Shown here piece by piece: positions 1-64,000 of a DNA stretch of 64,000 nucleotides (within the stretch, counting starts at the first letter, position 1; the number at the start of each line of letters is the position of its first letter). The position numbers were made by a program, and so were the translations under genes. This DNA comes from Actinophytocola gossypii (lineage in GTDB: Bacteria; Actinomycetota; Actinomycetes; Mycobacteriales; Pseudonocardiaceae). The notes beneath the pieces were generated by a model that searched no databases, was not told the origin of the DNA, and saw nothing but the letters and a program-made list of their open reading frames with translations. Location: positions 1-64,000 of the forward strand of contig NZ_JAFFZE010000019.1 in the NCBI RefSeq assembly GCF_025165815.1, written 5' to 3'.

Positions 1-689
1 CAGGAAGGTGTCGACCGAACCCTCGTCGAGCGCTTCCTGTGCCGCCGCCTGAACATTGGCGCCGGCACCCGGATCTCCCATCGTCCTGAGCACCGTACCG
101 CGCAGATCCATCGTCCAATGGATCCTCCAGGTCGTCTGCAGGAACGCACGGATCTCATCCGCCGAACCCAACCTCAGCTGATCCTGCACAGCGCCGAACA
201 ATTGGGTCAACGATTCGACCCGAGCTTGAGCAGCGATCCGATTCGCCAGTTCACGAACCTCTAGATTCGACGCAGTATCCAAATCGATGACGAAAAACTC
301 GCGAATGTCCGTGTATTCTTCGAGAGACCATCCGGCATCAAGCGCGCGGGCGACGTAGAGGCCGTGGTTGAGGAACGCCAGGAAGGTGTCGACCGAACCC
401 TCGTCGAGCGCTTCCTGTGCCGCCGCCTGAACATTGGCGCCGGCACCCGGATCTCCCATCGTCCTGAGCACCGTACCGCGCAGATCCATCGTCCAATGGA
501 TCCTCCAGGTCGTCTGCAGGAACGCACGGATCTCATCCGCCGAACCCAACCTCAGCTGATCCTGCACAGCGCCGAACAATTGGGTCAACGATTCGACCCG
601 AGCTTGAGCAGCGATCCGATTCGCCAGTTCACGAACCTCAAGATTCGACGCAGTATCCAAATCGATGACGAAAAACTCGCGAATGTCCG
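1..689. repeat. 378-bp-period tandem duplication inside a gene
   Basis: Copy 1 (1-311) and copy 2 (379-689) match at 310 of 311 positions; the only difference is T at 262 versus A at 640, a silent Leu codon change. Identity ends at about 312/690 and the first copy is cut by the window edge, so more copies may lie outside. The 67-bp segment 312-378 is not repeated here. Confidence 0.95.
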
Positions 690-813
690 CGTACATGACC
701 GCTTGGCACGTCGTCTCGTCCAGCCTTGACGATTCTTTTTGCGCCACCGCCGGTGACGCCGGGATCAACATGGCGAATACCAACAGCACGCTAGCCGGGA
801 TCTTCCATCGCAT
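1..813 (-). CDS. secreted ALF-repeat-like protein, 3' end outside window
   Basis: The frame is open from ATG at 813 to the window edge (271 codons seen), with GGGGA about 10 nt before the start. Residues 1-25 form a signal peptide ending near PAVAQ. The mature part is alanine-rich and helical, with units such as LGSADEIRAFL and ALDEGSVDTFLAFL that fit the ALF repeats of secreted actinobacterial proteins, whose function is unknown. Residues about 42-145 recur at about 168-271: nucleotides 1-311 and 379-689 differ at one synonymous position, and the 378-bp period is exactly 126 codons. G+C is visibly lower than in the neighbours. The product is probably exported. ALF assignment is from motif reading, so family confidence is moderate. 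Confidence 0.75.
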   Translation of the reverse strand, partial: MRWKIPASVLLVFAMLIPASPAVAQKESSRLDETTCQAVMYADIREFFVIDLDTASNLEVRELANRIAAQARVESLTQLFGAVQDQLRLGSADEIRAFLQTTWRIHWTMDLRGTVLRTMGDPGAGANVQAAAQEALDEGSVDTFLAFLNHGLYVARALDAGWSLEEYTDIREFFVIDLDTASNLEVRELANRIAAQARVESLTQLFGAVQDQLRLGSADEIRAFLQTTWRIHWTMDLRGTVLRTMGDPGAGANVQAAAQEALDEGSVDTFL

Positions 814-896
814 GTGAGTGTTTCCCCTATCCCAGTCGATACGTATGAAGGTACCGGCAGCGGGATGGCGGAAGCAACGACGCTACCGGCTCGCGC

Positions 897-2729
897 TCAG
901 TCCGGTGGTTTGCAGACGATCTTCGGCTGGGGGTTGTAGCTGACCGTGCGGGTGTTCCGGCTGACCTCGGCTCCGGTGGCGGCGTTCCGGACGATCCGGG
1001 TGTCGCTGGTGGTGAAGCCCTGGGAGCCGTTGCTCGCGTGGCAGTTCTCCTTCGGGCCCTGCTTGGTCTCGGGCTCGGTGAAGTCGCTGCGGCCGCCGGT
1101 GATCGACTCGACCTCGTAGGTCTTGGTGCCCCAGAAGCGGACGGTGATCGAGCTCGGCGTCCAGATGGTCTGGATCGCGATGCCGGTCTCCGTGTCGTTG
1201 GTGAACTTCAGGTCGATGACGCTGCTGCCGTCGGGGTTCTGGAACACCGTGGCCTCGCGGGCGGCCGGGTAGCGGCTGATGTAGTAGCTGTGCTCCTGGT
1301 GCCCGGCGTCGGTCATCGCGGCGAAGTAGGCGGCGTTGTAGAGGGTGGTCGCGAACTGCGAGATGCCGCCGCCGACCGCGCGCCCGGGTGCACCGTCCTC
1401 GATGATGCCGGCCGCGACATAGCCCTGGGCCTCGGTGCGCGGGCCGGTGTGGCCGTTCAGGCTGAACGTGTCGCCCGGCTTGACGATCGCGCCGTCGACC
1501 TCCTCGGCGACCTGGCGGATGTTGACGCCGGAGTCGGGGGCGAAGCCGCCGGTGGTGAACTCGCTGATGACCTCCTTGATGCCCAGCTTGTTGGCCTCCT
1601 CGGTGGTCACCTCGGCCGGCCTCGGCACGTAGGTCGCGTCGATCTCCCGGTTCTCGGTCTGCTTGAGCACGTCCATCAGCGGGGCGAAGCTCTTCTTCCA
1701 GTCGATGCCCTTGCCGTGGACGCTCGGCGTGACGGTCGGCGAGCCGCCGCTGAAGACGATCTCGGCGTCCTTGCCCTCGATCTCGGTCGAGGCGAGCTGC
1801 GGCTTGCACGCCGCGACGACCTTCTTGTGGTTGAGCTTGGCGGTGAGCCCGCCGCCCTCCTCGGCGGGCGCGAAGGTCAGCGCGCGGGCGATGTGCTTCG
1901 GGGTGAGTGTCGCGTCCTTGCCCTCGCCGTGCACGGTCACCGGGCCGGAGACGGCGGGCTTCGCGATGTCCTCGATGGCCTGCTGGACGCCCTCGGCGGT
2001 GGTCTTCACCGGCGTCGTGTCGACGGGGAGCTCGACGGTACGGCCGGTCGCCCAGCCGTCGACGAGGGCCTGGCGGGCGCCGTCGGCGTCGAGCTTCTGG
2101 CCCTGCTTGGGCTCGATGGCGACCGGGGTGACGCCGTCCCACTTGATGCCGCCGTCGGCGGGCTCGCGGTCGGTCTCGGCGCGCAGTGCGTCGACGGCGG
2201 CGGTCAGCCTGGCGTTGTCTGTGGTGGTGACGATGCCGACCTCTTCGGTGGTGAAGAAGGAGGTCAGCCGGGTGATCGGGTTGAACGGCTGGTCGCCGGC
2301 GCGGTCGAGGGTGGCGACCCAGTCGATGGTGAGGCCGGCGTCGGCGGGTTTGAGCTGGGTGTCGACGTCGCCGGCGCTGATGCCGACCGGCTTGGTGAGG
2401 CGGGGCTCGATCTGGTCGCGGAGCATGGCCTCGGCGTCCTTGCGGGTCTCCCCGCCGACGTCGACGCCGACGACGGTGACCCCGCGGGGGACCTCACCGG
2501 TGCTGAGGATGAGGTCGACGCCGTAGAGGACGGCCAGAGCGCCGAACACCGCGCCGGCGATGAGGCCGGCCTTGCGCCGGGTCGACTTCTTCTTGACGTC
2601 GTCGCCGCCGGTGGGGGGCGGCGACGCGGGCTGGAGACGGACGGTGGGTTCATCGCCGGTCGGCGGTCTGCTGACGGGCATGAGCACGTCGGTTTGCTCC
2701 GCGTGCGACTTGGGCCACTGTGGCTCCAC
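897..2729 (-). CDS. VanW family envelope protein
   Basis: This 610-residue protein has a cytoplasmic Pro/Thr-rich N-terminus (1-50), a Lys/Arg patch and one membrane segment at about 53-75. A long extracytoplasmic region follows, resembling the repeated peptidoglycan-binding-like domains of YoaR/VanW proteins. The VanW domain at about 390-560 contains GVNIRQVAEEVDGAIVKPGD and GGGISQFATTLYNAA. VanW accompanies some vancomycin-resistance clusters, but its biochemical role is unknown. The GTG start has AAGGGGA upstream and lies 12 nt after the GroES-like stop, so the two are probably co-transcribed. Confidence 0.9.
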   Translation of the reverse strand: MEPQWPKSHAEQTDVLMPVSRPPTGDEPTVRLQPASPPPTGGDDVKKKSTRRKAGLIAGAVFGALAVLYGVDLILSTGEVPRGVTVVGVDVGGETRKDAEAMLRDQIEPRLTKPVGISAGDVDTQLKPADAGLTIDWVATLDRAGDQPFNPITRLTSFFTTEEVGIVTTTDNARLTAAVDALRAETDREPADGGIKWDGVTPVAIEPKQGQKLDADGARQALVDGWATGRTVELPVDTTPVKTTAEGVQQAIEDIAKPAVSGPVTVHGEGKDATLTPKHIARALTFAPAEEGGGLTAKLNHKKVVAACKPQLASTEIEGKDAEIVFSGGSPTVTPSVHGKGIDWKKSFAPLMDVLKQTENREIDATYVPRPAEVTTEEANKLGIKEVISEFTTGGFAPDSGVNIRQVAEEVDGAIVKPGDTFSLNGHTGPRTEAQGYVAAGIIEDGAPGRAVGGGISQFATTLYNAAYFAAMTDAGHQEHSYYISRYPAAREATVFQNPDGSSVIDLKFTNDTETGIAIQTIWTPSSITVRFWGTKTYEVESITGGRSDFTEPETKQGPKENCHASNGSQGFTTSDTRIVRNAATGAEVSRNTRTVSYNPQPKIVCKPPD

Positions 2730-2741
2730 GACTCGTTCCCC

Positions 2742-3062
2742 TTACAGATATAAACCCGTGCCGTGCTCGGTGCGCTCGCTGGCGATGGCGTGGATGTCGC
2801 GTTCCCGCGCCACCAGGTAGGTCTGCCCCTGGACCTCGACTTCAAGTTGGTCTTCCGGATTGAACAGGACTCGGTCGCCGACCTTCACGTTGCGCACGTT
2901 CGTGCCGGCACCGAGCACGTCCCCCCACGCCAGCCGCCTCGCCATCTGGGCGGTTGCCGGGATGACGATGCCACCGGTGCTGCGCCGTTCCCCCTCCTCG
3001 GGAGTGAGCCGCACCAGCAACCTGTCGTGCAGCATCTGGATCTCGAGTTTGAGCTCTGGCAC
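2742..3062 (-). CDS. GroES-family chaperonin paralogue
   Basis: The product is 106 residues, close to GroES length. It carries MLHDRLLVRL, GGIVIPATAQ, GDRVLFNPED and the C-terminal TGLYL typical of a second, non-canonical GroES found in actinobacteria. No groEL is adjacent, so it is not the housekeeping groES; it may assist a GroEL paralogue encoded elsewhere. I chose GTG 3062, which gives an N-terminus similar to relatives; ATG 3035 (MLHDR) is the alternative. It begins 14 nt after the SRPBCC gene stop and precedes vanW-like by 12 nt, suggesting one operon. Confidence 0.88.
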   Translation of the reverse strand: MPELKLEIQMLHDRLLVRLTPEEGERRSTGGIVIPATAQMARRLAWGDVLGAGTNVRNVKVGDRVLFNPEDQLEVEVQGQTYLVARERDIHAIASERTEHGTGLYL

Positions 3063-3075
3063 CGAGGAATGATAA

Positions 3076-3552
3076 CTACCGGTCTCGCGTGCTGTTCTCC
3101 GCCGCCTGCTTGAGTTGCCGCAGCGTGCGCTCGATGTTCCGGCGGTTGCGCTCGGTGCGGTTGGACGCACCCGTGGCGATGTTCGCGAACGGGACGAACC
3201 AGGCGGGCCGGTGGTCCCAGGTGCTCTCCTCGACCAGGCACGTCCGCCCGGTGGCGACGATGTCGTACCGCCAGCGCGCGACCGGAATCCCCCGGAAGTC
3301 GACGTCGAAGGCGAAGCACTTGTCCCGGTCCACGGCGGTGACGGTGCCGGTGGTGGACCAGCGAAGCCACCCGCGCCGGTTCCGCCCGGCGAACCGCGCG
3401 CCGACGGCTGCCTCGACGGCACCGTCCAGCCAGGTGCCCCGCTCGAACTCGGGGGTGACGGCGGAGAGGTTGGGGATGTCGGTGACCAGCGCGTAGACGG
3501 TAGCCGCGGGCGCGGCGATCGCGGTACGAGCGGACGCGCTAGGTGCCTTCAT
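3076..3552 (-). CDS. SRPBCC-fold protein
   Basis: A 158-residue protein with the START/Bet v 1-like pattern: a beta strand with PAATVYALVTDIPNL, then the segment TPEFERGTWLDGA, anti-parallel strands and a long C-terminal helix. Members (polyketide cyclase/dehydrase-like) bind hydrophobic ligands; the ligand here cannot be predicted. No signal peptide is present, so it is likely cytosolic. It is the first gene of a probable minus-strand operon with the GroES and VanW genes. Confidence 0.85.
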   Translation of the reverse strand: MKAPSASARTAIAAPAATVYALVTDIPNLSAVTPEFERGTWLDGAVEAAVGARFAGRNRRGWLRWSTTGTVTAVDRDKCFAFDVDFRGIPVARWRYDIVATGRTCLVEESTWDHRPAWFVPFANIATGASNRTERNRRNIERTLRQLKQAAENSTRDR

Positions 3553-3704
3553 GGCCGATCATTCAACCAGCCACACCCCCACCAAGACCCCACCCCCGCT
3601 GCTTCCCGTGAACCCCCTGTACGACAACCCCCACCCGTTCCCGGGGGCGTCCCGCCGTGCCAGTCTATCGGGGGTTTGGGCTGGTGGGGAGGGGTACGGG
3701 GGGT

Positions 3705-3713
3705 TGTGGACAA
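3705..3713 (-). promoter_or_regulatory. isolated DnaA-box match
   Basis: TGTGGACAA, the reverse complement of the actinobacterial DnaA box TTGTCCACA, lies in the 186-bp gap (3553-3738) between two minus genes. The rest of the gap is G-rich on the plus strand and shows no ORF. A single 9-mer could be chance. Confidence 0.3.
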
Positions 3714-3738
3714 GTGGGGGGAGCGAATGGCGGGGTTG

Positions 3739-5943
3739 TCAGCTGGAGCGGCGGAGCATGCGGGTGAGGCCGGCGGCGACGGTGGTGGCGAGGATCCAGC
3801 CGCAGGCGATCAGGGACGCGGAGAACCACTGCAGCGTGCTGTTGAAGTGCCACTTGTTCTTGTGGCCGAAGTCGACGATCGGCACCAGGTGGTCGAGGGT
3901 GTACAGGAACGGGTTCCACACCAGGTTGTCGTCGGTGTTGGCCTCGGTGGGGGTGGGCATCAGGGCGAAGACCAGGGTGCCGGCGAACAGGAGCACGGCC
4001 AGGCACGTCAGCGCGCGCATGGGCTTGTAGCCGTACCCCACGACCGCTCGTTGCAGCAGGCTCCACAACCGCACGCCGGGGCTCAGCACCCGGTAGCCCT
4101 CCGCCAGCGCCGCGTAGCGCCACCGCTGCTTCTCGATCAGTACCTCGGCGGCGTGCTCCTCGTTCCCACTCGCTCGGAGCATCGTGGCGAACTGGTCGTA
4201 CGGGCCGGGACGGTAGCTGCCGCCCATCGCCGTGCGGAGTAGGCGGAGGCGGCGGCGGATCTGGGCGTCATCGTCCAGTTCGATCGGGGCGGCCAGGGCG
4301 TCGTAGCGGAAGTCGTCGAGTTCGATGTGGCCGGTGGCGGCCCAGAACTCGTCGTTGTCGTTGAGGGAGGCGCAGCGGGCGTGGCGTAACGTGACTCGGC
4401 CTCTCGGTGGGACGGCCACGTCGAGGCGTAGGTCCTGGGTGATCAGGCCGAAGGCGTTGATCGCGGTGCCGCTGAGGCTCGAGCCGACCTCGGCGCCCTG
4501 GAACGTCGTCATCCGGCCGACCTCGGTGCGGCGGATGCGGATCTCGCCGTGGGTGGAGAACGACTGGCCCTCGCGTTCGCCGCGCGCGCAGACCAGGTCG
4601 CGGCCGATCTGGGCCACGCGCAGGTCGACCGAGGGCTTGCGGGAGCGGTCCCGGCGGTACCGGCCGGGGTTGACGAACCGGCTGGCCCGCAGGTCGACGT
4701 TGGCGCCGATCACCGCTTCCGGCAGCACGATCGAGCCGAACACGGTCACGCCGCGCACGTCGAGGTTGCCGCCGGTGGTGAACCGGCGACCTTCCAGTAC
4801 GTCGCCGTTCCGGTTGCTCAGGATCGCGCCGTCCAGGACGACGCTGCCTCTGGCCCGGACGTCGACCACGCGGATCAGGCCGGCGATCCTGGACTCGCGG
4901 GCGTCGATGCCGCCGCTGATCTCGGTGCCGTCCAGGTGCAGGGCGCGCAGGGCGTACGGGCCGGGCGCCTTGCCCGGCACCTCCGCGAACGGCTCCTGGC
5001 CGTCCGACAGATCGATCGTCGCCCTGGTGAGGCGGACCGAGCCGCCGATCCTCGCGTTGACGATCCGGAGCGTTCCGCTGCTCTCCAGGCCCTGGTCGAG
5101 GTCGACGTTGCCGGACACCTGCACGCGGTCGGCGACCAGCGTCGCCCTCGGGTCGAAGAAGCGGTCCGGGCCGTCGGCGTCCTCGGTGGCCGGGGTCAGC
5201 TCCGCGCCGCGCAGGGACAGGTCGCTGTCGATCGTGGCGCTGGGGATGAACAGCAGTCCGGTGCAGCGGAACCGCCGGGCGGCGGACGGGGAGCACTGCA
5301 GGTTCCCGCCGACGTGCAGGCCGTTACCGTCGACCGCGAAACCGTCCGGGTTGTGCAGGTGCGCGCCGGCCAGGTTCACGTTGCCGCCGGTGCGCAGGCC
5401 GGGGATCCGCAGCTGCCCGTCGACCTCGAGGTTCGACGCCAGCAGGGCACCGTCGAGCTTGAGCCGGTCGGCGTGCAGGGCGTAGCCGCCGGGGTTGTGC
5501 AGGCGGCTGCCGGTCAGCTCCAGGGAGCCGCTGATCTCAGCGTCGGTCAGGTCGACGCGGCCGTGCACCCGGGTGCCGCCGATCAGCCGGACGTCGTTGT
5601 CGCTGTAGAGGTTGCGGCCCTCCAGGCCGGGCAGGTGGCATCCGGTGAACTCGACGCCGGCGAGCTTGGCCTGCCGCAGGTCCGGCGGGGTGTCGAACCG
5701 GCAGCGCACGAACTCCAGCAGGTGCGGGAACTCCACCGCGCGCAGGTCGACCTCGCCGACGATCCACCGGTCGGCGAACCGCAGCACCGGCGGCGTCGTC
5801 CCCCGGCGCCGGATGCGGCCGCCGATACCCGGCTCGAACTCCACGACCTGCCGGACGATGTCGACCGCCCGCGACCGCGCCCACTCCGGCGGCTGCTCCT
5901 CGAACGGGTCGAGCCGGCGCCCGTTGGTCGCTTCCTCCGTCAT
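3739..5943 (-). CDS. beta-helix-repeat membrane protein
   Basis: The 734-residue product is mostly made of about 20-residue repeats such as VDLTDAEISGSLELTGSRL and GGNVNLAGAHLHNPDGFAV, which predict a right-handed parallel beta-helix related to pentapeptide repeats (about residues 60-560). The C-terminal quarter has two membrane segments, one near RALTCLAVLLFAGTLVFAL and one near LIACGWILATTVAAGLTRM. Relatives are often labelled membrane-associated oxidoreductase, but I see no cofactor motif and do not adopt that name. There is no signal peptide, so the helix is probably cytoplasmic and anchored by the C-terminus. Function unknown. Confidence 0.8.
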   Translation of the reverse strand: MTEEATNGRRLDPFEEQPPEWARSRAVDIVRQVVEFEPGIGGRIRRRGTTPPVLRFADRWIVGEVDLRAVEFPHLLEFVRCRFDTPPDLRQAKLAGVEFTGCHLPGLEGRNLYSDNDVRLIGGTRVHGRVDLTDAEISGSLELTGSRLHNPGGYALHADRLKLDGALLASNLEVDGQLRIPGLRTGGNVNLAGAHLHNPDGFAVDGNGLHVGGNLQCSPSAARRFRCTGLLFIPSATIDSDLSLRGAELTPATEDADGPDRFFDPRATLVADRVQVSGNVDLDQGLESSGTLRIVNARIGGSVRLTRATIDLSDGQEPFAEVPGKAPGPYALRALHLDGTEISGGIDARESRIAGLIRVVDVRARGSVVLDGAILSNRNGDVLEGRRFTTGGNLDVRGVTVFGSIVLPEAVIGANVDLRASRFVNPGRYRRDRSRKPSVDLRVAQIGRDLVCARGEREGQSFSTHGEIRIRRTEVGRMTTFQGAEVGSSLSGTAINAFGLITQDLRLDVAVPPRGRVTLRHARCASLNDNDEFWAATGHIELDDFRYDALAAPIELDDDAQIRRRLRLLRTAMGGSYRPGPYDQFATMLRASGNEEHAAEVLIEKQRWRYAALAEGYRVLSPGVRLWSLLQRAVVGYGYKPMRALTCLAVLLFAGTLVFALMPTPTEANTDDNLVWNPFLYTLDHLVPIVDFGHKNKWHFNSTLQWFSASLIACGWILATTVAAGLTRMLRRSS

Positions 5944-5963
5944 CGCCTACCCCCAGAAAACGG

Positions 5964-6737
5964 TCACTCCTCCGCGACGCGTGCCGGATTCAGCACGCGG
6001 GACAGGAACGTACGCGTGCGCTCCTCCCGCGGGGACCCGATGACCTGTTCCGGCGGGCCCTCCTCGACCACCACGCCGGCGTCCATGAACAGCACCCGGT
6101 CCGCGACCTCGCGGGCGAACTGCATCTCGTGGGTGACCACGAGCATCGTCATGCCCTCGTCGGCCAGCCGGCGCATCACGGCGAGCACGTCGCCGACCAG
6201 TTCCGGGTCCAGCGCGGAGGTCGGCTCGTCGAACAGCATCAGGTCCGGGTCCATCGACAGCGCCCTGGCGATCGCGACGCGCTGCTGCTGGCCGCCGGAG
6301 AGCTGGTTGGGCATCGCGCTCTCCCGGCCGTCGAGGCCGACGCGTTCGAGGTTCGCCAGTCCGATCTGCTCGGCCTCCGCCTGGCTGCGGCGGAGCACCT
6401 TGCGCTGTGCGATCGTCAGGTTGTTCAGCACGTTGAGGTGCGTGAACAGGTTGAACGACTGGAACACCATGCCGATCCGCCGGCGGGCCGCGTCGATGTC
6501 GACATCCGGGTCGGTCAGCTCGGTCCCGTCCACCACGACGGTGCCCGAGGTCGGCTCCTCCAGCACGTTCACGCAGCGCAGCAGCGTGGACTTGCCGGAC
6601 CCGGACGGGCCGATGACGCACACCACCTCACCGCGCCCGACCCGCAGGTCGATGCCGCGCAGCACCTCGACCGGGCCGAACGACTTGTGCAGGTCGGTGA
6701 TCTCGACCGCGACCTCGGTCGCCTCCGCCGTGCTCAT
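5964..6737 (-). CDS. polar amino acid ABC transporter ATPase
   Basis: A 257-residue ATPase of the GlnQ/HisP type with Walker [10 protein letters not shown], signature LSGGQQQR, Walker [15 protein letters not shown] and switch His in VVTHEM. It powers uptake through the adjacent permease; the genes overlap by 4 nt (ATGA). It sits 20 nt upstream of the beta-helix gene on the same strand, but that gene has no evident transport link. Substrate is inferred only from family: a polar or acidic amino acid. Confidence 0.95.
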
Positions 6738-7552
6738 GCCTTCACCTCGGTCGACTCGGGGGTGCCGATCTTCTTGCCGCCGGTCCGGCGCTCCAGGTAC
6801 CGGGACAGGTAGGACAGCGGGATCGTGATGGCCAGGTAGCAGAGGCCGGCGACCAGCACCGGGGTCAGGCTGCGCGAGTCGTTCAGTGCTACCCGGCCGA
6901 ACTGGGTCAGCTCGTACTCGGTGATCGAGGCGCCCAGGAACAGGGCGAGCGAAGAGTCCTTGGTCAGCAGGATCAGCTCGTTGGTCAGCGGCGGCAGGAT
7001 GATCTTGAATGCCTGCGGGATGACGATCGTGACCATCGTGCGCGCGGGTGACATGCCGAGCGAGCGGGCCGCCTCGACCTGGCCCTTCGGCACGGCCTGG
7101 ATGCCGGCCCGCAGGGTCTCGGCCATGTACGCGGAGGCGACGATGCCGAGCGCGATCATCAGCGCGACGTACTTGTCGAGGAAGGTGTTGAACGCCAGCG
7201 GGATGCCGGTACCGACGGCCAGGATGACCAACAGCGCCGGCAGGCCGCGGAAGAACTCGATGTAGATCCCGGCGAGCCAGCGGTACGGCCGCACGGTCGA
7301 CAGCCGCATCAGCGCGAGCACGAGCGCGAGGCCCAGCCCGAACGCGAAGCCGAGCCCGGTGTAGATGAGGGTGTTGACCAGGCCGACCGTGATGACTTCC
7401 GGGAACAGGCTCGCGGCGACCTCGAGGTCGAAGAACGTGGTGCGGATCTTGTCCCAGTTGGCGGTGAACGCCACCACCAGGATGACCGCGATCAGGATGC
7501 CGTACTGCACCCAGCGGATCACTTTCGCGCGCTTGCGCTTGGACATGGCCAT
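6734..7552 (-). CDS. polar amino acid ABC transporter permease
   Basis: A 272-residue inner-membrane permease of the HisM/GlnP family with about five membrane helices and the EAA loop near [19 protein letters not shown] chose ATG 7552 because GAGGAGA lies 8 nt before it; the frame is open further upstream to 7588, but those codons overlap the intergenic hairpin. It encodes the membrane channel between the solute-binding lipoprotein and the ATPase. A single permease gene implies a homodimeric channel or a partner elsewhere. Confidence 0.93.
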
Positions 7553-7587
7553 CGGGTGTCTCCTCGAGAAGTGGGCCGGGACGAACA

Positions 7588-7619
7588 CAGGGGCCCGCGC
7601 GTTGCCGCGCGAGCCCCTG
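7588..7619 (-). terminator. hairpin between solute-binding protein and permease
   Basis: Arms 7588-7601 and 7606-7619 form a 14-bp stem with one C-A mismatch and a TTGC loop. There is no clear T-run, so it probably acts as an mRNA-stabilising or partial terminator element, giving higher expression of the binding protein than of the permease, as is common in such operons. Confidence 0.6.
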
Positions 7620-7628
7620 GCGGGCCGG

Positions 7629-8444
7629 CTAGTTGGCGTCGGGCTTGGTGCCGAACCACTTCTCGTAGATCCGGTCGTACTCGCCGCTCTCCTTGGTCTC
7701 GGCCAGCACCCGGTTGATCACCTCCAGCAGCGCGGTGTTGCCCTTGCGGACACCGATGCCGTACTGCTCGCCGGTGTCGAACTCGGCGACGACCTCGAAA
7801 TCGGTCTTCTCCTTGACCCAGTCGTAGAGCACGCCGTTGTCGTTGATGGCGGCGGCGACGTCGCCGGACTCGACAGCGAGCAACATCAGCCCGAGGTCCT
7901 CGTAGTTGACGATCTCGGCGCCGGCGGCGTTCTCGTTGGCGTAGTCGTAGCCCGTCGTGGAGTTCTGGACGCCGAGCCGCTTGCCGGACAGGTCATCGAG
8001 ACCGGTGATCCCCGAGTCCTTCTTCGTGACCAGCGCCTGGGTGGCGTCGAAGTACGGGTCGGAGAAGTCGATGTTCTGCTTGCGGCTGTCGGTGATCGTC
8101 ATGCCGGCCGAGGAGAGGTCGCACTTGCCGGCGTTGAAGTCCGCTCCGGACTGGATCCCGTCGAACGGGGTGTCGACGACCACCTGCTCCACGCCGAGTT
8201 CCTCGGCCACCAGGTCCATCAGATCGATGTCGAAGCCGATGACCTCGCCGTTCTCCTCGTACTCGAACGGCTTGTAGGGCAGGCCGGTGCAGTTGGTCAG
8301 CTGGCCTTCGGCGACCAGCTGCACGCCGCTCTCACCGCCGCCGGCGTCACCGCCGCCGCCACTGTCACCGTCGCCGCAGCCCGCGAGCCCGATGGCCAGG
8401 GCGGGCACCAGCGCCCATACCTTTCGCGTGGGTCGACGCGTCAC
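7629..8444 (-). CDS. amino acid ABC transporter substrate-binding lipoprotein
   Basis: A 271-residue periplasmic-binding protein (SBP family 3). The signal peptide ends in lipobox LAGC at about residues 19-22, followed by a Gly/Ser/Asp linker. The mature domain has the family pattern FEYEENGEVIGFDIDLMDLV and hinge segments around GLDDLSGKRLGVQNSTTG. GTG 8444 is preferred because GAGGAG lies 6 nt upstream; GTG 8462 lacks an SD. First gene of the transporter operon. Ligand unknown beyond the family's polar amino acids. Confidence 0.94.
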   Translation of the reverse strand: MTRRPTRKVWALVPALAIGLAGCGDGDSGGGGDAGGGESGVQLVAEGQLTNCTGLPYKPFEYEENGEVIGFDIDLMDLVAEELGVEQVVVDTPFDGIQSGADFNAGKCDLSSAGMTITDSRKQNIDFSDPYFDATQALVTKKDSGITGLDDLSGKRLGVQNSTTGYDYANENAAGAEIVNYEDLGLMLLAVESGDVAAAINDNGVLYDWVKEKTDFEVVAEFDTGEQYGIGVRKGNTALLEVINRVLAETKESGEYDRIYEKWFGTKPDAN

Positions 8445-8562
8445 GGTGTTACTCCTCGTCACTCAGATCGGCTTGAGTGAGGGGCATACTGCCACTTCGC
8501 GCCGACACCGCCCAACACCAGCACTCATCGTTGCCTGCTCTTAACAGTCGTCGTGGACCGAG

Positions 8563-9669
8563 TCACTGCCGCCTGGTGCTCGCGACGAAGACGGCGGCGA
8601 GCAGGACGTACAGCAGCATCGCCACGGTCAGGCCGTGGTGGTCGGCGATCACCCCGATCGCGAGCGGGGTCAGAACGCCGAGCTGGGCGATCGCCTCGGC
8701 GACCGCGGACGTGGTGCCGGCCTGGCCGGGTCGCAGCGTCAGGTACCGCGCCTGCAGGACGATCCAGGCCAGGTTCACCGCGGCGCCGACCGCGGCGATG
8801 CCGAGGGCCGCGGCTACGACGTTGGGCACGAACATCAGGGTCAGGACGCCGGCCAGCAGGAGCACCGCGCACGGCCGCAGGCCGACCTTGCGCCGCTTGG
8901 TCCGGCTCGCCCACGCCGCCGCGGCGACCCCGCCCGCCAGGCCGGCGCCGGCGGCGAGGGTCGCGATCGCCGGGGTGAGGCCTGAGCCGGTGATGAGGAA
9001 GGCCACCGCGAACCCGACGAACGTGTCGTCGAAGGCGGAGATGACCGCGACGAGCAGCCCGGCGACGATCACCCGCCGGTCCTTCGCCACCTCGAGCAGG
9101 GCCCGCCACGGCTGGTGGTCGTCGTCCGGTTCGGCCGGGGACGGCAGCGGCTGGCTGGCCAGGAACAGGCCGTAGGCCACCATCAGCGCGCCGGCGGCCC
9201 AGAAGGCGGCACGCCAGCCGAGGCCGGTGCCGAGCGCGGCGAACAGGAGCAGCGGCCCGACCAGGTCGCCGATGGCGGCGAGCAGGTTGGACCGGGCGAG
9301 GGCCGGTTCGACGTTGTCGCCGGTGGTCTCGACCAGGGCGACCTCGACCGCGCGGACCATGGCGTCACCCGCCACGCCCATGACCACGACGGCGGTGAAC
9401 AGGAACCAGAAGTCCCCGGCCATCGCGAACAGGCACAGGCCGACGCCGTAGCCGACGCCGCCGACGGCCGCCATGACGCGGCGGCTGACGTGGTCGGCGA
9501 CGACGCCGAGCGGGGTCGCCAGCAGGCCGATGCCGGGGTAGAGCGCCAGCAGGAACCCGGCCTGCAGGTAGCTCAGGCCGACGTCCTGCCGGATCGACTC
9601 CACGGCGCCGTAGGGCAGGAACGCCACCGTCTCGTCGGCGAAACCGACGAGCAGCAGCGACGCGACCAA
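8563..9669 (-). CDS. MFS transporter, 5' end possibly damaged
   Basis: The 368-residue product has about 11-12 membrane helices; GVVADHVSRR matches the MFS loop 2-3 motif. The only start in the open frame is TTG 9669, which puts the first helix at residue 1 and lacks a Shine-Dalgarno. An in-frame ATG at 9723 would add an N-terminal leader (MRAWFRW) but is stopped by TGA at 9700-9702, so the gene may have a nonsense mutation near its 5' end, or simply use TTG. Substrate unknown; it stands alone between the SBP gene and the M20 peptidase. Confidence 0.75.
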   Translation of the reverse strand: MVASLLLVGFADETVAFLPYGAVESIRQDVGLSYLQAGFLLALYPGIGLLATPLGVVADHVSRRVMAAVGGVGYGVGLCLFAMAGDFWFLFTAVVVMGVAGDAMVRAVEVALVETTGDNVEPALARSNLLAAIGDLVGPLLLFAALGTGLGWRAAFWAAGALMVAYGLFLASQPLPSPAEPDDDHQPWRALLEVAKDRRVIVAGLLVAVISAFDDTFVGFAVAFLITGSGLTPAIATLAAGAGLAGGVAAAAWASRTKRRKVGLRPCAVLLLAGVLTLMFVPNVVAAALGIAAVGAAVNLAWIVLQARYLTLRPGQAGTTSAVAEAIAQLGVLTPLAIGVIADHHGLTVAMLLYVLLAAVFVASTRRQ

Positions 9670-9772
9670 CGCCGCCGGGAAGCGGGGGGCTAGGTCAGTT
9701 CACCATCGAAACCAGGCACGCATGATCGTCAGGCTAGCCGGGCGACGATGACCCCGGCCACCGAATTACCGC

Positions 9773-11194
9773 TCACCCCTCGGCGTGGGCGGCCAGGATC
9801 AGGGCGACGGCCTCGGTGACCCGCTTGGCCTGGCCGACGTGCAGCCACTCGTCCGGCACGTGCGGGTTGCTGTCCGAGGCGAGGGCGCCGGTGACGACGA
9901 ACTGGGCCTCCGGGTACGCCTCGACCATCGTGCCCATGAACGGGATCGAGCCGCCGAGCAGCATCGGGCGCCACTGCCGGCCCTCGAAGACGGCGGTGCT
10001 CGCGGTGTCCAGCGCGGCCCGCAGCCACGGCGCGGTCGCCGGCATGTTCCAGCCGGGGCCGTGCTCGGCGCGGGACAGGGTGACCTGGGCGCCGTACGGG
10101 ACGTCCGTGGTCAGGGTCTTGTGCAGGGCTTCCAGCGCCGCCTCGGGCGAGGCGGTCGGCGGGAGACGGAAGCTCAGGGTCAGCGTGGTCTCCGGGCGCA
10201 GGACGTTGCCGGCCTCGGCGGGCAGCGGCAGGCCGGCGGCGCCGATGATCGACAGCGTGGGGCGCCAGGAGTTGTTCAGGATCAGCTCGGCGTCGTCGTC
10301 CGCGGCTGGGCGCATGCCGGCGACCAGGGGGAACGCGGCGTGGGTGCCCGGCAACTCGGCCGCGAGTACCTCGACCTCGGCCAGCCGCTCGGCCGGGATC
10401 TCGCCGTGCATCTCGGGGATGAGGATCTCGCCCGTGGTCGCGTCCTCGACGCGGTCCAGCAGCTGGCGCATGATCCGGAACGAGCTGGGCACGATCCCGC
10501 TGGCGATCCCGGAGTGCTGCCCGGACTCCAGCACCCGCACGGTCACCGTCGTCGACACCAGGCCGCGCAGCGACGTCGACAGCCACAGCCGCTCGTAGTC
10601 CTGGCCGCCCGAGTCCAGGCACACCACCAGGGACACCTCGCCCAGCCGGTCCCGGTACTCGTCCAGGTACGCGGGCAGGTCCGGGCTGCCGGACTCCTCA
10701 CTGGTCTCCAGCAGCACCACGCACCGCGCGTGCGACCCGCCCGCGGCGCGCACCGCCTCGATCGCCGCGGTGGCCGCGTAGCCGGAGTAGCCGTCGTCGG
10801 CGGCGCCCCGGCCGTACAGGCGGCCGTCGCGCAGCACCGGGGTCCACGGGCCGAGGCCCTCGGACCAGCCGCCCACCGGGGGCTGCTTGTCCAGGTGGCC
10901 GTACAGCAGCACGGTGCCGGCGTCGGGGCGGGCGGACGGGCCGGCGGGCACGTCGAACAGCAGGACCGGGGTCCGGCCGGGCAGCCGCAGGATCTCCGCG
11001 GTCGCGCCCTCGATCCCCCGGCCCACCAGCCAGCGGCGCACGTGCTCGACGGCCGCGTCGAGGTGGCCGGAGCTCGCCCAGTCGGCGTCGAAGATCGGCG
11101 ACAGCGCGGGGATGGCGATCAACTCGGACAGGCTGGTCAGGATCGTGTCGTCCCAGGTCCGTTCGACTGTGCTGCGTACGAGTGCGGTGTCCAC
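9773..11194 (-). CDS. M20 family metallodipeptidase
   Basis: 473 residues with the M20 di-zinc signature: LLYGHLDKQPP, GRGAADDGYSG and catalytic ETSEESGSPDL, with a dimerisation domain inserted mid-protein and GGSIPFMGTM near the C-terminal His ligand region. Cytosolic, no signal peptide. Family members hydrolyse dipeptides such as carnosine-like or Xaa-His substrates; specificity is not readable. GTG 11194 has AGGA upstream. It follows a small acidic gene by 24 nt on the same strand. Confidence 0.93.
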   Translation of the reverse strand: MDTALVRSTVERTWDDTILTSLSELIAIPALSPIFDADWASSGHLDAAVEHVRRWLVGRGIEGATAEILRLPGRTPVLLFDVPAGPSARPDAGTVLLYGHLDKQPPVGGWSEGLGPWTPVLRDGRLYGRGAADDGYSGYAATAAIEAVRAAGGSHARCVVLLETSEESGSPDLPAYLDEYRDRLGEVSLVVCLDSGGQDYERLWLSTSLRGLVSTTVTVRVLESGQHSGIASGIVPSSFRIMRQLLDRVEDATTGEILIPEMHGEIPAERLAEVEVLAAELPGTHAAFPLVAGMRPAADDDAELILNNSWRPTLSIIGAAGLPLPAEAGNVLRPETTLTLSFRLPPTASPEAALEALHKTLTTDVPYGAQVTLSRAEHGPGWNMPATAPWLRAALDTASTAVFEGRQWRPMLLGGSIPFMGTMVEAYPEAQFVVTGALASDSNPHVPDEWLHVGQAKRVTEAVALILAAHAEG

Positions 11195-11218
11195 CCGCCC
11201 GATCCTGCCACGACGGAC

Positions 11219-11392
11219 CTACCAGGCGTCCCGCAAGATCGTCGGCTCCGGCGGCTCCTCCCTCGGCTCCTCGTGAGCGGGCGGTCGGTCCGGCGCGGCG
11301 TCCGCGATGATGTCGTCCGCCGTGCGGACGGCCTCGGCCAAGGCTTCCTCCGCGGCACGCACCCGTGCGTCCCGCCACTCGTCACCCGACAC
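11219..11392 (-). CDS. small acidic hypothetical protein
   Basis: 57 residues: a helical, charged N-terminal half (DEWRDARVRAAEEALAEAV) and a Pro/Glu-rich tail ending RDAW. Not recognised. GTG 11392 is preferred because a -10 hexamer TACGCT lies exactly 7 nt before it, fitting a leaderless transcript; an upstream ATG at 11485 would overlap the CRP-like site. It is 24 nt from the dipeptidase start and probably co-transcribed. Confidence 0.5.
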   Translation of the reverse strand: MSGDEWRDARVRAAEEALAEAVRTADDIIADAAPDRPPAHEEPREEPPEPTILRDAW

Positions 11393-11455
11393 GCGGGCCA
11401 GCGTAGGGATCGGGCGGTCGTCGACCGGGCCCCGAGCCGAAGCCGGTAGGCTTGA

Positions 11456-11471
11456 TGTGACGCAGATCACT
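11456..11471. promoter_or_regulatory. CRP/GlxR-like operator
   Basis: TGTGACGCAGATCACT fits TGTGA-N6-TCACA except for the last base. It lies about 50 bp upstream of the proposed -10 of the small acidic gene and about 380 bp before the dehydrogenase operon, so regulation of the minus-strand genes is the closer fit. Confidence 0.5.
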
Positions 11472-11590
11472 TTACAGTTTCGCAATGTGCGCCGTGCGGC
11501 CGGCGCGCGCCCCGGCGGCCCGGAGCGGGTGAGCCGCCGGGGACGACGGCGGCCGGGCTGAGCTGCCGCGTTCGCCGATCGTCGCGAGGA

Positions 11591-11604
11591 GGTGACGCGT
11601 CACC
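11591..11604. promoter_or_regulatory. 14-bp perfect palindrome upstream of dehydrogenase operon
   Basis: GGTGACGCGTCACC reads identically on both strands and lies 246 bp before the E1 alpha start. No regulator gene is adjacent, so the cognate protein is unknown. Confidence 0.4.
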
Positions 11605-11850
11605 CGAATGCCACCCACTGACGCCCAAATGTCGGTTGTCCAACCGTTTTCGCAGCTCAGCGCGTTCCGGATGAGTGAGCACCGCCGATCGGACCTCACC
11701 GGATCGAGCTAGGCCGTGCCAGGATGGACGAAACCGTCAGCGCCACCGACTGCCTGGACCGGCCCTTACCCGGGCAGGCGACAGCCGGTGGCGCGGCCGT
11801 CAGCGGTCGTCACGAGCGAACGCCCGGCGTCGACACATATAGGAGTACGC

Positions 11851-13056
11851 ATGTCGTCCCCAGAACAGTGGACGCACCCGGAACCGGGGGTTGGCCCGGC
11901 CGCCACCGCGGCCGCGCCGACCGCAGAGCAGGTGATCGCGGGTTTGCGCGCAACAAGCGAGGGTGGACCGGAGCTGGTCCAGCTCCTCACCCCGGAAGGT
12001 GAGCGGGTACCGAACCCCGAGTGGGACAGGTACGTCGCCGACATCACCGCCGACGACCTGCGCGGGCTCTACCGCGACATGGTCCTCACGCGGCGGATCG
12101 ACCGGGAGGGCAACGCACTGCAGCGCCAGGGCCAGCTCGGCATCTGGGTTCCGCTGCTCGGCCAGGAGGCCGCCCAGATCGGCGCCGGGCGTGCGCTCAA
12201 GCCCCAGGACATGGCCTTCCCCAGCTACCGCGAGCACGGCGTCGCGTGGTGCAAGGACGTGGCCCCCAGCGACCTGCTCGGCATCTTCCGCGGCACCGAC
12301 CACGGCAGCTGGGACCCGATCGCCAAGCGCTTCCACCTCTACACCATCGTGATCGGCAACCAGGTGCTCAACGCCGCCGGCTACGCGATGGGCCAGCGCT
12401 TCGAGGGCAAGGTCGGCGACGACGACGGCGAGGCCACCATGGTCTTCTTCGGCGACGGCGCCACCAGCCAGGGCGACGTGCACGAGGGCTTCGTCTGGGC
12501 GTCGGTGTACGACGCGCCGCTGGTGTTCTTCTGCCAGAACAACCAGTGGGCCATCTCCGAGCCGACCGAGCGCCAGTCGCGCCTGCCGCTCTACCAGCGC
12601 GCGCGTGGCTACGGCTTCCCCGGCATCCGGGTCGACGGCAACGACGTGCTCGCCACGCTCGCGGTGTCCCGCTGGGCGCTGTCCGAGTGCCGGCACGGCA
12701 ACGGCCCGGTGCTGATCGAGGCGTTCACGTACCGGATGGACGCGCACACCACCACCGACGACCCGTCCCGCTACCGGCTGACCGACGAGCTGGAGGCGTG
12801 GAAGCTCAAGGACCCGATCGAGCGGGTGCGGGTGCACCTGGTCCGGCACGAGCAGGCGGACAAGGAGTTCTTCGACTCCGTGCAGGCCGAGTCCGACCAG
12901 CTGGCCGCCGAGCTGCGCGAATTCTGCGTCAACATGCCGGACCCGCCGAAGGAGCGGATCTTCTCCCAGGTCTACGAGGACGGCAACCCGGTGCTGGCGG
13001 CCCAGCGCGACACGTACCTGTCCTACGCGAGCGGCTTCGAGGGTGGTGACCACTGA
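11851..13056 (+). CDS. 2-oxoacid dehydrogenase E1 component, alpha subunit
   Basis: 401 residues. The thiamine-diphosphate/Mg motif starts GDGATSQGDVHEGFVWA and ends QNNQWAIS. With E1 beta it decarboxylates a 2-oxoacid and transfers the acyl group to the lipoyl arm of E2 in the cytosol. ATG 11851 has AGGAG 6 nt upstream; the first 40 residues form a low-complexity extension. Sequence alone does not separate pyruvate from branched-chain substrates; the E1 alpha-E1 beta-E2 order without E3 fits either. The stop overlaps the E1 beta start by 1 nt. Confidence 0.93.
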   Translation: MSSPEQWTHPEPGVGPAATAAAPTAEQVIAGLRATSEGGPELVQLLTPEGERVPNPEWDRYVADITADDLRGLYRDMVLTRRIDREGNALQRQGQLGIWVPLLGQEAAQIGAGRALKPQDMAFPSYREHGVAWCKDVAPSDLLGIFRGTDHGSWDPIAKRFHLYTIVIGNQVLNAAGYAMGQRFEGKVGDDDGEATMVFFGDGATSQGDVHEGFVWASVYDAPLVFFCQNNQWAISEPTERQSRLPLYQRARGYGFPGIRVDGNDVLATLAVSRWALSECRHGNGPVLIEAFTYRMDAHTTTDDPSRYRLTDELEAWKLKDPIERVRVHLVRHEQADKEFFDSVQAESDQLAAELREFCVNMPDPPKERIFSQVYEDGNPVLAAQRDTYLSYASGFEGGDH

Positions 13057-14078
13057 TGGCGACCCCGGTGATGAACCAGGAGCCCGGCGCGGCGGCGGCC
13101 CAGACCCGCACGGTGACGCTCGGCAAGAGCCTCAACCTCGGGCTGCGCGCCGCGATGGAGGCCGACCCGAAGGTCATCGTGATGGGCGAGGACGTCGGCA
13201 AGCTCGGCGGCGTCTTCCGGATCACCGACGGCCTGCAGAAGGACTTCGGCGAGCAGCGCGTGCTGGACACCCCGCTGGCCGAGTCCGGCATCGTCGGCAC
13301 CGCGGTCGGTCTCGCGATCCGCGGGTTCCGGCCGGTGTGCGAGATCCAGTTCGACGGGTTCATCTTCCCCGCGTTCGACCAGATCGTCAGCCAGGTCGCG
13401 AAGCTGCACTTCCGCAGCCAGGGCAAGATCAAGGTCCCGATGGTGATCCGGGTGCCGTTCGGCGGCGGGATCGGCGCGGTCGAGCACCACTCCGAGTCGC
13501 CGGAGTCGTACTTCGCGCACACCGCCGGGCTCAAGGTCGTGTCCTGCTCGAACGCGGTCGACGCGTACTGGATGATCCAGCAGGCGATCCGCTGCGACGA
13601 TCCCGTGCTGTTCTTCGAGCCGAAGCGGCGGTACTACGAGAAGGCCGAACTGGACGTCGACGCGACGCCAGACCCGCTGTTCGCCTCCCGGGTGCTGCGC
13701 CAGGGCAGCGCGGCGACCCTGGTCAGCTACGGCCCGTCGGTGAAGACGTGCCTGGAGTCGGCGGTCGCGGCCGCCGAGGAGGGCACCGAGCTCGAGGTGA
13801 TCGACCTGCGGACGCTGTCGCCGCTCGACCTGACGCCGGTGTTCGAGTCGGTGCGCAGGACCGGGCACCTGGTGGTGGTCAGCGAGGCGCCGAGCGAGTC
13901 GTCGCTGGCGTCGGAGATCGCGGCGCGGGTGCAGGAGGAGTGCTTCTACTCGCTGGAGGCGCCGGTGCTGCGGGTGACCGGGTTCGACACCCCGTACCCG
14001 CCGTCGAAGCTCGAGGAGGACTTCCTGCCCGACCTCGACCGGGTGCTGGACGCCGTCGACCGATCGCTGGGGTGGTGA
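13056..14078 (+). CDS. 2-oxoacid dehydrogenase E1 component, beta subunit
   Basis: 340 residues of the transketolase-like pyrimidine-binding family, with VIVMGEDVGKLGGVFRIT near the N-terminus, EHHSESPESYFAHTAGLKVV and the C-terminal transketolase domain. It completes the heterotetrameric E1. Translational coupling to E1 alpha (TGATG) supports a 1:1 ratio. E2 starts 3 nt after its stop. Confidence 0.94.
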   Translation: MATPVMNQEPGAAAAQTRTVTLGKSLNLGLRAAMEADPKVIVMGEDVGKLGGVFRITDGLQKDFGEQRVLDTPLAESGIVGTAVGLAIRGFRPVCEIQFDGFIFPAFDQIVSQVAKLHFRSQGKIKVPMVIRVPFGGGIGAVEHHSESPESYFAHTAGLKVVSCSNAVDAYWMIQQAIRCDDPVLFFEPKRRYYEKAELDVDATPDPLFASRVLRQGSAATLVSYGPSVKTCLESAVAAAEEGTELEVIDLRTLSPLDLTPVFESVRRTGHLVVVSEAPSESSLASEIAARVQEECFYSLEAPVLRVTGFDTPYPPSKLEEDFLPDLDRVLDAVDRSLGW

Positions 14079-14081
14079 GGA

Positions 14082-15389
14082 ATGCCCGACTACAAGGTGT
14101 TCCCGCTGCCCGACACGGCGGAGGGCCTGGTCGACGCGGAGATCCTGACCTGGCACATCAAGCCGGGCGACGAGGTCACGGTCAACCAGATCATCGTGGA
14201 GATCGAGACCGCGAAGGCCGCGGTGGAGCTGCCGTGCCCGTGGGCGGGCGTGGTCACCGAGCTGCACGCCCAACCGGGCGAGACGGTCAACGTCGGCACC
14301 CCGATCGTGACGATCGACGTCGATCCCGGCGGTGCCGCGGCGCCTGCCGGTGGTGACCAGAACGGCCAGGCGATGCTCGTCGGCTACGGCCCGAAGGCGG
14401 CGACCACGAAGCGCCGGGCCCGCAAGGCCGCTTCCGCCGACGCGTCCATCGCCACCGCCCCGCCGCCCGCGCCGGTGGAGCCGGCGCCCCCGGTGGTGCC
14501 CGACACCCCGGCGGCGTTGGTCGAGCCGGCCGCGCTGGTGCCGCTCGCGAAGCCGCCGGTCCGCAAGCTCGCCAAGGACCTCGGCGTGGACCTGCGCAGC
14601 CTCACGGGTACCGGTGACGGCGGCGTGATCACCCGCGCCGACGTGGAGCGGGCCGGGTCCGCCCCCCAGCCGGTGGCCGCTCCGGCCGGTGGTGCCGCTC
14701 GCGAACGCCGGGTCCCGGTCAAGGGCGTCCGCAAGATGACCGCCCAGGCGATGGTCGAGAGCGCGTACAGCGCGCCGCACGTGACGGAGTTCCTGACCGT
14801 CGACGTGACCCCGATGATGGAACTGCGCGCGAAGCTCAAGTCCCACCCCGAGTTCCGCGACGTGAAGATCACGCCGCTGACCTTCGCCGCGAAGGCCGTG
14901 TGCCTGGCGGCGAAGCGGACCCCGGACGTGAACGCGCTCTGGGCCGGTGAGGAGATCGTCTACAAGGACTACGTGCACCTGGGCATCGCGGCGGCGACGC
15001 CGAGGGGTCTGATCGTGCCGAAGATCCGGGACGCGGACGGGTTGTCGCTGCGCGAGCTGGCGGTCGCGCTGGAGCAGCTGACGGCGACCGCCCGCGACGG
15101 CAAGACTCCACCCGGGGACATGGTCGACGGCACGTTCACGATCACGAACGTCGGGGTTTTCGGGGTGGACACGGGAACGCCGATCATCAACCCCGGCGAA
15201 TCCGCGATCCTGGCGCTGGGCGCGATCAAGGACATGCCGTGGGTGGTGGACGGTGAGATCAAGGTCCGGAAGGTCTGCCAGCTCGCGCTGAGCTTCGACC
15301 ACCGCGTGATCGACGGCCAACAGGGCAGCCAGTTCCTCGCCGACGTCGGCGCCCTCCTCGCCGACCCGGCAATGGCGATCACTTTCTAG
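14082..15389 (+). CDS. 2-oxoacid dehydrogenase E2 (dihydrolipoamide acyltransferase)
   Basis: 435 residues: one lipoyl domain (1-80) with target Lys45 in IETAKAAVEL, a Pro/Ala linker (about 85-150), a peripheral subunit-binding domain (about 158-192, RKLAKDLGVDL) and a catalytic acyltransferase domain with SFDHRVIDG, catalytic His407 and Asp411. Forms the core of the complex. A single lipoyl domain is more like branched-chain E2 than multi-lipoyl actinobacterial PDH E2, which slightly favours a branched-chain complex. A strong terminator follows. Confidence 0.95.
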   Translation: MPDYKVFPLPDTAEGLVDAEILTWHIKPGDEVTVNQIIVEIETAKAAVELPCPWAGVVTELHAQPGETVNVGTPIVTIDVDPGGAAAPAGGDQNGQAMLVGYGPKAATTKRRARKAASADASIATAPPPAPVEPAPPVVPDTPAALVEPAALVPLAKPPVRKLAKDLGVDLRSLTGTGDGGVITRADVERAGSAPQPVAAPAGGAARERRVPVKGVRKMTAQAMVESAYSAPHVTEFLTVDVTPMMELRAKLKSHPEFRDVKITPLTFAAKAVCLAAKRTPDVNALWAGEEIVYKDYVHLGIAAATPRGLIVPKIRDADGLSLRELAVALEQLTATARDGKTPPGDMVDGTFTITNVGVFGVDTGTPIINPGESAILALGAIKDMPWVVDGEIKVRKVCQLALSFDHRVIDGQQGSQFLADVGALLADPAMAITF

Positions 15390-15401
15390 ACGGAGTTCGA
15401 C

Positions 15402-15439
15402 GAAGGCGCTCCCGGTTCAGCCGGGGGCGCCTTTGTTTT
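15402..15439 (+). terminator. rho-independent terminator of dehydrogenase operon
   Basis: Arms 15403-15415 and 15421-15433 form a 13-bp stem with one T-G pair and a TTCAG loop, followed by TGTTTTG. It closes the E1-E2 operon. Confidence 0.85.
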
Positions 15440-15522
15440 GCCCCTGAAAGGCCCCCGACCTTGCTAATCTGAGCACTGAGAGTCGTGATGCACACACTGT
15501 GTGCGTCGGATATGGGGGCATT

Positions 15523-15912
15523 GTGCAAGAAGGTTTCTCAGTTCACCTCGACACGCTCGCGTACTACATCGAGCAGGTCTCGACCGCCGCGGATTCGTAC
15601 AAGGACATGGCTGTCCAACTCGAAGCGGGGAACATCGCCGTGGACACGCTGGTAGGAAAGCCGATCGACTCGGGCGGTCCGGGCGAGTTCACCGAAGCTT
15701 GCCGGACACTGCTCGGCAACTACGCCACGCTCTACAGCAGGGTTCAGCGAGTACACGCGGTGATCACCGCGCGGTTGAAGTACATCGAGACCGCGTTGAG
15801 CGACAGTCACAAGCTGTACGGCCAACTCGAGACCGACACCGCCGGCCGGTTCCATGACATCGCCGACCAGATCACGCCGCAGCGTCCGGGGGGCGATCAT
15901 GGCGCCTCCTGA
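15523..15912 (+). CDS. WXG100-like small protein
   Basis: 129 residues, almost entirely helical, with no signal peptide. GTG 15523 is used (GGGGG upstream). Size, helical content and position before a larger WXG-like gene fit ESX/type VII secretion substrates, but no W-X-G turn is visible, so this is inference. It overlaps the next gene by 14 nt, indicating coupled translation and probably a paired complex. Confidence 0.65.
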   Translation: MQEGFSVHLDTLAYYIEQVSTAADSYKDMAVQLEAGNIAVDTLVGKPIDSGGPGEFTEACRTLLGNYATLYSRVQRVHAVITARLKYIETALSDSHKLYGQLETDTAGRFHDIADQITPQRPGGDHGAS

Positions 15913-16885
15913 TCGCGGTGACTATCCCCAGGATCCCGACTACGACAAGTACCTCGCGACGAACGGCCTGCAGGGCAATCCGACGCTCGGACACAACGCC
16001 GAGCGACTCGCGGCGTGGGTGGAATGGCTGCTACGGCCGGACCTCCACGACTACGACCGCACCGTGATCTACAACGACGGGACAAAGCGCGAAGAGCCGG
16101 GACGCGTCACCAAGGCCAGCCAGACCCCGGGAAGGATCGAACCGGCCGACCTGCCCTACGAGTCGGTGATCGAGGGCTACTACCTGTGGCAGTTCCTCAA
16201 CTTCATGGTCGCGGTGTCCACCCAGGAAGTGGAACGACCGAGCAGTGTCCTGGCGACGAGCGCCGCCGCGATCAAGAACGTGTGGTGGTTGGGTGACGAG
16301 TACACGACCGTGCTCGCCACGCACTTTCCCGAGGACCACTGGACCGGAGAGGCGGCCCGAAAGGCGTACCAGTTCGTCGGAGACCTCCAGCGGGTCGCGA
16401 ATCAGCTGAACAAGATCGCTGCCGAGTTCCATGACGTCGGCCCGCAATACGCTGTGATCATCAAGTCCCTGCGCAGGAATCTGGACACCGCGGCGGGTGA
16501 GCTGGTCAACGCGTTCGAGGAGAAGTTCCACTCGAAGCCTGAGGGCATCTCCCTGGACGTCATGGGTGTGGTGCTGGCGGGTCTGGCCGCCGGGACGGTC
16601 ACCTACATGACAGCCGGCGGAGTCCTTCCGGTGGTGCAGGCCGCTGTCGGCGCGGCTTGGTCGGAGACGTTCATGCAGGCGACCAAGGGATTGCGCCAGG
16701 AGCAGCGCGGAACGGTCGGCGGCTTCTGGTGGCGGGACCTGGTGGAGTCCTACATGCGTGTCCAGGCCGACAACATGGCAGACGCCACGGCGGCGGTCAC
16801 CGAGCTCAACCGGAAGGTCGAGGACCTGATCGCCCAGTTCGACGCCGCGAAGATCGACGAGTTCGTCGAGGAGCATTCGGCATGA
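15899..16885 (+). CDS. large WXG100-like/ESX-type helical protein
   Basis: 328 residues. The N-terminal part (DYDKYLATNGLQGN) is polar; the middle is a helical hairpin around NVWWLGDEYTTVLATHF and HWTGEAARKAYQFV, where HWTGEA occupies the W-X-G turn. A hydrophobic stretch follows at about residues 222-255 (VMGVVLAGLAAGTVTYM), then a helical C-terminus. This fits a type VII secretion substrate or pore-like effector; no enzymatic C-terminal domain is seen. Overlaps its neighbours by 14 nt and 4 nt. Confidence 0.65.
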   Translation: MAPPDRGDYPQDPDYDKYLATNGLQGNPTLGHNAERLAAWVEWLLRPDLHDYDRTVIYNDGTKREEPGRVTKASQTPGRIEPADLPYESVIEGYYLWQFLNFMVAVSTQEVERPSSVLATSAAAIKNVWWLGDEYTTVLATHFPEDHWTGEAARKAYQFVGDLQRVANQLNKIAAEFHDVGPQYAVIIKSLRRNLDTAAGELVNAFEEKFHSKPEGISLDVMGVVLAGLAAGTVTYMTAGGVLPVVQAAVGAAWSETFMQATKGLRQEQRGTVGGFWWRDLVESYMRVQADNMADATAAVTELNRKVEDLIAQFDAAKIDEFVEEHSA

Positions 16886-17808
16886 GGCTTCGTCCACTGC
16901 TCGCCGTCGTCGTGGCTCTTGGCGTGGTGGGGTGCACCGCCGCGGAACCCGAGCCGGCACCTGACACCCGGACTCCGGCGACGAGTTCCGCCGTGCCAAC
17001 GGATCGGGACGCGCGTGCCGTGCTGGCGGCGCTGCGGCGGATCGACCTGTGTGCCGCCGTCGACCCCGGTGTCGACTCGCGGTTGACCTCGGCCGATCCG
17101 TTCTCCTGTGATGTGGCGACGACGCCGAACCCGGTCAAGATCACCGTGGTCACGTCGAGTCCGGCGAGCCGCAGGGCGATGTCCGCACGCACTGTCGCCG
17201 ACGCCAAGGCCTATGTGACGCGCGAGCCCGGTCTCAACTGCCGAGTCGTGCTTCCGGTGAGCTTCGAGATCGGGGTTAGCGTGGACGCGCTCGGCACCCA
17301 GCCGAGCAGCGCACTGTGCGATCCGGCCTTGCGTGTCGCGACCGTCCTCGCGACGGCGCTCGCCGATCCGGTTCAGGACGAGGCGAGCTGGGACGCGTGC
17401 GGCGCGGTGCGGGCAGCTGTCGCCGAGCGTGAACACGAACAGGTTGTTCCTGTCGCCATGGACTTCTGTCACTTTCCGGACGGCTCATCTCAGCTGCGGC
17501 TGAGGTACGAGACGGCACCTGAGTACGCGGAACGCGGTGCCATCGGTGACACCACCGTGTGGATCGACGAAGGCGAGTTCGCCGGCGAGCGCGGCTGCTT
17601 CGTCCATTGGAGCCTCGGGTCATCGCGCACGTCCTATGCCTCGCCGGATGCCGAGTTGCTGGCGTCGGTCTCGGCGGACACGTGTCCCCGGGCGAAGGAG
17701 CTCGCGGAGACGATGGTGCCGGTGCTGGCGAAGCCGCCGCCGGACGATGTGACGCCGCAACGGCCGTTGCTGTACGGGCCCGACGAGCCTGACCTGCCGG
17801 GTGGTTGA
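16882..17808 (+). CDS. DUF3558-like lipoprotein
   Basis: 308 residues with a signal peptide ending in lipobox VVGC at about residue 18 and a Thr/Pro-rich spacer. The body has two DUF3558-like halves (RIDLCAAVDPG and SWDACGAVRAAVAE) with conserved cysteines likely to form disulfides, so it is extracytoplasmic and membrane-anchored. Its ATG overlaps the upstream stop (ATGA). Such lipoproteins often accompany WXG-like genes in Pseudonocardiales. Function unknown. Confidence 0.75.
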   Translation: MRLRPLLAVVVALGVVGCTAAEPEPAPDTRTPATSSAVPTDRDARAVLAALRRIDLCAAVDPGVDSRLTSADPFSCDVATTPNPVKITVVTSSPASRRAMSARTVADAKAYVTREPGLNCRVVLPVSFEIGVSVDALGTQPSSALCDPALRVATVLATALADPVQDEASWDACGAVRAAVAEREHEQVVPVAMDFCHFPDGSSQLRLRYETAPEYAERGAIGDTTVWIDEGEFAGERGCFVHWSLGSSRTSYASPDAELLASVSADTCPRAKELAETMVPVLAKPPPDDVTPQRPLLYGPDEPDLPGG

Positions 17809-17810
17809 GG

Positions 17811-18104
17811 TCATGCCTCCGGCCAGGTTTCCGGGGTGGGGTCGATCCAGGCTATGCGGGCGTGGAGGGTGCGGTTCAGGAGGCGGAGCAGGTGGTCGGC
17901 GGAGCGGAAGGCGCCGTGCAGACCTAGTTCGGGTAGGTGGGTGAAGGCGTAGTCGGGGAGGGCGAGGCCCCAGCCGAGCAGGGCGGCGTCGGTGCCGTCC
18001 GGTGCGATGGCGATGACGACGAAGCGTGCGCTCGGTGATGTCGCGGCCCATTCCGTCAGGAGGGCGACGCATTCGTCGGGAGTGTATTCCTCGGTGGGTT
18101 TCAT
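17811..18104 (-). CDS. small conserved hypothetical protein of XRE/DUF397 locus
   Basis: 97 residues, slightly acidic, no signal peptide or recognised domain; begins MKPTEEYTPDECVALLTEWA. ATG 18104 is chosen; GTG 18113 is also in frame. It is divergent from the XRE regulator and fits the third member often seen in XRE/DUF397 loci. The shared 99-bp promoter region holds two palindromes. Confidence 0.6.
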   Translation of the reverse strand: MKPTEEYTPDECVALLTEWAATSPSARFVVIAIAPDGTDAALLGWGLALPDYAFTHLPELGLHGAFRSADHLLRLLNRTLHARIAWIDPTPETWPEA

Positions 18105-18131
18105 GGCGGTCACGTTGGCACGTTCTGTTTA

Positions 18132-18166
18132 TGTCTCCAATTCTGAGACAGGGCACACGATCGTGT
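18132..18166. promoter_or_regulatory. two palindromes in the XRE divergent promoter
   Basis: TGTCTC-N7-GAGACA (18132-18150) and the perfect 12-mer ACACGATCGTGT (18155-18166) lie between the divergent starts at 18104 and 18204. They are candidates for autoregulation by the XRE protein. Confidence 0.5.
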
Positions 18167-18203
18167 CATTTTTGTCCGGGGGGCATTCTGGTGGGATCTT
18201 CCT

Positions 18204-19049
18204 ATGGCGGACAAGTACGGTGCGTCGCGGGCACGCGCGTTGGCGAACGAGTTGCGGGAGCTTCGGCGGGCGGCCGGGCTGACGACCCGGCAGGCCGCCG
18301 ACGCGTTGGGGATCTCGTCGGCGAGTCTCAACCGGAACGAGCTGGGGACGAGGAAACCCGGCTCGGAAGAGGTGTCCGCGCTGATGATCGTGTACGGAGT
18401 CACCGGTGTGGCGAGGGAACGGGTGCTCGCGCTGGCCAGGGCGGCGAACCCCGCGGGCTGGTGGGAGACCGGTCAGAACGCGCTACCGAGGCAACTGCCC
18501 ACGCTGATCACCTTCGAATCCCAGGCCACCCGGATCATTCACTTCCAGCCCTTGGTTGTGCCCGGTCTGCTGCAGACGCACGCCTACATCCGTGCGCTGA
18601 TGGAGGCGTCCGGCGTGTCCGATGCGGACACCGAGGCGCGCGTGTCCGCACGAGCTGGACGACAGACTGTGCTGACCCGCAGGAGGCCCCCGCGTTATCA
18701 GGCGATAATCGACGAAGCAGCACTGCGACGCCCGTTCGGAGGTCGCGCGGTGATGGCCGAGCAGCTCCGCCGGATCATCGAACTGGCCGACCTGCCACAC
18801 GTGACAGTGCAGGTGATCCCGTTCGACCGAGGCGGCTATCCGCTCTACGGACCGTTCCTCCTGCTGGAGTTCGACAAGGCACCGGCGATCGTGCACCTGG
18901 AGCACAAGCAGGCGTCCGGGTTCCTGGACCAGCCAGAAGACACCAACCCGTTTCAGCCATTGGCCGATACGCTGAAGGCCGTGGCGCTGGAACCCGCGGA
19001 CACCAGGGAACTCCTGGCCACTATCGCGGCCGACTACGACAAGAAGTGA
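18204..19049 (+). CDS. XRE-family regulator with DUF5753 domain
   Basis: 281 residues: an N-terminal helix-turn-helix (about 10-65; LTTRQAADALGISSASLNRNE) and a C-terminal DUF5753 domain starting FQPLVVPGLLQTHAYIRALM. This architecture is typical of Streptomyces and Pseudonocardiales regulators paired with DUF397 proteins, some described as toxin-antitoxin-like or developmental. The DUF397 gene follows 7 nt after the stop. DNA target unknown; adjacent palindromes suggest autoregulation. Confidence 0.93.
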   Translation: MADKYGASRARALANELRELRRAAGLTTRQAADALGISSASLNRNELGTRKPGSEEVSALMIVYGVTGVARERVLALARAANPAGWWETGQNALPRQLPTLITFESQATRIIHFQPLVVPGLLQTHAYIRALMEASGVSDADTEARVSARAGRQTVLTRRRPPRYQAIIDEAALRRPFGGRAVMAEQLRRIIELADLPHVTVQVIPFDRGGYPLYGPFLLLEFDKAPAIVHLEHKQASGFLDQPEDTNPFQPLADTLKAVALEPADTRELLATIAADYDKK

Positions 19050-19056
19050 GACAGAC

Positions 19057-19233
19057 ATGGAGTGGCGCAAGTCCAGCTACAGTTCCGAGACCGCCGACTG
19101 CGTCGAGGTCACGAACCGCGCCACCCGACCCACCGTGGGCATCCGGGACTCCAAACGGCCGGAGGGTGGGCACCTCGTGGTTCCGCGGGCGGCGTTTCAG
19201 GGGCTGTGTGACGGTTTCGGCAGGTCGAAGTAG
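19057..19233 (+). CDS. DUF397 protein
   Basis: 58 residues matching the DUF397 pattern: WRKSSYSS near the start, CVEV at about 15-18, GIRDSKRPEGGHL and a terminal AFQGL. DUF397 proteins are small partners of DUF5753-XRE regulators. It overlaps the convergent SCP2 gene by 37 bp (19197-19233), so the tails share sequence. Start ATG 19057 lies 7 nt after the regulator stop. Confidence 0.9.
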   Translation: MEWRKSSYSSETADCVEVTNRATRPTVGIRDSKRPEGGHLVVPRAAFQGLCDGFGRSK

Positions 19234-19757
19234 TTGATCAGGCCGGCGGCGAACGCGAGGTCGCCCCGCACCTTCACCTTGCCGCGCATGAACAGCATGA
19301 CCACCCGCGCCGTGCCGGTGACCGCGCGGAGGAAGTCGACCGGGGACAGGGTGAGGGTCACGCGGGCGTCCGCCGTGGGTTCGCGGCCGCTCGTGCACGT
19401 TCCGGCGTCGATGACGGTCTCGAAACGGTCGTAGCCGCCGTCGCCGGTGCCGCCGGTGAAGCGCCAGTGCACCACCGCGCGCAGGGTCGCCGCGCGGGCC
19501 GGGTCGAGGTGCTCGCGCATGCGGCGGAAGACCTCGTCGAGGACCACGTGCCGCAGGTGCTCGTGGGCCATCAGCAGTTCCAGCTGGCTCGTCGACGCGC
19601 GGGAGACGAACCAGACGAACGTCTCGGTGCGCATCGTCGCCAACTCGATCCCGGTCCCGACCCGGCCGAGCATGTCGAGCACGTCGATGAGCTGCACGAA
19701 CTGCGCGTCGTCGAGGAGTTGGGGATCGACGGAGCGGGCGAACGCGTCGATGTCCAC
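19197..19757 (-). CDS. SCP2 sterol-binding-domain protein
   Basis: 186 residues; the C-terminal half (LSPVDFLRAVTGTARVVMLF, then a RGKVKVRGDLAFAAGL segment) is the SCP2 lipid-binding pattern. GTG 19757 is supported by a -10 hexamer TACGGT 7 nt upstream, fitting a leaderless mRNA. Divergent from the TetR regulator across a 40-bp gap that holds a palindrome. Probable role: handling fatty acyl or sterol-like ligands in the cytosol. Confidence 0.8.
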   Translation of the reverse strand: MDIDAFARSVDPQLLDDAQFVQLIDVLDMLGRVGTGIELATMRTETFVWFVSRASTSQLELLMAHEHLRHVVLDEVFRRMREHLDPARAATLRAVVHWRFTGGTGDGGYDRFETVIDAGTCTSGREPTADARVTLTLSPVDFLRAVTGTARVVMLFMRGKVKVRGDLAFAAGLINYFDLPKPSHSP

Positions 19758-19773
19758 GGGGGCCACCGTATAT

Positions 19774-19787
19774 CTACTTGCGAGTAA
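19774..19787. promoter_or_regulatory. TetR operator candidate, SCP2/tetR promoter
   Basis: CTACTTGCGAGTAA contains the 12-mer TACTTGCGAGTA, one mismatch from the perfect palindrome TACTCGCGAGTA found at the FabG/thiolase promoter (23377-23392). It overlaps the TAAAGT -10 of the TetR gene, so binding would block its own promoter. Confidence 0.7.
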
Positions 19788-19797
19788 AGTTCCGGGC

Positions 19798-20433
19798 ATG
19801 AGCGTGGACGAGCGTCGGCGGGTCAAGCGGTTACCCCGCGAGGTGCGTGAACGGCAGATCCTCGACGCGGCGGTCCGCGTCTTCTCCGCGCACGGCTACC
19901 ACAACGCCTCGATGGACGAGGTCTCCGACGTCGCCGGCGTCTCCAAGCCGATGATCTACGCCTACCTCGGCTCCAAGGAGGACCTGTTCGCCGCGTGCAT
20001 CCACCGGGAGTCGGCGAACCTGCTCGACGCGGTCGCCGGCGGTGTGCCGCTCGACCTGCCGCCGGACATGCAGCTGTGGCACGGGCTGCGCGCGTTCTTC
20101 GACTACGTCGGCGAGCAGCGGGCGAGCTGGCGCGTCCTGCACCGGCAGGCGATCTCCCAGGGCGGCCCGTTCAGCGAGGAACTCCTGGCGATGCGGCGCC
20201 GGGCGATCAGCCTCGTCGACACGTTGCTGGTCCGGACGGCCACGAAGAAGGGCCTGGACGACAACGCGACCGAGGCGCTGGCGGCCGCGCTGGTCGGCGC
20301 CGCGGAGTCACTGGCCGACTGGTGGCTGGACCACCCGGAGGTGCCGAGCAAGGTCATCGCCTCCCGCCTGATGAACCTGGCCTGGATGGGCTTCGGCGAC
20401 CTGGTGGAAGGCAGGGTGTGGAGTCCCGCGTAG
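19798..20433 (+). CDS. TetR regulator of a lipid locus
   Basis: 211 residues; HTH at about 18-64 (ILDAAVRVFSAHGYHNASMD, SKPMIYAYLGSKEDLF) and a helical ligand-binding domain. The likely transcript is leaderless: TAAAGT sits 7 nt before ATG 19798. An operator-like near-palindrome overlaps this -10, and a better copy occurs at the FabG/thiolase divergent promoter, so I infer it represses both itself/SCP2 and the beta-oxidation or acyl-chain genes, with a fatty acyl ligand. Ligand untested. Confidence 0.88.
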   Translation: MSVDERRRVKRLPREVRERQILDAAVRVFSAHGYHNASMDEVSDVAGVSKPMIYAYLGSKEDLFAACIHRESANLLDAVAGGVPLDLPPDMQLWHGLRAFFDYVGEQRASWRVLHRQAISQGGPFSEELLAMRRRAISLVDTLLVRTATKKGLDDNATEALAAALVGAAESLADWWLDHPEVPSKVIASRLMNLAWMGFGDLVEGRVWSPA

Positions 20434-20448
20434 GCGACACCATGTGGC

Positions 20449-20610
20449 ATGGTGCTCTCGATTGGAGGCGGCGTCCCCGTCAGCGCGCCCGCTGCCGGTG
20501 TTCACTGGCGGGCGGTACTGGACGCCGAGCAGATGGACGTCGCGATCTACGAGCAGCATCGCGGATCGTTCGAAGTGACTGGCCGACGGGAGTGCGCGGG
20601 CGATGGCTGA
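20449..20610 (+). CDS. possible small ORF between TetR and hydrolase genes
   Basis: 53 codons from ATG 20449 to TGA 20608-20610, including VLDAEQMDVAIYEQHRGSFE. It overlaps the next gene start by 8 nt, which suggests coupling, but there is no SD and no recognised family. The alternative is non-coding spacer or the remnant of a longer gene. Confidence 0.25.
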   Translation: MVLSIGGGVPVSAPAAGVHWRAVLDAEQMDVAIYEQHRGSFEVTGRRECAGDG

Positions 20611-21172
20611 GGTTGTGCTGTTCCACCACGCTCAGGGCTTGACGGCCGGGGTGCGGGAGTTCGCGGACGAGTTGCGGCGGGCGGGGCACGTCGTGCACCT
20701 GCCGGATCTGTACGAGGGGCAGACCTTCGCGACTCTGGACGAGGGGATCGGCTACGCGAAGCGCACCGGGTTCGGCACGGTGCTGGAGCGGGGGCTCGCC
20801 GCGGTCGACGGGCTTGGGGACGCGCTGGTGTACGCGGGGTTCTCGCTCGGGGTGATGCCGGCGCAGCGGCTCGCGCAGACTCGGGCGGGGGCGCGGGGCG
20901 CGTTGTTCTTCCACTCCTGCCTGCCGGTGTCGGAGTTCGGGGACGGGTGGCCGGCGGGCGTTCCCGTCCAGGTGCACGGGATGGACGGGGACTCGTTGTT
21001 CGTCGACGACGGGGATCTGGACGCGGCTCGGGAGCTGACCGGGACCACCGAGGAGGCCGAGTTGTTCCTCTACCCGGGCAAGGAGCATCTGTTCGCGGAC
21101 TCCTCGCTGGAGTCCCACGACCGGGCGGCCACCGCGCTGCTCACGCGTCGGGTGCTGGAGTTTCTCGGCTGA
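20603..21172 (+). CDS. dienelactone hydrolase family protein
   Basis: 189 residues of alpha/beta hydrolase fold: VVLFHHAQGLTAGVREFADE, nucleophile elbow GFSLG (Ser in place of the Cys of classical dienelactone hydrolases), acidic residue region HGMDGDSLFVDDGDL and His in SSLESHDRAA. Cytosolic esterase or hydrolase of unknown substrate. Its 3' end overlaps the convergent hydratase gene by 32 bp. Confidence 0.85.
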   Translation: MAEVVLFHHAQGLTAGVREFADELRRAGHVVHLPDLYEGQTFATLDEGIGYAKRTGFGTVLERGLAAVDGLGDALVYAGFSLGVMPAQRLAQTRAGARGALFFHSCLPVSEFGDGWPAGVPVQVHGMDGDSLFVDDGDLDAARELTGTTEEAELFLYPGKEHLFADSSLESHDRAATALLTRRVLEFLG

Positions 21173-21992
21173 TCGTGCCGGCCAGGTGCGGCTTGCCCTT
21201 CTTCGGGTCGTGCAGGGTGAAGTGCCAGCCGTCCGCCGACGGGGTGGCCTGGAAGGCGACCTTGGCGGGTAGGAGGACGGGGAGCTTGAACCGGACGTCG
21301 ACGGTGTACGCGTCGGGGAGGCGGCCTTCCAGCGCGGCAACGCACCTCGCCTTCGTCCACATGCCGTGGGCGATGGCGCGGGGGTAGCCGAACATCCTGG
21401 CCGTGAGCTTGTGCAGGTGGATGGGGTTGCGGTCGCCGGAGACGTCGGCGTAGCGGCGGCCGGTGTCCTCGGGGACGCGCCAGATCGCCGTGGGGGACGG
21501 CGGTGGCTCGCGTCGTTCGGAGCGGTCGCCGGAGCCGCCGCCCCGGCGGAGGTAGGTGCTGACGTCGGACCAGACGGGCTCGCCGGCGACCACGGCCTCG
21601 GAGACCATGTCGAACTGCTGGCCTCGCGGGTGCTGGCGCAGGTTGGTGACGTGGACGCGCAGGTCCGGCTGGTCGGCCAGGGTGAGGGGGCGGGTCTGGG
21701 TGATGCGGTTGGCGATGTGCACCGAACCCGCGAGCGGGAACGGGAAGTCGGGGGCCGCCATCAGCTTGATCTGCAGGGGGAACGTCAGCACGTGCGGGTA
21801 CGTGGCCGGCAGCTGGTCGGTGAGGCGGAAGCCGCAGACCCGGGCGTACGCGGCCAGGTGCTCCGGGTCGAGCGCGACCGCGGGCAGGGTGTACGACGTG
21901 TCGGGCAGCTCGCCGCCCTTGCGGCGGAAACCCGTGAGCACCGCCTTCGGGTAGAGGGCGGCCAGGTTGGGGGACTCGCGCAGCTCGGGCAT
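21141..21992 (-). CDS. MaoC-like (R)-enoyl hydratase, HtdX-type
   Basis: 283 residues. The C-terminal hot-dog domain carries the hydratase-2 motif around YADVSGDRNPIHLHKLTARM and AIAHGMW, with catalytic Asp and His; the N-terminal half is a second, degenerate hot dog. Predicted to interconvert 2-enoyl and 3-hydroxyacyl thioesters. Its start overlaps the FabG stop by 1 nt. This order, with a divergent thiolase, matches the htdX-fabG4 / fadA2 arrangement of mycobacteria, which supports the assignment. Confidence 0.88.
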   Translation of the reverse strand: MPELRESPNLAALYPKAVLTGFRRKGGELPDTSYTLPAVALDPEHLAAYARVCGFRLTDQLPATYPHVLTFPLQIKLMAAPDFPFPLAGSVHIANRITQTRPLTLADQPDLRVHVTNLRQHPRGQQFDMVSEAVVAGEPVWSDVSTYLRRGGGSGDRSERREPPPSPTAIWRVPEDTGRRYADVSGDRNPIHLHKLTARMFGYPRAIAHGMWTKARCVAALEGRLPDAYTVDVRFKLPVLLPAKVAFQATPSADGWHFTLHDPKKGKPHLAGTISRETPAPDA

Positions 21993-23335
21993 CACGCCCC
22001 CAGCAGGCTCTGGCCGCACACCCGGACCACGTTGCCGTTGACCGCGCCCGAACCGGGGCCGGCCAGCCAGGCGATGGTCTCGGCGACGTCGACGGGGAGG
22101 CCGCCCTGGGACATGCTGTTCATTCGGCGTCCGGCCTCCCGGATGAACAGCGGCACGGCGGCGGTCATCTTGGTCTCGATGAAGCCGGGGGCGACCGCGT
22201 TGATGGTCGCGCCGCGTTCGGCGAGGGTGGGGGCAAACGTTTGCACCATGCCGATGACGCCGGCCTTGCTGGTGGCGTAGTTGGTCTGGCCGACGTTGCC
22301 GGCGATCCCCGCGATCGAGGACACCCCGATGATCCGGCCCTCCGCGCGCAGCGTGTCCGACGCCAGCAGCGCGTCGTTGACGGCGAGCTGGCTGGCCAGG
22401 TTCACCGACAGCACGGCGTCCCACGCCTCCGGCTTCATCTTGCCCAGGGTCCGGTCGCGGGTGATGCCGGCGTTGTGCACGAAGACGTCCACGCCGCCGT
22501 GGCGTTCCTCGAGGTGGGCGGCCAGGGTCTCGGGGGCGTCCTCGGCGGTGATGTCCAGTTGCAGGGACGTGCCGTTGATCCGGTTCGCCACCGCGGACAG
22601 CTCGTCGCCCTGGGCGGGGATGTCGAGGGCGACGACGTGTGCGCCGTCGCGGGCCAGGACCTCGGCGATGGCCGCGCCGATACCCCGGGCGGCACCGGTG
22701 ACCAGGGCGACCTTGCCGGCCAGCGGGTGGTCCCAGTCGTCCGGCTCGGCGGTCGTGGTGGCGTGCGTGCCGATGCGGACGACCTGGGCGTCGACGTACG
22801 CCGACCGGCCGGAGAGCAGGAACCGCAGGGTCGACTCGACCGACGACTCCGCGCCGGGGGCGACGTACACGAGCTGGACGGTGGCGCCTCGGCGCAGCTC
22901 CTTGCCGACCGAGCGGGTGAAGCCCTCGAGCGCGCGCTGGGCGACCGCCGCGCGCGGGTCGGCGACCGTCTCCGGGGGCGTGCCGAGCACGACCACGCGC
23001 CCGCAGGTGCCGACCGAGCGGATCAGCGGGTGGAAGAACTCGTGCAGTTCGCGCAGCCGGGCGGGGTCGTCGATGCCGGTGGCGTCGAAGACCAGGGCCG
23101 CGTACCTGGCCTGCTCGCCGTCGGCCGGCTGGGTCAGCACCTCGATGCCGGCCGACTTGAGGACCGGAACCACGTCGAGTCGGCCGTCGCGGGCCGCGCC
23201 GACCAGGGCCGGGCCGTTCAGCGGCGGGTCGCCGAGCCGGTACCGGCGCAGCGGCGTCGGGTTGGGCAGGCCGAGCCGGCGCACGACCAGCCGGCCGACA
23301 CCGGACCGGGCAAACTGCTGATAGCGGTCGGTCAT
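21992..23335 (-). CDS. fabG4: high-molecular-weight 3-oxoacyl-thioester reductase
   Basis: 447 residues: a degenerate N-terminal Rossmann-like domain (about 1-215) and a C-terminal SDR domain with GAARGIG, NAG near DVFVHNAGITRD, and catalytic Ser/Tyr/Lys (GVSSIAGIAG, NYATSKAG). This two-domain form is the HMW FabG of actinobacteria. It reduces 3-oxoacyl thioesters, pairing with the downstream hydratase. ATG 23335 has GGAG 4 nt upstream. The 109-bp gap to the thiolase start contains the perfect palindrome at 23377. Confidence 0.93.
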   Translation of the reverse strand: MTDRYQQFARSGVGRLVVRRLGLPNPTPLRRYRLGDPPLNGPALVGAARDGRLDVVPVLKSAGIEVLTQPADGEQARYAALVFDATGIDDPARLRELHEFFHPLIRSVGTCGRVVVLGTPPETVADPRAAVAQRALEGFTRSVGKELRRGATVQLVYVAPGAESSVESTLRFLLSGRSAYVDAQVVRIGTHATTTAEPDDWDHPLAGKVALVTGAARGIGAAIAEVLARDGAHVVALDIPAQGDELSAVANRINGTSLQLDITAEDAPETLAAHLEERHGGVDVFVHNAGITRDRTLGKMKPEAWDAVLSVNLASQLAVNDALLASDTLRAEGRIIGVSSIAGIAGNVGQTNYATSKAGVIGMVQTFAPTLAERGATINAVAPGFIETKMTAAVPLFIREAGRRMNSMSQGGLPVDVAETIAWLAGPGSGAVNGNVVRVCGQSLLGA

Positions 23336-23376
23336 GTTGCTCCGCTTCCGTGTTCGGGGCCGCACTCGACGGCGAG

Positions 23377-23392
23377 CCTACTCGCGAGTAGG
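23377..23392. promoter_or_regulatory. perfect 16-bp palindrome, TetR operator candidate
   Basis: CCTACTCGCGAGTAGG lies between the divergent fabG4-like and thiolase starts. Its core TACTCGCGAGTA differs by one base from the site in the SCP2/tetR promoter at 19774, which links the two transcription units. Confidence 0.75.
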
Positions 23393-23444
23393 TTGGGAGT
23401 GCCAGCCGGAAGGTCAGTCGATGAGATCGGGGTGGGAGTCGGGG

Positions 23445-24722
23445 ATGGATCAGGTGCGTAGGGTCGCGATCGTCGGCGGCAACCGGATCCCGTTCGCGCG
23501 GTCGAACAGCCGCTACGCGACGGCATCGAACCAGGACATGTTCACCGCCGCCCTCGATGGTCTCGTGAGCCGCTTCGGGCTGCAGGACGAGCGACTGGGC
23601 GAGGTCGCCGCGGGCGCGGTGCTCAAGCACAGCCGGGACTTCAACCTGGCGCGGGAGTGCGTGCTCGGCTCGCGGCTGTCGCCGGAGACGCCGGCCTACG
23701 ACGTGCAGCAGGCGTGCGGGACCGGACTGCAGGCGGTGCTCCAGGTGGCGAACAAGATCGCGCTGGGGCAGATCGACTCGGGCGTCGCGGGCGGGGTGGA
23801 CACCGCCAGCGACGCGCCGCTCGGGGTGAACGAGGACCTGCGGCAGATCTTCCTGTCGCTGAACCGGGCGCGGTCGGTCGGCGCGCGGCTGAAGGCGCTG
23901 GCGAAGCTGCGGCCGGGGCAGATCGTGCCGGACATCCCGCGCAACGCCGAGCCCCGGACCGGGCTGTCCATGGGTGAGCACGCGGCGATCACCGCCCGCG
24001 AGTGGGGGGTGAGCCGGGAGGCGCAGGACGAGCTGGCGGCGGCGTCGCACCAGAAGCTCGCGGCGGCCTACGAGCGCGGGTTCTTCGGCGACCTGCTGAC
24101 CCCGTACCTGGGGCTGACCCGGGACCAGAACCTGCGGCCGGACTCGACGGCGGACAAGCTGGCGAAGCTCAAGCCGGTGTTCGGCGGTGCCGAGGGGACG
24201 ATGACCGCCGGCAACTCGACGCCGTTGACCGACGGGGCCTCGACGGTCCTGCTGGCGTCGGAGGAGTGGGCGGCGGCGCGGCGGCTGCCGGTGCTGGCGT
24301 ACCTGACGTACTCGGAGACCGCGGCGGTGGACTACGTGCACGGGCGCGAGGGGCTGCTGATGGCGCCGGCGTACGCGGTGCCGAGGATGCTGGCGCGGGC
24401 CGGGTTGTCGTTGCGGGACTTCGACTTCTACGAGCTGCACGAGGCGTTCGCGTCGCAGGTGCTCGCCACGCTGGCGGCGTGGGAGAACCCGGACTTCTGC
24501 AAGTCGCGGCTCGGGTTGGACGAGCCGCTCGGGGCGGTCGACCGGTCGCGGCTGAACGTCAACGGCTCGTCGCTGGCGGCGGGCCATCCGTTCGCCGCGA
24601 CCGGCGGGCGGATCGTGGCCACCCTGGCCAAGCTCCTGCACGAGAAGGGATCGGGCCGGGGCCTGATCTCCATCTGCGCGGCGGGCGGCCAGGGGGTCAC
24701 CGCGATCCTGGAGGCCGCGTGA
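23445..24722 (+). CDS. acetyl-CoA C-acetyltransferase (FadA2-type thiolase)
   Basis: 425 residues with the thiolase nucleophile Cys in QQACGTGLQAV, the His motif in ELHEAFASQVLATL, NGSSLAAGHPFAATGGR and a C-terminal Cys-containing CAAGGQGVT. It condenses or cleaves 3-oxoacyl-CoA and shares a promoter with the FabG/MaoC pair. ATG 23445 is used (GGGAG 6 nt upstream); ATG 23421 with GGAAGG is also possible. Confidence 0.92.
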   Translation: MDQVRRVAIVGGNRIPFARSNSRYATASNQDMFTAALDGLVSRFGLQDERLGEVAAGAVLKHSRDFNLARECVLGSRLSPETPAYDVQQACGTGLQAVLQVANKIALGQIDSGVAGGVDTASDAPLGVNEDLRQIFLSLNRARSVGARLKALAKLRPGQIVPDIPRNAEPRTGLSMGEHAAITAREWGVSREAQDELAAASHQKLAAAYERGFFGDLLTPYLGLTRDQNLRPDSTADKLAKLKPVFGGAEGTMTAGNSTPLTDGASTVLLASEEWAAARRLPVLAYLTYSETAAVDYVHGREGLLMAPAYAVPRMLARAGLSLRDFDFYELHEAFASQVLATLAAWENPDFCKSRLGLDEPLGAVDRSRLNVNGSSLAAGHPFAATGGRIVATLAKLLHEKGSGRGLISICAAGGQGVTAILEAA

Positions 24723-24725
24723 TGC

Positions 24726-25223
24726 CTAGCCCTGCGGGACCTGGGCGTCGCTCCAGCCGAGGTAGTTGACGAAGTACCCCTTGTCGGCGCGGTGGCCGAT
24801 GGCGCCGGCGACGCTGGTGGAGTAGAAGCCGCCGTTGCCGTCGGAGATGCCGACGTGGCCGTACTGGCTGGTGTTCCAGTACACGAACGCGCCGCGCGGG
24901 GCGTTCCAGTCGCCGGGGTGGGCCTTGCCGACGCTGACCGCGCCGTTCCAGTGCGCGATGGCCGACGGCCAGACGCCGGTGGTGCCGTAGGCGTTCTCCA
25001 CGGCCATTTCGCAGTAGCCTTCCCAGCCGGTGGCGCCGGCGTGGTTCTCCATCCACTGGATGGCGCCCTCGATGGTGCCGTCGCCCGGATCGGCCTGGAC
25101 GGCGAGCGCCGGCGCGGGCGCGGGTGCGGCGGTGGCGGTCCCGGTGAGCGGGACGATGGCCATCGCGGCGGCGGTGAGGCCGATCGCGGTGGCGCGGGCC
25201 AGTTTGCTCAGATACCTGTTCAC
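24726..25223 (-). CDS. secreted CHAP/NlpC-like peptidoglycan amidohydrolase
   Basis: 165 residues. GTG 25223 has GGAG 5 nt upstream. A signal peptide covers about 1-34 (LARATAIGLTAAAMAIVPL) followed by an Ala/Pro linker. The domain has the Cys/His papain-like pattern: YCEMAVENAYG (Cys) and YGHVGI (His), as in CHAP and NlpC/P60 cell-wall hydrolases. Exported enzyme of 12-13 kDa after processing; substrate bond unknown. Confidence 0.82.
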   Translation of the reverse strand: MNRYLSKLARATAIGLTAAAMAIVPLTGTATAAPAPAPALAVQADPGDGTIEGAIQWMENHAGATGWEGYCEMAVENAYGTTGVWPSAIAHWNGAVSVGKAHPGDWNAPRGAFVYWNTSQYGHVGISDGNGGFYSTSVAGAIGHRADKGYFVNYLGWSDAQVPQG

Positions 25224-25300
25224 AAGGTCTCCCCGACGAGACAAATTTTCCAACTGACGGTTCTGCACGTTACCGTCCGCGCTCGCCCGGGACCAGAGCG

Positions 25301-26002
25301 TCAGGCGAGAGCGAGGCCGAACATGGCCCAGTCGTTGAGGATGTGCGCTCCAGCGGCGACCAGGATGTTCTTGGTCCGGAAATAGGCGAGCAGCAGCACC
25401 AGACGCGCGGTGCCGATGATGACGAAGCACTGGACGAGGTTCCAGTCGTAGGTCGGCAGGTGCGCGACGCCGAAGATGACGGCCGTCGCGAGCCAGGCGA
25501 CGACGACCGCGGTGCTCCGGGACAGGGCGAGCCGGTGGTGCAGCCAGTACAGCAGCGCGAGGAACGGCAGCACGCTGAACAGTTCCTCACCGAAGAGTTG
25601 GGGGACCATCGCGAGGAAGGTCAGGATCCGCTCGCCGGTCGGCATCTTCGCGAGGTCGTCGCCGAGGGGGTTGGCGGCGAGACCGGCCGCGTGCAGCAGC
25701 AGAACGCCGAGGACGAGCATGATGACGAGGTTGAGCAGGGCGAACAGGACCATCGTGCCGAGGTCGCGAAACCGGAGCCGGCGGAAGATGGCCGTCCAGT
25801 GGCCAGGGACGACGCGGGCGTAGACGACGAGCGGGATCGCCACGAAGAGGATCGCCCGCGTCCAGACCCCGAGCAGGCCCGGCACGGGAAGCGCGATGAG
25901 CGCGGCGAAGCCGAGCAGCACGCCGAGCAGCACGATCCACCAGCGACCACCGGTGACGAGCGCGGGCCGGCCGTTGTAGAACGGGAAGTCGTCGTCGACC
26001 AT
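25301..26002 (-). CDS. CPBP-family intramembrane metalloprotease
   Basis: 233 residues with about seven membrane helices. Motif 1 GEELFSVLPF has the Glu-Glu pair but lacks the usual downstream Arg; motif 2 FGVAHLPTYDW and a final HILNDW supply the His and Asn/Asp ligands. CPBP (Abi/CAAX) proteins cleave or bind prenylated or membrane peptides, and some give bacteriocin immunity. ATG 26002 is chosen; upstream codons in frame lie in an AT-rich promoter region. Confidence 0.8.
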   Translation of the reverse strand: MVDDDFPFYNGRPALVTGGRWWIVLLGVLLGFAALIALPVPGLLGVWTRAILFVAIPLVVYARVVPGHWTAIFRRLRFRDLGTMVLFALLNLVIMLVLGVLLLHAAGLAANPLGDDLAKMPTGERILTFLAMVPQLFGEELFSVLPFLALLYWLHHRLALSRSTAVVVAWLATAVIFGVAHLPTYDWNLVQCFVIIGTARLVLLLAYFRTKNILVAAGAHILNDWAMFGLALA

Positions 26003-26193
26003 TCCGCGACCCTTCTCCGACGAAAAGCCCAGGTAGAGAGCGTAAGCCAGGTGGAAGGGGACCGGTAATCGAGATGTATCGACGATTATAGATGATTCGC
26101 TATACAGTCCGAGAAATGCGTACCGGCGACACGCCGGTCGGGGTTTCTGACGCAATATCGGGTTCTCGCTAGAAACCTCGATACGGTTCGATC
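26003..26193. promoter_or_regulatory. AT-rich divergent promoter region
   Basis: 191 bp between the CPBP gene (minus) and the AAA ATPase gene (plus). It is markedly AT-richer than its surroundings (e.g. GATTATAGATGATTCGC near 26090). On the plus strand TACGGT (26182-26187) lies 6 nt before GTG 26194, consistent with a leaderless ATPase transcript. Confidence 0.5.
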
Positions 26194-27390
26194 GTGGACC
26201 CTGTGCGCAATCCGTTCGCTCCCGGTGCCGGGCAGCGGCCGCCCGAGCTGGCCGGGCGGGAGAAGGAGGTCCAGGCCTTCGACGTCGTGCTCGAGCGGGT
26301 GGCTCGGGGACGGCCGGAACGGAGCCTGGTACTCACCGGCCTGCGCGGCGTCGGCAAGACCGTGCTGCTCGGCGAGCTGAGGTCGATGGCCGTGCGCCGC
26401 GGCTGGGGTGCGGGGAAGATCGAGGCCAGACCGGACGCGGGGCTGCGCCGGCCGTTGTCCGCGGCGCTGCACCGGGCGGTGCGGGACCTGGCCGTGCGGC
26501 ATCGGGCGCCGGACCGGGTGGAGCACGTGCTCGGGGTGCTCAAGGCGTTCGCGCTGCGGGCCTCGCCGAGCGACTCGAAGCTGCGGGACCGGTGGCAGCC
26601 GGGCATCGACGTGCCGCCGACGCAGGGGCGGGCGGACTCCGGGGACATCGAGATCGACCTGGTGGAGCTGTTCACCGACGTCGCCGAGCTGGCGCAGGAC
26701 GTCGGCACCGGGGTCGCGCTGCTGATCGACGAGATGCAGGACGTCGTCGGCGACGACATCTCCGCCCTGTGCGCGGCCTGCCACGAGCTGTCCCAGTCGG
26801 GGGCGCCGTTCGTGGTCGTCGGCGCCGGGCTGCCGCACCTGCCGGCCGTGCTGTCGGCGAGCAAGTCCTACTCCGAGCGGCTGTTCCGGTACGTGCGGAT
26901 CGACCGGCTGGACCGGACCGACGCCGACCGCGCGGTGCTCGCGCCGATCTCACGGGAGGAGGCCGGGATCACCGACGAGGCGCTGGACGCGCTGTACGAC
27001 GCGGCCGGTGGGTACCCGTACTTCATCCAGGCCTACGGCAAGGCCGCCTGGGACGCCGCGGCCAGCGACCCGATCACCGTGGAGGACGTCGCCGTCGCGG
27101 CGCCGGAGGCGGAGGGTGAGCTGGCCGTCGGATTCTTCGGGTCGCGCTACGAGCGGGCCACGCCGGCCGAGCGGGAGTACCTGCGGGCGATGGCCGAGCT
27201 GACCAAGGGCAAGACCGACGAGGGCGCGGCGACCTCGGACATCGCCACGCATCTTGGGCGCAAGCCGTCGTCGCTGTCGCCAGCGCGGGACTCGCTGATC
27301 AAGAAGGGGCTGATCTACTCCGCGGAGCGGGGGCGGATCGCGTTCACCGTGCCGCACTTCGGGCGGTACCTGCTCACGATGGACGACTAG
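26194..27390 (+). CDS. orphan AAA ATPase with C-terminal winged helix
   Basis: 398 residues. Walker A GLRGVGKT (about residues 48-55), Walker B ALLIDEMQD (about 185), then GAGLPHLPAVL and an arginine-bearing lid. The C-terminal 100 residues resemble a winged helix (ATSDIATHLGRKPSSLSPARDSLIKKGLI). The architecture is like archaeal ATPase/Orc-type proteins that are common but uncharacterised in actinobacteria. It stands alone; no partner nuclease or toxin is next to it. A strong terminator follows. Confidence 0.85.
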   Translation: MDPVRNPFAPGAGQRPPELAGREKEVQAFDVVLERVARGRPERSLVLTGLRGVGKTVLLGELRSMAVRRGWGAGKIEARPDAGLRRPLSAALHRAVRDLAVRHRAPDRVEHVLGVLKAFALRASPSDSKLRDRWQPGIDVPPTQGRADSGDIEIDLVELFTDVAELAQDVGTGVALLIDEMQDVVGDDISALCAACHELSQSGAPFVVVGAGLPHLPAVLSASKSYSERLFRYVRIDRLDRTDADRAVLAPISREEAGITDEALDALYDAAGGYPYFIQAYGKAAWDAAASDPITVEDVAVAAPEAEGELAVGFFGSRYERATPAEREYLRAMAELTKGKTDEGAATSDIATHLGRKPSSLSPARDSLIKKGLIYSAERGRIAFTVPHFGRYLLTMDD

Positions 27391-27406
27391 TCCCGGACAA
27401 ATGGAA

Positions 27407-27451
27407 ACCCCGTAGTGCTGCCAGGTCGGGGGTCCGCCAGCACTACGGGGT
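27407..27451. terminator. bidirectional terminator between convergent genes
   Basis: A perfect 14-bp stem, 27407-27420 with 27438-27451 (CAGCACTACGGGGT), and a 17-nt loop lie between the ATPase gene (plus) and the small gene at 27511-27657 (minus). No long T-run on either side. Confidence 0.8.
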
Positions 27452-27510
27452 CAACCGGTTCATCGTGGCCGGGTCGGGAGGCGTTACACGGCCACCGAAA
27501 AAGTTTCCGG

Positions 27511-27657
27511 CTAGCGCGGCAGCATGTGCTGGCGCTGCGCCATGAGCACGATCTCGTCACGCATGGCCGGCGTCGTCGCGTTGGCGATCGCGTGGTTCAC
27601 CGCACGACGATTGCGGGCCTCGACGCGGCGGGCTCGGATCTTCGCGGCGATGTTCAT
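27511..27657 (-). CDS. 48-residue basic hypothetical protein
   Basis: ATG 27657 has a perfect AAGGAG 5 nt upstream. The product is basic and helical: MNIAAKIRARRVEARNRRAV, ending MLPR. It has no signal peptide or known domain. The strong ribosome site and clean terminator make it a real gene; a nucleic-acid-binding role is only a guess from the charge. Confidence 0.75.
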   Translation of the reverse strand: MNIAAKIRARRVEARNRRAVNHAIANATTPAMRDEIVLMAQRQHMLPR

Positions 27658-27907
27658 TGCACTCCTTCGACAGGGCTCCTGCTGGTTCCTCCAGCACTGA
27701 GCATTATGCCTGTTCCAACACCCGATTGCCGACGATTATTCGGTGAGGTGCGGCACATACCGAAGATTCACCGGAGCCTTCCTGGAGACGTCCGGACATC
27801 GCGAAGTATCCAACCGTCTAGTTCGATCACTAGACACATGTAGAGAACCGCATCGCATCGATGCGCATGGTTGTGCCCTCGGGGGGCGGGCCACCAAGGT
27901 GCGTGAC
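27658..27907. promoter_or_regulatory. upstream region of the alpha-mannosidase
   Basis: 250 bp, AT-richer than average. It holds an inverted repeat GTCTAG-N8-CTAGAC (27816-27835) and the perfect palindrome CGCATCGATGCG (27854-27865), both candidate operator sites for the mannosidase gene. No regulator gene is adjacent. Confidence 0.5.
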
Positions 27908-30900
27908 ATGGCTGCTGTCTCCGTGGAGTCGACCGAACTGTTCGTCGGATCGGTCGTCAGTCCGTCGCAGGTTGTCCGGGTGTCCTTCGCCGGCGGTGGT
28001 ACCGCGCGTGTGCACGTGGAGGGAAACCGCGTCGCCACACCGGTTCCGGTCGAGCTCGCGGTGCGCGGGGAAGTGACCGTCGAGGTCGGGGTCGACACCG
28101 GCGACGCCGCCCCGGGCGAGCGGCTGCCGGCGCGCGCGGTCGTGATGTCCGAGGGCGACCGGGCCGAGGTCGACTTCGACCTCGTGGTGGCCGAGCCGGG
28201 CTGGACGATGCACATGGTCAGCCACTTCCACTACGACCCGGTCTGGTGGAACACCCAGGCCGCCTACACCGTCTCCTGGGACGCCCTGGACTTCCCCGGC
28301 TCCCCGCGCGGCGCCCGGCAGCTCGCCGGGTTCGACCTGGTACGCGCGCACCTCGACCTCGCGCTCGCCGAGCCGGAGTACCGGTTCGTACTGGCCGAGG
28401 TCGACTACCTCAAGCCGTACTGGGACACCTTCCCGGCCGACCGCGAGGTACTGCGGCGGCTGGTCCGCGAGGGCCGGGTCGAGGTGCTCGGCGGCACCTA
28501 CAACGAGCCGAACACCAACCTCACCGACCCGGAGACCACCGTGCGGAACTTCGTGCACGGCATGGGCTTCCAGCGCGACGTGTTCGGCGGCGACCCGGCG
28601 ACCGCCTGGCAGCTCGACGCGTTCGGCCACGACCCGGCGTTCCCCGGCCTCGGCGCCGACGCCGGGCTGACCTCGTCGTCCTGGGCGCGCGGGCCGTTCC
28701 ACCAGTGGGGGCCGATGGCCGGCAACGGCGACCAGACGCGGATGCAGTTCCCGAGCGAGTTCGAGTGGGTGTCGCCGTCCGGGCGCGGCCTGCTGACCTC
28801 GTACATGACCGACCACTACGGCTCCGGCTGGAAGCTCGACTCAGCGCCCGACCTGGAGTCGGCGTGCGCGGCCGCCTACCGGGTGTTCCTCGAGCTGCGG
28901 AAGGTCGCCGGAACGCGCGAGGTGCTGCTGCCGGTCGGCGGGGACTACACGCCGCCGAACAAGTGGGTCACCCAGGTGCACCGGGCGTTCGCGGAGAAGT
29001 ACGTGTGGCCTCGGTTCGTGTGCTCGCTGCCGAGGGACTTCTTCGCCGCGGTGCGGGAGAGCTACGCCGCGCGCGGGGTCTCCCCCACGCCGCAGACCCG
29101 CGACATGAACCCGATCTACACCGGCAAGGACGTCTCCTACATCGACACCAAGCAGGCGCAGCGGGCGGCCGAGGTCGCGACGCTGGAGGCGGAGGCGTTC
29201 GCCGTGTTCGCCCGGCTGCTCGGCGGTTCGCCGTACCCGGACGCGGCACTGGCGAAGGCGTGGGTGCAGCTCGCGTACGGCGCGCACCACGACGGGATCA
29301 CCGGCTCGGAGTCCGACCAGGTGTACCTGGACCTGGTCACCAGCTGGCGGGACGCGCACGACCTGGCGGTCGACGTGCGGGAGCGGGCGCTGGCGGTGCT
29401 GTCCGGGCAGGTGTCGGCGGTGCCGGGCGACGGGGTGCCGGTGGTGGTGTGGAACTCGCTGAGCCATGCGCGGACCGACGTGGTCACGGTGCGACCGCCG
29501 GAGCCGCTCGGGCCGGGGGTCGAGGTGGTCGCGGCCGACGGGTCGGTGCTGCCGTGCCTGGTCACCGACGGCGGGGTGACGTTCCTGGCCTCGGACGTGC
29601 CGTCGATGGGGTGGCGGGCGTACCTGCTGCGCGCGGCCTCGCTCGACGAGCGGGGGTGGACCGCGGTCGACGGTTGTACGGCGTCGTCGGATCGGTTCCG
29701 GGTGACCGTCGACCCGGCGCGCGGGGGCGGGGTGTCGAGCCTGCTCGACCGGGGCCGGGAGCTGATCGCGGCCGGGCGGGTCGGCAACGAGCTCGCGGTG
29801 TACGAGGAGTACCCGCAGCACCCCCGGTTCGGCGAGGGGCCGTGGCACCTGGTGCCGAGCGGACCGGTGGTGACCTCGGCGGCGTCGGCGGCCTCGGTCC
29901 AGGTGGCGCGGTGCCCGCTCGGGGAGCGGATCACGGTGTCCGGGTCGGTGGGGCCGGTCCGGTACACGCAGACGATCACGCTGTGGCACGGGGTGTCCCG
30001 GGTGGACTGTGTGACGACGGTGGACGAGTTCACCGGGTCCGACCAGCTGCTGCGGGTGCGCTGGCCGTGCCCGGTGCCGGGCGCGCTGCCGGTCAGCGAG
30101 GTCGGCAACGCCGTGGTGGGGCGCGGGTTCGGGCTCGTCGACGTGGACTCGGCGGTGCATCCGTGGACGCTGGACAACCCGGCGCACACGTGGTTCGGGT
30201 TGTCGTCGGCGGCGGCGCTGCGGCTGGCGGACGGGGAGCTGCGGCCGATCGGGGTCGCGGAGATCGTGGTGCCGTCGCTGGACGAGGCGGCGCCGCTGGT
30301 CCGGGAGCTGGCGGTGGCGTTGGCGCGCTGCGGGGTGACCTCGACGGTGTCGGCGGCGGACGGCGCGCGGTACGGGGACCTCGGGGTGGACTCGAACCTG
30401 CCGGACGTGCGGATCTCGGTGGGCGGGGCGGAGGTCAACGCGTTCACCGCGGAGGTGGTGGACCGGTACGGGGAGGTCGGCGACGGGGTGGCGTGGGTGC
30501 CGCCGGAGAAGCCGCTGGGTGAGGTGTGGCAGCCGAGCGCGGACCTGAAGGACGCGCGGGCGCTCGGCGTGCTGGTGCTGTCGGGTGCGGACCTGCCGGG
30601 GCTCGTCCGATCCGTTGTGGACGATCTGGCGGACCGGATCGTCGAGGTGGGGTCCGGGGATCCGGGCCAGGAGTCCTATGTGGAGCGGACGGTGGCGGTG
30701 CTGAACCGGGGGCTGCCGGGGTTCGCGGTGGACACGTCCGGGACGTTGCACGCGTCGCTGCTGCGGTCGTGCACCGGGTGGCCGTCCGGGGTGTGGATCG
30801 ACCCGCCGCGGCGGACGGTGCCGGACGGGTCGAACTTCCAGCTGCAGCACTGGACGCACGAGTTCGAGTACGCGGTGGCCGCCGGGGACGGGGACTGGCG

Positions 30901-32047
30901 GGCGGCCGGGATCGCGGCGACGAGCGCGGAGTTCAGCCGGCCGCTGCACGCGGTGGTCGGTTCGGGGTCCGGCCTGCCGGTGTCGGGGTCGCTGGTGGCG
31001 GTCGAACCGGCGGACCGGGTGCGGGTGGCGGCGGTGAAGGCGGCCGGGAACCCGCTGGTGCGCGGGTCGGCCGCGGTGGCGGATCCGCGCGACGGGGTGG
31101 CGTTGCGGCTGGTCGCGCACACCGGGGATCCGGTGACCGCGCGGGTGTCGTCGGACGCGGTGTCGTTCTCGGCTGTCGCGGTGGCGAACCTGCTGGAGGA
31201 GCGCGGTTCCGGGTTGTCGTCGCTTTCGGTCCCGATCGAGGGGTGCGACGCGGTGACGGTGCTGGCGCGGCCGTCCTGGTCCGATGTGGCCGGTCCGGCG
31301 ATCGGGGTCGAGGCGGAGCCGGCGGGGCCGCTGTTCGCGAAGTACTGGCTGCACAACCGGGGGCCGGCGCCGCTGGGCGGGCTGCCGCTGGCGGTGCACC
31401 TGGCGCCGACGCTGGCGGACGTGGTGCCCGGCGGGTCGGTGTCGTTGGATCTGACGGTGGCGTCGGACAGCGTGGACGCGGAGTTGGCGGGTCTCGTGCG
31501 GTTCGCGGTGCCGGACGGGTGGGTGGCGGTGCCGGACGAGGTGCCGTTCGGACTGCCGCCCGGGGAGCATCTGGCGACGTCGGTGACGGTGACGGCACCG
31601 GCGGGGGTCGCGGCCGGGCGGTATCCCGTGCGGGCGTCGGTGGAGCCGGTCGGGTCGCTGCCGGCGAGCTGGCGGCAGGCGGTGGAGGACGTGGCGATGG
31701 TGAGCGTGGGGGCGCCGGTCGGGGACGGAGTGTTGCGGCTGGTCGGATCGCCGTCGGCGGTGCGGGTGCGGGCCGGGGAGACGGGCCGGTTGGCGGTGCG
31801 GGTGGCGTCGTCGGCGGGGGCGCCGGTCGCGGTGGAGGCCGCGGTGGTGAGTCCGTGGGGGACGTGGGGTCGGGTCGGGCCGCGGGTCGTGGGGGCGGAG
31901 GTGGCCGGGGGCGGCGAGGTCGAGCTGGGGTTCGACGTGACGCCGCCGGCGGGGGCGCCGGCCGGGCGGTGGTGGGCGCTGGTGCGGGTGGCCGGCGCGG
32001 GGCGGTTGTTGTACTCGCCGGCGGTGGCGTTGGAGGTGGTGGCGTGA
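27908..32047 (+). CDS. GH38 alpha-mannosidase
   Basis: 1379 residues. The catalytic domain begins with SHFHYDPVWW (metal-binding His/Asp, about 104-113) and contains WQLDAFGHDP with the nucleophile Asp at about 237. The middle and C-terminal regions are beta-rich; the part after about residue 1150 (PGGSVSLDLTVASD and similar) resembles NEW3-type domains. No signal peptide, so it is predicted cytosolic, acting on imported or turned-over mannosides. ATG 27908 has AAGGTG nearby; longer frame upstream lacks an SD. Third-position G bias is very strong in the distal part. Confidence 0.92.
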   Translation: MAAVSVESTELFVGSVVSPSQVVRVSFAGGGTARVHVEGNRVATPVPVELAVRGEVTVEVGVDTGDAAPGERLPARAVVMSEGDRAEVDFDLVVAEPGWTMHMVSHFHYDPVWWNTQAAYTVSWDALDFPGSPRGARQLAGFDLVRAHLDLALAEPEYRFVLAEVDYLKPYWDTFPADREVLRRLVREGRVEVLGGTYNEPNTNLTDPETTVRNFVHGMGFQRDVFGGDPATAWQLDAFGHDPAFPGLGADAGLTSSSWARGPFHQWGPMAGNGDQTRMQFPSEFEWVSPSGRGLLTSYMTDHYGSGWKLDSAPDLESACAAAYRVFLELRKVAGTREVLLPVGGDYTPPNKWVTQVHRAFAEKYVWPRFVCSLPRDFFAAVRESYAARGVSPTPQTRDMNPIYTGKDVSYIDTKQAQRAAEVATLEAEAFAVFARLLGGSPYPDAALAKAWVQLAYGAHHDGITGSESDQVYLDLVTSWRDAHDLAVDVRERALAVLSGQVSAVPGDGVPVVVWNSLSHARTDVVTVRPPEPLGPGVEVVAADGSVLPCLVTDGGVTFLASDVPSMGWRAYLLRAASLDERGWTAVDGCTASSDRFRVTVDPARGGGVSSLLDRGRELIAAGRVGNELAVYEEYPQHPRFGEGPWHLVPSGPVVTSAASAASVQVARCPLGERITVSGSVGPVRYTQTITLWHGVSRVDCVTTVDEFTGSDQLLRVRWPCPVPGALPVSEVGNAVVGRGFGLVDVDSAVHPWTLDNPAHTWFGLSSAAALRLADGELRPIGVAEIVVPSLDEAAPLVRELAVALARCGVTSTVSAADGARYGDLGVDSNLPDVRISVGGAEVNAFTAEVVDRYGEVGDGVAWVPPEKPLGEVWQPSADLKDARALGVLVLSGADLPGLVRSVVDDLADRIVEVGSGDPGQESYVERTVAVLNRGLPGFAVDTSGTLHASLLRSCTGWPSGVWIDPPRRTVPDGSNFQLQHWTHEFEYAVAAGDGDWRAAGIAATSAEFSRPLHAVVGSGSGLPVSGSLVAVEPADRVRVAAVKAAGNPLVRGSAAVADPRDGVALRLVAHTGDPVTARVSSDAVSFSAVAVANLLEERGSGLSSLSVPIEGCDAVTVLARPSWSDVAGPAIGVEAEPAGPLFAKYWLHNRGPAPLGGLPLAVHLAPTLADVVPGGSVSLDLTVASDSVDAELAGLVRFAVPDGWVAVPDEVPFGLPPGEHLATSVTVTAPAGVAAGRYPVRASVEPVGSLPASWRQAVEDVAMVSVGAPVGDGVLRLVGSPSAVRVRAGETGRLAVRVASSAGAPVAVEAAVVSPWGTWGRVGPRVVGAEVAGGGEVELGFDVTPPAGAPAGRWWALVRVAGAGRLLYSPAVALEVVA

Positions 32048-32856
32048 GTGGGAATCTCGGTGTCCGGGGTACGCCGGCGGGGCGGTCCGGGGCCGTCGCG
32101 TGGGTGGACGGGGAGGTCGTCGAGGTCGCGGAGGTGGATGGGCGGGAGGCGGCGCTGCGGAGCGGGCGGTTGACGGCGTCGCTGCCGCGGGCCGGGTCGA
32201 GTGAGGGGCGGCAGCTGCGGCGGTGGATCGTGCAGGTGCTGGCGGCGGAGCGGGTGGTGGTTCGGGAGGCGGCGGCTCGCGGGATCGACGGGGGTTCGGC
32301 GCCGGCGTTGGGTGAGTTGGTGCCGGATCGGGCGGGGATGCTCGGGGTGGGGAGCGTCGCGGCGGACCTGTTGGCGCGGAGTGCGGTCGCGCGGGCGGTG
32401 TTCGTCGGCGTGACCGGGGACGTCGAGGTGGGTGACGACGTGGTGGCCCGGTACTGGCGGGCGAACCCGGAGGAGTTCCGGGTGCCCGAGCGACGGGTGG
32501 TGCGGCACGCGATGGGCGACGCCGACCCGGTGGCGCGACCGGCGCGGACGGTGCGGCGTGGGGAGCTGGGCGGCGTGCTGGGGGACGCGGTGTTCGGTGC
32601 CGGGGCCGGCTCGGTGGTCGGGCCGGTCCAGGACGCGGTGGGGACGCATCGGGTGCTGGTGGTGGAGGTGCTGCCGGCGCGGACGCTCGGGCTGGACGAG
32701 GTCCGGGAGGACGTGCGAGCGCGGTTGCTGCTCGGCGCGCGGCGGCGGGCGTTCACGGCCTGGCTCGACCGGCGGATGGCGGAGTCGGTGCGGTTGGCCG
32801 ACGGCTTCGAGCACCCCGGGGATCCCGGACAGCCCGACAACACGCACCGACACTGA
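32044..32856 (+). CDS. parvulin-like peptidyl-prolyl isomerase
   Basis: 270 residues; GTG 32044 overlaps the mannosidase stop (GTGA), so translation is coupled. The C-terminal half carries the parvulin/SurA pattern: YWRANPEEFRVPERRVVRHA, RRGELGGVLGDAVFGAGAGS, GTHRVLVVEV. No signal peptide or lipobox is seen, so it would act in the cytosol. The coupling to a large cytosolic mannosidase suggests a folding helper, which is inference. Confidence 0.75.
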   Translation: MSGNLGVRGTPAGRSGAVAWVDGEVVEVAEVDGREAALRSGRLTASLPRAGSSEGRQLRRWIVQVLAAERVVVREAAARGIDGGSAPALGELVPDRAGMLGVGSVAADLLARSAVARAVFVGVTGDVEVGDDVVARYWRANPEEFRVPERRVVRHAMGDADPVARPARTVRRGELGGVLGDAVFGAGAGSVVGPVQDAVGTHRVLVVEVLPARTLGLDEVREDVRARLLLGARRRAFTAWLDRRMAESVRLADGFEHPGDPGQPDNTHRH

Positions 32857-32895
32857 TATGCTTGCCGTTGTCAACCAATTGTTTCACGGGAAACC

Positions 32896-33825
32896 ATGGT
32901 GACAATGTCCACTCCAGATCGCGTCTCCGCTGTCAGGGCGTTCAACCGCAGCTACACCACGTTCCTGGGCGCCCTGGACGAACACCTGCTGGGTAGTACC
33001 TACTCATTGACTGAAGCAAGGATTCTCTTCGAACTCGGCCAGCGCGACGAGACCGAGCTGACCGAGTTGCGCCAGGCCACCGGGCTCGACGCCGGATACC
33101 TGAGCCGCCTGCTGGCCCGGTTCGAGGAAAGCGGCCTGCTGCGCCGCGAACGTTCCACCGCCGACGCCCGCCGCCAGCGGATCCGCCTGACCCCGGCCGG
33201 CCGGGACACGTTCCGGACCCTCGACGAGAAGTCCGCGCGCCAGATCCGGGACCTGCTGTCCGGCCTCACCGAAGACGAGCAGCACCACCTGGTTGAGGCC
33301 ATGGAGATGATCCGCCGCCGGCTCGTCGACGCCGGCCCGCCGGTCACCCTGCGCGCACCGAACCCGGGCGACCACGGGTGGGTCGTCGAGCGCAACGGCG
33401 CCCTCTACGCCGGCGAGTACGGCTGGACCGGCGAGTACGAGGCACTGGTCGCCAGGATCGTCGCCGACTACCTGACCGAGCACGACCCGGTGCGCGAGGC
33501 GTCGTGGATCGCCGAACTGCGCGGCGAGCGCGTCGGCGCGATCTACTGCGTGCGCAAGGACGACGTGACCGCGAAGCTGCGGCTACTGCACGTCGAGCCG
33601 AGCGCGCGCGGCGCGGGGGTCGGCACGCTGCTCGTCGACGAGTGCGTCCGGTTCGCCCGCCGCTCCGGCTACCGGGCGATGGAGCTGTGGACGGTGTCGT
33701 TGCTCGCCCCGGCCAGGCGGATCTACGAGCGCGCCGGGTTCCGCCTGGTCGAGGAGGACACCGCGGACCGGTTCGGGCACCGCCTCACCGGACAGACCTG
33801 GCGGCTGGAGCTGACCGCGCGGTAG
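32896..33825 (+). CDS. MarR-GNAT fusion protein
   Basis: 309 residues. Residues about 1-140 are a MarR winged helix (LRQATGLDAGYLSRLLARFE, RRERSTADARRQRIRLTPAG); residues about 150-309 are a GNAT acetyltransferase with the acetyl-CoA loop in EPSARGAGVGTLLVDECV. This fusion recurs in actinobacteria and probably couples acetylation of a small ligand to regulation. ATG 32896 overlaps a palindromic TCAACCAATTGTTT region around 32870, a plausible autoregulatory site. Confidence 0.9.
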   Translation: MVTMSTPDRVSAVRAFNRSYTTFLGALDEHLLGSTYSLTEARILFELGQRDETELTELRQATGLDAGYLSRLLARFEESGLLRRERSTADARRQRIRLTPAGRDTFRTLDEKSARQIRDLLSGLTEDEQHHLVEAMEMIRRRLVDAGPPVTLRAPNPGDHGWVVERNGALYAGEYGWTGEYEALVARIVADYLTEHDPVREASWIAELRGERVGAIYCVRKDDVTAKLRLLHVEPSARGAGVGTLLVDECVRFARRSGYRAMELWTVSLLAPARRIYERAGFRLVEEDTADRFGHRLTGQTWRLELTAR

Positions 33826-33879
33826 GCGGCCCCGACAGCCAGCCGCCCGCGCGCACCGGAACGGCAAACAGGCAACGGT

Positions 33880-33990
33880 GGCGCGGCCACGCGGACCGGG
33901 TGCTAGGCACGCGGCAGGCAGCCAAAACAGAGCCGATGACGCGGCCCGCACGCCCGGACCGGGCGCTAGGCGCGCGGCAGGCGGCCCATC
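33880..33990. repeat. imperfect tandem repeat at the end of the AhpD-like gene
   Basis: Positions 33892-33923 and 33955-33986 are about 90% identical with a 63-bp offset. The second copy includes the last codons and stop of the AhpD-like gene; the first repeats them just downstream of it, including a stop triplet. Looks like a small duplication of the gene tail. Confidence 0.6.
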
Positions 33991-34544
33991 AGGTAGAACT
34001 CGTCGTTCGGGCGCAGGGCGGTGAGGTGTGCGATCCGGTTGGAGAGGGCGAACAGCGCGGTGATCGCGCCGACGTCCCAGATCTCGTCGTCGGTCAGGCC
34101 GGCGTCGCGGGCCGCGTCCAGTTCGTCGGAGCTGAAGGTCGACGGGTCGACCGCCAGCGCCAGGGCCAGGTCGACGATCGCCCGCCGGCGGTCGTCCAGT
34201 TCGACGGTCCACGGGTTCGTCGCCACGTCGTCGGCGATGCGCGGGTCCTTCGCGCGGATGCGCAGGATGGCGCCGTGCGCGACCACGCAGTAGGTGCAGC
34301 TGTTCGCGCCCGAGGTGGCGACCACGACCAGCTCGCGCTCCGCCTTCGACAGGCCGGAATCGCGTTCCATGACGGCGTCGTGGTAGTCCATGAACGCGCG
34401 CAACTCGGCCGGGCGGTGCCCGAGCGCCAAGAACACGTTCGGCACGAAGCCCGACTTGTCCGCCACCGCCGCGACCCGTTCCCGCAGATCGTCGGGCAGC
34501 TCGTCGAGCTCGACCACCGGGAACCTGCTCACCTCGTCAGCCAC
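33966..34544 (-). CDS. AhpD-like peroxidase-related protein
   Basis: 192 residues of the carboxymuconolactone decarboxylase/AhpD fold, with the redox motif SCTYC followed by VVAHG (C-x-x-C plus His) and a C-terminal helix. Likely a peroxide-linked thiol reductase-type enzyme. GTG 34544 is chosen; GTG codons at 34550 and 34553 and ATG 34589 are in frame, the last overlapping the DnaA-box cluster. Confidence 0.87.
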   Translation of the reverse strand: MADEVSRFPVVELDELPDDLRERVAAVADKSGFVPNVFLALGHRPAELRAFMDYHDAVMERDSGLSKAERELVVVATSGANSCTYCVVAHGAILRIRAKDPRIADDVATNPWTVELDDRRRAIVDLALALAVDPSTFSSDELDAARDAGLTDDEIWDVGAITALFALSNRIAHLTALRPNDEFYLMGRLPRA

Positions 34545-34589
34545 ACCCACCACGTTAGTCCCGCGGCTCCCGTTGATCACCAGAGTCAT

Positions 34590-34735
34590 CCCCACCACTG
34601 TGGACAAAACACGGACGAACGGGTGAACGGAAGGTGTCCGCGCCGTTGTCGAGGGCCTCCACCCACAGGGAAGCTCCACAGGCTGTGCACAGTCCCATCC
34701 ACAACCTGTGGACAACTCTCGTGGACAACCCCTTG
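34590..34735. promoter_or_regulatory. cluster of DnaA-box-like sites
   Basis: Two perfect TGTGGACAA sites (34599-34607 and 34707-34715) and CGTGGACAA (34720-34728), plus half-sites such as ATCCACAA near 34697 and CTCCACAG near 34674. They fill the intergenic region between two minus genes; dnaA and dnaN are not near, so it is not a normal oriC. Confidence 0.6.
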
Positions 34736-34758
34736 CGGAGGCCGGGAGGTGGGGCCGG

Positions 34759-35244
34759 CTAGCGCCGGGCGAGATCGCGGACGAGGTGTGCCCGGCGTAA
34801 ACCATGCCGGCGCAGGTGGCGCAGGTCCTCGGCGGTGTCGTACATGAGCTGCCGGTGGAAGTAGTTCACGTGCTCAAGCACCGCGAACAGCGCGAAGCCC
34901 AAACCCGGCCAGGTGCCCGCCCCCGGGTCGGCGATCACCGAGTAGCCGGTGAACAGCGACCCGACGGCCAGTACCGGCACGTTGGCCACGCGAGCGACCG
35001 CGAAGGCCCCGGCATGGGGCAGGCGCGGGTCCTGCGCCGCGAGCTGCCGACGCTTGGCCGACCAGTATCCGGCTCCCTCCAGGAGGAGCACGGCGAACAA
35101 CGCGAAGCCAACGCCGTTCGCCACCGTCACCGGGAAGTCGAGCACGCCGAACCAGATCACGGCCTGAAGCGGAATGTTGATCAGCTCCCACGCGGCCAGT
35201 GACCGCAGTCGCCGCCGGATCCAGGTCCGGGAGCGATGATCCAT
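34759..35244 (-). CDS. four-helix membrane protein
   Basis: 161 residues with four membrane helices, a basic N-terminus and a basic C-terminal tail (RHLRRHGLRRAHLVRDLARR). No recognised domain, signal peptide or catalytic motif. Stands between the DnaA-box region and the ABC exporter pair without evident functional link. Confidence 0.7.
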   Translation of the reverse strand: MDHRSRTWIRRRLRSLAAWELINIPLQAVIWFGVLDFPVTVANGVGFALFAVLLLEGAGYWSAKRRQLAAQDPRLPHAGAFAVARVANVPVLAVGSLFTGYSVIADPGAGTWPGLGFALFAVLEHVNYFHRQLMYDTAEDLRHLRRHGLRRAHLVRDLARR

Positions 35245-35299
35245 TCGCGCACTATGTCATGCGCTCCGGCCGGCATCTCCGCCCGACCTCGGGCGGGTC

Positions 35300-36097
35300 T
35301 CATTGCTGACGGCTGTAGGCGCGGACCGCCAGTGGGCAGAACACGACGAAGAGGATCGCGCACCAGATGAGCGTGGTGGTGACGCTGTCGCCGACCGGGG
35401 TGCCGTCGAGGAGGGCGCGGCAGGCGTCCATGGCGTGGCTGACCGGGTTGATCTCGGCCCAGGTCCGGAGCCAGCCGGGGAGGGTCTCGACCGGAGCGGC
35501 CAGGCTGGTGCCGAGTTGCAGGGGCAGGAAGCTGATGAAGCCGATCGCGAGGACGACCTCGGCGCTCCTGACCAGCACGCCGACGAACACCGTCACCCAG
35601 CTGAGGCAGAAGCCGAACGCGATGGCCAGGCCGGCGGCGGCGAGGGCGGCACCGAAACCGCCGGCGGCGCGGAAGCCGAGCAGCGCGCCGAGCGCGAAGA
35701 GGACCGCGACGGCGATCAGGTAGCGGACGAGGTCGGCCAGCACCGAGCCGAGCAGGGGCGCAACCCGGCTGATCGGCAGGCTGCGGAACCGGTCGGTCAC
35801 GCCGTTCTTGAGGTCGAGGTTGATGGCGGTGCCGGTCGAGACCATCCCGGCGAGGCCGGCGCCCATGACGAGGATGCCGGGGAAGAGGTACTGGACGTAC
35901 TCGGCGGTGGAGCCGGCTACCGACCCGCCGAACAGGTACAGGAAGAGCACCAGGAACAGGGCGGGCGTGATGATCCCGTTGATGATCGGGCCGGGGTTGC
36001 GGGCGGTCTTGGCGAGGCTCCGTCGGGCGAGCACGAGGCTGTGCCGGCACCAGGCGAACGGCCTGGTACGCGGTTGTTCGAGGCTGGTGGCGGTCAT
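35300..36097 (-). CDS. ABC-2 type exporter permease, DrrB-like
   Basis: 265 residues with six membrane helices and the ABC-2 pattern near LDLKNGVTDRFRSLPISR and AEINPVSHAMDACR. With the coupled ATPase it forms a daunorubicin-type exporter. Its start overlaps the ATPase stop by 1 nt. Substrate unknown. Confidence 0.93.
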   Translation of the reverse strand: MTATSLEQPRTRPFAWCRHSLVLARRSLAKTARNPGPIINGIITPALFLVLFLYLFGGSVAGSTAEYVQYLFPGILVMGAGLAGMVSTGTAINLDLKNGVTDRFRSLPISRVAPLLGSVLADLVRYLIAVAVLFALGALLGFRAAGGFGAALAAAGLAIAFGFCLSWVTVFVGVLVRSAEVVLAIGFISFLPLQLGTSLAAPVETLPGWLRTWAEINPVSHAMDACRALLDGTPVGDSVTTTLIWCAILFVVFCPLAVRAYSRQQ

Positions 36098-37071
36098 CAG
36101 GCTGCCTTCGTCGGTTCGTGCGGGTCGTTGGCGGTGGTGCCGGGTGCTCCGGTCAGGGCGAGGAAGACCTCGTCGAGGCTCGGCAGGCGCAGCGACAGTT
36201 CGGAGACGGCCACGCGGTGTTCCCGCAGCCGTGCGGTGATCTCGAAGAAGTCCTCGGCGCCGGCCACGGGCACGACCAGTTCGTGCCGGGAGGAGCGCTC
36301 CGGTGTCCGGTCCGCGACGTCGGCCAGTACCGCGGCGGCCGTGCCGGTGTCGGCGGGGTCGTCCACGCGCACCACGATCGTGTGGCCGCCGACCTGGCGC
36401 TTCAGCTCGGCGGGAGTACCGGAGGCGATGACCCGGCCGTGGTCGATCACGGTGACGGCGTCGGCGAGGGCGTCGGCCTCCTCGAGGTACTGGGTGGTCA
36501 GCAGGACGGTGACACCATCGGCGCGCAGGCCGCGGATCAGCTGCCACAGCTCGTCACGTTTGCCCGGATCCAGGCCGACCGACGGCTCGTCGAGGAAGAC
36601 GACCTCGGGGTGTCCGACCATGCTCGCGGCCAGGTCGAGGCGGCGGCGCATGCCACCGGAGTAGCCGGCCACCGGCCTGCCCGCCGCCTCCTCCAGACCG
36701 AAGCGGGCCAGCAACTCGCCCGCGCGCAGGCGCGCTCGCGGTCGAGGCAGGTCGAGCAGCCGGCCGATCATCACCAGGTTCGCCAGCCCGGTCAGCTCCT
36801 CGTCCACACTGGTGTGCTGGCCCGACCATGCGATCCGCCCGCGCACCCGTCCCGGCTGGCGAACCACGTCGAAACCGGCCACCGACGCTCGCCCGCTGTC
36901 GGGACGCAGCAGGGTCGCGAGGATGCGGATCACCGTCGTCTTACCCGCACCGTTGGGCCCCAGCAGGCCGTGCACCTGCCCACGCGGGACGGCCACGCTG
37001 ACCCCGTCCAGCGCGGTGACCTTGCCGAAGCTCTTGGCCAGGCCCTCGGTCTCGAACCCGTGTTCACTCAC
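36097..37071 (-). CDS. ABC exporter ATPase, DrrA-like
   Basis: 324 residues with Walker A GPNGAGKT, signature YSGGMRRR, Walker B VVFLDEPSVGLDP and the C-terminal extension (about 235-324) of daunorubicin-resistance ATPases. Divergent from the TetR-redoxin operon across an 80-bp promoter gap with a TCACT-N7-AGTGA repeat, so the regulator probably controls the exporter. Confidence 0.94.
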   Translation of the reverse strand: MSEHGFETEGLAKSFGKVTALDGVSVAVPRGQVHGLLGPNGAGKTTVIRILATLLRPDSGRASVAGFDVVRQPGRVRGRIAWSGQHTSVDEELTGLANLVMIGRLLDLPRPRARLRAGELLARFGLEEAAGRPVAGYSGGMRRRLDLAASMVGHPEVVFLDEPSVGLDPGKRDELWQLIRGLRADGVTVLLTTQYLEEADALADAVTVIDHGRVIASGTPAELKRQVGGHTIVVRVDDPADTGTAAAVLADVADRTPERSSRHELVVPVAGAEDFFEITARLREHRVAVSELSLRLPSLDEVFLALTGAPGTTANDPHEPTKAA

Positions 37072-37111
37072 CGCGACCTCCTCCTTTCACATGTCGTCAT
37101 CATCTGGATTT

Positions 37112-37128
37112 TCACTGTATCCTAGTGA
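37112..37128. promoter_or_regulatory. inverted repeat in the exporter/TetR promoter
   Basis: TCACT (37112-37116) and AGTGA (37124-37128) flank a 7-bp spacer containing TATCCT, a possible -10 for the TetR gene. Candidate operator for the adjacent TetR-redoxin regulator. Confidence 0.55.
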
Positions 37129-37151
37129 TCGGAGTTCGTGGAAGGAACGTG

Positions 37152-38273
37152 ATGGTTCGACTGACCCGCGCGCAGCAGCAGGAACGCACGCGCGCGTCCG
37201 TGCTGGCCGCGGCGCGGACGGAGTTCACCGAGCACGGCTACGGGCCGGCGAAGGTCGACCGGATCGCCGAGCGGGCCGAGCTGACGCGGGGCGCGGTCTA
37301 CTCGAACTTCCCGAGCAAACGCGCGCTGTACCTGGCGGTGCTGATCGACCTGGTCGAGAACGCCGCCGCCGGTGCGCCTTCGACGCCGCCGAGGTCGCCG
37401 GTCGACGCGCTGGGCGGGTTCGCCCGGGCCTGGCTGGAACGGCTGCCGCTGGCCGACGACACGACGTCCGGCGGGCGCCTGCGGCTCCGCTCGCTGGACG
37501 GCGTCCTCGATGACGGGCACGGACGCGAGGTGCTGGCACAGATCGTCCGGCTGGAGACCCTGCTGCTCGCCATCGCGCTGGAGTCGTGCGAGCCGGCGCG
37601 TGCGGAACCGGTGCGTCGGGTACGGCTGGCCGCGCTGGTGCTGACGCTGCTGGACGGCGCGTCCCGCCTGGCCGAGACCGCACCGGGGTCGATCGACCCC
37701 TTCGACGTGGCACGCGCGTGTCAGCACCTGGCCGGAATCGACCTCGCCGACGCCTGGGCGCCGCCGCACCTGCCCTACGTCGCCCCCGCGCGACCGTGCC
37801 GGGACACCTGGGATCCCCCCGACGGCCTCGCGGACCGGATCAGCGGGAACCCGGTCCACCTCGGCGCCGACGGCCTGGTCACGGTGCTGGGAGCCGGGCG
37901 TCTCGGCGCCGCCGAGGAAGCCGTGCGGTCCGCACCTTCCGGCGAGCAGGTAACGGTGGTCGTCGTCGTGCGCGATCCCGCCGAGACCGGGCGGCTCGTC
38001 CGGCTCAGGATCGCCGACCTGACCGGATGTCTGCGGCGGGTGTTCCCCACTGCCGCGTTGCCGCCCCTGCGCCTGCTGCTCGACGAGCACGGCACGGTCG
38101 CCGCCGCGCTCGGAATCCCGGTTCCCGACGACGAGGCCGACGACGAGACCGAGGCCGCGGTGCGCGTCCGGGACGGCGCGATCGTCGCCCGCGCCCACGG
38201 TCGGGGCGCGGCCCATGCCGCGGCGACCGCCCATGCCCCGAACACCACGCAACCGAGGAAGACCCGACGATGA
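37152..38273 (+). CDS. TetR regulator fused to a redoxin-like domain
   Basis: 373 residues. Residues about 8-55 are a TetR HTH (FTEHGYGPAKVDRIAERAEL, GAVYSNFPSKRALY); 60-210 form the usual helical domain. The C-terminal part (about 230-360) looks like a thioredoxin/AhpC fold: VVVVRDPAETGRLVRLRIAD, LLLDEHGTVAAALGIP and VRVRDGAIVARAHGRG, but without a clear CxxC. A ligand- or redox-sensing extension is inferred. ATG 37152 has AAGGA 6 nt upstream; it is coupled to the next gene by ATGA. Confidence 0.8.
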   Translation: MVRLTRAQQQERTRASVLAAARTEFTEHGYGPAKVDRIAERAELTRGAVYSNFPSKRALYLAVLIDLVENAAAGAPSTPPRSPVDALGGFARAWLERLPLADDTTSGGRLRLRSLDGVLDDGHGREVLAQIVRLETLLLAIALESCEPARAEPVRRVRLAALVLTLLDGASRLAETAPGSIDPFDVARACQHLAGIDLADAWAPPHLPYVAPARPCRDTWDPPDGLADRISGNPVHLGADGLVTVLGAGRLGAAEEAVRSAPSGEQVTVVVVVRDPAETGRLVRLRIADLTGCLRRVFPTAALPPLRLLLDEHGTVAAALGIPVPDDEADDETEAAVRVRDGAIVARAHGRGAAHAAATAHAPNTTQPRKTRR

Positions 38274-38881
38274 CGCATCCCGATCCGCACCTCCTGGTGC
38301 TGCACGCCCTTCGCTACGTCGGCTTCGCCGGCTCCGGCCGCATCGCCGCCGCGACGGGGCTGCGCGAGTCCGATGTGGAGTCCGAGCTGATCGACCTCGC
38401 GGTCGCCGGTCTCGTCACCCACCTGCCCGGCGACTTCGGCGGATGGGGACTGACCGACACCGGCCGCGTCGCGGACGCCGAGCGGATCACCGACGAACTC
38501 GAGTCGGCCGGTGCCCGCGCCGCGGTGACCAAGGCGTTCGACGACTTCCTCGTGCTCAACCCGGAACTGCTCGACCTGTGCACGGCGTGGCAACTCCGGT
38601 CCCTCGACGGTGTGACGACCGTCAACGACCACAGCGACCCGGCCTACGACGCCCGCGTCCTCGACCGGTTCGCCGAGTTCCACGAGCGTGCCGTCGTCGT
38701 CTGCGCCGAACTGTCCTCGGCCCTGCCCCGGTTCGGCCGTTACCGGACCCGCCTCGGCGAAGCCCTCGATCGCGCCAACTCCGGCGCGTTGGAGTACGTG
38801 GCCGACGGCACCGAGTCGTACCACGCGGTGTGGGCCCAGCTGCACGAAGACCTGCTCGCCACCCTGGGAATCCCGCGATGA
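38270..38881 (+). CDS. winged-helix-like protein coupled to a truncated PPDK
   Basis: 203 residues. The N-terminal 70 residues read as a winged helix (LHALRYVGFAGSGRIAAATG, LVTHLPGDFGGWGLTDTGR); the rest is helical and acidic. Not a clear match to a named family. Translation is coupled on both sides (ATGA overlaps), so it is likely a stoichiometric partner of the PPDK-like enzyme: adaptor, phospho-acceptor or regulator. Confidence 0.75.
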   Translation: MTHPDPHLLVLHALRYVGFAGSGRIAAATGLRESDVESELIDLAVAGLVTHLPGDFGGWGLTDTGRVADAERITDELESAGARAAVTKAFDDFLVLNPELLDLCTAWQLRSLDGVTTVNDHSDPAYDARVLDRFAEFHERAVVVCAELSSALPRFGRYRTRLGEALDRANSGALEYVADGTESYHAVWAQLHEDLLATLGIPR

Positions 38882-40260
38882 GGTGGATCCGCCCGCTCTC
38901 CGCCCGGACCGACGAACCGGTCGAGCTGGTGGGCGGCAAGGCACACGGTCTCACCGTCCTGCACCGGCTCGGGTTGCCGGTGCCCGCCGGTTTCGTCGTC
39001 ACCACGGAGGCGTGTCGCGCGTTCCGCCGGGACGGCAGGTTGCCCGACGGGCTCGGCCACGAACTCGCGACCGCCGTCGCCGACCTCGAAGCCGCCACCG
39101 GACGGGAGTTCGGCGGCGCCCAGGACCCGTTGACGGTGTCCGTCCGTTCCGGGGCGGCCGTGTCGATGCCCGGCATGATGTGCACGATCCTCAACCTCGA
39201 CGCGGCCCGGCGGCTGGAGCGGGCGGTGGCGGCCGTGTTCTCGTCCTGGGACACCCCGCGCGCGCGGACCTACCGCGAACTGCACGACATCCCGCACGAT
39301 CTCGGCACGGCCGCGATCGTCCAGGCGATGGTGTTCGGGAACCGCGACGACCACAGCGGTACCGGAGTCGCGTTCAGCCGCGATCCCAACACCGGCGCGA
39401 ACGTCCCGTTCGGTGACGTCCTGTTCGGACACCAGGGTGATGCCGTCGTCTCCGGCGGCACGCCGACCCGGCCGCTGCGCGAACTCGCCGACCGGGAGCC
39501 AGGGGTGTGGACCGGTCTGCTCGATGCGCTGAGCCGGGCCGAGGGCCACTACCGCGACGCGTGCTATGTCGAGTTCACCTTCCAGTCGGGCGAACTGTGG
39601 CTGCTGCAGGTGCGGCCGGGCCGGTTCGTCGGAGCCGCCGCCGTCCGCGTCGCCACCGACCTCGTCGACGAGCGCGTGCTCGGGCGGAACGAAGCGCTGC
39701 TCAGGGTGTCACCGCACCATCTCCGGCACGTCCGCACACCGCGAATAGCCATGACCGAGGAGGTCGACATCCTGGCCAGGGGGCTGGGCGCGTGTCCCGG
39801 TGTCGCGGCCGGCCGGGTGGCGACCACGGTCGACAGCGCGGTACGCATGGCGGCCGAAGGCCCGGTCGTCCTGGTGCGTCCGGAGACCTCGCCACAGGAC
39901 ATGAGTGGCCTGGCCGCCGCCACCGGCATCGTCACCGCCCGCGGCGGGCCGGCCAGCCACGCCGCGGTCGTCGCACGGGCGATGGGAAAGCCGGCTGTCG
40001 TGGGGATCGGCGACCTCGACGTCGACACGACCTCGGTGCGCGCCGATGGACGCACCATCGGCGAGGGCACCATGGTCACCATCGACGGGACCAGCGGCGA
40101 CGTCGCCCTCGGCCGCCCCCGCGTCGTCACGTCCGCGGCGGACGCGCACCTGCACCGGCTGCTGGAGTGGGCCGACGAGGTGTCGGGGAACCACACCGAA
40201 CGCGACGAGGCCCGACGCCTCAGCGCCGCCCAGGCCGTCCTCCGTCGCGACCAGCGGTGA
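38878..40260 (+). CDS. truncated pyruvate-phosphate-dikinase-like protein
   Basis: 460 residues, about half of PPDK. Residues 1-270 match the PPDK ATP-grasp domain (GGKAHGLTVLHRLGLPVPAG, VSVRSGAAVSMPGM, VFGNRDDHSGTGVAFSRDP); about 295-420 are the phospho-His swivel domain with catalytic His361 in GGPASHAAVVARAMG. The PEP/pyruvate barrel is absent, as is the rifampin-binding domain of rifampin phosphotransferases. It could phosphorylate His361 from ATP, but the acceptor must come from another protein. Last gene of the TetR operon. Confidence 0.85.
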   Translation: MRWIRPLSARTDEPVELVGGKAHGLTVLHRLGLPVPAGFVVTTEACRAFRRDGRLPDGLGHELATAVADLEAATGREFGGAQDPLTVSVRSGAAVSMPGMMCTILNLDAARRLERAVAAVFSSWDTPRARTYRELHDIPHDLGTAAIVQAMVFGNRDDHSGTGVAFSRDPNTGANVPFGDVLFGHQGDAVVSGGTPTRPLRELADREPGVWTGLLDALSRAEGHYRDACYVEFTFQSGELWLLQVRPGRFVGAAAVRVATDLVDERVLGRNEALLRVSPHHLRHVRTPRIAMTEEVDILARGLGACPGVAAGRVATTVDSAVRMAAEGPVVLVRPETSPQDMSGLAAATGIVTARGGPASHAAVVARAMGKPAVVGIGDLDVDTTSVRADGRTIGEGTMVTIDGTSGDVALGRPRVVTSAADAHLHRLLEWADEVSGNHTERDEARRLSAAQAVLRRDQR

Positions 40261-40263
40261 GGG

Positions 40264-40851
40264 TCACGGCCGCGCGCCGGGCCCGAACCCGGTCCACCGC
40301 AGCTCGGCCGGAAGGTGGCCCATGTCGTTGTAGGACAACAGGGTCGGTGCCAGCCCGGCGCGGTACTCGATCGCGGTCAGCGCCGTGTTCCCGCAGCTGA
40401 GCCCCAGCCACCGCACGGCCGGCGCGTCGAGGGCGTGCCGCACCAGCCAGGCCACCGGGTAGGCGTGGGTGATCAGGACCTCGTGGGTCTCGGTGTCGGC
40501 GGGACGGGCGAACCTGGCGATCAGCGCCTCCGCGCCGCGCGCGCCGGAAGCGGCTTCCTCGGCGTCGTACCCGTCGAAGAACCCCGCCCACGCGGGCGGC
40601 GGATCGTCCGGCACGAACGGCACGTGGTCGATCAGCTCGGCCGCTTCCCGCACGGCAGTGCTCGGCAGGTGCTCGCCCACGATCCGCGCGCACGCCGCCG
40701 CCCGAGGCAGCGGGGAGTGCCACACGGCATCGATCGGCAGACCCGCCAGGCGCTCGCCGAGCAGTTCCGACTGCCGCCGCCCGACGTCGGTCAGCTCGCC
40801 GAACGGGTCCGCGGCGCCGTGGCGCACCGCGTACACATGTCGAGTCGCCAC
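40264..40851 (-). CDS. histidine phosphatase family protein
   Basis: 195 residues. The RHG motif (VRHGAAD) near the N-terminus, SPLPRAAACARIV with the second Arg, and a C-terminal ITHAYPVAWLV supply the phosphoglycerate-mutase-like catalytic core. Cytosolic phosphatase of unknown substrate. GTG 40851 has TATGCT 6 nt upstream, fitting a leaderless transcript. Convergent with the PPDK-like gene (3-nt gap). Confidence 0.88.
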   Translation of the reverse strand: MATRHVYAVRHGAADPFGELTDVGRRQSELLGERLAGLPIDAVWHSPLPRAAACARIVGEHLPSTAVREAAELIDHVPFVPDDPPPAWAGFFDGYDAEEAASGARGAEALIARFARPADTETHEVLITHAYPVAWLVRHALDAPAVRWLGLSCGNTALTAIEYRAGLAPTLLSYNDMGHLPAELRWTGFGPGARP

Positions 40852-40894
40852 CAACTCAGCATATGTACGACATCCCGATGTTCACAACATCCGA

Positions 40895-41116
40895 TCAGCG
40901 GCCGACGCGGTGGTGGTGGGTGGCGAGGTGGTCGCCGACGATCAGCAGGCAGGCCAGGCAGCGCGGGCCCGCGTGGGTTCTGGTCAGGCGGTTGTACGGG
41001 ACACTGTGCGTGCAGGCGGCCTCCACGAAGCTCGCGGGGCGGTCCGACCTCGCGAAGGCGTGCAGGCGTTCGTCGTAGCGGGACAGTTGCCAGATCCACT
41101 TGTCGCACTCGGACAT
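40895..41116 (-). CDS. small Cys/His-rich protein
   Basis: 73 residues: MSECDKWIWQLSRYDERLHA, ACTHSVP and GPRCLACLLIVGDHLATHHH. The Cys and His spacing (C4, C35/H37, C53/C56, H63 onward) suggests a zinc-binding fold. Not recognised as a named family. A palindrome ATGCAA-T-TTGCAT lies just upstream. Confidence 0.65.
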   Translation of the reverse strand: MSECDKWIWQLSRYDERLHAFARSDRPASFVEAACTHSVPYNRLTRTHAGPRCLACLLIVGDHLATHHHRVGR

Positions 41117-41148
41117 GCGGGTGGGACCGCGCGACCTTCCGGCGATGA

Positions 41149-41161
41149 TGCAATTTGCATA
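41149..41161. promoter_or_regulatory. ATGCAA-T-TTGCAT palindrome
   Basis: A 13-bp perfect inverted repeat between the small Cys/His-rich gene (its start 41116) and the pckG terminator. Candidate operator for the small gene; the regulator is unknown. Confidence 0.45.
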
Positions 41162-41166
41162 ACGAA

Positions 41167-41204
41167 CGGCCAGGGACCACTCGAACGAGTGACCCCTGGC
41201 CGTC
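41167..41204 (-). terminator. terminator of pckG
   Basis: Arms 41167-41184 and 41187-41204 pair over 18 bp with two mismatches and a 2-nt spacer in the loop; it begins 12 nt beyond the pckG stop. Confidence 0.75.
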
Positions 41205-41216
41205 CGCGGTCAACCC

Positions 41217-43040
41217 TCAGGCGAGGCGCTGCTTGAGCACCTCCAGCTCCTCACGCAGCAGCGTCGGGAGCTTGTCGCCGATCTTGGCGAACCACTCCTC
41301 GATCATCGGGATCTCCGCGCGCCACTCGTCGGCATCGACGCGCAGGGCCGCCTCGATGTCGTCCTTCGACGCGTCCAGGCCCGAGAGGTCCAGGTCGTCG
41401 ACGGTCGGCACGTAGCCGATGGGGGTCTCCTGCGCGGCCGCGGTGCCCTCGATGCGCTCGATGGCCCACTTCAGCACCCGGGAGTTCTCCCCGAAGCCCG
41501 GCCACAGGAACTTGCGGTCGTCCCCGCGCCGGAACCAGTTCACGTAGAAGATCTTCGGCAGCTTCGCCGCGTCCGCCCGCTTGCCGGTGTCGATCCAGTG
41601 CTGGAAGTAGTCACCCGCGTGGTAGCCGATGAACGGGAGCATCGCCATCGGGTCGCGCCGGACCACGCCGACCTTGCCCTTGGCGGCCGCGGTGGTCTCC
41701 GACGACAGGGTGGCGCCCATGAACGTGCCGTGCTGCCAGTCGCGGGACTCGGTGACCAGCGGGATCGTGTTCGCCCGGCGGCCGCCGAAGAAGATCGCCG
41801 AGATCGGCACGCCCTGGGGGTCGTCCCACTCCGAGGCCAGGATCGGGCACTGGGACATCGGCGTGCAGTACCGGGAGTTCGGGTGCGAGGACGGCTCGTC
41901 CGAGTCCGGGGTCCAGTCGCGCTTCTTCCACGACGTCAGGTGCGCGGGCGGCTCGCCCATGCCCTCCCACCAGATGTCACCGTCGTCGGTCAGGGCGACG
42001 TTGGTGAACAGCGAGTTGCCGCGCTCGACGGTGCGCATGGCGTTCGGGTTGGTGTGGTAGTCGGTGCCGGGCGCGACGCCGAAGAAGCCGGCCTCCGGGT
42101 TGACCGCGTACAGCCGGCCGTCCTCGCCGAAGCGCATCCAGGCGATGTCGTCACCGAGCGTCTCGACCTTCCAGCCGGGGATCGTCGGCTCCAGCATCGC
42201 CAGGTTGGTCTTGCCGCACGCGCTGGGGAACGCGGCCGCGACGTAGTGCACCTTCTGCTCGGGCGAGATCAGCTTGAGGATCAGCATGTGCTCGGCCAGC
42301 CAGCCCTCGTCCCGGCCGATCGCCGAGGCGATCCGCAGCGAGTAGCACTTCTTGCCGAGCAGCGCGTTCCCGCCGTAACCGGAGCCGTAGCTCCAGATCT
42401 CCCGCTCCTCGGGGAAGTGGGTGATGTACTTGGTCTCGTTGCACGGCCACGGCACGTCCTGCTCACCCGGCTCCAGCGGCATGCCGACCGAGTGCAGGCA
42501 GGGCACGAAGTCACGCTCGGTGCCGTCGGCGTCGACGAACTTCTCCAACGCCTTCGTGCCCATCCTGGTCATGATCCGCATCGAGGTCACGACGTAGGCC
42601 GAGTCGGTGATCTCCACGCCCAGCATCGGCTTCTCCGCCGACAGCGGGCCCATGCAGAACGGGATCACGTACATCGTCCGGCCACGCATCGAGCCGCGGT
42701 ACAGCTCGGTCATGATCGACTTCATCTCGGCCGGGTCCATCCAGTTGTTGGTCGGACCCGCGTCGGCCGGGTCGACCGAGCAGATGAACGTCCGCTCCTC
42801 CACCCGCGCGACGTCGTCGGGGTCGGACGCGGCCCAGAACGAGTTCGGCTTCTTCTCGAGACGGGTGAACGTGCCGGACTCCACGAGCTCGGTGGTCAAC
42901 CGGTCCCACTCCGCGTCGGAACCGTCGACCCAGACCACCTCGTCCGGCGTCGTCAGCTCGGCCACCTCGCGAACCCATGACAGGAGTCGCTGGTGCGTTG
43001 TCGGTGCGTTGTCCACACCTGGAATTGCCACTGCCGTCAT
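41217..43040 (-). CDS. pckG: phosphoenolpyruvate carboxykinase (GTP)
   Basis: 607 residues, full length. P-loop-like [11 protein letters not shown] binds GTP; the Mn/substrate residues lie in segments such as [16 protein letters not shown] and WIDTGKR. Converts oxaloacetate plus GTP to PEP (gluconeogenesis). ATG 43040 with AGGAG about 10 nt upstream matches the family N-terminus; the frame runs further upstream only because of G+C bias. Confidence 0.97.
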
Positions 43041-43300
43041 CTCGCTTCGTCTCCTGACTGACGCCGAAAACCAGAACAGGACCCCGCTGTCCTGCCGCGC
43101 CGTGCGCGCTGTCGGACCTCGGCGTCCTGCGTGAACGGCGAAAGCCCCGTCCGGAGTCTCGGACGGGTCATGCCGCGTTGGGGATACGAAGAGGTTAACC
43201 AGCTGAACGGGAATCAACCGAACCCTGACGAGTCTCGTGCGTCACAGGACCGATTCGGGAATCGATTCAGCACACGAATGCCCGTCGAATGACCCGGACG
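43041..43300 (-). promoter_or_regulatory. pckG leader with hairpin
   Basis: 260 bp upstream of pckG. A perfect 8-bp hairpin (43146-43153 with 43160-43167) sits about 105 nt before the start, and TTGTCCACA (a DnaA-box match) occurs inside the coding start near 43009. No riboswitch class was recognised; the hairpin may stabilise or attenuate the message. Confidence 0.4.
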
Positions 43301-43304
43301 AACA

Positions 43305-43340
43305 AAACGATCCCGGCGGAGACGCCCGCCGGGATCGTTT
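43305..43340. terminator. bidirectional terminator
   Basis: A perfect 15-bp stem, 43305-43319 with 43326-43340, and a 6-nt loop, flanked by A-rich and T-rich ends. It lies 25 bp beyond the stop of the acidic-repeat gene (minus strand) and closes the dynamin-operon side. Confidence 0.9.
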
Positions 43341-43364
43341 GTGTTGACCGATTTCGAGAAGGAT

Positions 43365-44114
43365 TCAGCGCTCCGCCCACACGGCGTCGGCGCCGCTGGT
43401 GGAGTCGGGGGTGTAGGAGCCGTCGGCGGAGATCTGGCCCTCCTCGACGACGGTCCACTCGTCCTCGCCGGTGTGCTCGGCCACCGTCACGTCGCCGTCC
43501 TGCTCGATGATGACCGCTTGGTCGGCGTCGCCGTCACCGTCGACGTCGGTGAACGCGTAGGTCGTGCCCTCGGCGTCGGTCACCACCGCGGTGTCCGACA
43601 CGCCGTCACCGTCGGTGTCGTAGGTGGCCGGGCCGGCGTTGACGTCCTCGCCGGGCAGGTCGACCTGCATGTCGCCGCCGGCCGAGGTGTCCGTGGACGT
43701 GTCGGTGGAGGTATCCGAGACGTCGGTGGCGCTGGTGTCGGTGTCGGTGTCGGACGAGGAGCCGGTGGCGTCGTCGGCGCCGTCGCCGGTCGGGGTGGGC
43801 AGCGAGTCGACGCTCTCCTCGTGCCACTCGCCGGTGGACTCGTCGTACTCGGCGCCCGCGACGACGTTGCCCTGCTCGTCGTACTGCACCGCGACGTCGG
43901 CCTGGCCGTCACCGTCGGTGTCCGCGAAGGCCATGTACTCGCCGGTCTCGGTCTCCACGAGAGCGGTGTCGTTCTGGCCGTCACCGTCCAGGTCGACGTT
44001 CTCCTCGACCATGTAGTCCTCGCCGTCGATCTCGACGGTGAGCTCGTCCTGGCCCGCGTCGGTGTCGGTCGCGGTGGTGTCGTCGTCGGTGGTCGTGCCG
44101 TCGTCCACGTACAC
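43365..44114 (-). CDS. acidic DxDxDG-repeat protein
   Basis: 249 residues, extremely Asp/Glu/Thr-rich. DLDGDGQNDTALVETETGEY, DTDGDGQADVAVQYDEQGN, DTDGDGVSDTAVVTDAEG and DVDGDGDADQAVIIEQDG are four dockerin-like calcium-loop repeats, each followed by a beta strand, interrupted by a Thr/Asp/Ser linker. No signal peptide. GTG 44114 has GAGGGGG 6 nt upstream. It lies 85 bp beyond the GTPase stop, possibly in the same unit. Calcium binding is inferred. Confidence 0.8.
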   Translation of the reverse strand: MYVDDGTTTDDDTTATDTDAGQDELTVEIDGEDYMVEENVDLDGDGQNDTALVETETGEYMAFADTDGDGQADVAVQYDEQGNVVAGAEYDESTGEWHEESVDSLPTPTGDGADDATGSSSDTDTDTSATDVSDTSTDTSTDTSAGGDMQVDLPGEDVNAGPATYDTDGDGVSDTAVVTDAEGTTYAFTDVDGDGDADQAVIIEQDGDVTVAEHTGEDEWTVVEEGQISADGSYTPDSTSGADAVWAER

Positions 44115-44199
44115 GGGTAGCCCCCTCTTTCGCGCCAAGGTGTCTGTAGGTATGACTGGCGGCGTGGCCCGTCGGTTCCCGCCGCGCGGGAGAGAACTC

Positions 44200-46038
44200 T
44201 CAGGCGCGGTCGCGCACCGACCGGATGCCGGCGAGCAGCTTCTCCGCGCGGTCCCGCCCCGAGGTCACGTCCGTCAGCCGCTTGTTTACCACGGCGAGCC
44301 GCTTCTGGCGCTCGGCGGTATCGAGCCGCAACGCCTTGTCCACCTCGCGGAGTTCGTCCTCGATGCCCGAGATCCGCTTGCCGAGGGCCTCGTCGAGCGC
44401 CAGCGCGAGCTGGGACTCCGCCTCGATCAGCTGCTCGGCCACCAACTGGTCCAGCGTGGAGCGGGCGTCGGCGATGGACTCGGTGAGCCACTGCTTCATG
44501 TGCTGCTTGTCCGCGGTGTGCTTGCGGGTCTTGGCCAGCCACCAGCCCGCGCCGAGCCCGACCATGATCGTCGGCACCAGCAGGATGGGCGCGGCGACCG
44601 CGCCGGCCAGCGGCAGCAGCGCCATCTTGCCCGCGCTGAACCCGCCGGTGACACCCATGAACACGAGCAGCTTGTCCTCGGCGGTCGGCGGCCGCTTGTC
44701 GGCCTGCCGCACGATGATCGGTGAGCCGCCCGCCCTGGCGAACTGGCCGCGGATGACCTCCAGCTCGTCGGGTTTGAACAGCTCGCCGAGCACGGTCTCG
44801 GTGACCTGGTTGAGCCGGTAGGACACCGACTGGCTGATCCGGCCGGACACCATCTGCAGCGCGGCGTCGACCTGCGCCGGCAGCTCGCGCAGCTTGTCCT
44901 TGTCGGCGACGTCGATGGCCTGCCGGAACCACGACTGCACGTCGCGCATCTGCCGGGCGACCTCGTGGTTGTTCTCCACCCTGGTGCGCTGGATCTCACT
45001 GCGCATCCGGACCTGCCAGCCCTTGGTGGACGAGCGGCGCTCGGTGGTCAGCTCCTCCTTGCGGGCCCGCAGCGACTCGGCCTCCTCCTCGCCGGTGGAC
45101 AGCGCGCGGCGCTCGCCCTCCAGCCGGACGTTGAGGGTGCCCAGGGCGCTGGACAGGGCACGCATGGTGTTGGCCTCGCCGAGCATCACCGACCGGCCGA
45201 CCAGCAGGTCGGTGAGCGCGGTGCGCAGCGCTGGCACCCCGGAGCGTTCCTCCAGCATGGCGACGGCCTCGGCGTTGGGCGCCTTGCCGGCCATCTCGTA
45301 CATCCGCGCGGACACCGGGTGGAACGGCGCGCCGGCGAAGCGGGGCGCGTGCTCGGCGAGCAGCGCCTGGTCGGCCTCGAGGACCTGCCGCCAGCCGCGG
45401 TAGGCGTCCACCTTGGACAGCGCGAACACGACGGTCTCCACCCGCTCGCCGACGTTCGCCAGGAAGTTCAGCTCCCCCAGCGTGAACGGCGCGGAGGCGT
45501 CGACGACGAACAGCAGCGCGGTGGCCGACGCGGCGGCCTCGGCGGCCAGCTCGCCGTGCACCGAGTCGAGCCCGCCGACGCCAGGGGTGTCCACGATCGT
45601 CAGCTTCTCCAGCAGCTCGACCGGACCGTCGACCTCGACGTACCGGGGCGGCAGCTGGCCGGGGGGCAGCTGGTGCGCGGCGGACACCCAGTCGATCAGC
45701 TCGGCGAGGTCGACCGGCACCGGTGCGAGCTGGCCCGGGTAGCAGGCACGGGCCTCCCACTGCTCGGCGTGGCCGAACACCAGGTAGGTCGCGGTGGCCA
45801 CCTCCGCGTCCACAGGGGACAGTCCCGGCTGCCCGAGCAGCGCGTTGACCAGGGAGCTCTTGCCCCGGTTGGTCTCGCCGACCACCACCGCCGACGGCGA
45901 GCCGCGGCGCTTGGCGCGGATCTCCTCGACCCACTTCGCCGCGTCCGGGTCGGCCTCGCGGAGCAGGGTGAGCAGCTTCTCCCGTGCCTGCGCGACCTGT
46001 TTGGGTAACGAGAGTTGCTGCTTGGCCGGGGCGGTCAC
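44200..46038 (-). CDS. dynamin-like GTPase 2
   Basis: 612 residues. G1 VVGETNRGKSSLVNALLG, G3 DTPGVGG, G4 SKVD, then a long helical stalk. A hydrophobic hairpin (LLPLAGAVAAPILLVPTIM and VGLGAGWWLA) follows, for membrane insertion, with a charged C-terminal helix. Resembles bacterial dynamins (IniC/DynA-type) that remodel or protect the membrane. Its GTG overlaps the GrpE-like stop (GTGA). Confidence 0.87.
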   Translation of the reverse strand: MTAPAKQQLSLPKQVAQAREKLLTLLREADPDAAKWVEEIRAKRRGSPSAVVVGETNRGKSSLVNALLGQPGLSPVDAEVATATYLVFGHAEQWEARACYPGQLAPVPVDLAELIDWVSAAHQLPPGQLPPRYVEVDGPVELLEKLTIVDTPGVGGLDSVHGELAAEAAASATALLFVVDASAPFTLGELNFLANVGERVETVVFALSKVDAYRGWRQVLEADQALLAEHAPRFAGAPFHPVSARMYEMAGKAPNAEAVAMLEERSGVPALRTALTDLLVGRSVMLGEANTMRALSSALGTLNVRLEGERRALSTGEEEAESLRARKEELTTERRSSTKGWQVRMRSEIQRTRVENNHEVARQMRDVQSWFRQAIDVADKDKLRELPAQVDAALQMVSGRISQSVSYRLNQVTETVLGELFKPDELEVIRGQFARAGGSPIIVRQADKRPPTAEDKLLVFMGVTGGFSAGKMALLPLAGAVAAPILLVPTIMVGLGAGWWLAKTRKHTADKQHMKQWLTESIADARSTLDQLVAEQLIEAESQLALALDEALGKRISGIEDELREVDKALRLDTAERQKRLAVVNKRLTDVTSGRDRAEKLLAGIRSVRDRA

Positions 46039-46571
46039 GACGGTTCCCGGTTGTATACGGTGACGATGGGGGCGCGGAGCAGTTCGCCCCGGTCGGAGAA
46101 GCCGACCACCTCGGTCTCGGCGACCAGTCCGTCGAGGCTGGCGTCGGCGGTGGCGACGGTGCCGCCCGCCTCGTGGTGCGCCGGGTCGAACCGGACGCCG
46201 TCCGGGCGCACGGCGGACACGCCGACGCCGGCGAGACCCTCCTCGATCCGCTCGGCCACGCCCGCGCTGCGGGCCCGGTCGAGCGCGTACAGGCACAGCG
46301 CAACCAGCGACCGGCGCTCGGCCAGCGCGACCTCCAGCGCGCCCGACGCCGGCACGACGTCCGACGCGGTCGGCTCGCCGGATGGGTCGCCCTCGAAGTC
46401 ACCGCCCGCGACGACGCCGTCGGCCGCGATGCCCGCCTGCGGGCCGACCCGCCGCTCCGGCGGCTGCCCGGCGCCGCGGGCGGCGTCGGCGATCACCGAG
46501 GCCTTGACCTCGATGGTCGACTCGGTGCCGTCGCCCTGCTCGTCCTTGTTGCGCTTGAACCAGGAAGCCAT
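46035..46571 (-). CDS. GrpE-like nucleotide-exchange factor
   Basis: 178 residues. The C-terminal half matches the GrpE head: RFDPAHHEAGGTVATAD, LDGLVAETEVVGFSDRGELL and RAPIVTVYN. The N-terminal coiled coil is shortened and Glu/Gly-rich. GrpE normally releases ADP from Hsp70; no Hsp70 gene is in the window, so it may serve the GTPases or a distant Hsp70. Coupled to both GTPase genes (5-nt gap and GTGA overlap). Confidence 0.8.
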   Translation of the reverse strand: MASWFKRNKDEQGDGTESTIEVKASVIADAARGAGQPPERRVGPQAGIAADGVVAGGDFEGDPSGEPTASDVVPASGALEVALAERRSLVALCLYALDRARSAGVAERIEEGLAGVGVSAVRPDGVRFDPAHHEAGGTVATADASLDGLVAETEVVGFSDRGELLRAPIVTVYNREPS

Positions 46572-46576
46572 GTCCC

Positions 46577-48157
46577 TCACCCCGCCTGTTCGCGAAGTTG
46601 TTGCCAGATCAGGAAGTATGCGCGGTGCACGACGTGCGCGACCCGGCTTTGCGCGGGTGTGGCACCGAACGATGCGAACGAGCGCCACCAGCCGGCCCGT
46701 TCCAGGGCGTAGGCGGACAGCTCCTTGTGCGGGCGGCCCTTCATGCCGAGCTGCTCGCCGATGTCGGCGCTGCTGCCCACCCGCAGCACCTCCTCGGCCA
46801 GGTCCTCGGGCATCGCGACCGCGCCGGAGGTGACCAGGGTGAGCGCCTCCAGCAGCCGCAGCTGGTGCGCCTCGGGCTTGGCGAGCAGCACCTCGATGGC
46901 GTCGTGCACCCGCTGCCGCTCGCCGGGGTCGCCGGAGGCGTGCGCTAGCGCGGTGACCGACGCGAGCGCGGCGGCGGCCTTGATGCCGTCGGCTCTGGCC
47001 CGGAACACCGCGTCGAGCCGGGCACGCACGCCGGCGAGGCCGGAGGCGCCGAGCAGGGTGCGGCGCAGCGAGCCCGCGGTCAGCTCCGGGTCGGCGCGCA
47101 GCGCGTCGACCGCGACCCGGATGCCGTAGAGGTCGAGCTTCTCCAGGAGTCTGCTCCTGGTGCCGGCCGGCACGTCGCACTCCCAGGTGGTGAAGATGTC
47201 CGCGGACATCAACATGGTCTCCCACGTCGCGTCATCCAAAGTAGACAGTTGACGGAGGGCGTCGGCGTCGGCGGAGGTGAATCCGCCGGACTCGGCCGAC
47301 TCGGCGAGCAGGCCGATGACCGGGATGACGTCGGCGACGCGGGGCTTGAGGGTCTGCGCCTGCTTCTCGGCGAGCAGGCTGGCGGCCTTCCACACGTCGC
47401 CGTCGGAGCCGGTGACCGACTCCGGGGTGATCGTGTCGGCCTTGTTCAGCACGGCGATCGCGTTCACCGGGCCGGCCTCGCGGCTCGCGGTGGCCGCGGT
47501 GAACGCGGCGAGCGCCTGCTGGTCGTCGGCGCGCACGCCCTGGGTGACGACGTAGAGCACGGCCTCCGCGCCGGCGACGGCGTTGCGGGAGGTCTGGTCG
47601 AGCTCGTCCGGCTGGTCGGCGTCCTTGTCACCGTCCTCGTCCGGCTTGCGGTGCTTGGCGGCGCCGAGGAGCTGCTCGGTGCGCTTGACCGAGGCGTCGT
47701 CCAGCGAGCCGAGGCCCGGGGTGTCGATGACGGTGAGGTCGCGCAGCACCGCGTTGGTGAGGTACGCCTCGAGGTGGGAGACCTCGTCGAAGTTCACGTC
47801 GAGGTCGTTCGGGATCATGCCGGTGGCGTCGAACGGCAGCACCTGCTTGCGACCGTCGTCGAAGACCAGCTCGACCCGGTCGACGGTGCCGTACTGGAAC
47901 CGGGTGACCAGGCGGGTGCACTCGCCGACGTCGGTGGGCGCGACCCGGCGCCCGATGAGCGCGTTGACCAGCGTCGACTTGCCGGACTTGATCCGCCCGG
48001 CGACCGCGACCTGCAGCGGCGCGGACAGCCGGCGCAGCACCTCGCGGAACCCGGCGGCGGTGCGCGCGGACACCTGGGGTTGCAGCCGGGTGCACAGGTT
48101 GGCGACGGCTGCCGACAACGGACCGGCGAGGTGCTGCTGCTCGGTAGCCGTCGTCAC
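46577..48157 (-). CDS. dynamin-like GTPase 1
   Basis: 526 residues. G1 VAGRIKSGKSTLVNALIG, G3 DTPGLGS, G4 LNKAD, followed by an alpha-helical stalk with the C-terminal half mostly helical. No clear membrane hairpin. Bacterial dynamins usually act in pairs; this and the 612-residue GTPase flank the GrpE-like gene. GTG 48157 has GGGGAG 7 nt upstream. Confidence 0.88.
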   Translation of the reverse strand: MTTATEQQHLAGPLSAAVANLCTRLQPQVSARTAAGFREVLRRLSAPLQVAVAGRIKSGKSTLVNALIGRRVAPTDVGECTRLVTRFQYGTVDRVELVFDDGRKQVLPFDATGMIPNDLDVNFDEVSHLEAYLTNAVLRDLTVIDTPGLGSLDDASVKRTEQLLGAAKHRKPDEDGDKDADQPDELDQTSRNAVAGAEAVLYVVTQGVRADDQQALAAFTAATASREAGPVNAIAVLNKADTITPESVTGSDGDVWKAASLLAEKQAQTLKPRVADVIPVIGLLAESAESGGFTSADADALRQLSTLDDATWETMLMSADIFTTWECDVPAGTRSRLLEKLDLYGIRVAVDALRADPELTAGSLRRTLLGASGLAGVRARLDAVFRARADGIKAAAALASVTALAHASGDPGERQRVHDAIEVLLAKPEAHQLRLLEALTLVTSGAVAMPEDLAEEVLRVGSSADIGEQLGMKGRPHKELSAYALERAGWWRSFASFGATPAQSRVAHVVHRAYFLIWQQLREQAG

Positions 48158-48160
48158 GTG

Positions 48161-48610
48161 TCAACTCCCCTCGAGGCGGCCTGCCCCCGAATCGTGCCAT
48201 GACCGGCCGGCGGCCCGGGCCGGGTCCTCGGGTTCTCCTGGTACACCGGCCGGCCAGGCCGCGAGCACCGCCGCGGCGGCCGCGTGCGCGTCGACGCCGA
48301 GGGCGTGGGCGTTGGCGGCGTACTCGGCGGCCGCCGCACCGAGCGGGTCGGCCGGACCGGCCGGGACGGCCGCGACCACGGTGCCGGCCCGGCGGGCGGT
48401 GCGCAGCACGCCGTCGGCCTCCAGCTCCCGGTAGACCCGGGCGACGGTGCCGGCGGCGAGCCCGAGGTCGCCGGCGAGCTGACGGATCGCCGGGAGCCGC
48501 GCACCGACCGGCAGCGCCCCGGTCCGCACCAGGTGCAGGAGCTGGTCACGCACCTGGCGGAACGGCGCCACCCCGCTGTCCGGGTCGACGACGATGCGGG
48601 GAGCGCTCAT
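48161..48610 (-). CDS. GntR-family regulator, YtrA type
   Basis: 149 residues: an N-terminal winged helix (RQVRDQLLHLVRTGALPVGA, GDLGLAAGTVARVYRELEAD) and a short Ala-rich helical tail, the YtrA subfamily form without a large effector domain. Coupled to the membrane-protein gene (stop overlaps start). The TTTGTA-N12-TACAAA repeat upstream of the operon is the likely operator. Confidence 0.88.
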   Translation of the reverse strand: MSAPRIVVDPDSGVAPFRQVRDQLLHLVRTGALPVGARLPAIRQLAGDLGLAAGTVARVYRELEADGVLRTARRAGTVVAAVPAGPADPLGAAAAEYAANAHALGVDAHAAAAAVLAAWPAGVPGEPEDPARAAGRSWHDSGAGRLEGS

Positions 48611-49521
48611 CCGGCGTGTGCGAGCGACCGGCGGGACGGCACGGCGAGCCACATCCAGCACACGAGCGCCGCCGCCAGCACGACCAGCATCAGGGCGTTC
48701 ATGACGTCGCCCAGGCCCGGGTTCAGCCAGTCCGGCCGCTCCGGCAGCGGCTGACCGTTGGACACGTTCAGGTCGGTCAGGAACACGATCCGCTGCGCGG
48801 CGGCGTTCGCCGCGACGCCGAGCCAGCCGATCCCGACCGCCACCGCGACCCGGGCGGTGCGGGCGCGCAGGGCCGCGTCGACGGCGGCGTCGGGGACCGC
48901 CGGTCGCCGCACGGCGAGGTGCACCAGGGTCGCCACCACGACCAGGCACAGCACCGCGCTGCCGAGGGTGAACCACCCGGTGTCGTTCGTCATCTCGGCG
49001 CGGTAGTCGGCGGAGATCCACCGCTGGTCGTCGTTCGGCGGCAGGGCCGCGGCGTAGGCGTCGGCCCACGTCTGCCCGGCGATGGCCAGCCAGGACAGTC
49101 CCACCGCCAGCACGGCCGGCACGGCGAACGCGACCACCCCCCAGCGTGGCACCAGGTCCTGCCAGCGGCGCGGCCCCAGCGAGGCGAACCGCACCCCGCT
49201 CACCGGGCGCAGCGTCGCGATCAGCTCGGCGATCAGCATGGCGGCCAACAGCGGGACGAAGATCCCGATCACCGTGCCATCCGCCAAGGCGGGCACGACC
49301 AGGTCGGCGAGCGTCGGCACGACCACGAACAGCACGACCATCAGCCGCCTGCGCTGCCACAGGTACCGGACCGCCTCGGCGACCTGCTGCCCGGCGGGCT
49401 CCGGGACGCCCCAGTTCCGCAGCAGCCGGGTGCCTCCCTGCCGGGTCGGCCACAGCACCACCAGCATCACGACGATCGCGATGACCGTCGGCAGGAACGT
49501 GTTCGAGAGCCAGTGCTGCAC
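48607..49521 (-). CDS. multi-pass membrane protein of the GntR operon
   Basis: 304 residues with about six to seven membrane helices and no signal-peptide cleavage site; acidic loop PPNDDQRWISADYR. YtrA-type GntR operons often encode transport or membrane-stress proteins, and this one resembles DUF1648-like permease components, but the family is uncertain. First gene of the operon; GTG 49521. Confidence 0.7.
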   Translation of the reverse strand: MQHWLSNTFLPTVIAIVVMLVVLWPTRQGGTRLLRNWGVPEPAGQQVAEAVRYLWQRRRLMVVLFVVVPTLADLVVPALADGTVIGIFVPLLAAMLIAELIATLRPVSGVRFASLGPRRWQDLVPRWGVVAFAVPAVLAVGLSWLAIAGQTWADAYAAALPPNDDQRWISADYRAEMTNDTGWFTLGSAVLCLVVVATLVHLAVRRPAVPDAAVDAALRARTARVAVAVGIGWLGVAANAAAQRIVFLTDLNVSNGQPLPERPDWLNPGLGDVMNALMLVVLAAALVCWMWLAVPSRRSLAHAG

Positions 49522-49535
49522 GCGCCATCACCCCG

Positions 49536-49559
49536 TTTGTACCGGAAGCTTGATACAAA
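49536..49559. promoter_or_regulatory. TTTGTA-N12-TACAAA operator
   Basis: Arms 49536-49541 and 49554-49559 form a perfect 6-bp inverted repeat 15 bp upstream of the GntR-operon start, typical of YtrA-type autoregulation. Confidence 0.7.
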
Positions 49560-49645
49560 GCTAGCACGGCATCCACCCACGGGCTGACCGAGGATGCGAC
49601 CGCGGCGGGACGCCGGGGAGCGGCCGGGCCGTTTACGCTCGAACC

Positions 49646-50821
49646 GTGCGGCGCCTCAGCATGTGGATGAAGGGGCACCCGATCGTCGGGGACAGCCTGA
49701 TCGCTCTGGTGATCCTGCTGTTCGACGTGATGATCTACGTGGCGGCGGCGTTCGCCCCGGGGATGGACCCGGAGCCGTGGTACATCGGCGTGCCCATCGT
49801 CGTCGGTGTGGTCGCGCCGATGGTGTTCCGCCGGAAGTACCCGGTGGCGGCGGCGTTCCTGACGTTGCTGTGCGGCATCCCGCACGCCGTGTTCGAACTC
49901 GGCGTGGCGAGCTTCGCGACCGCGTGCATCGCGCTGTACACCCTGGTCGTCTACGTCGGCCGCCGGCAGGCGACGGCGTTCCTGGTGGCCAACGCGCTGA
50001 TCACCGGCATCCAGACCCCGCTGCAGTACGAGGACCGCGAGTCCGTGGTGCTGACCCTGATCATGGCGGCGATGCTGCTCGCGCTGTCCTGGCTGCTCGG
50101 CGAGTTCGTCGGCGCTCGCCGGGCCTACCACGCGGAGGTCGAGCAGCGGCTCTCGCTGCTGGAGGTCGAGCGGGACCACCAGGCGCGGATGGCGGTGGCC
50201 GAGGAGCGGGCGCGGATCGCGCGCGAGCTGCACGACGTGGTCGCGCACGCGGTGAGCGTGATGGTGGTGCAGGCCGACGGGGCCGCCTACGCCGTGCACG
50301 GCAACCCGGAGCTGGCCGACGGCGCGGTGCGGACGATCTCGCAGACCGGCCGGGAGGCGCTGGCCGAGCTGCGCCGGCTGCTCGGCGTGCTGCGCAGCGA
50401 GGACGAGGGCGGCGGCCGCACCCCGCAGCCGGGCACCCAGTCGCTCGCCGAGCTGGCCGAGCGGGTGCGCGGGGTCGGGCTGCCGGTCCGGCTGGAGCTC
50501 GTCGGCGACCTGGACGAGCTGCCGACCGGCATCGGGCTCGGCATCTACCGGATCGTGCAGGAGGCACTGACCAACTCGCTCAAGCACGCCGGCCCCGGCA
50601 CCCAGGCGCTGGTCCGGGTGGAACGCACCGCCGACACCGTGGAGCTGGAGATCTCCGACGACGGGCGGGCGGCGATGCGCACGCTGGTCGGGGTGGCCGG
50701 CGGCAACGGGCTGATCGGCATGCGGGAGCGGGCGCTGGTGTTCGGCGGCAGCCTGGAGGCCGGGCCGAGCGCCGACGGCGGCTGGCAGGTCCGGGCACGG
50801 CTTCCGCTCACGACGGACTGA
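49646..50821 (+). CDS. sensor histidine kinase
   Basis: 391 residues with four N-terminal membrane helices, HisKA_3 phosphorylation His in ARELHDVVAHAVSVMVVQA and an ATPase domain (IYRIVQEALTNSLKHAG, GNGLIGMRERALVFGG). NarL-type kinase sensing an unknown envelope signal. GTG 49646 has TACGCT 6 nt upstream, fitting a leaderless transcript; ATG 49661 is the alternative. Confidence 0.92.
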   Translation: MRRLSMWMKGHPIVGDSLIALVILLFDVMIYVAAAFAPGMDPEPWYIGVPIVVGVVAPMVFRRKYPVAAAFLTLLCGIPHAVFELGVASFATACIALYTLVVYVGRRQATAFLVANALITGIQTPLQYEDRESVVLTLIMAAMLLALSWLLGEFVGARRAYHAEVEQRLSLLEVERDHQARMAVAEERARIARELHDVVAHAVSVMVVQADGAAYAVHGNPELADGAVRTISQTGREALAELRRLLGVLRSEDEGGGRTPQPGTQSLAELAERVRGVGLPVRLELVGDLDELPTGIGLGIYRIVQEALTNSLKHAGPGTQALVRVERTADTVELEISDDGRAAMRTLVGVAGGNGLIGMRERALVFGGSLEAGPSADGGWQVRARLPLTTD

Positions 50822-50839
50822 GCCGCTACCTTGGGCCGC

Positions 50840-51496
50840 GTGATCAGGGTGGTGCTGGTCGACGACCAGGAGCTGATGCGGGCCGGGTTCCGGATGGTGC
50901 TCGGCGCGCAGGAGGACGTGGAGGTCGTCGGCGAGGCAGGCAACGGCGCGGAGGCCGTGGAGCTGGCCGCGTCGCTGCGTCCGGACGTGGTGCTGATGGA
51001 CGTGCGGATGCCGGTGCTCGACGGCGTCGAGGCCACCCTGCGGATCACCGAGCGCGGTCTGGCCAAGGTGCTCGTGATGACCACCTTCGACCTCGACGAG
51101 TACGCCCTGTCCGCGCTGCGCAACGGGGCGAGCGGGTTCCTGCTCAAGGACACCCCGTCGGCGCACCTGGTGGACGCGCTGCGCTCGGTGGCCAGCGGCG
51201 ACGCGGTCGTCTCGCCGAGCGTCACCCGCCGCCTGCTCGACCGGTTCCTCGGCGCGGCCGGCGGGCAGCTGCGGGACGCGGCCGTGCTGGACGTGCTGAC
51301 CGACCGGGAGCGCGAGGTGCTGCTGCTGATCGCGCAGGGCCTGTCGAACACCGAGATCGCGCGGAAGCTGTTCCTGTCCGAGGCGACGGTGAAGACGCAC
51401 GTCGGCCGGGTGCTCGCCAAGCTCGACCTGCGGGACCGGGTGCAGGCGGTCGTGCTCGCCTACGAGACCGGCCTGGTGCGCCCCGGCGAGCACTGA
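50840..51496 (+). CDS. NarL/LuxR response regulator
   Basis: 218 residues: receiver domain with LVDDQELMRAGF, phospho-Asp in VVLMDVRMPVLDG and Lys in LLKDTPSA, and a C-terminal LuxR HTH (LTDREREVLLLIAQGLSNTE). Partner of the upstream kinase. TACCTT lies 7 nt before GTG 50840, fitting a leaderless transcript. Confidence 0.94.
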   Translation: MIRVVLVDDQELMRAGFRMVLGAQEDVEVVGEAGNGAEAVELAASLRPDVVLMDVRMPVLDGVEATLRITERGLAKVLVMTTFDLDEYALSALRNGASGFLLKDTPSAHLVDALRSVASGDAVVSPSVTRRLLDRFLGAAGGQLRDAAVLDVLTDREREVLLLIAQGLSNTEIARKLFLSEATVKTHVGRVLAKLDLRDRVQAVVLAYETGLVRPGEH

Positions 51497-51549
51497 GGTC
51501 GGGGATCCCCCTACCTGAGTCCGACCGCGAATCAGGGTCGACTCAGGGT

Positions 51550-51580
51550 GTCAACCGATTCCGCCAGCCTTTCGGTTGAC
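51550..51580 (+). terminator. possible stem-loop after the two-component genes
   Basis: GTCAACCGA (51550-51558) pairs with TCGGTTGAC (51572-51580), a 9-bp stem with a 13-nt loop and no T-run. It lies between the response regulator and the ABC operon and may be a weak terminator or an operator. Confidence 0.35.
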
Positions 51581-51695
51581 GGAGGCTAGTCCCGGAAGTT
51601 GACCCGGACTGGGGACCACGGGTGGACGTGCGGGGACACGTCGCGCCAGCACCATTGGCGGCAACGGGGACGAAGACCTGAACCAGGGAGAGAGC

Positions 51696-52661
51696 ATGAT
51701 CGAGGCACATGGCCTCACCAAGCGATACGGGAAGACGGTCGCGGTCGACGACCTGTCGTTCACCGTCCAATCCGGACGGGTCACCGGTTTCCTCGGCCCG
51801 AACGGCGCCGGCAAGTCCACCACGATGCGGATGATCCTGGGGCTGGACGCGCCCACCGAGGGCAGCGTCCGGATCGACGGCAAGCGGTACCGGGAGCTGC
51901 ACAACCCGCTGCGGGTCGTCGGCGCGCTGCTGGACGCCAAGTGGGTGCACCCGAACCGCTCGGCCCGCGCGCACCTGCGCTGGCTGGCCAAGTCCAACCG
52001 GATTCCCATGTCGCGGGTGGACGAGGTGCTCGACACGGTCGGCCTGACCAACGTGGCCAACCGGCGGGCCGGCGGGTTCTCGCTCGGCATGTCGCAGCGG
52101 CTCGGCATCGCCGCCGCGCTGCTCGGCGACCCCCAGGTGCTGCTGTTCGACGAGCCGGTGAACGGCCTGGACCCCGAGGGCATCCTGTGGATCCGCCGGT
52201 TCATGCACCGGCTGGCCGACGAGGGCCGCACGGTGTTCGTGTCCAGCCACCTGCTCTCCGAGATGGCGCTCACCGCGCAGGAGCTCGTGGTGATCGGGCG
52301 CGGCAAGCTGATCGCGCAGTGCAGCACCGAGGACTTCGTGGCACGGGCCGCGGAGAACAAGGTGACCGTGCGCAGCCCGCAACTCGGGCTGCTGCGTACC
52401 GCCATCGGCCAGCAGGGCGCGACCGTCCGGGACGAGGGCGACAGCCTGGTCGTGTCCGGAATGGACATCGCCGACATCGGCGAGCTGGCCGCGGCCAACG
52501 GCGCGGTGCTGCACGAGCTGAGCGCGCAACGCGGCTCGCTCGAGGAGGCCTTCATGCAGCTGACCGGCGACTCAGTGGAGTACCACGCCTCCGGGACCGA
52601 CGCCGACACCGAGGCCGCGCTCCGGGCCGCGGCCGCCGACCTCCAGCCCGCTGGGAAGTGA
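51696..52661 (+). CDS. ABC-2 transporter ATPase
   Basis: 321 residues with Walker A GPNGAGKST, signature FSLGMSQRL, Walker B VLLFDEPVNGLDPEG and a C-terminal extension with a charged tail. The preceding SD is GGAGAG. With the next permease it forms an exporter, probably controlled by the adjacent two-component system, a common actinobacterial arrangement for envelope-stress response. Confidence 0.93.
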   Translation: MIEAHGLTKRYGKTVAVDDLSFTVQSGRVTGFLGPNGAGKSTTMRMILGLDAPTEGSVRIDGKRYRELHNPLRVVGALLDAKWVHPNRSARAHLRWLAKSNRIPMSRVDEVLDTVGLTNVANRRAGGFSLGMSQRLGIAAALLGDPQVLLFDEPVNGLDPEGILWIRRFMHRLADEGRTVFVSSHLLSEMALTAQELVVIGRGKLIAQCSTEDFVARAAENKVTVRSPQLGLLRTAIGQQGATVRDEGDSLVVSGMDIADIGELAAANGAVLHELSAQRGSLEEAFMQLTGDSVEYHASGTDADTEAALRAAAADLQPAGK

Positions 52662-52666
52662 CGACC

Positions 52667-53428
52667 ATGACTCTGCTCGCCGTCGAACGCATCAAGCTGT
52701 TCACCACTCGCTCGCCGATGTGGTGCACCGTCGCCGCCCTGGCGATCACCATCGGCTTCGCCGCGATGATCGCCGGGGTCGACACCGAGAACCTGCCGAC
52801 GATCGCCTCCAGCCAGTTCAGCTACAGCTTCGGCCTGGTCGTGATCATGGTGATGGCCACGCTGGCGATCACCACCGAGTACCGCTTCGGCACCATCCGG
52901 GCGACCTTCCAGGCCATCCCGAACCGGACCGCCACCCTGCTGGCCAAGACGACCGTGGTGGCCGTGTTCGCCGCGGCGGTCGGCGTGCTCGCGTCGTTCG
53001 GCTCGGTGGCCGTGTCCAAGCTGATCCAGCCGGAGGCCGACCTGGCCATCAACACGGCCTTCGAGTGGCGGGCGACCGCCGGCGTCGGCCTGGTCTACGC
53101 GGCGGCCGCGGTGTTCGCCTTGGCGATCGGCGTCCTGGTCCGGCAGTCGGCCGGCGCGGTGGCGATCGTGCTGATCTACAGCCAGCTGGTGGAGAGCCTG
53201 GTCGCGCTGATCCCGAACATCGGGACCGACATCCAGAAGTGGATGCCGTTCTACGTGGCCAACAAGTTCCTCACCGGGGACCCGGACCCGACCACCCGGG
53301 CCGTCGCCGAGGGCCCGCCGCCGTCGGCCGCGACGCTGAGCCCGTGGTGGGCGCTGGCCTACTTCGTCGCGATCGCCGTCGCGCTGCTCGCGGTCTCGCT
53401 GTTCGCCGCGAACCGGCGGGACGCGTAG
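52667..53428 (+). CDS. ABC-2 transporter permease
   Basis: 253 residues with six membrane helices, including FGLVVIMVMATLAITTEYRF and an ABC-2 motif near TIRATFQAIPNRTATLLAKT. ATG 52667 lies 5 nt after the ATPase stop. Substrate unknown; related to permeases of lantibiotic or antibiotic defence exporters. Confidence 0.88.
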   Translation: MTLLAVERIKLFTTRSPMWCTVAALAITIGFAAMIAGVDTENLPTIASSQFSYSFGLVVIMVMATLAITTEYRFGTIRATFQAIPNRTATLLAKTTVVAVFAAAVGVLASFGSVAVSKLIQPEADLAINTAFEWRATAGVGLVYAAAAVFALAIGVLVRQSAGAVAIVLIYSQLVESLVALIPNIGTDIQKWMPFYVANKFLTGDPDPTTRAVAEGPPPSAATLSPWWALAYFVAIAVALLAVSLFAANRRDA

Positions 53429-53497
53429 GGAGAACCAACGCCGCGCCGGCCGGGACGCCGTGGGGACGTCGCACCGGCGGCGCGGCAGCCAGGGGAT

Positions 53498-53536
53498 GAG
53501 CCCGGGTCACCTCTTCGGGGGAGGTGACCCGGGCTC
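53498..53536 (+). terminator. terminator after the ABC-2 operon
   Basis: A perfect 16-bp stem, 53498-53513 with 53521-53536, and a 7-nt loop (TTCGGGG), 70 bp beyond the permease stop. No T-run, but the stem is very strong. Confidence 0.8.
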
Positions 53537-53741
53537 TACGCGTGCTGGTAACGATTTGTCGCCGATTGTCGATACTCCGCATGGACGGGGCCACGCGCAG
53601 TACACCAGCCGGCGCGATTAAGACCACGTTAAGCCATCGTGACCCCGGACACAGCAAGCGGACATATCCTCGGTTCTCGGGTCATATCGACATGGGGGGG
53701 TCCGGCTAACTGCATATGTGGGTGTCCTTGGAGGTGGACTT
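53537..53741. other. promoter region of the following gene
   Basis: 205 bp without a gene. AT-richer than average around 53550-53640, with GTTAA and TTAAG segments. The SD GGAGGTGG precedes GTG 53742. I see no clear operator. Confidence 0.4.
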
Positions 53742-54380
53742 GTGACGGTGGTTGACACCGGCCCGTTTCCCGAAGCCGCCACTCCGGCGGCGGTAGAGCA
53801 ACGACGCTCGTCCAACCCATCGTCCAACTCGTCGTCCAACTCGTCTTCCCCGCCCAGCTTCGACGGCGTCCGGGTCGAGCCCCTGATCGGGCTGCAGTGG
53901 TCCCAGGCCATCGAGATGTGGGGCGCCGAGGACGCCACGACGCCGGCCGAGACCCGGCGGGCGTGGCTGCACCGGGCGCCCGAGGCGCAGGTACTGGCGC
54001 TGTACCGGACCATCCGCGCCGCGGACCCGCACGCGCCGGCGCCCTGGTGGCTGCGCGCGGTGGCCGCCGGCACCCTGACCTCCCGCGCCGAGGGCTTCGC
54101 GGTCGAGGACCGGGTGGCCAAGCTGTTGTCCGCGCGGCCGGGCTGGGTGTTCGTGCCGTGGGCGACCGAGGGCTCGTCCGGGTACTGGGAGTACGTGCCG
54201 TCCGAGCGCAAGCTGACCGAGCCGGGGATGCCGACGACGCTGATCCTGACCGCCCGCCATGCCGGTTGGATCGACGTGCTGCGCGTGCACACCGGCGAGA
54301 CCCCGGCCCCGGTGGCGGTCGCCGGGCTGCCCGACCTGCGCGCGAACCTCGCCCACATCGAGTCGATGGGGCCGGTCTAA
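53742..54380 (+). CDS. conserved hypothetical with Ser/Asn linker
   Basis: 212 residues. GTG 53742 has GGAGGTGG 5 nt upstream. Residues about 23-40 are a Ser/Asn/Pro low-complexity linker (SSNPSSNSSSNSSS), followed by a 150-residue globular domain (WSQAIEMWGAEDATTPAETR, APWWLRAVAAGTLTSRAEGF). No known family or signal peptide. Precedes trmB by 14 nt. Confidence 0.7.
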   Translation: MTVVDTGPFPEAATPAAVEQRRSSNPSSNSSSNSSSPPSFDGVRVEPLIGLQWSQAIEMWGAEDATTPAETRRAWLHRAPEAQVLALYRTIRAADPHAPAPWWLRAVAAGTLTSRAEGFAVEDRVAKLLSARPGWVFVPWATEGSSGYWEYVPSERKLTEPGMPTTLILTARHAGWIDVLRVHTGETPAPVAVAGLPDLRANLAHIESMGPV

Positions 54381-54394
54381 CTAGGCTCCTCCGG

Positions 54395-55090
54395 GTGGAC
54401 GCACCCGACCTGACCGGCCGCCGAACGGTGGTCAGCTTCGTCAACCGCAGCGGCCGGATGACCGTCGGCCAGGCCAGGGCGTGGGAGCGGCACTGGCCGC
54501 GGCTGGGCCGGGAGGTCACCGAGCTGCCGCCCGGGCCGGTCGACATGGCGGGCTGGTTCGGCCGCGAGGCGCCGGTGCTGCTGGAGATCGGCTCCGGGAT
54601 GGGTGAGACCACCGCGCGGCTCGCGGAGGCGGCGCCGGAGCTGAACTACCTGGCGGTCGAGGTGTATCCGCCGGGGCTCGCGCAGCTGATGATGCGCGCG
54701 GAGGAGCTGGGCCTGTCGAACCTGCGCCTGCTGCGCGGGGACGCGGTGGTGCTGCTGGAGCGGCACGTGCCGGCGGGTTCGCTGCACGGGGTGCGGATCT
54801 TCTACCCGGACCCGTGGCCGAAGAAGAAGCACCACAAGCGGCGGCTGGTGCAGCCGTCGTTCGTGGCGTTGGTGGCGTCGCGGCTGGAGCCGGGTGGGCG
54901 GGTGCACCTGGCGACCGACTGGGCGGACTACGCGGACCAGATGCTCGAGGTGCTGTCCGCCGAGCCGCTGCTGCGCAACGTGTACGACGGCTGGGCACCG
55001 CGTCCGTCGTGGCGGCCGTTGACGAAGTTCGAGAGCCGGGCCGAGGAGGCCGGGCGGGTGAGCCGGGATCTGATCTTCGAACGCCGGTAA
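54395..55090 (+). CDS. trmB: tRNA (guanine46-N7)-methyltransferase
   Basis: 231 residues with the TrmB pattern: EIGSGMGETTARLA (SAM-binding), DPWPKKKHHKRRL and VHLATDWADYADQMLEVL. Methylates G46 of tRNA. GTG 54395 has TAGGCT 7 nt upstream, fitting a leaderless start. Housekeeping gene between unrelated neighbours. Confidence 0.95.
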   Translation: MDAPDLTGRRTVVSFVNRSGRMTVGQARAWERHWPRLGREVTELPPGPVDMAGWFGREAPVLLEIGSGMGETTARLAEAAPELNYLAVEVYPPGLAQLMMRAEELGLSNLRLLRGDAVVLLERHVPAGSLHGVRIFYPDPWPKKKHHKRRLVQPSFVALVASRLEPGGRVHLATDWADYADQMLEVLSAEPLLRNVYDGWAPRPSWRPLTKFESRAEEAGRVSRDLIFERR

Positions 55091-55130
55091 TGCCCGATTT
55101 CTTGCGACTTGCCTGTTCGCTTGGCTAGAG

Positions 55131-55152
55131 TTTTGGTCGTGCGACCAGAAAA
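55131..55152. promoter_or_regulatory. operator covering a TetR start codon
   Basis: TGGTCG-TG-CGACCA (55134-55147) with flanking T and A runs overlaps the GTG 55139 start and follows the -10 TAGAGT. Binding there would block transcription directly; probably TetR autoregulation. Confidence 0.65.
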
Positions 55153-55771
55153 CCAGTCGGGCGAACAGACCCGCTCGTTCATCGAGCAGGCGCGGCGTGC
55201 GCAGATCGTGCGCGCGGCCGTGGAGACGATCGCCGAGCTGGGGTTCGCGAAGTCGTCGTTCGTGCGGATCGCCGGCCGGGCCGGGATCAGCCCTGGCCTG
55301 ATCTCGTACCACTTCGCCGGCAAGGACGAGCTGATCGCGCAGGTCGCGGCGGACATCGGCGCCGCGATGAACGAGGCGATCGAGGAACGCGCGGCCGGCG
55401 CGCGGAGCTACCTGGACGCGCTGCGGGCGATGATCCGCGGGCTGGTGCTGTTCTGCGCCGAGCACCGGACGGAGATGTACGCGCTGCGCGAGATCGCCGA
55501 GAACGCGCCGGCCAGCGGCGGGGCCGCGGTCGACCGGAACGTCTCGGTGGACCAGCTCGCCGGGCTGCTCCGGGAGGGCCAGGAGCACGGCGAGTTCCGC
55601 GCGTTCGACCCGCACCTGATGGCGGTCACGTTGAACGCGGCGCTCGAGGCGGCGCCGAGGGAGTTGTACTCCCGGCCGGAGACCGACGCGGGCCGGTACG
55701 CCGAGGAGTTGGCCGAGACGTTCGCACTGGCCGTGCGGCGTACCGGCCGCGGACGGAGGAGACATGGCTGA
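55139..55771 (+). CDS. TetR regulator
   Basis: 210 residues: HTH at about 20-65 (AAVETIAELGFAKSSFVRIA, ISPGLISYHFAGKDEL) and a helical effector domain. Leaderless: -10 TAGAGT 7 nt before GTG 55139 and -35 TTGCGA 18 bp earlier. It overlaps the PH-domain gene by 8 nt, so it probably controls the PH operon. Confidence 0.92.
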   Translation: MRPENQSGEQTRSFIEQARRAQIVRAAVETIAELGFAKSSFVRIAGRAGISPGLISYHFAGKDELIAQVAADIGAAMNEAIEERAAGARSYLDALRAMIRGLVLFCAEHRTEMYALREIAENAPASGGAAVDRNVSVDQLAGLLREGQEHGEFRAFDPHLMAVTLNAALEAAPRELYSRPETDAGRYAEELAETFALAVRRTGRGRRRHG

Positions 55772-56252
55772 GGTTCTGGTCGCGCCCCGACACCGGGTGG
55801 AACGACGGGCGATGGGCTGGTGGGCGTTGCGGGCGGCCGCGGTGACGGTGGTGGTGGGCGGGGTGCTCGGGGTGGGGTACCTGCTGATCACGCCGTGGCG
55901 TGGGGTGCTCGGGCCGGTGCTGCTGGTGGCGCTGGGGGTGGGGCTGGTGCACCTGGTGCTGGCCCCGCCGTGGCGGTACGCGGTGCACCGGTGGGAGGTG
56001 ACCGGGGAGGCGGTGTACGTGCGCAGCGGGTGGTTCGTGCGGGAGTGGCGGATCGCGCCGATCTCCCGGGTGCAGACGGTGGACACGGTGCGCGGCCCGG
56101 TGCAGCAGGCACTCGGCCTCGCCACGGTCACGGTGACCACGGCGTCGGCGGCCGGCCCGATCACCCTGGTCGGCCTCGACCACCGCACGGCGGACACGGT
56201 CGCCCGCGAGCTGGCGGAGATCACCCAGGCGACCCCGGGAGACGCGACGTGA
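55764..56252 (+). CDS. PH-domain membrane protein 1
   Basis: 162 residues: two membrane helices (about 12-32 and 40-60) and a bacterial PH domain with YVRSGWFVREWRIAPISRVQ, the YdbT/YdbS pattern. Probable function: envelope or stress role. Coupled to the next, larger PH protein by a GTGA overlap. Confidence 0.85.
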   Translation: MAEVLVAPRHRVERRAMGWWALRAAAVTVVVGGVLGVGYLLITPWRGVLGPVLLVALGVGLVHLVLAPPWRYAVHRWEVTGEAVYVRSGWFVREWRIAPISRVQTVDTVRGPVQQALGLATVTVTTASAAGPITLVGLDHRTADTVARELAEITQATPGDAT

Positions 56253-58009
56253 GCGCCGGGACCGACGAGCACCGCGGGCGCGGCGGCGACGAGCCGGCCA
56301 CCCCGCCACCCACCTTCCCGAACGGCGACGAAGCCGCCACCGGTCGGAGCGAACAGTCGGCACGGTGGGAGCGGCTCGATGCTCGGGTGATCTGGGTCGA
56401 TCTGGTGCGGGTGTTGCTGTCGCTGGTGCCGATGGTGGTGACGCCGGTCGTGTTCGGGGGCGTGGTGGACGGGTCGGTGCTGTGGCCGGTCGCCGTCGTC
56501 GGGGCGGTGGGGGTGGTCGGGGCGGTCGCGGACGTGCTGCGGTGGCTCAAGACGCGGTACCGGATCACCGGGGAGCGGGTGGAGGTGCGGTCGGGGCTGC
56601 TGGTGCGGTCGCACCGGTCGGTTCGGCGGGACCGGATCCGCAGCGTCGACACCACCGCGCGGCTGCGGCACCGACTGGCGGGGTTGCGGGTGGTGGCGGT
56701 CCGGGCCGGTGACCGTACCGGCGGGTCGGCCTCGCTGCGGCTGGACGCGGTGTCGGCGGCGACGGCGGCACGGCTGCAGGACGAGTTGCCGACCGGCGCG
56801 GGGACCGCGACAGGAACCACGGCGGAGCCGACCGGCGCGGAGGCAGGGGGTGCGGCGAAGCCGGAGCCGGCCGGCGCGGGGACCGCGACAGGAACCACGT
56901 CGGGGGCGGGCGGCGCGGAGGCAGGGCTCAGGGCGAAGCCGGAGCCGACCGGCGTGGGGACCACGACAAGGACCGTTCCGGGGGCGGGCGGCGACGGGGT
57001 GCTCGCGACGTTCCGGTGGGCGTGGGTGCCGTACAACGCGTTCACCGTGTGGGCGTTCCTGACCGCGGCGGGGCTGGGGTGGGGTGCGTACTGGTTCGGC
57101 TCGACGGTGGGGGTCGACCTGGCCGGCGTGGTGGCCGGGCTGGCCGACTGGGGGGCGCTGGGTACCGGGTGGACGGTCGTGGTCGCGGTGCTGGCCGCGG
57201 GGGTGGTCGGCGTGATCGGGGTGGGGACGGCGTTCGTGGTGGAGCACTGGGGGTTCCGCCTGGTGCGGGCGGACGGGCCGCGCGGGACCGTGCTGCGCAC
57301 CAGCCACGGGCTGTTCCGCACCCGCCGGGTGGACCGGGACGACGCGCGGCTGCGCGGGGTGGAGCTGCGGGAGCCGCTGCCCTGGCGGTGGAGCACGGCG
57401 ACCGAGACCTCGGTGGTGTCGACCGGGCTGACCGCCAACTCGTGGACCACGGGGGCCAGCACGATCCTGCCCAAGGCGCCGATGGCGGACGCTCGACGCG
57501 TGGCCGGCGCGGTGCTGCGCGACGACCGGCCGCTCGCCACCCCCTTACGCGCGCACCCGCCGGCCGCGCTGCGCCGGCGGCTCGGGTGGGCGGTGCTGGT
57601 CAGCGGCCTGCTCACCGGCGGGCTGTGGTGGTTCGCGCCTGGCTCGTGGTGGCTCGCCGGGGTCGGGGTGGTGCCGGTCGCGCTGGGGCTCGCGGTGCTG
57701 GCGTACCGGTCGCTCGGGCACGCGCTGGTCGGCCAGCACCTGGTGACCAGCCACGGGCTGAACCGGACGACGGTGGTGCTGCGGCGCGGAGCGGTGATCG
57801 GGGTGGCGTTCCGGCAGTCGGTACTGCAGCGGCGGCTCGGACTGGTCACCCTGCGGACGACCACGGCGGCCGGGGCGGGCGTCTACCCGGCGCCGGACCT
57901 GCTCGTGGCGGACGGGGTGGCGCTCGCGGACGCCACCGTGCCGGGCCTGCTCACCCCGTACCGGGGCGAAATGCCGGTTTCGTCGTCGACTGTGGGTAGT
58001 GCCGCCTGA
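56249..58009 (+). CDS. PH-domain membrane protein 2, with linker repeats
   Basis: 586 residues: two YdbT-like PH units, one with VRSGLLVRSHRSVRRDRIRS and one with RRGAVIGVAFRQSVLQRRLG, joined by membrane helices. Between them (about residues 185-240) lies a Gly/Ala/Thr linker encoded by a 78-bp tandem repeat. YdbS/YdbT-type proteins are widespread but uncharacterised. Confidence 0.85.
   Translation: MSAGTDEHRGRGGDEPATPPPTFPNGDEAATGRSEQSARWERLDARVIWVDLVRVLLSLVPMVVTPVVFGGVVDGSVLWPVAVVGAVGVVGAVADVLRWLKTRYRITGERVEVRSGLLVRSHRSVRRDRIRSVDTTARLRHRLAGLRVVAVRAGDRTGGSASLRLDAVSAATAARLQDELPTGAGTATGTTAEPTGAEAGGAAKPEPAGAGTATGTTSGAGGAEAGLRAKPEPTGVGTTTRTVPGAGGDGVLATFRWAWVPYNAFTVWAFLTAAGLGWGAYWFGSTVGVDLAGVVAGLADWGALGTGWTVVVAVLAAGVVGVIGVGTAFVVEHWGFRLVRADGPRGTVLRTSHGLFRTRRVDRDDARLRGVELREPLPWRWSTATETSVVSTGLTANSWTTGASTILPKAPMADARRVAGAVLRDDRPLATPLRAHPPAALRRRLGWAVLVSGLLTGGLWWFAPGSWWLAGVGVVPVALGLAVLAYRSLGHALVGQHLVTSHGLNRTTVVLRRGAVIGVAFRQSVLQRRLGLVTLRTTTAAGAGVYPAPDLLVADGVALADATVPGLLTPYRGEMPVSSSTVGSAA
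56793..56971. repeat. 78-bp tandem repeat in the PH-domain gene
   Basis: Units start at 56793, 56871 and 56949 (period 78 bp, 26 codons), the first two about 85% identical, the third partial. In frame, so the linker length is likely variable between strains. Confidence 0.85.
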
Positions 58010-58068
58010 GTCGACGCCACACGATGAGGTAATTGAGTCGCACCCCAGCGGGACCGATATCCACAGAT

Positions 58069-59115
58069 GTGACCGCACTGCGCGACGAGGCCACGACGTC
58101 CTCCCCACCGCTCGTCACCCCGCCCCCGCATCGTGCGGGCCGGTCGCCGTACGCGGAGGCCGAGGAGTTCCTGCGGGCGTTCCACCGGGCGCGACCCAAG
58201 GCCGGCCAGGTGGAGGAGCGGCTGGCCAAGGTCCGGTCGGAGATCGCCGCGACCGGGACCTACCGACACAAGCCGGCCGAGCTGGCGTTCGGCGCGCGGC
58301 TGGCGCTGCGGAACAGCGGGTGGTGTCCGGCCGACGTGCCGTGGCGCGGGCTGCTGGTGCGCGACCTGCGCGAGGTCCGGGACAGTGCCGAGGTCGCCGC
58401 GCAGTGCGTGCAGCACCTGCGGATGTCCACCAACGACGGCAAGGTCCGGCCGATGGTGAGCGTGTTCGCGCCGGACACGCCGTGGCGGCCCGGTCCGCGC
58501 CTGCGCAACGACCAGCTGGTCCGCTACGCCGGGTACGCCGAGCCGAACCGGGTGCTCGGCGACCGGCGCTACGTCGACTTCACCACCGCGGTGTGCCGGC
58601 TGGGGTGGCGGCCGCCGACCGGGCGGAGCGCGTTCGACAAGCTGCCGCTGGTGGTGGAGACCGCACACGAGGGCATGTCGCTGCACCCGCTGCCGAGGGA
58701 CGTGGTGCGCGAGGTGCCGCTGGAGCACCCCGAGCTGCCGTGGTTCGTCGACCTCGGCCTGCGCTGGCACGCGGTGCCGGTGATCAGCAACATGCGCCTG
58801 CACATCGGCGGCATCACCTACCCGGCGGCCCCGTACAACGGCGTCTACATCTGCCAGGCGATCGGCGAGGACGTGCTGGCCGACGACGCCGCGTACGGGT
58901 TGGGCCGGCACATCGCCGAGCGGCTCGGCCTGGACACGCGCACCGAACGCACACTGTGGCGGGATCGCGCGATCGTGGAACTCAACCGGGCGGTCGTTCA
59001 CTCGTTCGATGCGGCGGGCGTGACCATCGAGCACTCGGTGGACGGCTTCCTGCCCGCGACCGGCGGTGTCCGGCGCCCCGCGTTCGTGCCGTGGGACGAC
59101 GAGCCGCTGCGGTAA
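58069..59115 (+). CDS. nitric-oxide-synthase-like heme protein, diverged
   Basis: 348 residues from GTG 58069 (TTG 58033 would add 12; neither has a good SD). It aligns with bacterial NOS oxygenases: RNSGWC (axial Cys86), LRNDQLVRYAGYAEP, FVDLGLRWHAVPVISNMRLH, PYNGVYICQAIGED, RTLWRDRAIVELNRAVVHSF. In true NOS the active-site motif is NGWYMGTEIG, whose Glu binds arginine guanidinium. Here it is NGVYICQAIG: that Glu is Ala264 and the Trp is Val. The CIGR turn after the Cys is CPAD, and the last 60 residues, with the pterin contacts, are missing. So a thiolate heme protein with a different substrate is likely. Confidence 0.88.
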   Translation: MTALRDEATTSSPPLVTPPPHRAGRSPYAEAEEFLRAFHRARPKAGQVEERLAKVRSEIAATGTYRHKPAELAFGARLALRNSGWCPADVPWRGLLVRDLREVRDSAEVAAQCVQHLRMSTNDGKVRPMVSVFAPDTPWRPGPRLRNDQLVRYAGYAEPNRVLGDRRYVDFTTAVCRLGWRPPTGRSAFDKLPLVVETAHEGMSLHPLPRDVVREVPLEHPELPWFVDLGLRWHAVPVISNMRLHIGGITYPAAPYNGVYICQAIGEDVLADDAAYGLGRHIAERLGLDTRTERTLWRDRAIVELNRAVVHSFDAAGVTIEHSVDGFLPATGGVRRPAFVPWDDEPLR

Positions 59116-59137
59116 CGCGTTTGGCAGGATCGCCGGC

Positions 59138-60445
59138 ATGCCTTCTCCCGTGCGCTTTCATGCCCCGATCGTGTTGCCCTGTGACCCCGCGTGTTCGGTC
59201 CTGCGGGACGCCGTCGTCGACGTGGACGCCGACGGCCGGATCACGCACTGCGGGCCGCGCACGGACGCGCCGGCGAACGCGCTGCCGGTCCGGTCACTGC
59301 CCGGGATCCTGCTGCCTGGGCTGGTGAACGCGCACGCGCACAGTCCGATGACGGTGCTGCGCGGGATGGGCGGGGACCTGCCGCTGCTGCGCTGGCTCCA
59401 GGAGATCATCTGGCCGGCGGAGGCGCGGCTGACCCCGGCGGACATCGAGGCCGGCATGGTGCTCGGCTCGGTGGAGATGCTGCGCGGCGGGATCACCACG
59501 AGCGTGGAGCAGTACTTCCAGGCCGAGCACCTGGTCCGCGCGCTGACCGCGACCGGGCAGCGGGCGGTGGTCGGGCCGGCGGTGGTGGAGCTGCCCGGGC
59601 TCAGCTGGCGCGCGCAGCTCGACGAGATCAGCGCCCGGATCGACGTCGACGGCCGGTTCTACGCGGACGGCCGGATCGAGATCGCCTACGCGCCGCACTC
59701 GGCGTACATGCTGCCGCCGGAGGCGCTGACGATGGTCGGCGAGGCGGCCCGCGCCCGGGACGCGATGGTGCTGCTCCACGTGGCGGAGTCGGCGAAGGAG
59801 GACGCGACCCAGCGGCAGCGGTACGGGTCGGTGCCCCGGCTGCTCGCCGAGGTCGGGCTGTACGGGGGCCGGGTGCTGGCGGCGCACGCGGTGCACCTGT
59901 CGGACGAGGACATCGCGGTGTTCGCCGAGCACGGGGTCGGGGTGGCGCACTGCCCGGGGTCGAACGCGAAGCTGGCGTCGGGGATCGCCCGCCTGGCGGA
60001 CCTGCGGGCGGCGGGGGTGCCGGTCGGCCTCGGCACGGACGGGCCGGCGAGCAACGACGACCTGGACCTGTGGGAGGAGATGCGGCTGGCGGCGATGTTC
60101 GCCAGGGTGTCGGCGATGGACTCGGCGGCCTTGGTGGCGTCGGACGTGCTGCTGCTGGCGACCCGGGGCGGGGCCGAGGCGTTGGGCCGGGAGGACATCG
60201 GCGCGCTGGAGGTGGGACGGTGGGCTGATGTGGTGCATGTCGAGGTGGACGACCCGGCGTTCGCGGCGGGGTTGGACGTGGCGGACGAGCACCTCCTGGC
60301 GAACCTGGTCTGGGCGGCGGGGGCGCGGCTGGTCCGGGATGTTTGGGTGGCGGGCGAGCAGGTCGTCGCCGACCGGGAGCCGACGCGGGTGGAGCGGGCG
60401 CGTGCGCAGGCGGCGGCCGGGGCGGTGACCCGGCGGCTGCGCTGA
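59138..60445 (+). CDS. amidohydrolase / deaminase family protein
   Basis: 435 residues with the amidohydrolase ligands: HxH in VNAHAHSPM, His-x-x-Glu in LLHVAESAKED, His in AAHAVHLSDED and Asp in GTDGPASNDD. Related to S-adenosylhomocysteine/MTA deaminases and other TRZ/ATZ-type enzymes; substrate uncertain. ATG 59138 lies 22 nt after the NOS-like stop, so the two are probably linked. CAGGAT lies 7 nt before the start. Confidence 0.9.
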   Translation: MPSPVRFHAPIVLPCDPACSVLRDAVVDVDADGRITHCGPRTDAPANALPVRSLPGILLPGLVNAHAHSPMTVLRGMGGDLPLLRWLQEIIWPAEARLTPADIEAGMVLGSVEMLRGGITTSVEQYFQAEHLVRALTATGQRAVVGPAVVELPGLSWRAQLDEISARIDVDGRFYADGRIEIAYAPHSAYMLPPEALTMVGEAARARDAMVLLHVAESAKEDATQRQRYGSVPRLLAEVGLYGGRVLAAHAVHLSDEDIAVFAEHGVGVAHCPGSNAKLASGIARLADLRAAGVPVGLGTDGPASNDDLDLWEEMRLAAMFARVSAMDSAALVASDVLLLATRGGAEALGREDIGALEVGRWADVVHVEVDDPAFAAGLDVADEHLLANLVWAAGARLVRDVWVAGEQVVADREPTRVERARAQAAAGAVTRRLR

Positions 60446-60481
60446 ACGTACGACTCGCGCGACGGGAACGTACGACTCGCG
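60444..60481. repeat. 16-bp direct repeat
   Basis: GAACGTACGACTCGCG occurs at 60444-60459 and again at 60466-60481, in the 38-bp gap between convergent genes. Possibly an intergenic repeat family; a genome-wide count is needed. Confidence 0.6.
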
Positions 60482-60483
60482 GG

Positions 60484-61158
60484 TCAGGGGCGTTGGCGGA
60501 TGACGATCTCGTGGACGTGGGCGTCGGGTGGGGTGGTGATGGCGGTGTGGATGACCTTGGCGACCGAGGACGGGGCCATGTACTGGTCGGGTTCGAAGTC
60601 GGCCTGTTCGAAGGTGCGGACGGCGCGTTGCATGTCGGTCGCCGTGCGGCCGGGGTGGACCGAGGTGACGCGGAGGCCGGGTTCCTCGGCGCGGAGGACG
60701 TCGGCGTAGGCGCGGAGGGCGAACTTGCTCGCCGCGTACGGGCCCCAGCGGGGGTTCGCGCGCAGGCCGGAGCCGGAGTTGACCAGCACCACGTGACCGG
60801 ACGCGGCGCGGAGCGCGGGCAGGAGCAGGCGGGTCAGCTCCACCACCGCGGTCACGTTGACCTCGAAGGAGTCGCGCCAGTCGGCCGCATCGACGTCCGG
60901 CAGCGCGCCGATGCGCAGCACGCCCGCGCTGTGCACCAGGACGTCCAGTTCGGTGATCGACTCGACGGCGGCCGCGACCGCCGCGTGGTCGGTCAGCTCG
61001 ACCGGCCACGGGCGGGCCGCGGGCAGCCGGGACGCCGCGGCGGTCAGCGCCGCCTCGTCCCGGCCGCCCAGCAGCAGCTCGTGGCTGTCGGCCAGGGACT
61101 CGGCCACGGCGGCGCCGATGCCTCGGGACGCTCCGGTGATCAACGCCAAGGGGCTCAT
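60484..61158 (-). CDS. short-chain dehydrogenase/reductase
   Basis: 224 residues: Rossmann GASRGIGAAVAESLA, HSAG, catalytic Ser/Tyr/Lys (NSGSGL, YAASKFA). NAD(P)-dependent oxidoreductase of unknown substrate. TAAGGT lies 6 nt before ATG 61158, fitting a leaderless transcript. Convergent with the amidohydrolase gene. Confidence 0.9.
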   Translation of the reverse strand: MSPLALITGASRGIGAAVAESLADSHELLLGGRDEAALTAAASRLPAARPWPVELTDHAAVAAAVESITELDVLVHSAGVLRIGALPDVDAADWRDSFEVNVTAVVELTRLLLPALRAASGHVVLVNSGSGLRANPRWGPYAASKFALRAYADVLRAEEPGLRVTSVHPGRTATDMQRAVRTFEQADFEPDQYMAPSSVAKVIHTAITTPPDAHVHEIVIRQRP

Positions 61159-61177
61159 GCACTCACCTTACGAGTGC

Positions 61178-63205
61178 TCACCGCCGCTTCTCGTACACCG
61201 CCACCACCGACGGCCTTGGCTGGCTGTCGCCGCCGTCCGGCCAGTGCGACAGCGGGTTGTCCGCACTCGCGCCGTCCAGTTCGCCGGGGTGCTGCACCGA
61301 CACCAGGACGAAGTCGTCCCGGATGATCGGGCCGCAGGTCTCCGCGCCGGCGGGCACGGTGAGGAACTGCTTGACATGCCCGCGCTCGCGGCCCTCGACC
61401 GGCACGGCGAACAGGCCGTCGTTCGAGCCGAGGGCGTTGCCGTCGGTGGACAGCCACAGGTTGCCCCGGTCGTCGAAGGCGATGTTGTCCGGGCACGAGA
61501 TCGGGCTGACCTGGGACTTGTCGTACCCGCCGAAGTACGTGTCCGGTGACTCCGGGTCCCCGCACACCAGCAGCAGCTGCCAGGAGAACCGCTCCGCCGT
61601 GTTGTCCCGGCGGTGCTCCTCGAGCTCCAGCACGTGCCCGTGCCGGTTGTTCACCCTCGGGTTGACCTCCGTCGGGCCCTCCTTGCCGCCGGGGCCTCGG
61701 TCGGTGTTGTTGGTCAGCGCCGCGTACATCCGACCGGTCCGCAGGCTCGGCTCGACGTCCTCGGGGCGGTCCATCTTCGTGGCACCGACGGCGTCCGCGG
61801 CCTGGCGGGTGAAGACGTACACCTCCTCGGCGGTGAAGCCGTCGACGAACGACCGGTCGCCGCCGGCCAGCGGGATCCACTCGCCGCTGCCGTCGAACTC
61901 GCCGTCGGCGGGCAGCTCGCCGGAGCCGTCGATCTCCGAGGTCGGGCTGTCGCCGGTGAACCTGGCGACGTACAGCGTCCCGGAGTCCAGCAGGCGCTTG
62001 TTGTGCTCCCGCGCGTACCGGCTGTCGCCGCGCTTGTAGCGGCCGTCGGAGACGAACTTGTACAGGTACTCGAACCGCTCGTCGTCGCCCATGTACGCCA
62101 CGACCCGGCCGTCGCGGGCGACGATCACGTTCGCGCCCTCGTGCTTGAACCGGCCGAGGTTGGTGTGCTTGACCGGGTTGGACTCCGGCTCCAGCGGGTC
62201 GATCTCCACGATCCAGCCGAACCGGTTGGCCTCGTTCGGGTCGCGCGCCAGGTCGAAGCGGCGGTCGAACCGCTCCCACTTGCGGGTGGTCTCCCCGCCG
62301 GGGAAGCCGTAGCGGGCCAGCCGCTCGCGCGCCACCGGATCCGTCACGGCGTCGGCGTTGGCGAAGTACTGGTTGACGTTCTCCTCGCCGGACAGGATCG
62401 TGCCCCACGGCGTCACCCCGCCGGCGCAGTTGTTCATCGTGCCGAGCACGACCGTGCCGCTCGGGTCGGCCGAGGTCCGCAGGTAATCCGAGCCGGCCGC
62501 GGGCCCACGCACGTCGAACGGCGTGGTCATGGTGATCCGCCGGTTGTAGTGCCGGTCCAGCCGCACCTCGAGGCGCCCGCGCCGGTCCTGCTCCAGCAGC
62601 ACCACCGACAGCCCGTGCGCGGCGAGCGCGATCTCGAACTGCTCGCGGGTCGGGTCGTCGTCGTTCCAGCCGAGGAACATGAACGACTCGCTGGTGTACT
62701 CGTGGTTGTTCACCATCAGCCAGCGGTCCCGGTGCCCACGCCGGGGCACCCGGACCAGCCCGCAGTAGTCGTTGTTGAACCCGAACTGCATGGCCTGCGC
62801 GGCCGCGGTCTGGTTCGCGAAGTCGAACTCCGGCGCGCCCGGCAGCACCGGGTCGCCCCACCGGATGAGCACGTCCTGCTCGTAGCCGCGCGGCACCACG
62901 ACCGCGTCCAGCGTGTTCGGCTCCACCGGCTCGAAACGCAGGCCGGACCCGTGCCCGGCCGGGGAGGCGGCGGCGACCCCGACGTCGAGGACGGCGCCGG
63001 AGACCGCGAGCACCGCGCCCGCCTTGAGCACCTTCCGCCGGTCGACCGCACCGCGGACGACGTCACCGAAGTACGGGTTGTCCGAGGTGTTCGGTGCCTC
63101 GTGCGAGCAGGCGTCGCCGCAGCGGTAGCGGCAGGTGACCGCCGCCCGGCCACCGGGATGGGCGGGCAGTATGGGAAGGAAACGTGACTTTTCGGTGAAC
63201 GGCAC
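61178..63205 (-). CDS. PhoX-family phosphatase 1
   Basis: 675 residues. GTG 63205 has GGAGG 7 nt upstream. A Tat-type signal (VDRRKVLKAGAVLAV, Arg56-Arg57) lies inside a longer N-terminus; the body is the PhoX/DUF839 beta-propeller with GYEQDVLIRWGDP, RKWERFDRRFDLARDPNEAN and SCPDNIAFDDRGNLWLSTDG. Exported calcium-dependent phosphatase-type enzyme. Tandem with a second copy. Confidence 0.9.
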   Translation of the reverse strand: MPFTEKSRFLPILPAHPGGRAAVTCRYRCGDACSHEAPNTSDNPYFGDVVRGAVDRRKVLKAGAVLAVSGAVLDVGVAAASPAGHGSGLRFEPVEPNTLDAVVVPRGYEQDVLIRWGDPVLPGAPEFDFANQTAAAQAMQFGFNNDYCGLVRVPRRGHRDRWLMVNNHEYTSESFMFLGWNDDDPTREQFEIALAAHGLSVVLLEQDRRGRLEVRLDRHYNRRITMTTPFDVRGPAAGSDYLRTSADPSGTVVLGTMNNCAGGVTPWGTILSGEENVNQYFANADAVTDPVARERLARYGFPGGETTRKWERFDRRFDLARDPNEANRFGWIVEIDPLEPESNPVKHTNLGRFKHEGANVIVARDGRVVAYMGDDERFEYLYKFVSDGRYKRGDSRYAREHNKRLLDSGTLYVARFTGDSPTSEIDGSGELPADGEFDGSGEWIPLAGGDRSFVDGFTAEEVYVFTRQAADAVGATKMDRPEDVEPSLRTGRMYAALTNNTDRGPGGKEGPTEVNPRVNNRHGHVLELEEHRRDNTAERFSWQLLLVCGDPESPDTYFGGYDKSQVSPISCPDNIAFDDRGNLWLSTDGNALGSNDGLFAVPVEGRERGHVKQFLTVPAGAETCGPIIRDDFVLVSVQHPGELDGASADNPLSHWPDGGDSQPRPSVVAVYEKRR

Positions 63206-63277
63206 GTGAAGCCTCCAGGTCAGCGGGAACGTGCCGACCGTAGGGAAGCGACCACGCCGAGACAAGACCGAGCCAAG

Positions 63278-63309
63278 GGACGGAGCCGCCCGACCGGACG
63301 GCTCCGTCC
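63278..63309 (-). terminator. terminator of the second phoX-like gene
   Basis: Arms 63278-63288 and 63299-63309 form a perfect 11-bp stem with a 10-nt loop, directly beyond the 63318 stop. Confidence 0.75.
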
Positions 63310-63317
63310 GGTGCGAA

Positions 63318-64000
63318 TCAGTCCTTCCAGACAGCGACGACCGCGGGCCGCGGCTGGCTGTCGCCGCCGTCCGGCCAGTGCGACAGCGGGTTGTCCGCGC
63401 TCGCGCCGTCCAGCTCACCGGGGTGCTGCACCGACACCAGCACGAAGTCGTCGGTCACCACCGGACCGCAGGTCTCCGCGCCGTGCGGCACGGTGAGGAA
63501 CTGCTTGACGTGCCCACGCTCACGCCCCTCGACCGGCACCGCGAACAGCCCGTCGTTCTGGCCGAGCGCGTTGCCGTCGGTGGAGATCCACAGGTTGCCG
63601 CGCTCGTCGAACGCCACGTTGTCCGGGCACGAGATCGGGCTGACCTGGGACTTGTCGTAGCCGGCGAAGTAGGTGTCCGGCGACTCCGGGTCCCCGCACA
63701 CCAGCAGCAGCTTCCAGCGGAACCGCCGCGCGGTGTTGTCCCCCCAGAACTCCTCGATCTCCAGCACGTGGCCGTGCCGGTTGGCCGGCCGGGGGTTCAT
63801 CTCGGTCGGGCCCTCGGTGCCCGGGTTGCCGCGCTGGGAGTTGTTGGTGAGCGCCGCGTAGATCTTGCGGGACCGCAGGCTCGGCTCGACGTCCTCCGGG
63901 CGGTCCATCTTGGTCGGACCGACCGTGTCGGCGGCCAGCCGGGTGAAGACGTAGACCTCCTCGGCGGTGAACCCGTCGACGAACGACCGGTCGTTGCGGG
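63318..64000 (-). CDS. PhoX-family phosphatase 2, 5' end outside window
   Basis: Partial: 227 codons visible, running off the window end. It is about 85-90% identical to the C-terminal part of the neighbouring phoX-like gene by reading (FVDGFTAEEVYVFTR, MDRPEDVEPSLRSRKIYAAL, SCPDNVAFDERGNLWISTDG). A tandem duplicate with its own terminator and promoter gap. Confidence 0.9.
   Translation of the reverse strand, partial: RNDRSFVDGFTAEEVYVFTRLAADTVGPTKMDRPEDVEPSLRSRKIYAALTNNSQRGNPGTEGPTEMNPRPANRHGHVLEIEEFWGDNTARRFRWKLLLVCGDPESPDTYFAGYDKSQVSPISCPDNVAFDERGNLWISTDGNALGQNDGLFAVPVEGRERGHVKQFLTVPHGAETCGPVVTDDFVLVSVQHPGELDGASADNPLSHWPDGGDSQPRPAVVAVWKD

Follow-up and report, generated by a model that had tools for sequence, protein, structure and literature searches.

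A conserved NOS-like protein of Actinophytocola gossypii that lacks the arginine- and pterin-site residues of nitric oxide synthases

What is the function of a protein that follows the bacterial nitric oxide synthases (NOSs) over most of their heme domain and has lost the residues with which these enzymes hold arginine and pterin? The question is raised by a gene in the window, a stretch of 64,000 nucleotides of Actinophytocola gossypii DNA (contig NZ_JAFFZE010000019.1). A first-pass annotation of the letters had taken its product (the query) for a NOS-like oxygenase that probably uses its heme on another substrate. The comparisons described here strongly support, at the level of sequence, that the query is no arginine-to-NO enzyme; the substitute function is proposed with less confidence. 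The clade, in which the fold is kept under selection as cofactor, substrate and even ligand residues are removed in order, offers a natural series for probing the role of each part of NOS, and it may harbour either a new type of heme-thiolate chemistry or a use of the NOS fold that needs no heme.

The gene and its altered active site

The open reading frame at 58033-59115 on the forward strand is intact by an ORF check of the window, and its product matches the Pfam profile NO_synthase (PF02898) with E=6.1e-99 and 331.8 bits (cut-off 22.7). The first-pass annotation began the gene at TTG 58033. Judged by its relatives, the real start is almost certainly GTG 58069, because VTALRD with its GTG codon recurs in 22 of the 23 query-type loci and L065 has a stop directly upstream; the TTG start adds 12 residues and has been replaced. 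Counted from the GTG, the protein has 348 amino acids, with Cys86 and Ala264. Residue numbers in this report follow the 360-residue frame from TTG 58033, in which these two are Cys98 and Ala276. The three genes needed to follow the locus are:

58069..59115, forward strand: NOS-like gene, likely true extent (PF02898 match; GTG/VTALRD start)
54461..55090, forward strand: trmB-type tRNA methyltransferase gene, used as locus marker (PF02390; the name trmB is ours)
59138..60445, forward strand: TRZ/ATZ-type amidohydrolase gene, conserved syntenic neighbour (PF01979)

Residues 41-332 of the query correspond to profile positions 7-298 of 362, which leaves about 64 C-terminal profile positions unmatched and bears out the earlier statement that some 60 C-terminal residues with the pterin-binding part are gone. 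The match ends at 298-303 of 362 in 23/23 query-type loci, and by alignment the WSWIVPP...HRYY pterin segment is absent. Pfam found no fused output domain in the NOS-like protein, and a profile search of the A. gossypii genome returned no second PF02898 match. The nearest named relatives are Actinophytocola records of 74-84% identity, and four genomes of the same genus encode proteins identical to those records.

Aligned with solved NOS chains, the query reads NGVYICQAIG where gsNOS has NGWYMGTEIG and eNOS has SGWYMSTEIG, so that the Glu that binds the arginine guanidinium is Ala and the Trp five residues earlier is Val. It reads SGWCPAD where the solved chains have SNRCIGR and APRCVGR; the Cys is kept and CIGR is lost. 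Both changes had been reported in the first-pass annotation. The proximal Trp is replaced too (AWRN to ALRN), an addition to its list. We compared the 21 aligned rows of the query type (group A) with 42 rows of canonical NOS, and likewise two related groups, B (36) and C (5). The altered sites in the query are:

58306..58308, forward strand: Leu92, at the position of the NOS proximal Trp, which hydrogen-bonds the heme thiolate (Leu in 19 and Val in 2 of 21 group A; Trp in 42/42 canonical)
58324..58326, forward strand: Cys98, axial heme ligand by alignment, within a new GWCP motif
58843..58845, forward strand: Val271, at the position of human eNOS Trp356, the electron-donor docking Trp (Val 20, Ile 1 in group A; Trp 42/42 canonical)
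58858..58860, forward strand: Ala276, in place of the arginine-guanidinium Glu (Ala 19, Thr 1, Ser 1 in group A; Glu 42/42 canonical)
58867..58872, forward strand: Glu279-Asp280, a new acidic pair one helical turn past the lost Glu (by alignment; predicted helix 274-282)
59035..59112, forward strand: short C-terminal tail replacing the WSWIVPP...HRYYD pterin/dimer segment (aligned tails; profile end at 298/362; pLDDT 70-75)

The axial Cys is present in 21/21 rows of group A and 42/42 canonical rows. In group A it stands within an invariant Gly96-Trp97-Cys98-Pro99 (GWCP, 21/21), which recurs in the two query-type loci that the alignment omits, and the residue preceding it is Trp, against Arg in 41 canonical rows and Lys in one. 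Glu279 is likewise fixed (21/21; canonical Ala 40, Ser 2). The pterin Arg of all 42 canonical rows is replaced at position 280 by Asp in 20 rows and Glu in one, and Ala or Gly stands at the Arg382 position (Arg in 42/42 canonical). P249, I251 and N253, which are distal residues, and N269 and G270 are each found in 21/21 rows. Gln161 (20/21) and Tyr272 (21/21) are also retained; by their numbering we take these two to be the substrate-carboxylate contacts of NOS. The roles given to residues numbered after iNOS or eNOS (iNOS 376, iNOS 382, the pterin Arg) are likewise those we presume for them, except where a source is named. The eNOS numbering used agrees with E361Q in the title of entry 8ufs.

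The query thus has the NOS oxygenase domain by profile together with the axial Cys, from which heme binding is predicted, and it belongs to the PF02898 superfamily by descent, as judged from the tree and from Foldseek on the predicted model. Of the features that define a functional NOS, the guanidinium Glu, the pterin site and the proximal Trp are all missing. Compared with the bacterial NOS oxygenases (bsNOS, gsNOS 2flq; PF02898), it shares the predicted fold, the axial Cys, the heme-domain core and many motifs, and it differs in having no guanidinium Glu, pterin segment, pterin Arg, proximal Trp or donor-docking Trp. The catalytic pocket is highly conserved across NOSs, pterin donates an electron in their catalysis, and a heme-tuning effect is ascribed, tentatively, to the bond between Cys and Trp (PMC9500659). 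In human eNOS, Trp356 is located at the rear of the heme pocket, at the interaction site of the electron-donating flavodoxin domain (PMC12922734).

The first-pass annotation had suggested that the structure be predicted. An AlphaFold model of the query has a pLDDT of 96-98 over most of residues 41-330 and of 86 near the Cys loop. By sequence, the nearest relatives in the structural database are solved NOS chains. Foldseek returned eNOS and bsNOS entries as best matches to the model (TM 0.79 and 0.78; for bsNOS 4lwa, TM 0.78, rmsd 1.9, 297 columns), an agreement with the NOS fold that is to be expected, since canonical NOSs were included in the AlphaFold input alignment.

The NOSs of natural-product pathways, TxtD, RufN and PtnF, share with the query a bacterial NOS fold outside classical signalling. 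They are described as suppliers of NO whose catalytic centre is highly conserved (PMC9500659), and by that description the query, whose catalytic centre is changed, is set apart from them. Among the literature matches listed we found no report on pterin-less or Glu-less NOS-like proteins, which is weak evidence of absence, as few subscription journals were covered.

Relatives, order of losses and constraint

A maximum-likelihood tree of 110 rows places the query within a Pseudonocardiaceae clade of 66 rows (support 100/99), and the pterin segment is absent from every one of them. The clade comprises 21 rows of group A, 3 of group C, 36 of group B and 6 divergent rows; these labels rest on motifs and the tree together. 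Groups A and C form a subclade of 24 rows (100/99), none with the Glu. When the tree was reduced, support for the query's subclade was 95/62, and that for group A plus C again 100/99. The deep branches are partly weak, and the nearest canonical row (L127) joins at 94/80. Five keys, representing three loci (L019/L065, L023/L069 and L109), were omitted from the alignment for a stop near the match start or a cut frame, and short pieces (L111 and the second piece of L126) were excluded. L019 and L023, checked separately, encode query-type proteins with the Cys kept and with Gly in one and Thr in the other at the Glu position.

Group B (Kutzneria, Saccharothrix, Saccharopolyspora and relatives) belongs to the same clade, lacks the pterin segment and the proximal Trp as the query does, and is mostly found at the same trmB locus. 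However, it keeps Glu (31/36) or Asp (5/36) at the guanidinium position, Trp271 (36/36) and Arg280 (36/36), none of which the query has. Homologues of the same clade that retain the Glu had been named beforehand as evidence against the first-pass reading. They do occur in the wider clade, namely in group B, but among the query-type loci there is none (0/23). Since group B has the Glu and the query's subclade does not, the pterin loss appears to have come first and the loss of the Glu later. The simplest order suggested by the sequences begins with loss of the pterin segment and the proximal Trp, continues with that of the Glu and the pterin Arg, and ends with that of the Cys.

The last step is represented by group C of genus g22, with three rows in the tree and, after later additions, five intact loci (L115, L149, L151, L256 and L257). 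Like the query, group C has Ala at the Glu position (5/5), trmB upstream and the amidohydrolase downstream. Unlike the query, which keeps Cys98, it has Tyr for the axial Cys (5/5), and P249 and I251 are replaced by Gly and Arg (5/5). A group C model, predicted without heme, has a pLDDT of 94.3 and a TM of 0.87 to 3n6b; its distal strands are extended (211-217 and 220-227), and in the model this extension may close the heme pocket.

Four loci of the same order (L265-L268; family f59, genus g192) have Gly for the Cys and no pterin segment, and keep the Glu. They form a separate branch (100/100) and seem, by sequence, to be an independent lineage of altered NOS; a comparable loss has apparently happened twice. 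A Cys-less relative scores 275.4 bits against PF02898 (cut-off 22.7). With scores so far over the cut-off, annotation by profile only would label such genes NO synthases.

At class level, PF02898 matches were found in 56 of 394 genomes. Among the best 30 of these loci, two are query-type (A. gossypii and G019) and the other 28 have the canonical Cys motif, 27 of them also with the WSW motif by regular expression. At order level, 85 of 397 genomes had a match, and four of the eight read outside the family belong to the Cys-to-Gly lineage. Several further copies were noted on the way. Genus g22 has extra group-B-like copies (L089, L090, L150, L259), and trmB was not found in the longer stretches retrieved for L150 and L259. 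Very divergent NOS-like proteins follow trmB in genus g3 (L110, L126, L260, L261), where the copy in G004 (L126, L260) carries a frameshift. Five NOS-family matches were found in genome G216. Two canonical-type NOS copies, L263 (G218) and L271 (G806), are apparently broken by frameshifts.

The first-pass annotation had held that the gene is under selection, and the substitution rates (pairwise dN/dS by Nei-Gojobori) bear this out. In nine group A pairs dN/dS was 0.09-0.37 (median 0.20), and trmB in the same pairs gave 0.12-0.36 (median 0.20); the NOS-like value exceeded that of trmB in 3 of the 9, with the largest gap for L057/L052 (0.37 vs 0.19). Three group C pairs gave 0.118-0.138, against 0.125-0.138 for trmB. 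For the NOS-like gene alone, without trmB comparison, values were 0.034 in the group C pair L256/L257 and 0.099-0.145 in the L265-L268 lineage. Several replacement residues are, in addition, fixed. A decaying gene is therefore hardly credible as an explanation: residues have been lost stepwise, a group C copy of genus g22 (L258) is frameshifted and a congener (L178) has no NOS-like gene at the locus, but dN/dS is low and trmB-like where compared, the replacement residues are fixed, and the profile match is interrupted by a stop in 0/23 query-type loci, so that we rejected decay as close to refuted. The frameshift in L258 and the absence in L178 do indicate that the gene is not indispensable everywhere.

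Constraint is distributed unevenly within the protein. Mean entropy of the Cys loop (residues 92-104) against the core is 0.62/0.64 in group A, 0.26/1.10 in canonical NOSs and 0.21/0.66 in group B; for the loop 265-288 it is 0.45/0.64 in group A and 0.45/1.10 in canonical NOSs. Measured against the core of its own group, each of these two motif regions is thus under weaker constraint in group A than in canonical NOSs. In group A the Cys and GWCP are invariant but the surrounding loop is relaxed, and this relaxation counts against strict heme dependence.

The trmB locus and its neighbours

The gene order ABC transporter, F3, trmB, NOS-like gene, amidohydrolase, SDR is repeated across all three groups (A, B and C); many group B loci have other genes inserted. 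ABC transporter, F3 and trmB are found in 23/23 query-type stretches, 16/23 also have a response regulator, and trmB lies upstream of the NOS-like gene in groups B and C as well. In the window, trmB is separated from the NOS-like gene by genes of the TetR and bacterial-PH-domain types, as it also is in L049 and L053 (2 of 22 other query-type loci). In L067, the NOS-like gene, the amidohydrolase and the SDR are inverted together with respect to trmB. In genus g30 a canonical NOS directly follows trmB (L193-L195), and L197 is a shorter remnant. A canonical NOS in the trmB slot means that the slot predates the change, which suggests conversion in place.

The amidohydrolase ATG at 59138 does lie 22 nt past the NOS-like stop, as the first-pass annotation had it, but the coupling proposed there between the two genes did not hold. 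The amidohydrolase gene is present in 15 of the 16 trmB loci where no NOS match was found, so a functional unit of the two genes, tried by specific co-occurrence, was rejected. Its distance to the NOS-like match in group A loci is at most 130 nt in 17/23 and 506 nt in one; in five the gene is outside the retrieved stretch, and each of these five genomes has the orthologue elsewhere. The amidohydrolase is most plausibly a core neighbour that is not specifically linked. Its solved relatives include an amidohydrolase and a 5-methylthioadenosine/S-adenosylhomocysteine deaminase, and its relatives in general are deaminases and related amidohydrolases. No neighbour at the NOS-like locus indicates a substrate.

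As to the reported lack of a reductase in the window, no NOS-type reductase was found among 30 further window genes scanned (E <= 1e-10). The informative value of this lack is low, because most bacterial NOSs consist of the oxygenase domain alone, according to PMC9500659. With every first-look candidate scored, a single NOS match was found in 11/23 query-type genomes, and 12/23 have a second match that covers the profile to 358-360, as expected of a canonical NOS; the six second copies that were read (L117-L121, L144) are all canonical NOS. A role as obligate partner of a canonical NOS is unsupported, as the other NOS match is absent from 11/23 genomes.

What the protein may do

In our best explanation, to which we give not quite an even chance, the query is a NOS-derived, pterin-free and probably heme-thiolate protein that does not turn arginine into NO and has a different ligand to act on. 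The predicted NOS fold, the loss of the arginine- and pterin-site residues and purifying selection point to neofunctionalisation, in which the former enzyme has probably acquired a new task. Group A likely still binds heme, since its Cys and distal residues are invariant, and use of the heme on a different substrate, as the first-pass annotation had it, is plausible. In this mechanism Cys98 would still ligate the heme. With the C-terminal segment gone, the protein would be a monomer or loose dimer with the propionate edge of the heme open, and loss of the hydrogen bond from Trp to the thiolate would make the heme more electron-rich. The ligand would no longer be the arginine guanidinium; because Glu279 and Asp280 lie on the same helix one turn beyond the lost Glu, it may have shifted toward the vacated pterin site, with a cationic or polar group perhaps held by this pair. 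The most likely activity would be a heme-thiolate oxidation driven by peroxide or by a generic ferredoxin or flavodoxin, without pterin chemistry. The loss of the donor-docking Trp (Val271) speaks against this explanation, as do the relaxed motif regions of group A and the 3 of 9 group A pairs whose dN/dS is above that of trmB. Caution on any heme-based function is also advised by the sister branch, group C, which is conserved without the axial Cys: at the same locus and equally constrained, it has Tyr there, so the conserved function may not need a thiolate-ligated heme.

As to history, it is possible, with doubt outweighing confidence, that a NOS was converted in place by steps into a new protein family, each stage being selected, with the query as a middle stage independent of arginine and NO, and perhaps of heme as well, and the second family arriving independently at a similar state.

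The same group C evidence bears on the alternative that the query is a heme-free pseudoenzyme, which uses the NOS fold for a binding or structural role and keeps Cys98 as a remnant that group C has already dropped. Group C combines its replacements (Tyr, Ala, Gly and Arg, 5/5) with low dN/dS and a confident model, L265-L268 are constrained with Gly for the Cys and no pterin segment, and the Cys loop of group A, taken whole, shows no higher conservation than the core. Nevertheless, the Cys is invariant in the query's subclade (21/21 and the two omitted loci), as are P249, I251 and N253, which is hard to explain without heme, and we consider this alternative unlikely, though worth serious attention.

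A heme-binding but non-catalytic sensor or carrier, of heme itself or of NO, CO or O2 at the heme, acting through a partner protein, is a distinctly unlikely alternative. Retention of the distal residues and the Cys together with loss of the pterin segment, substrate Glu and donor-docking Trp would fit binding without turnover, and the ABC-transporter genes and response regulators of the query-type stretches count in its favour. However, ABC-transporter or two-component genes also occur at trmB loci without a NOS, and the protein has no fused output domain by Pfam.

Continued NO synthesis by the query, in which other residues would hold arginine and pterin would bind in another way, is very improbable. 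Gln161 and Tyr272 are retained and the overall fold is predicted to be intact, but the protein has lost the Glu, the pterin Arg, the pterin segment and the proximal Trp as well as the residues at iNOS 376 and 382, and a second NOS match of full length is present in 12/23 query-type genomes.

Two pairs of adjacent related genes were also observed in the window. On the reverse strand, 61178-63418 and 63318-63998 are neighbouring copies of the PhoX type, with PF05787 on the first copy, and 44203-48157 holds an adjacent pair of dynamin-family genes (PF00350).
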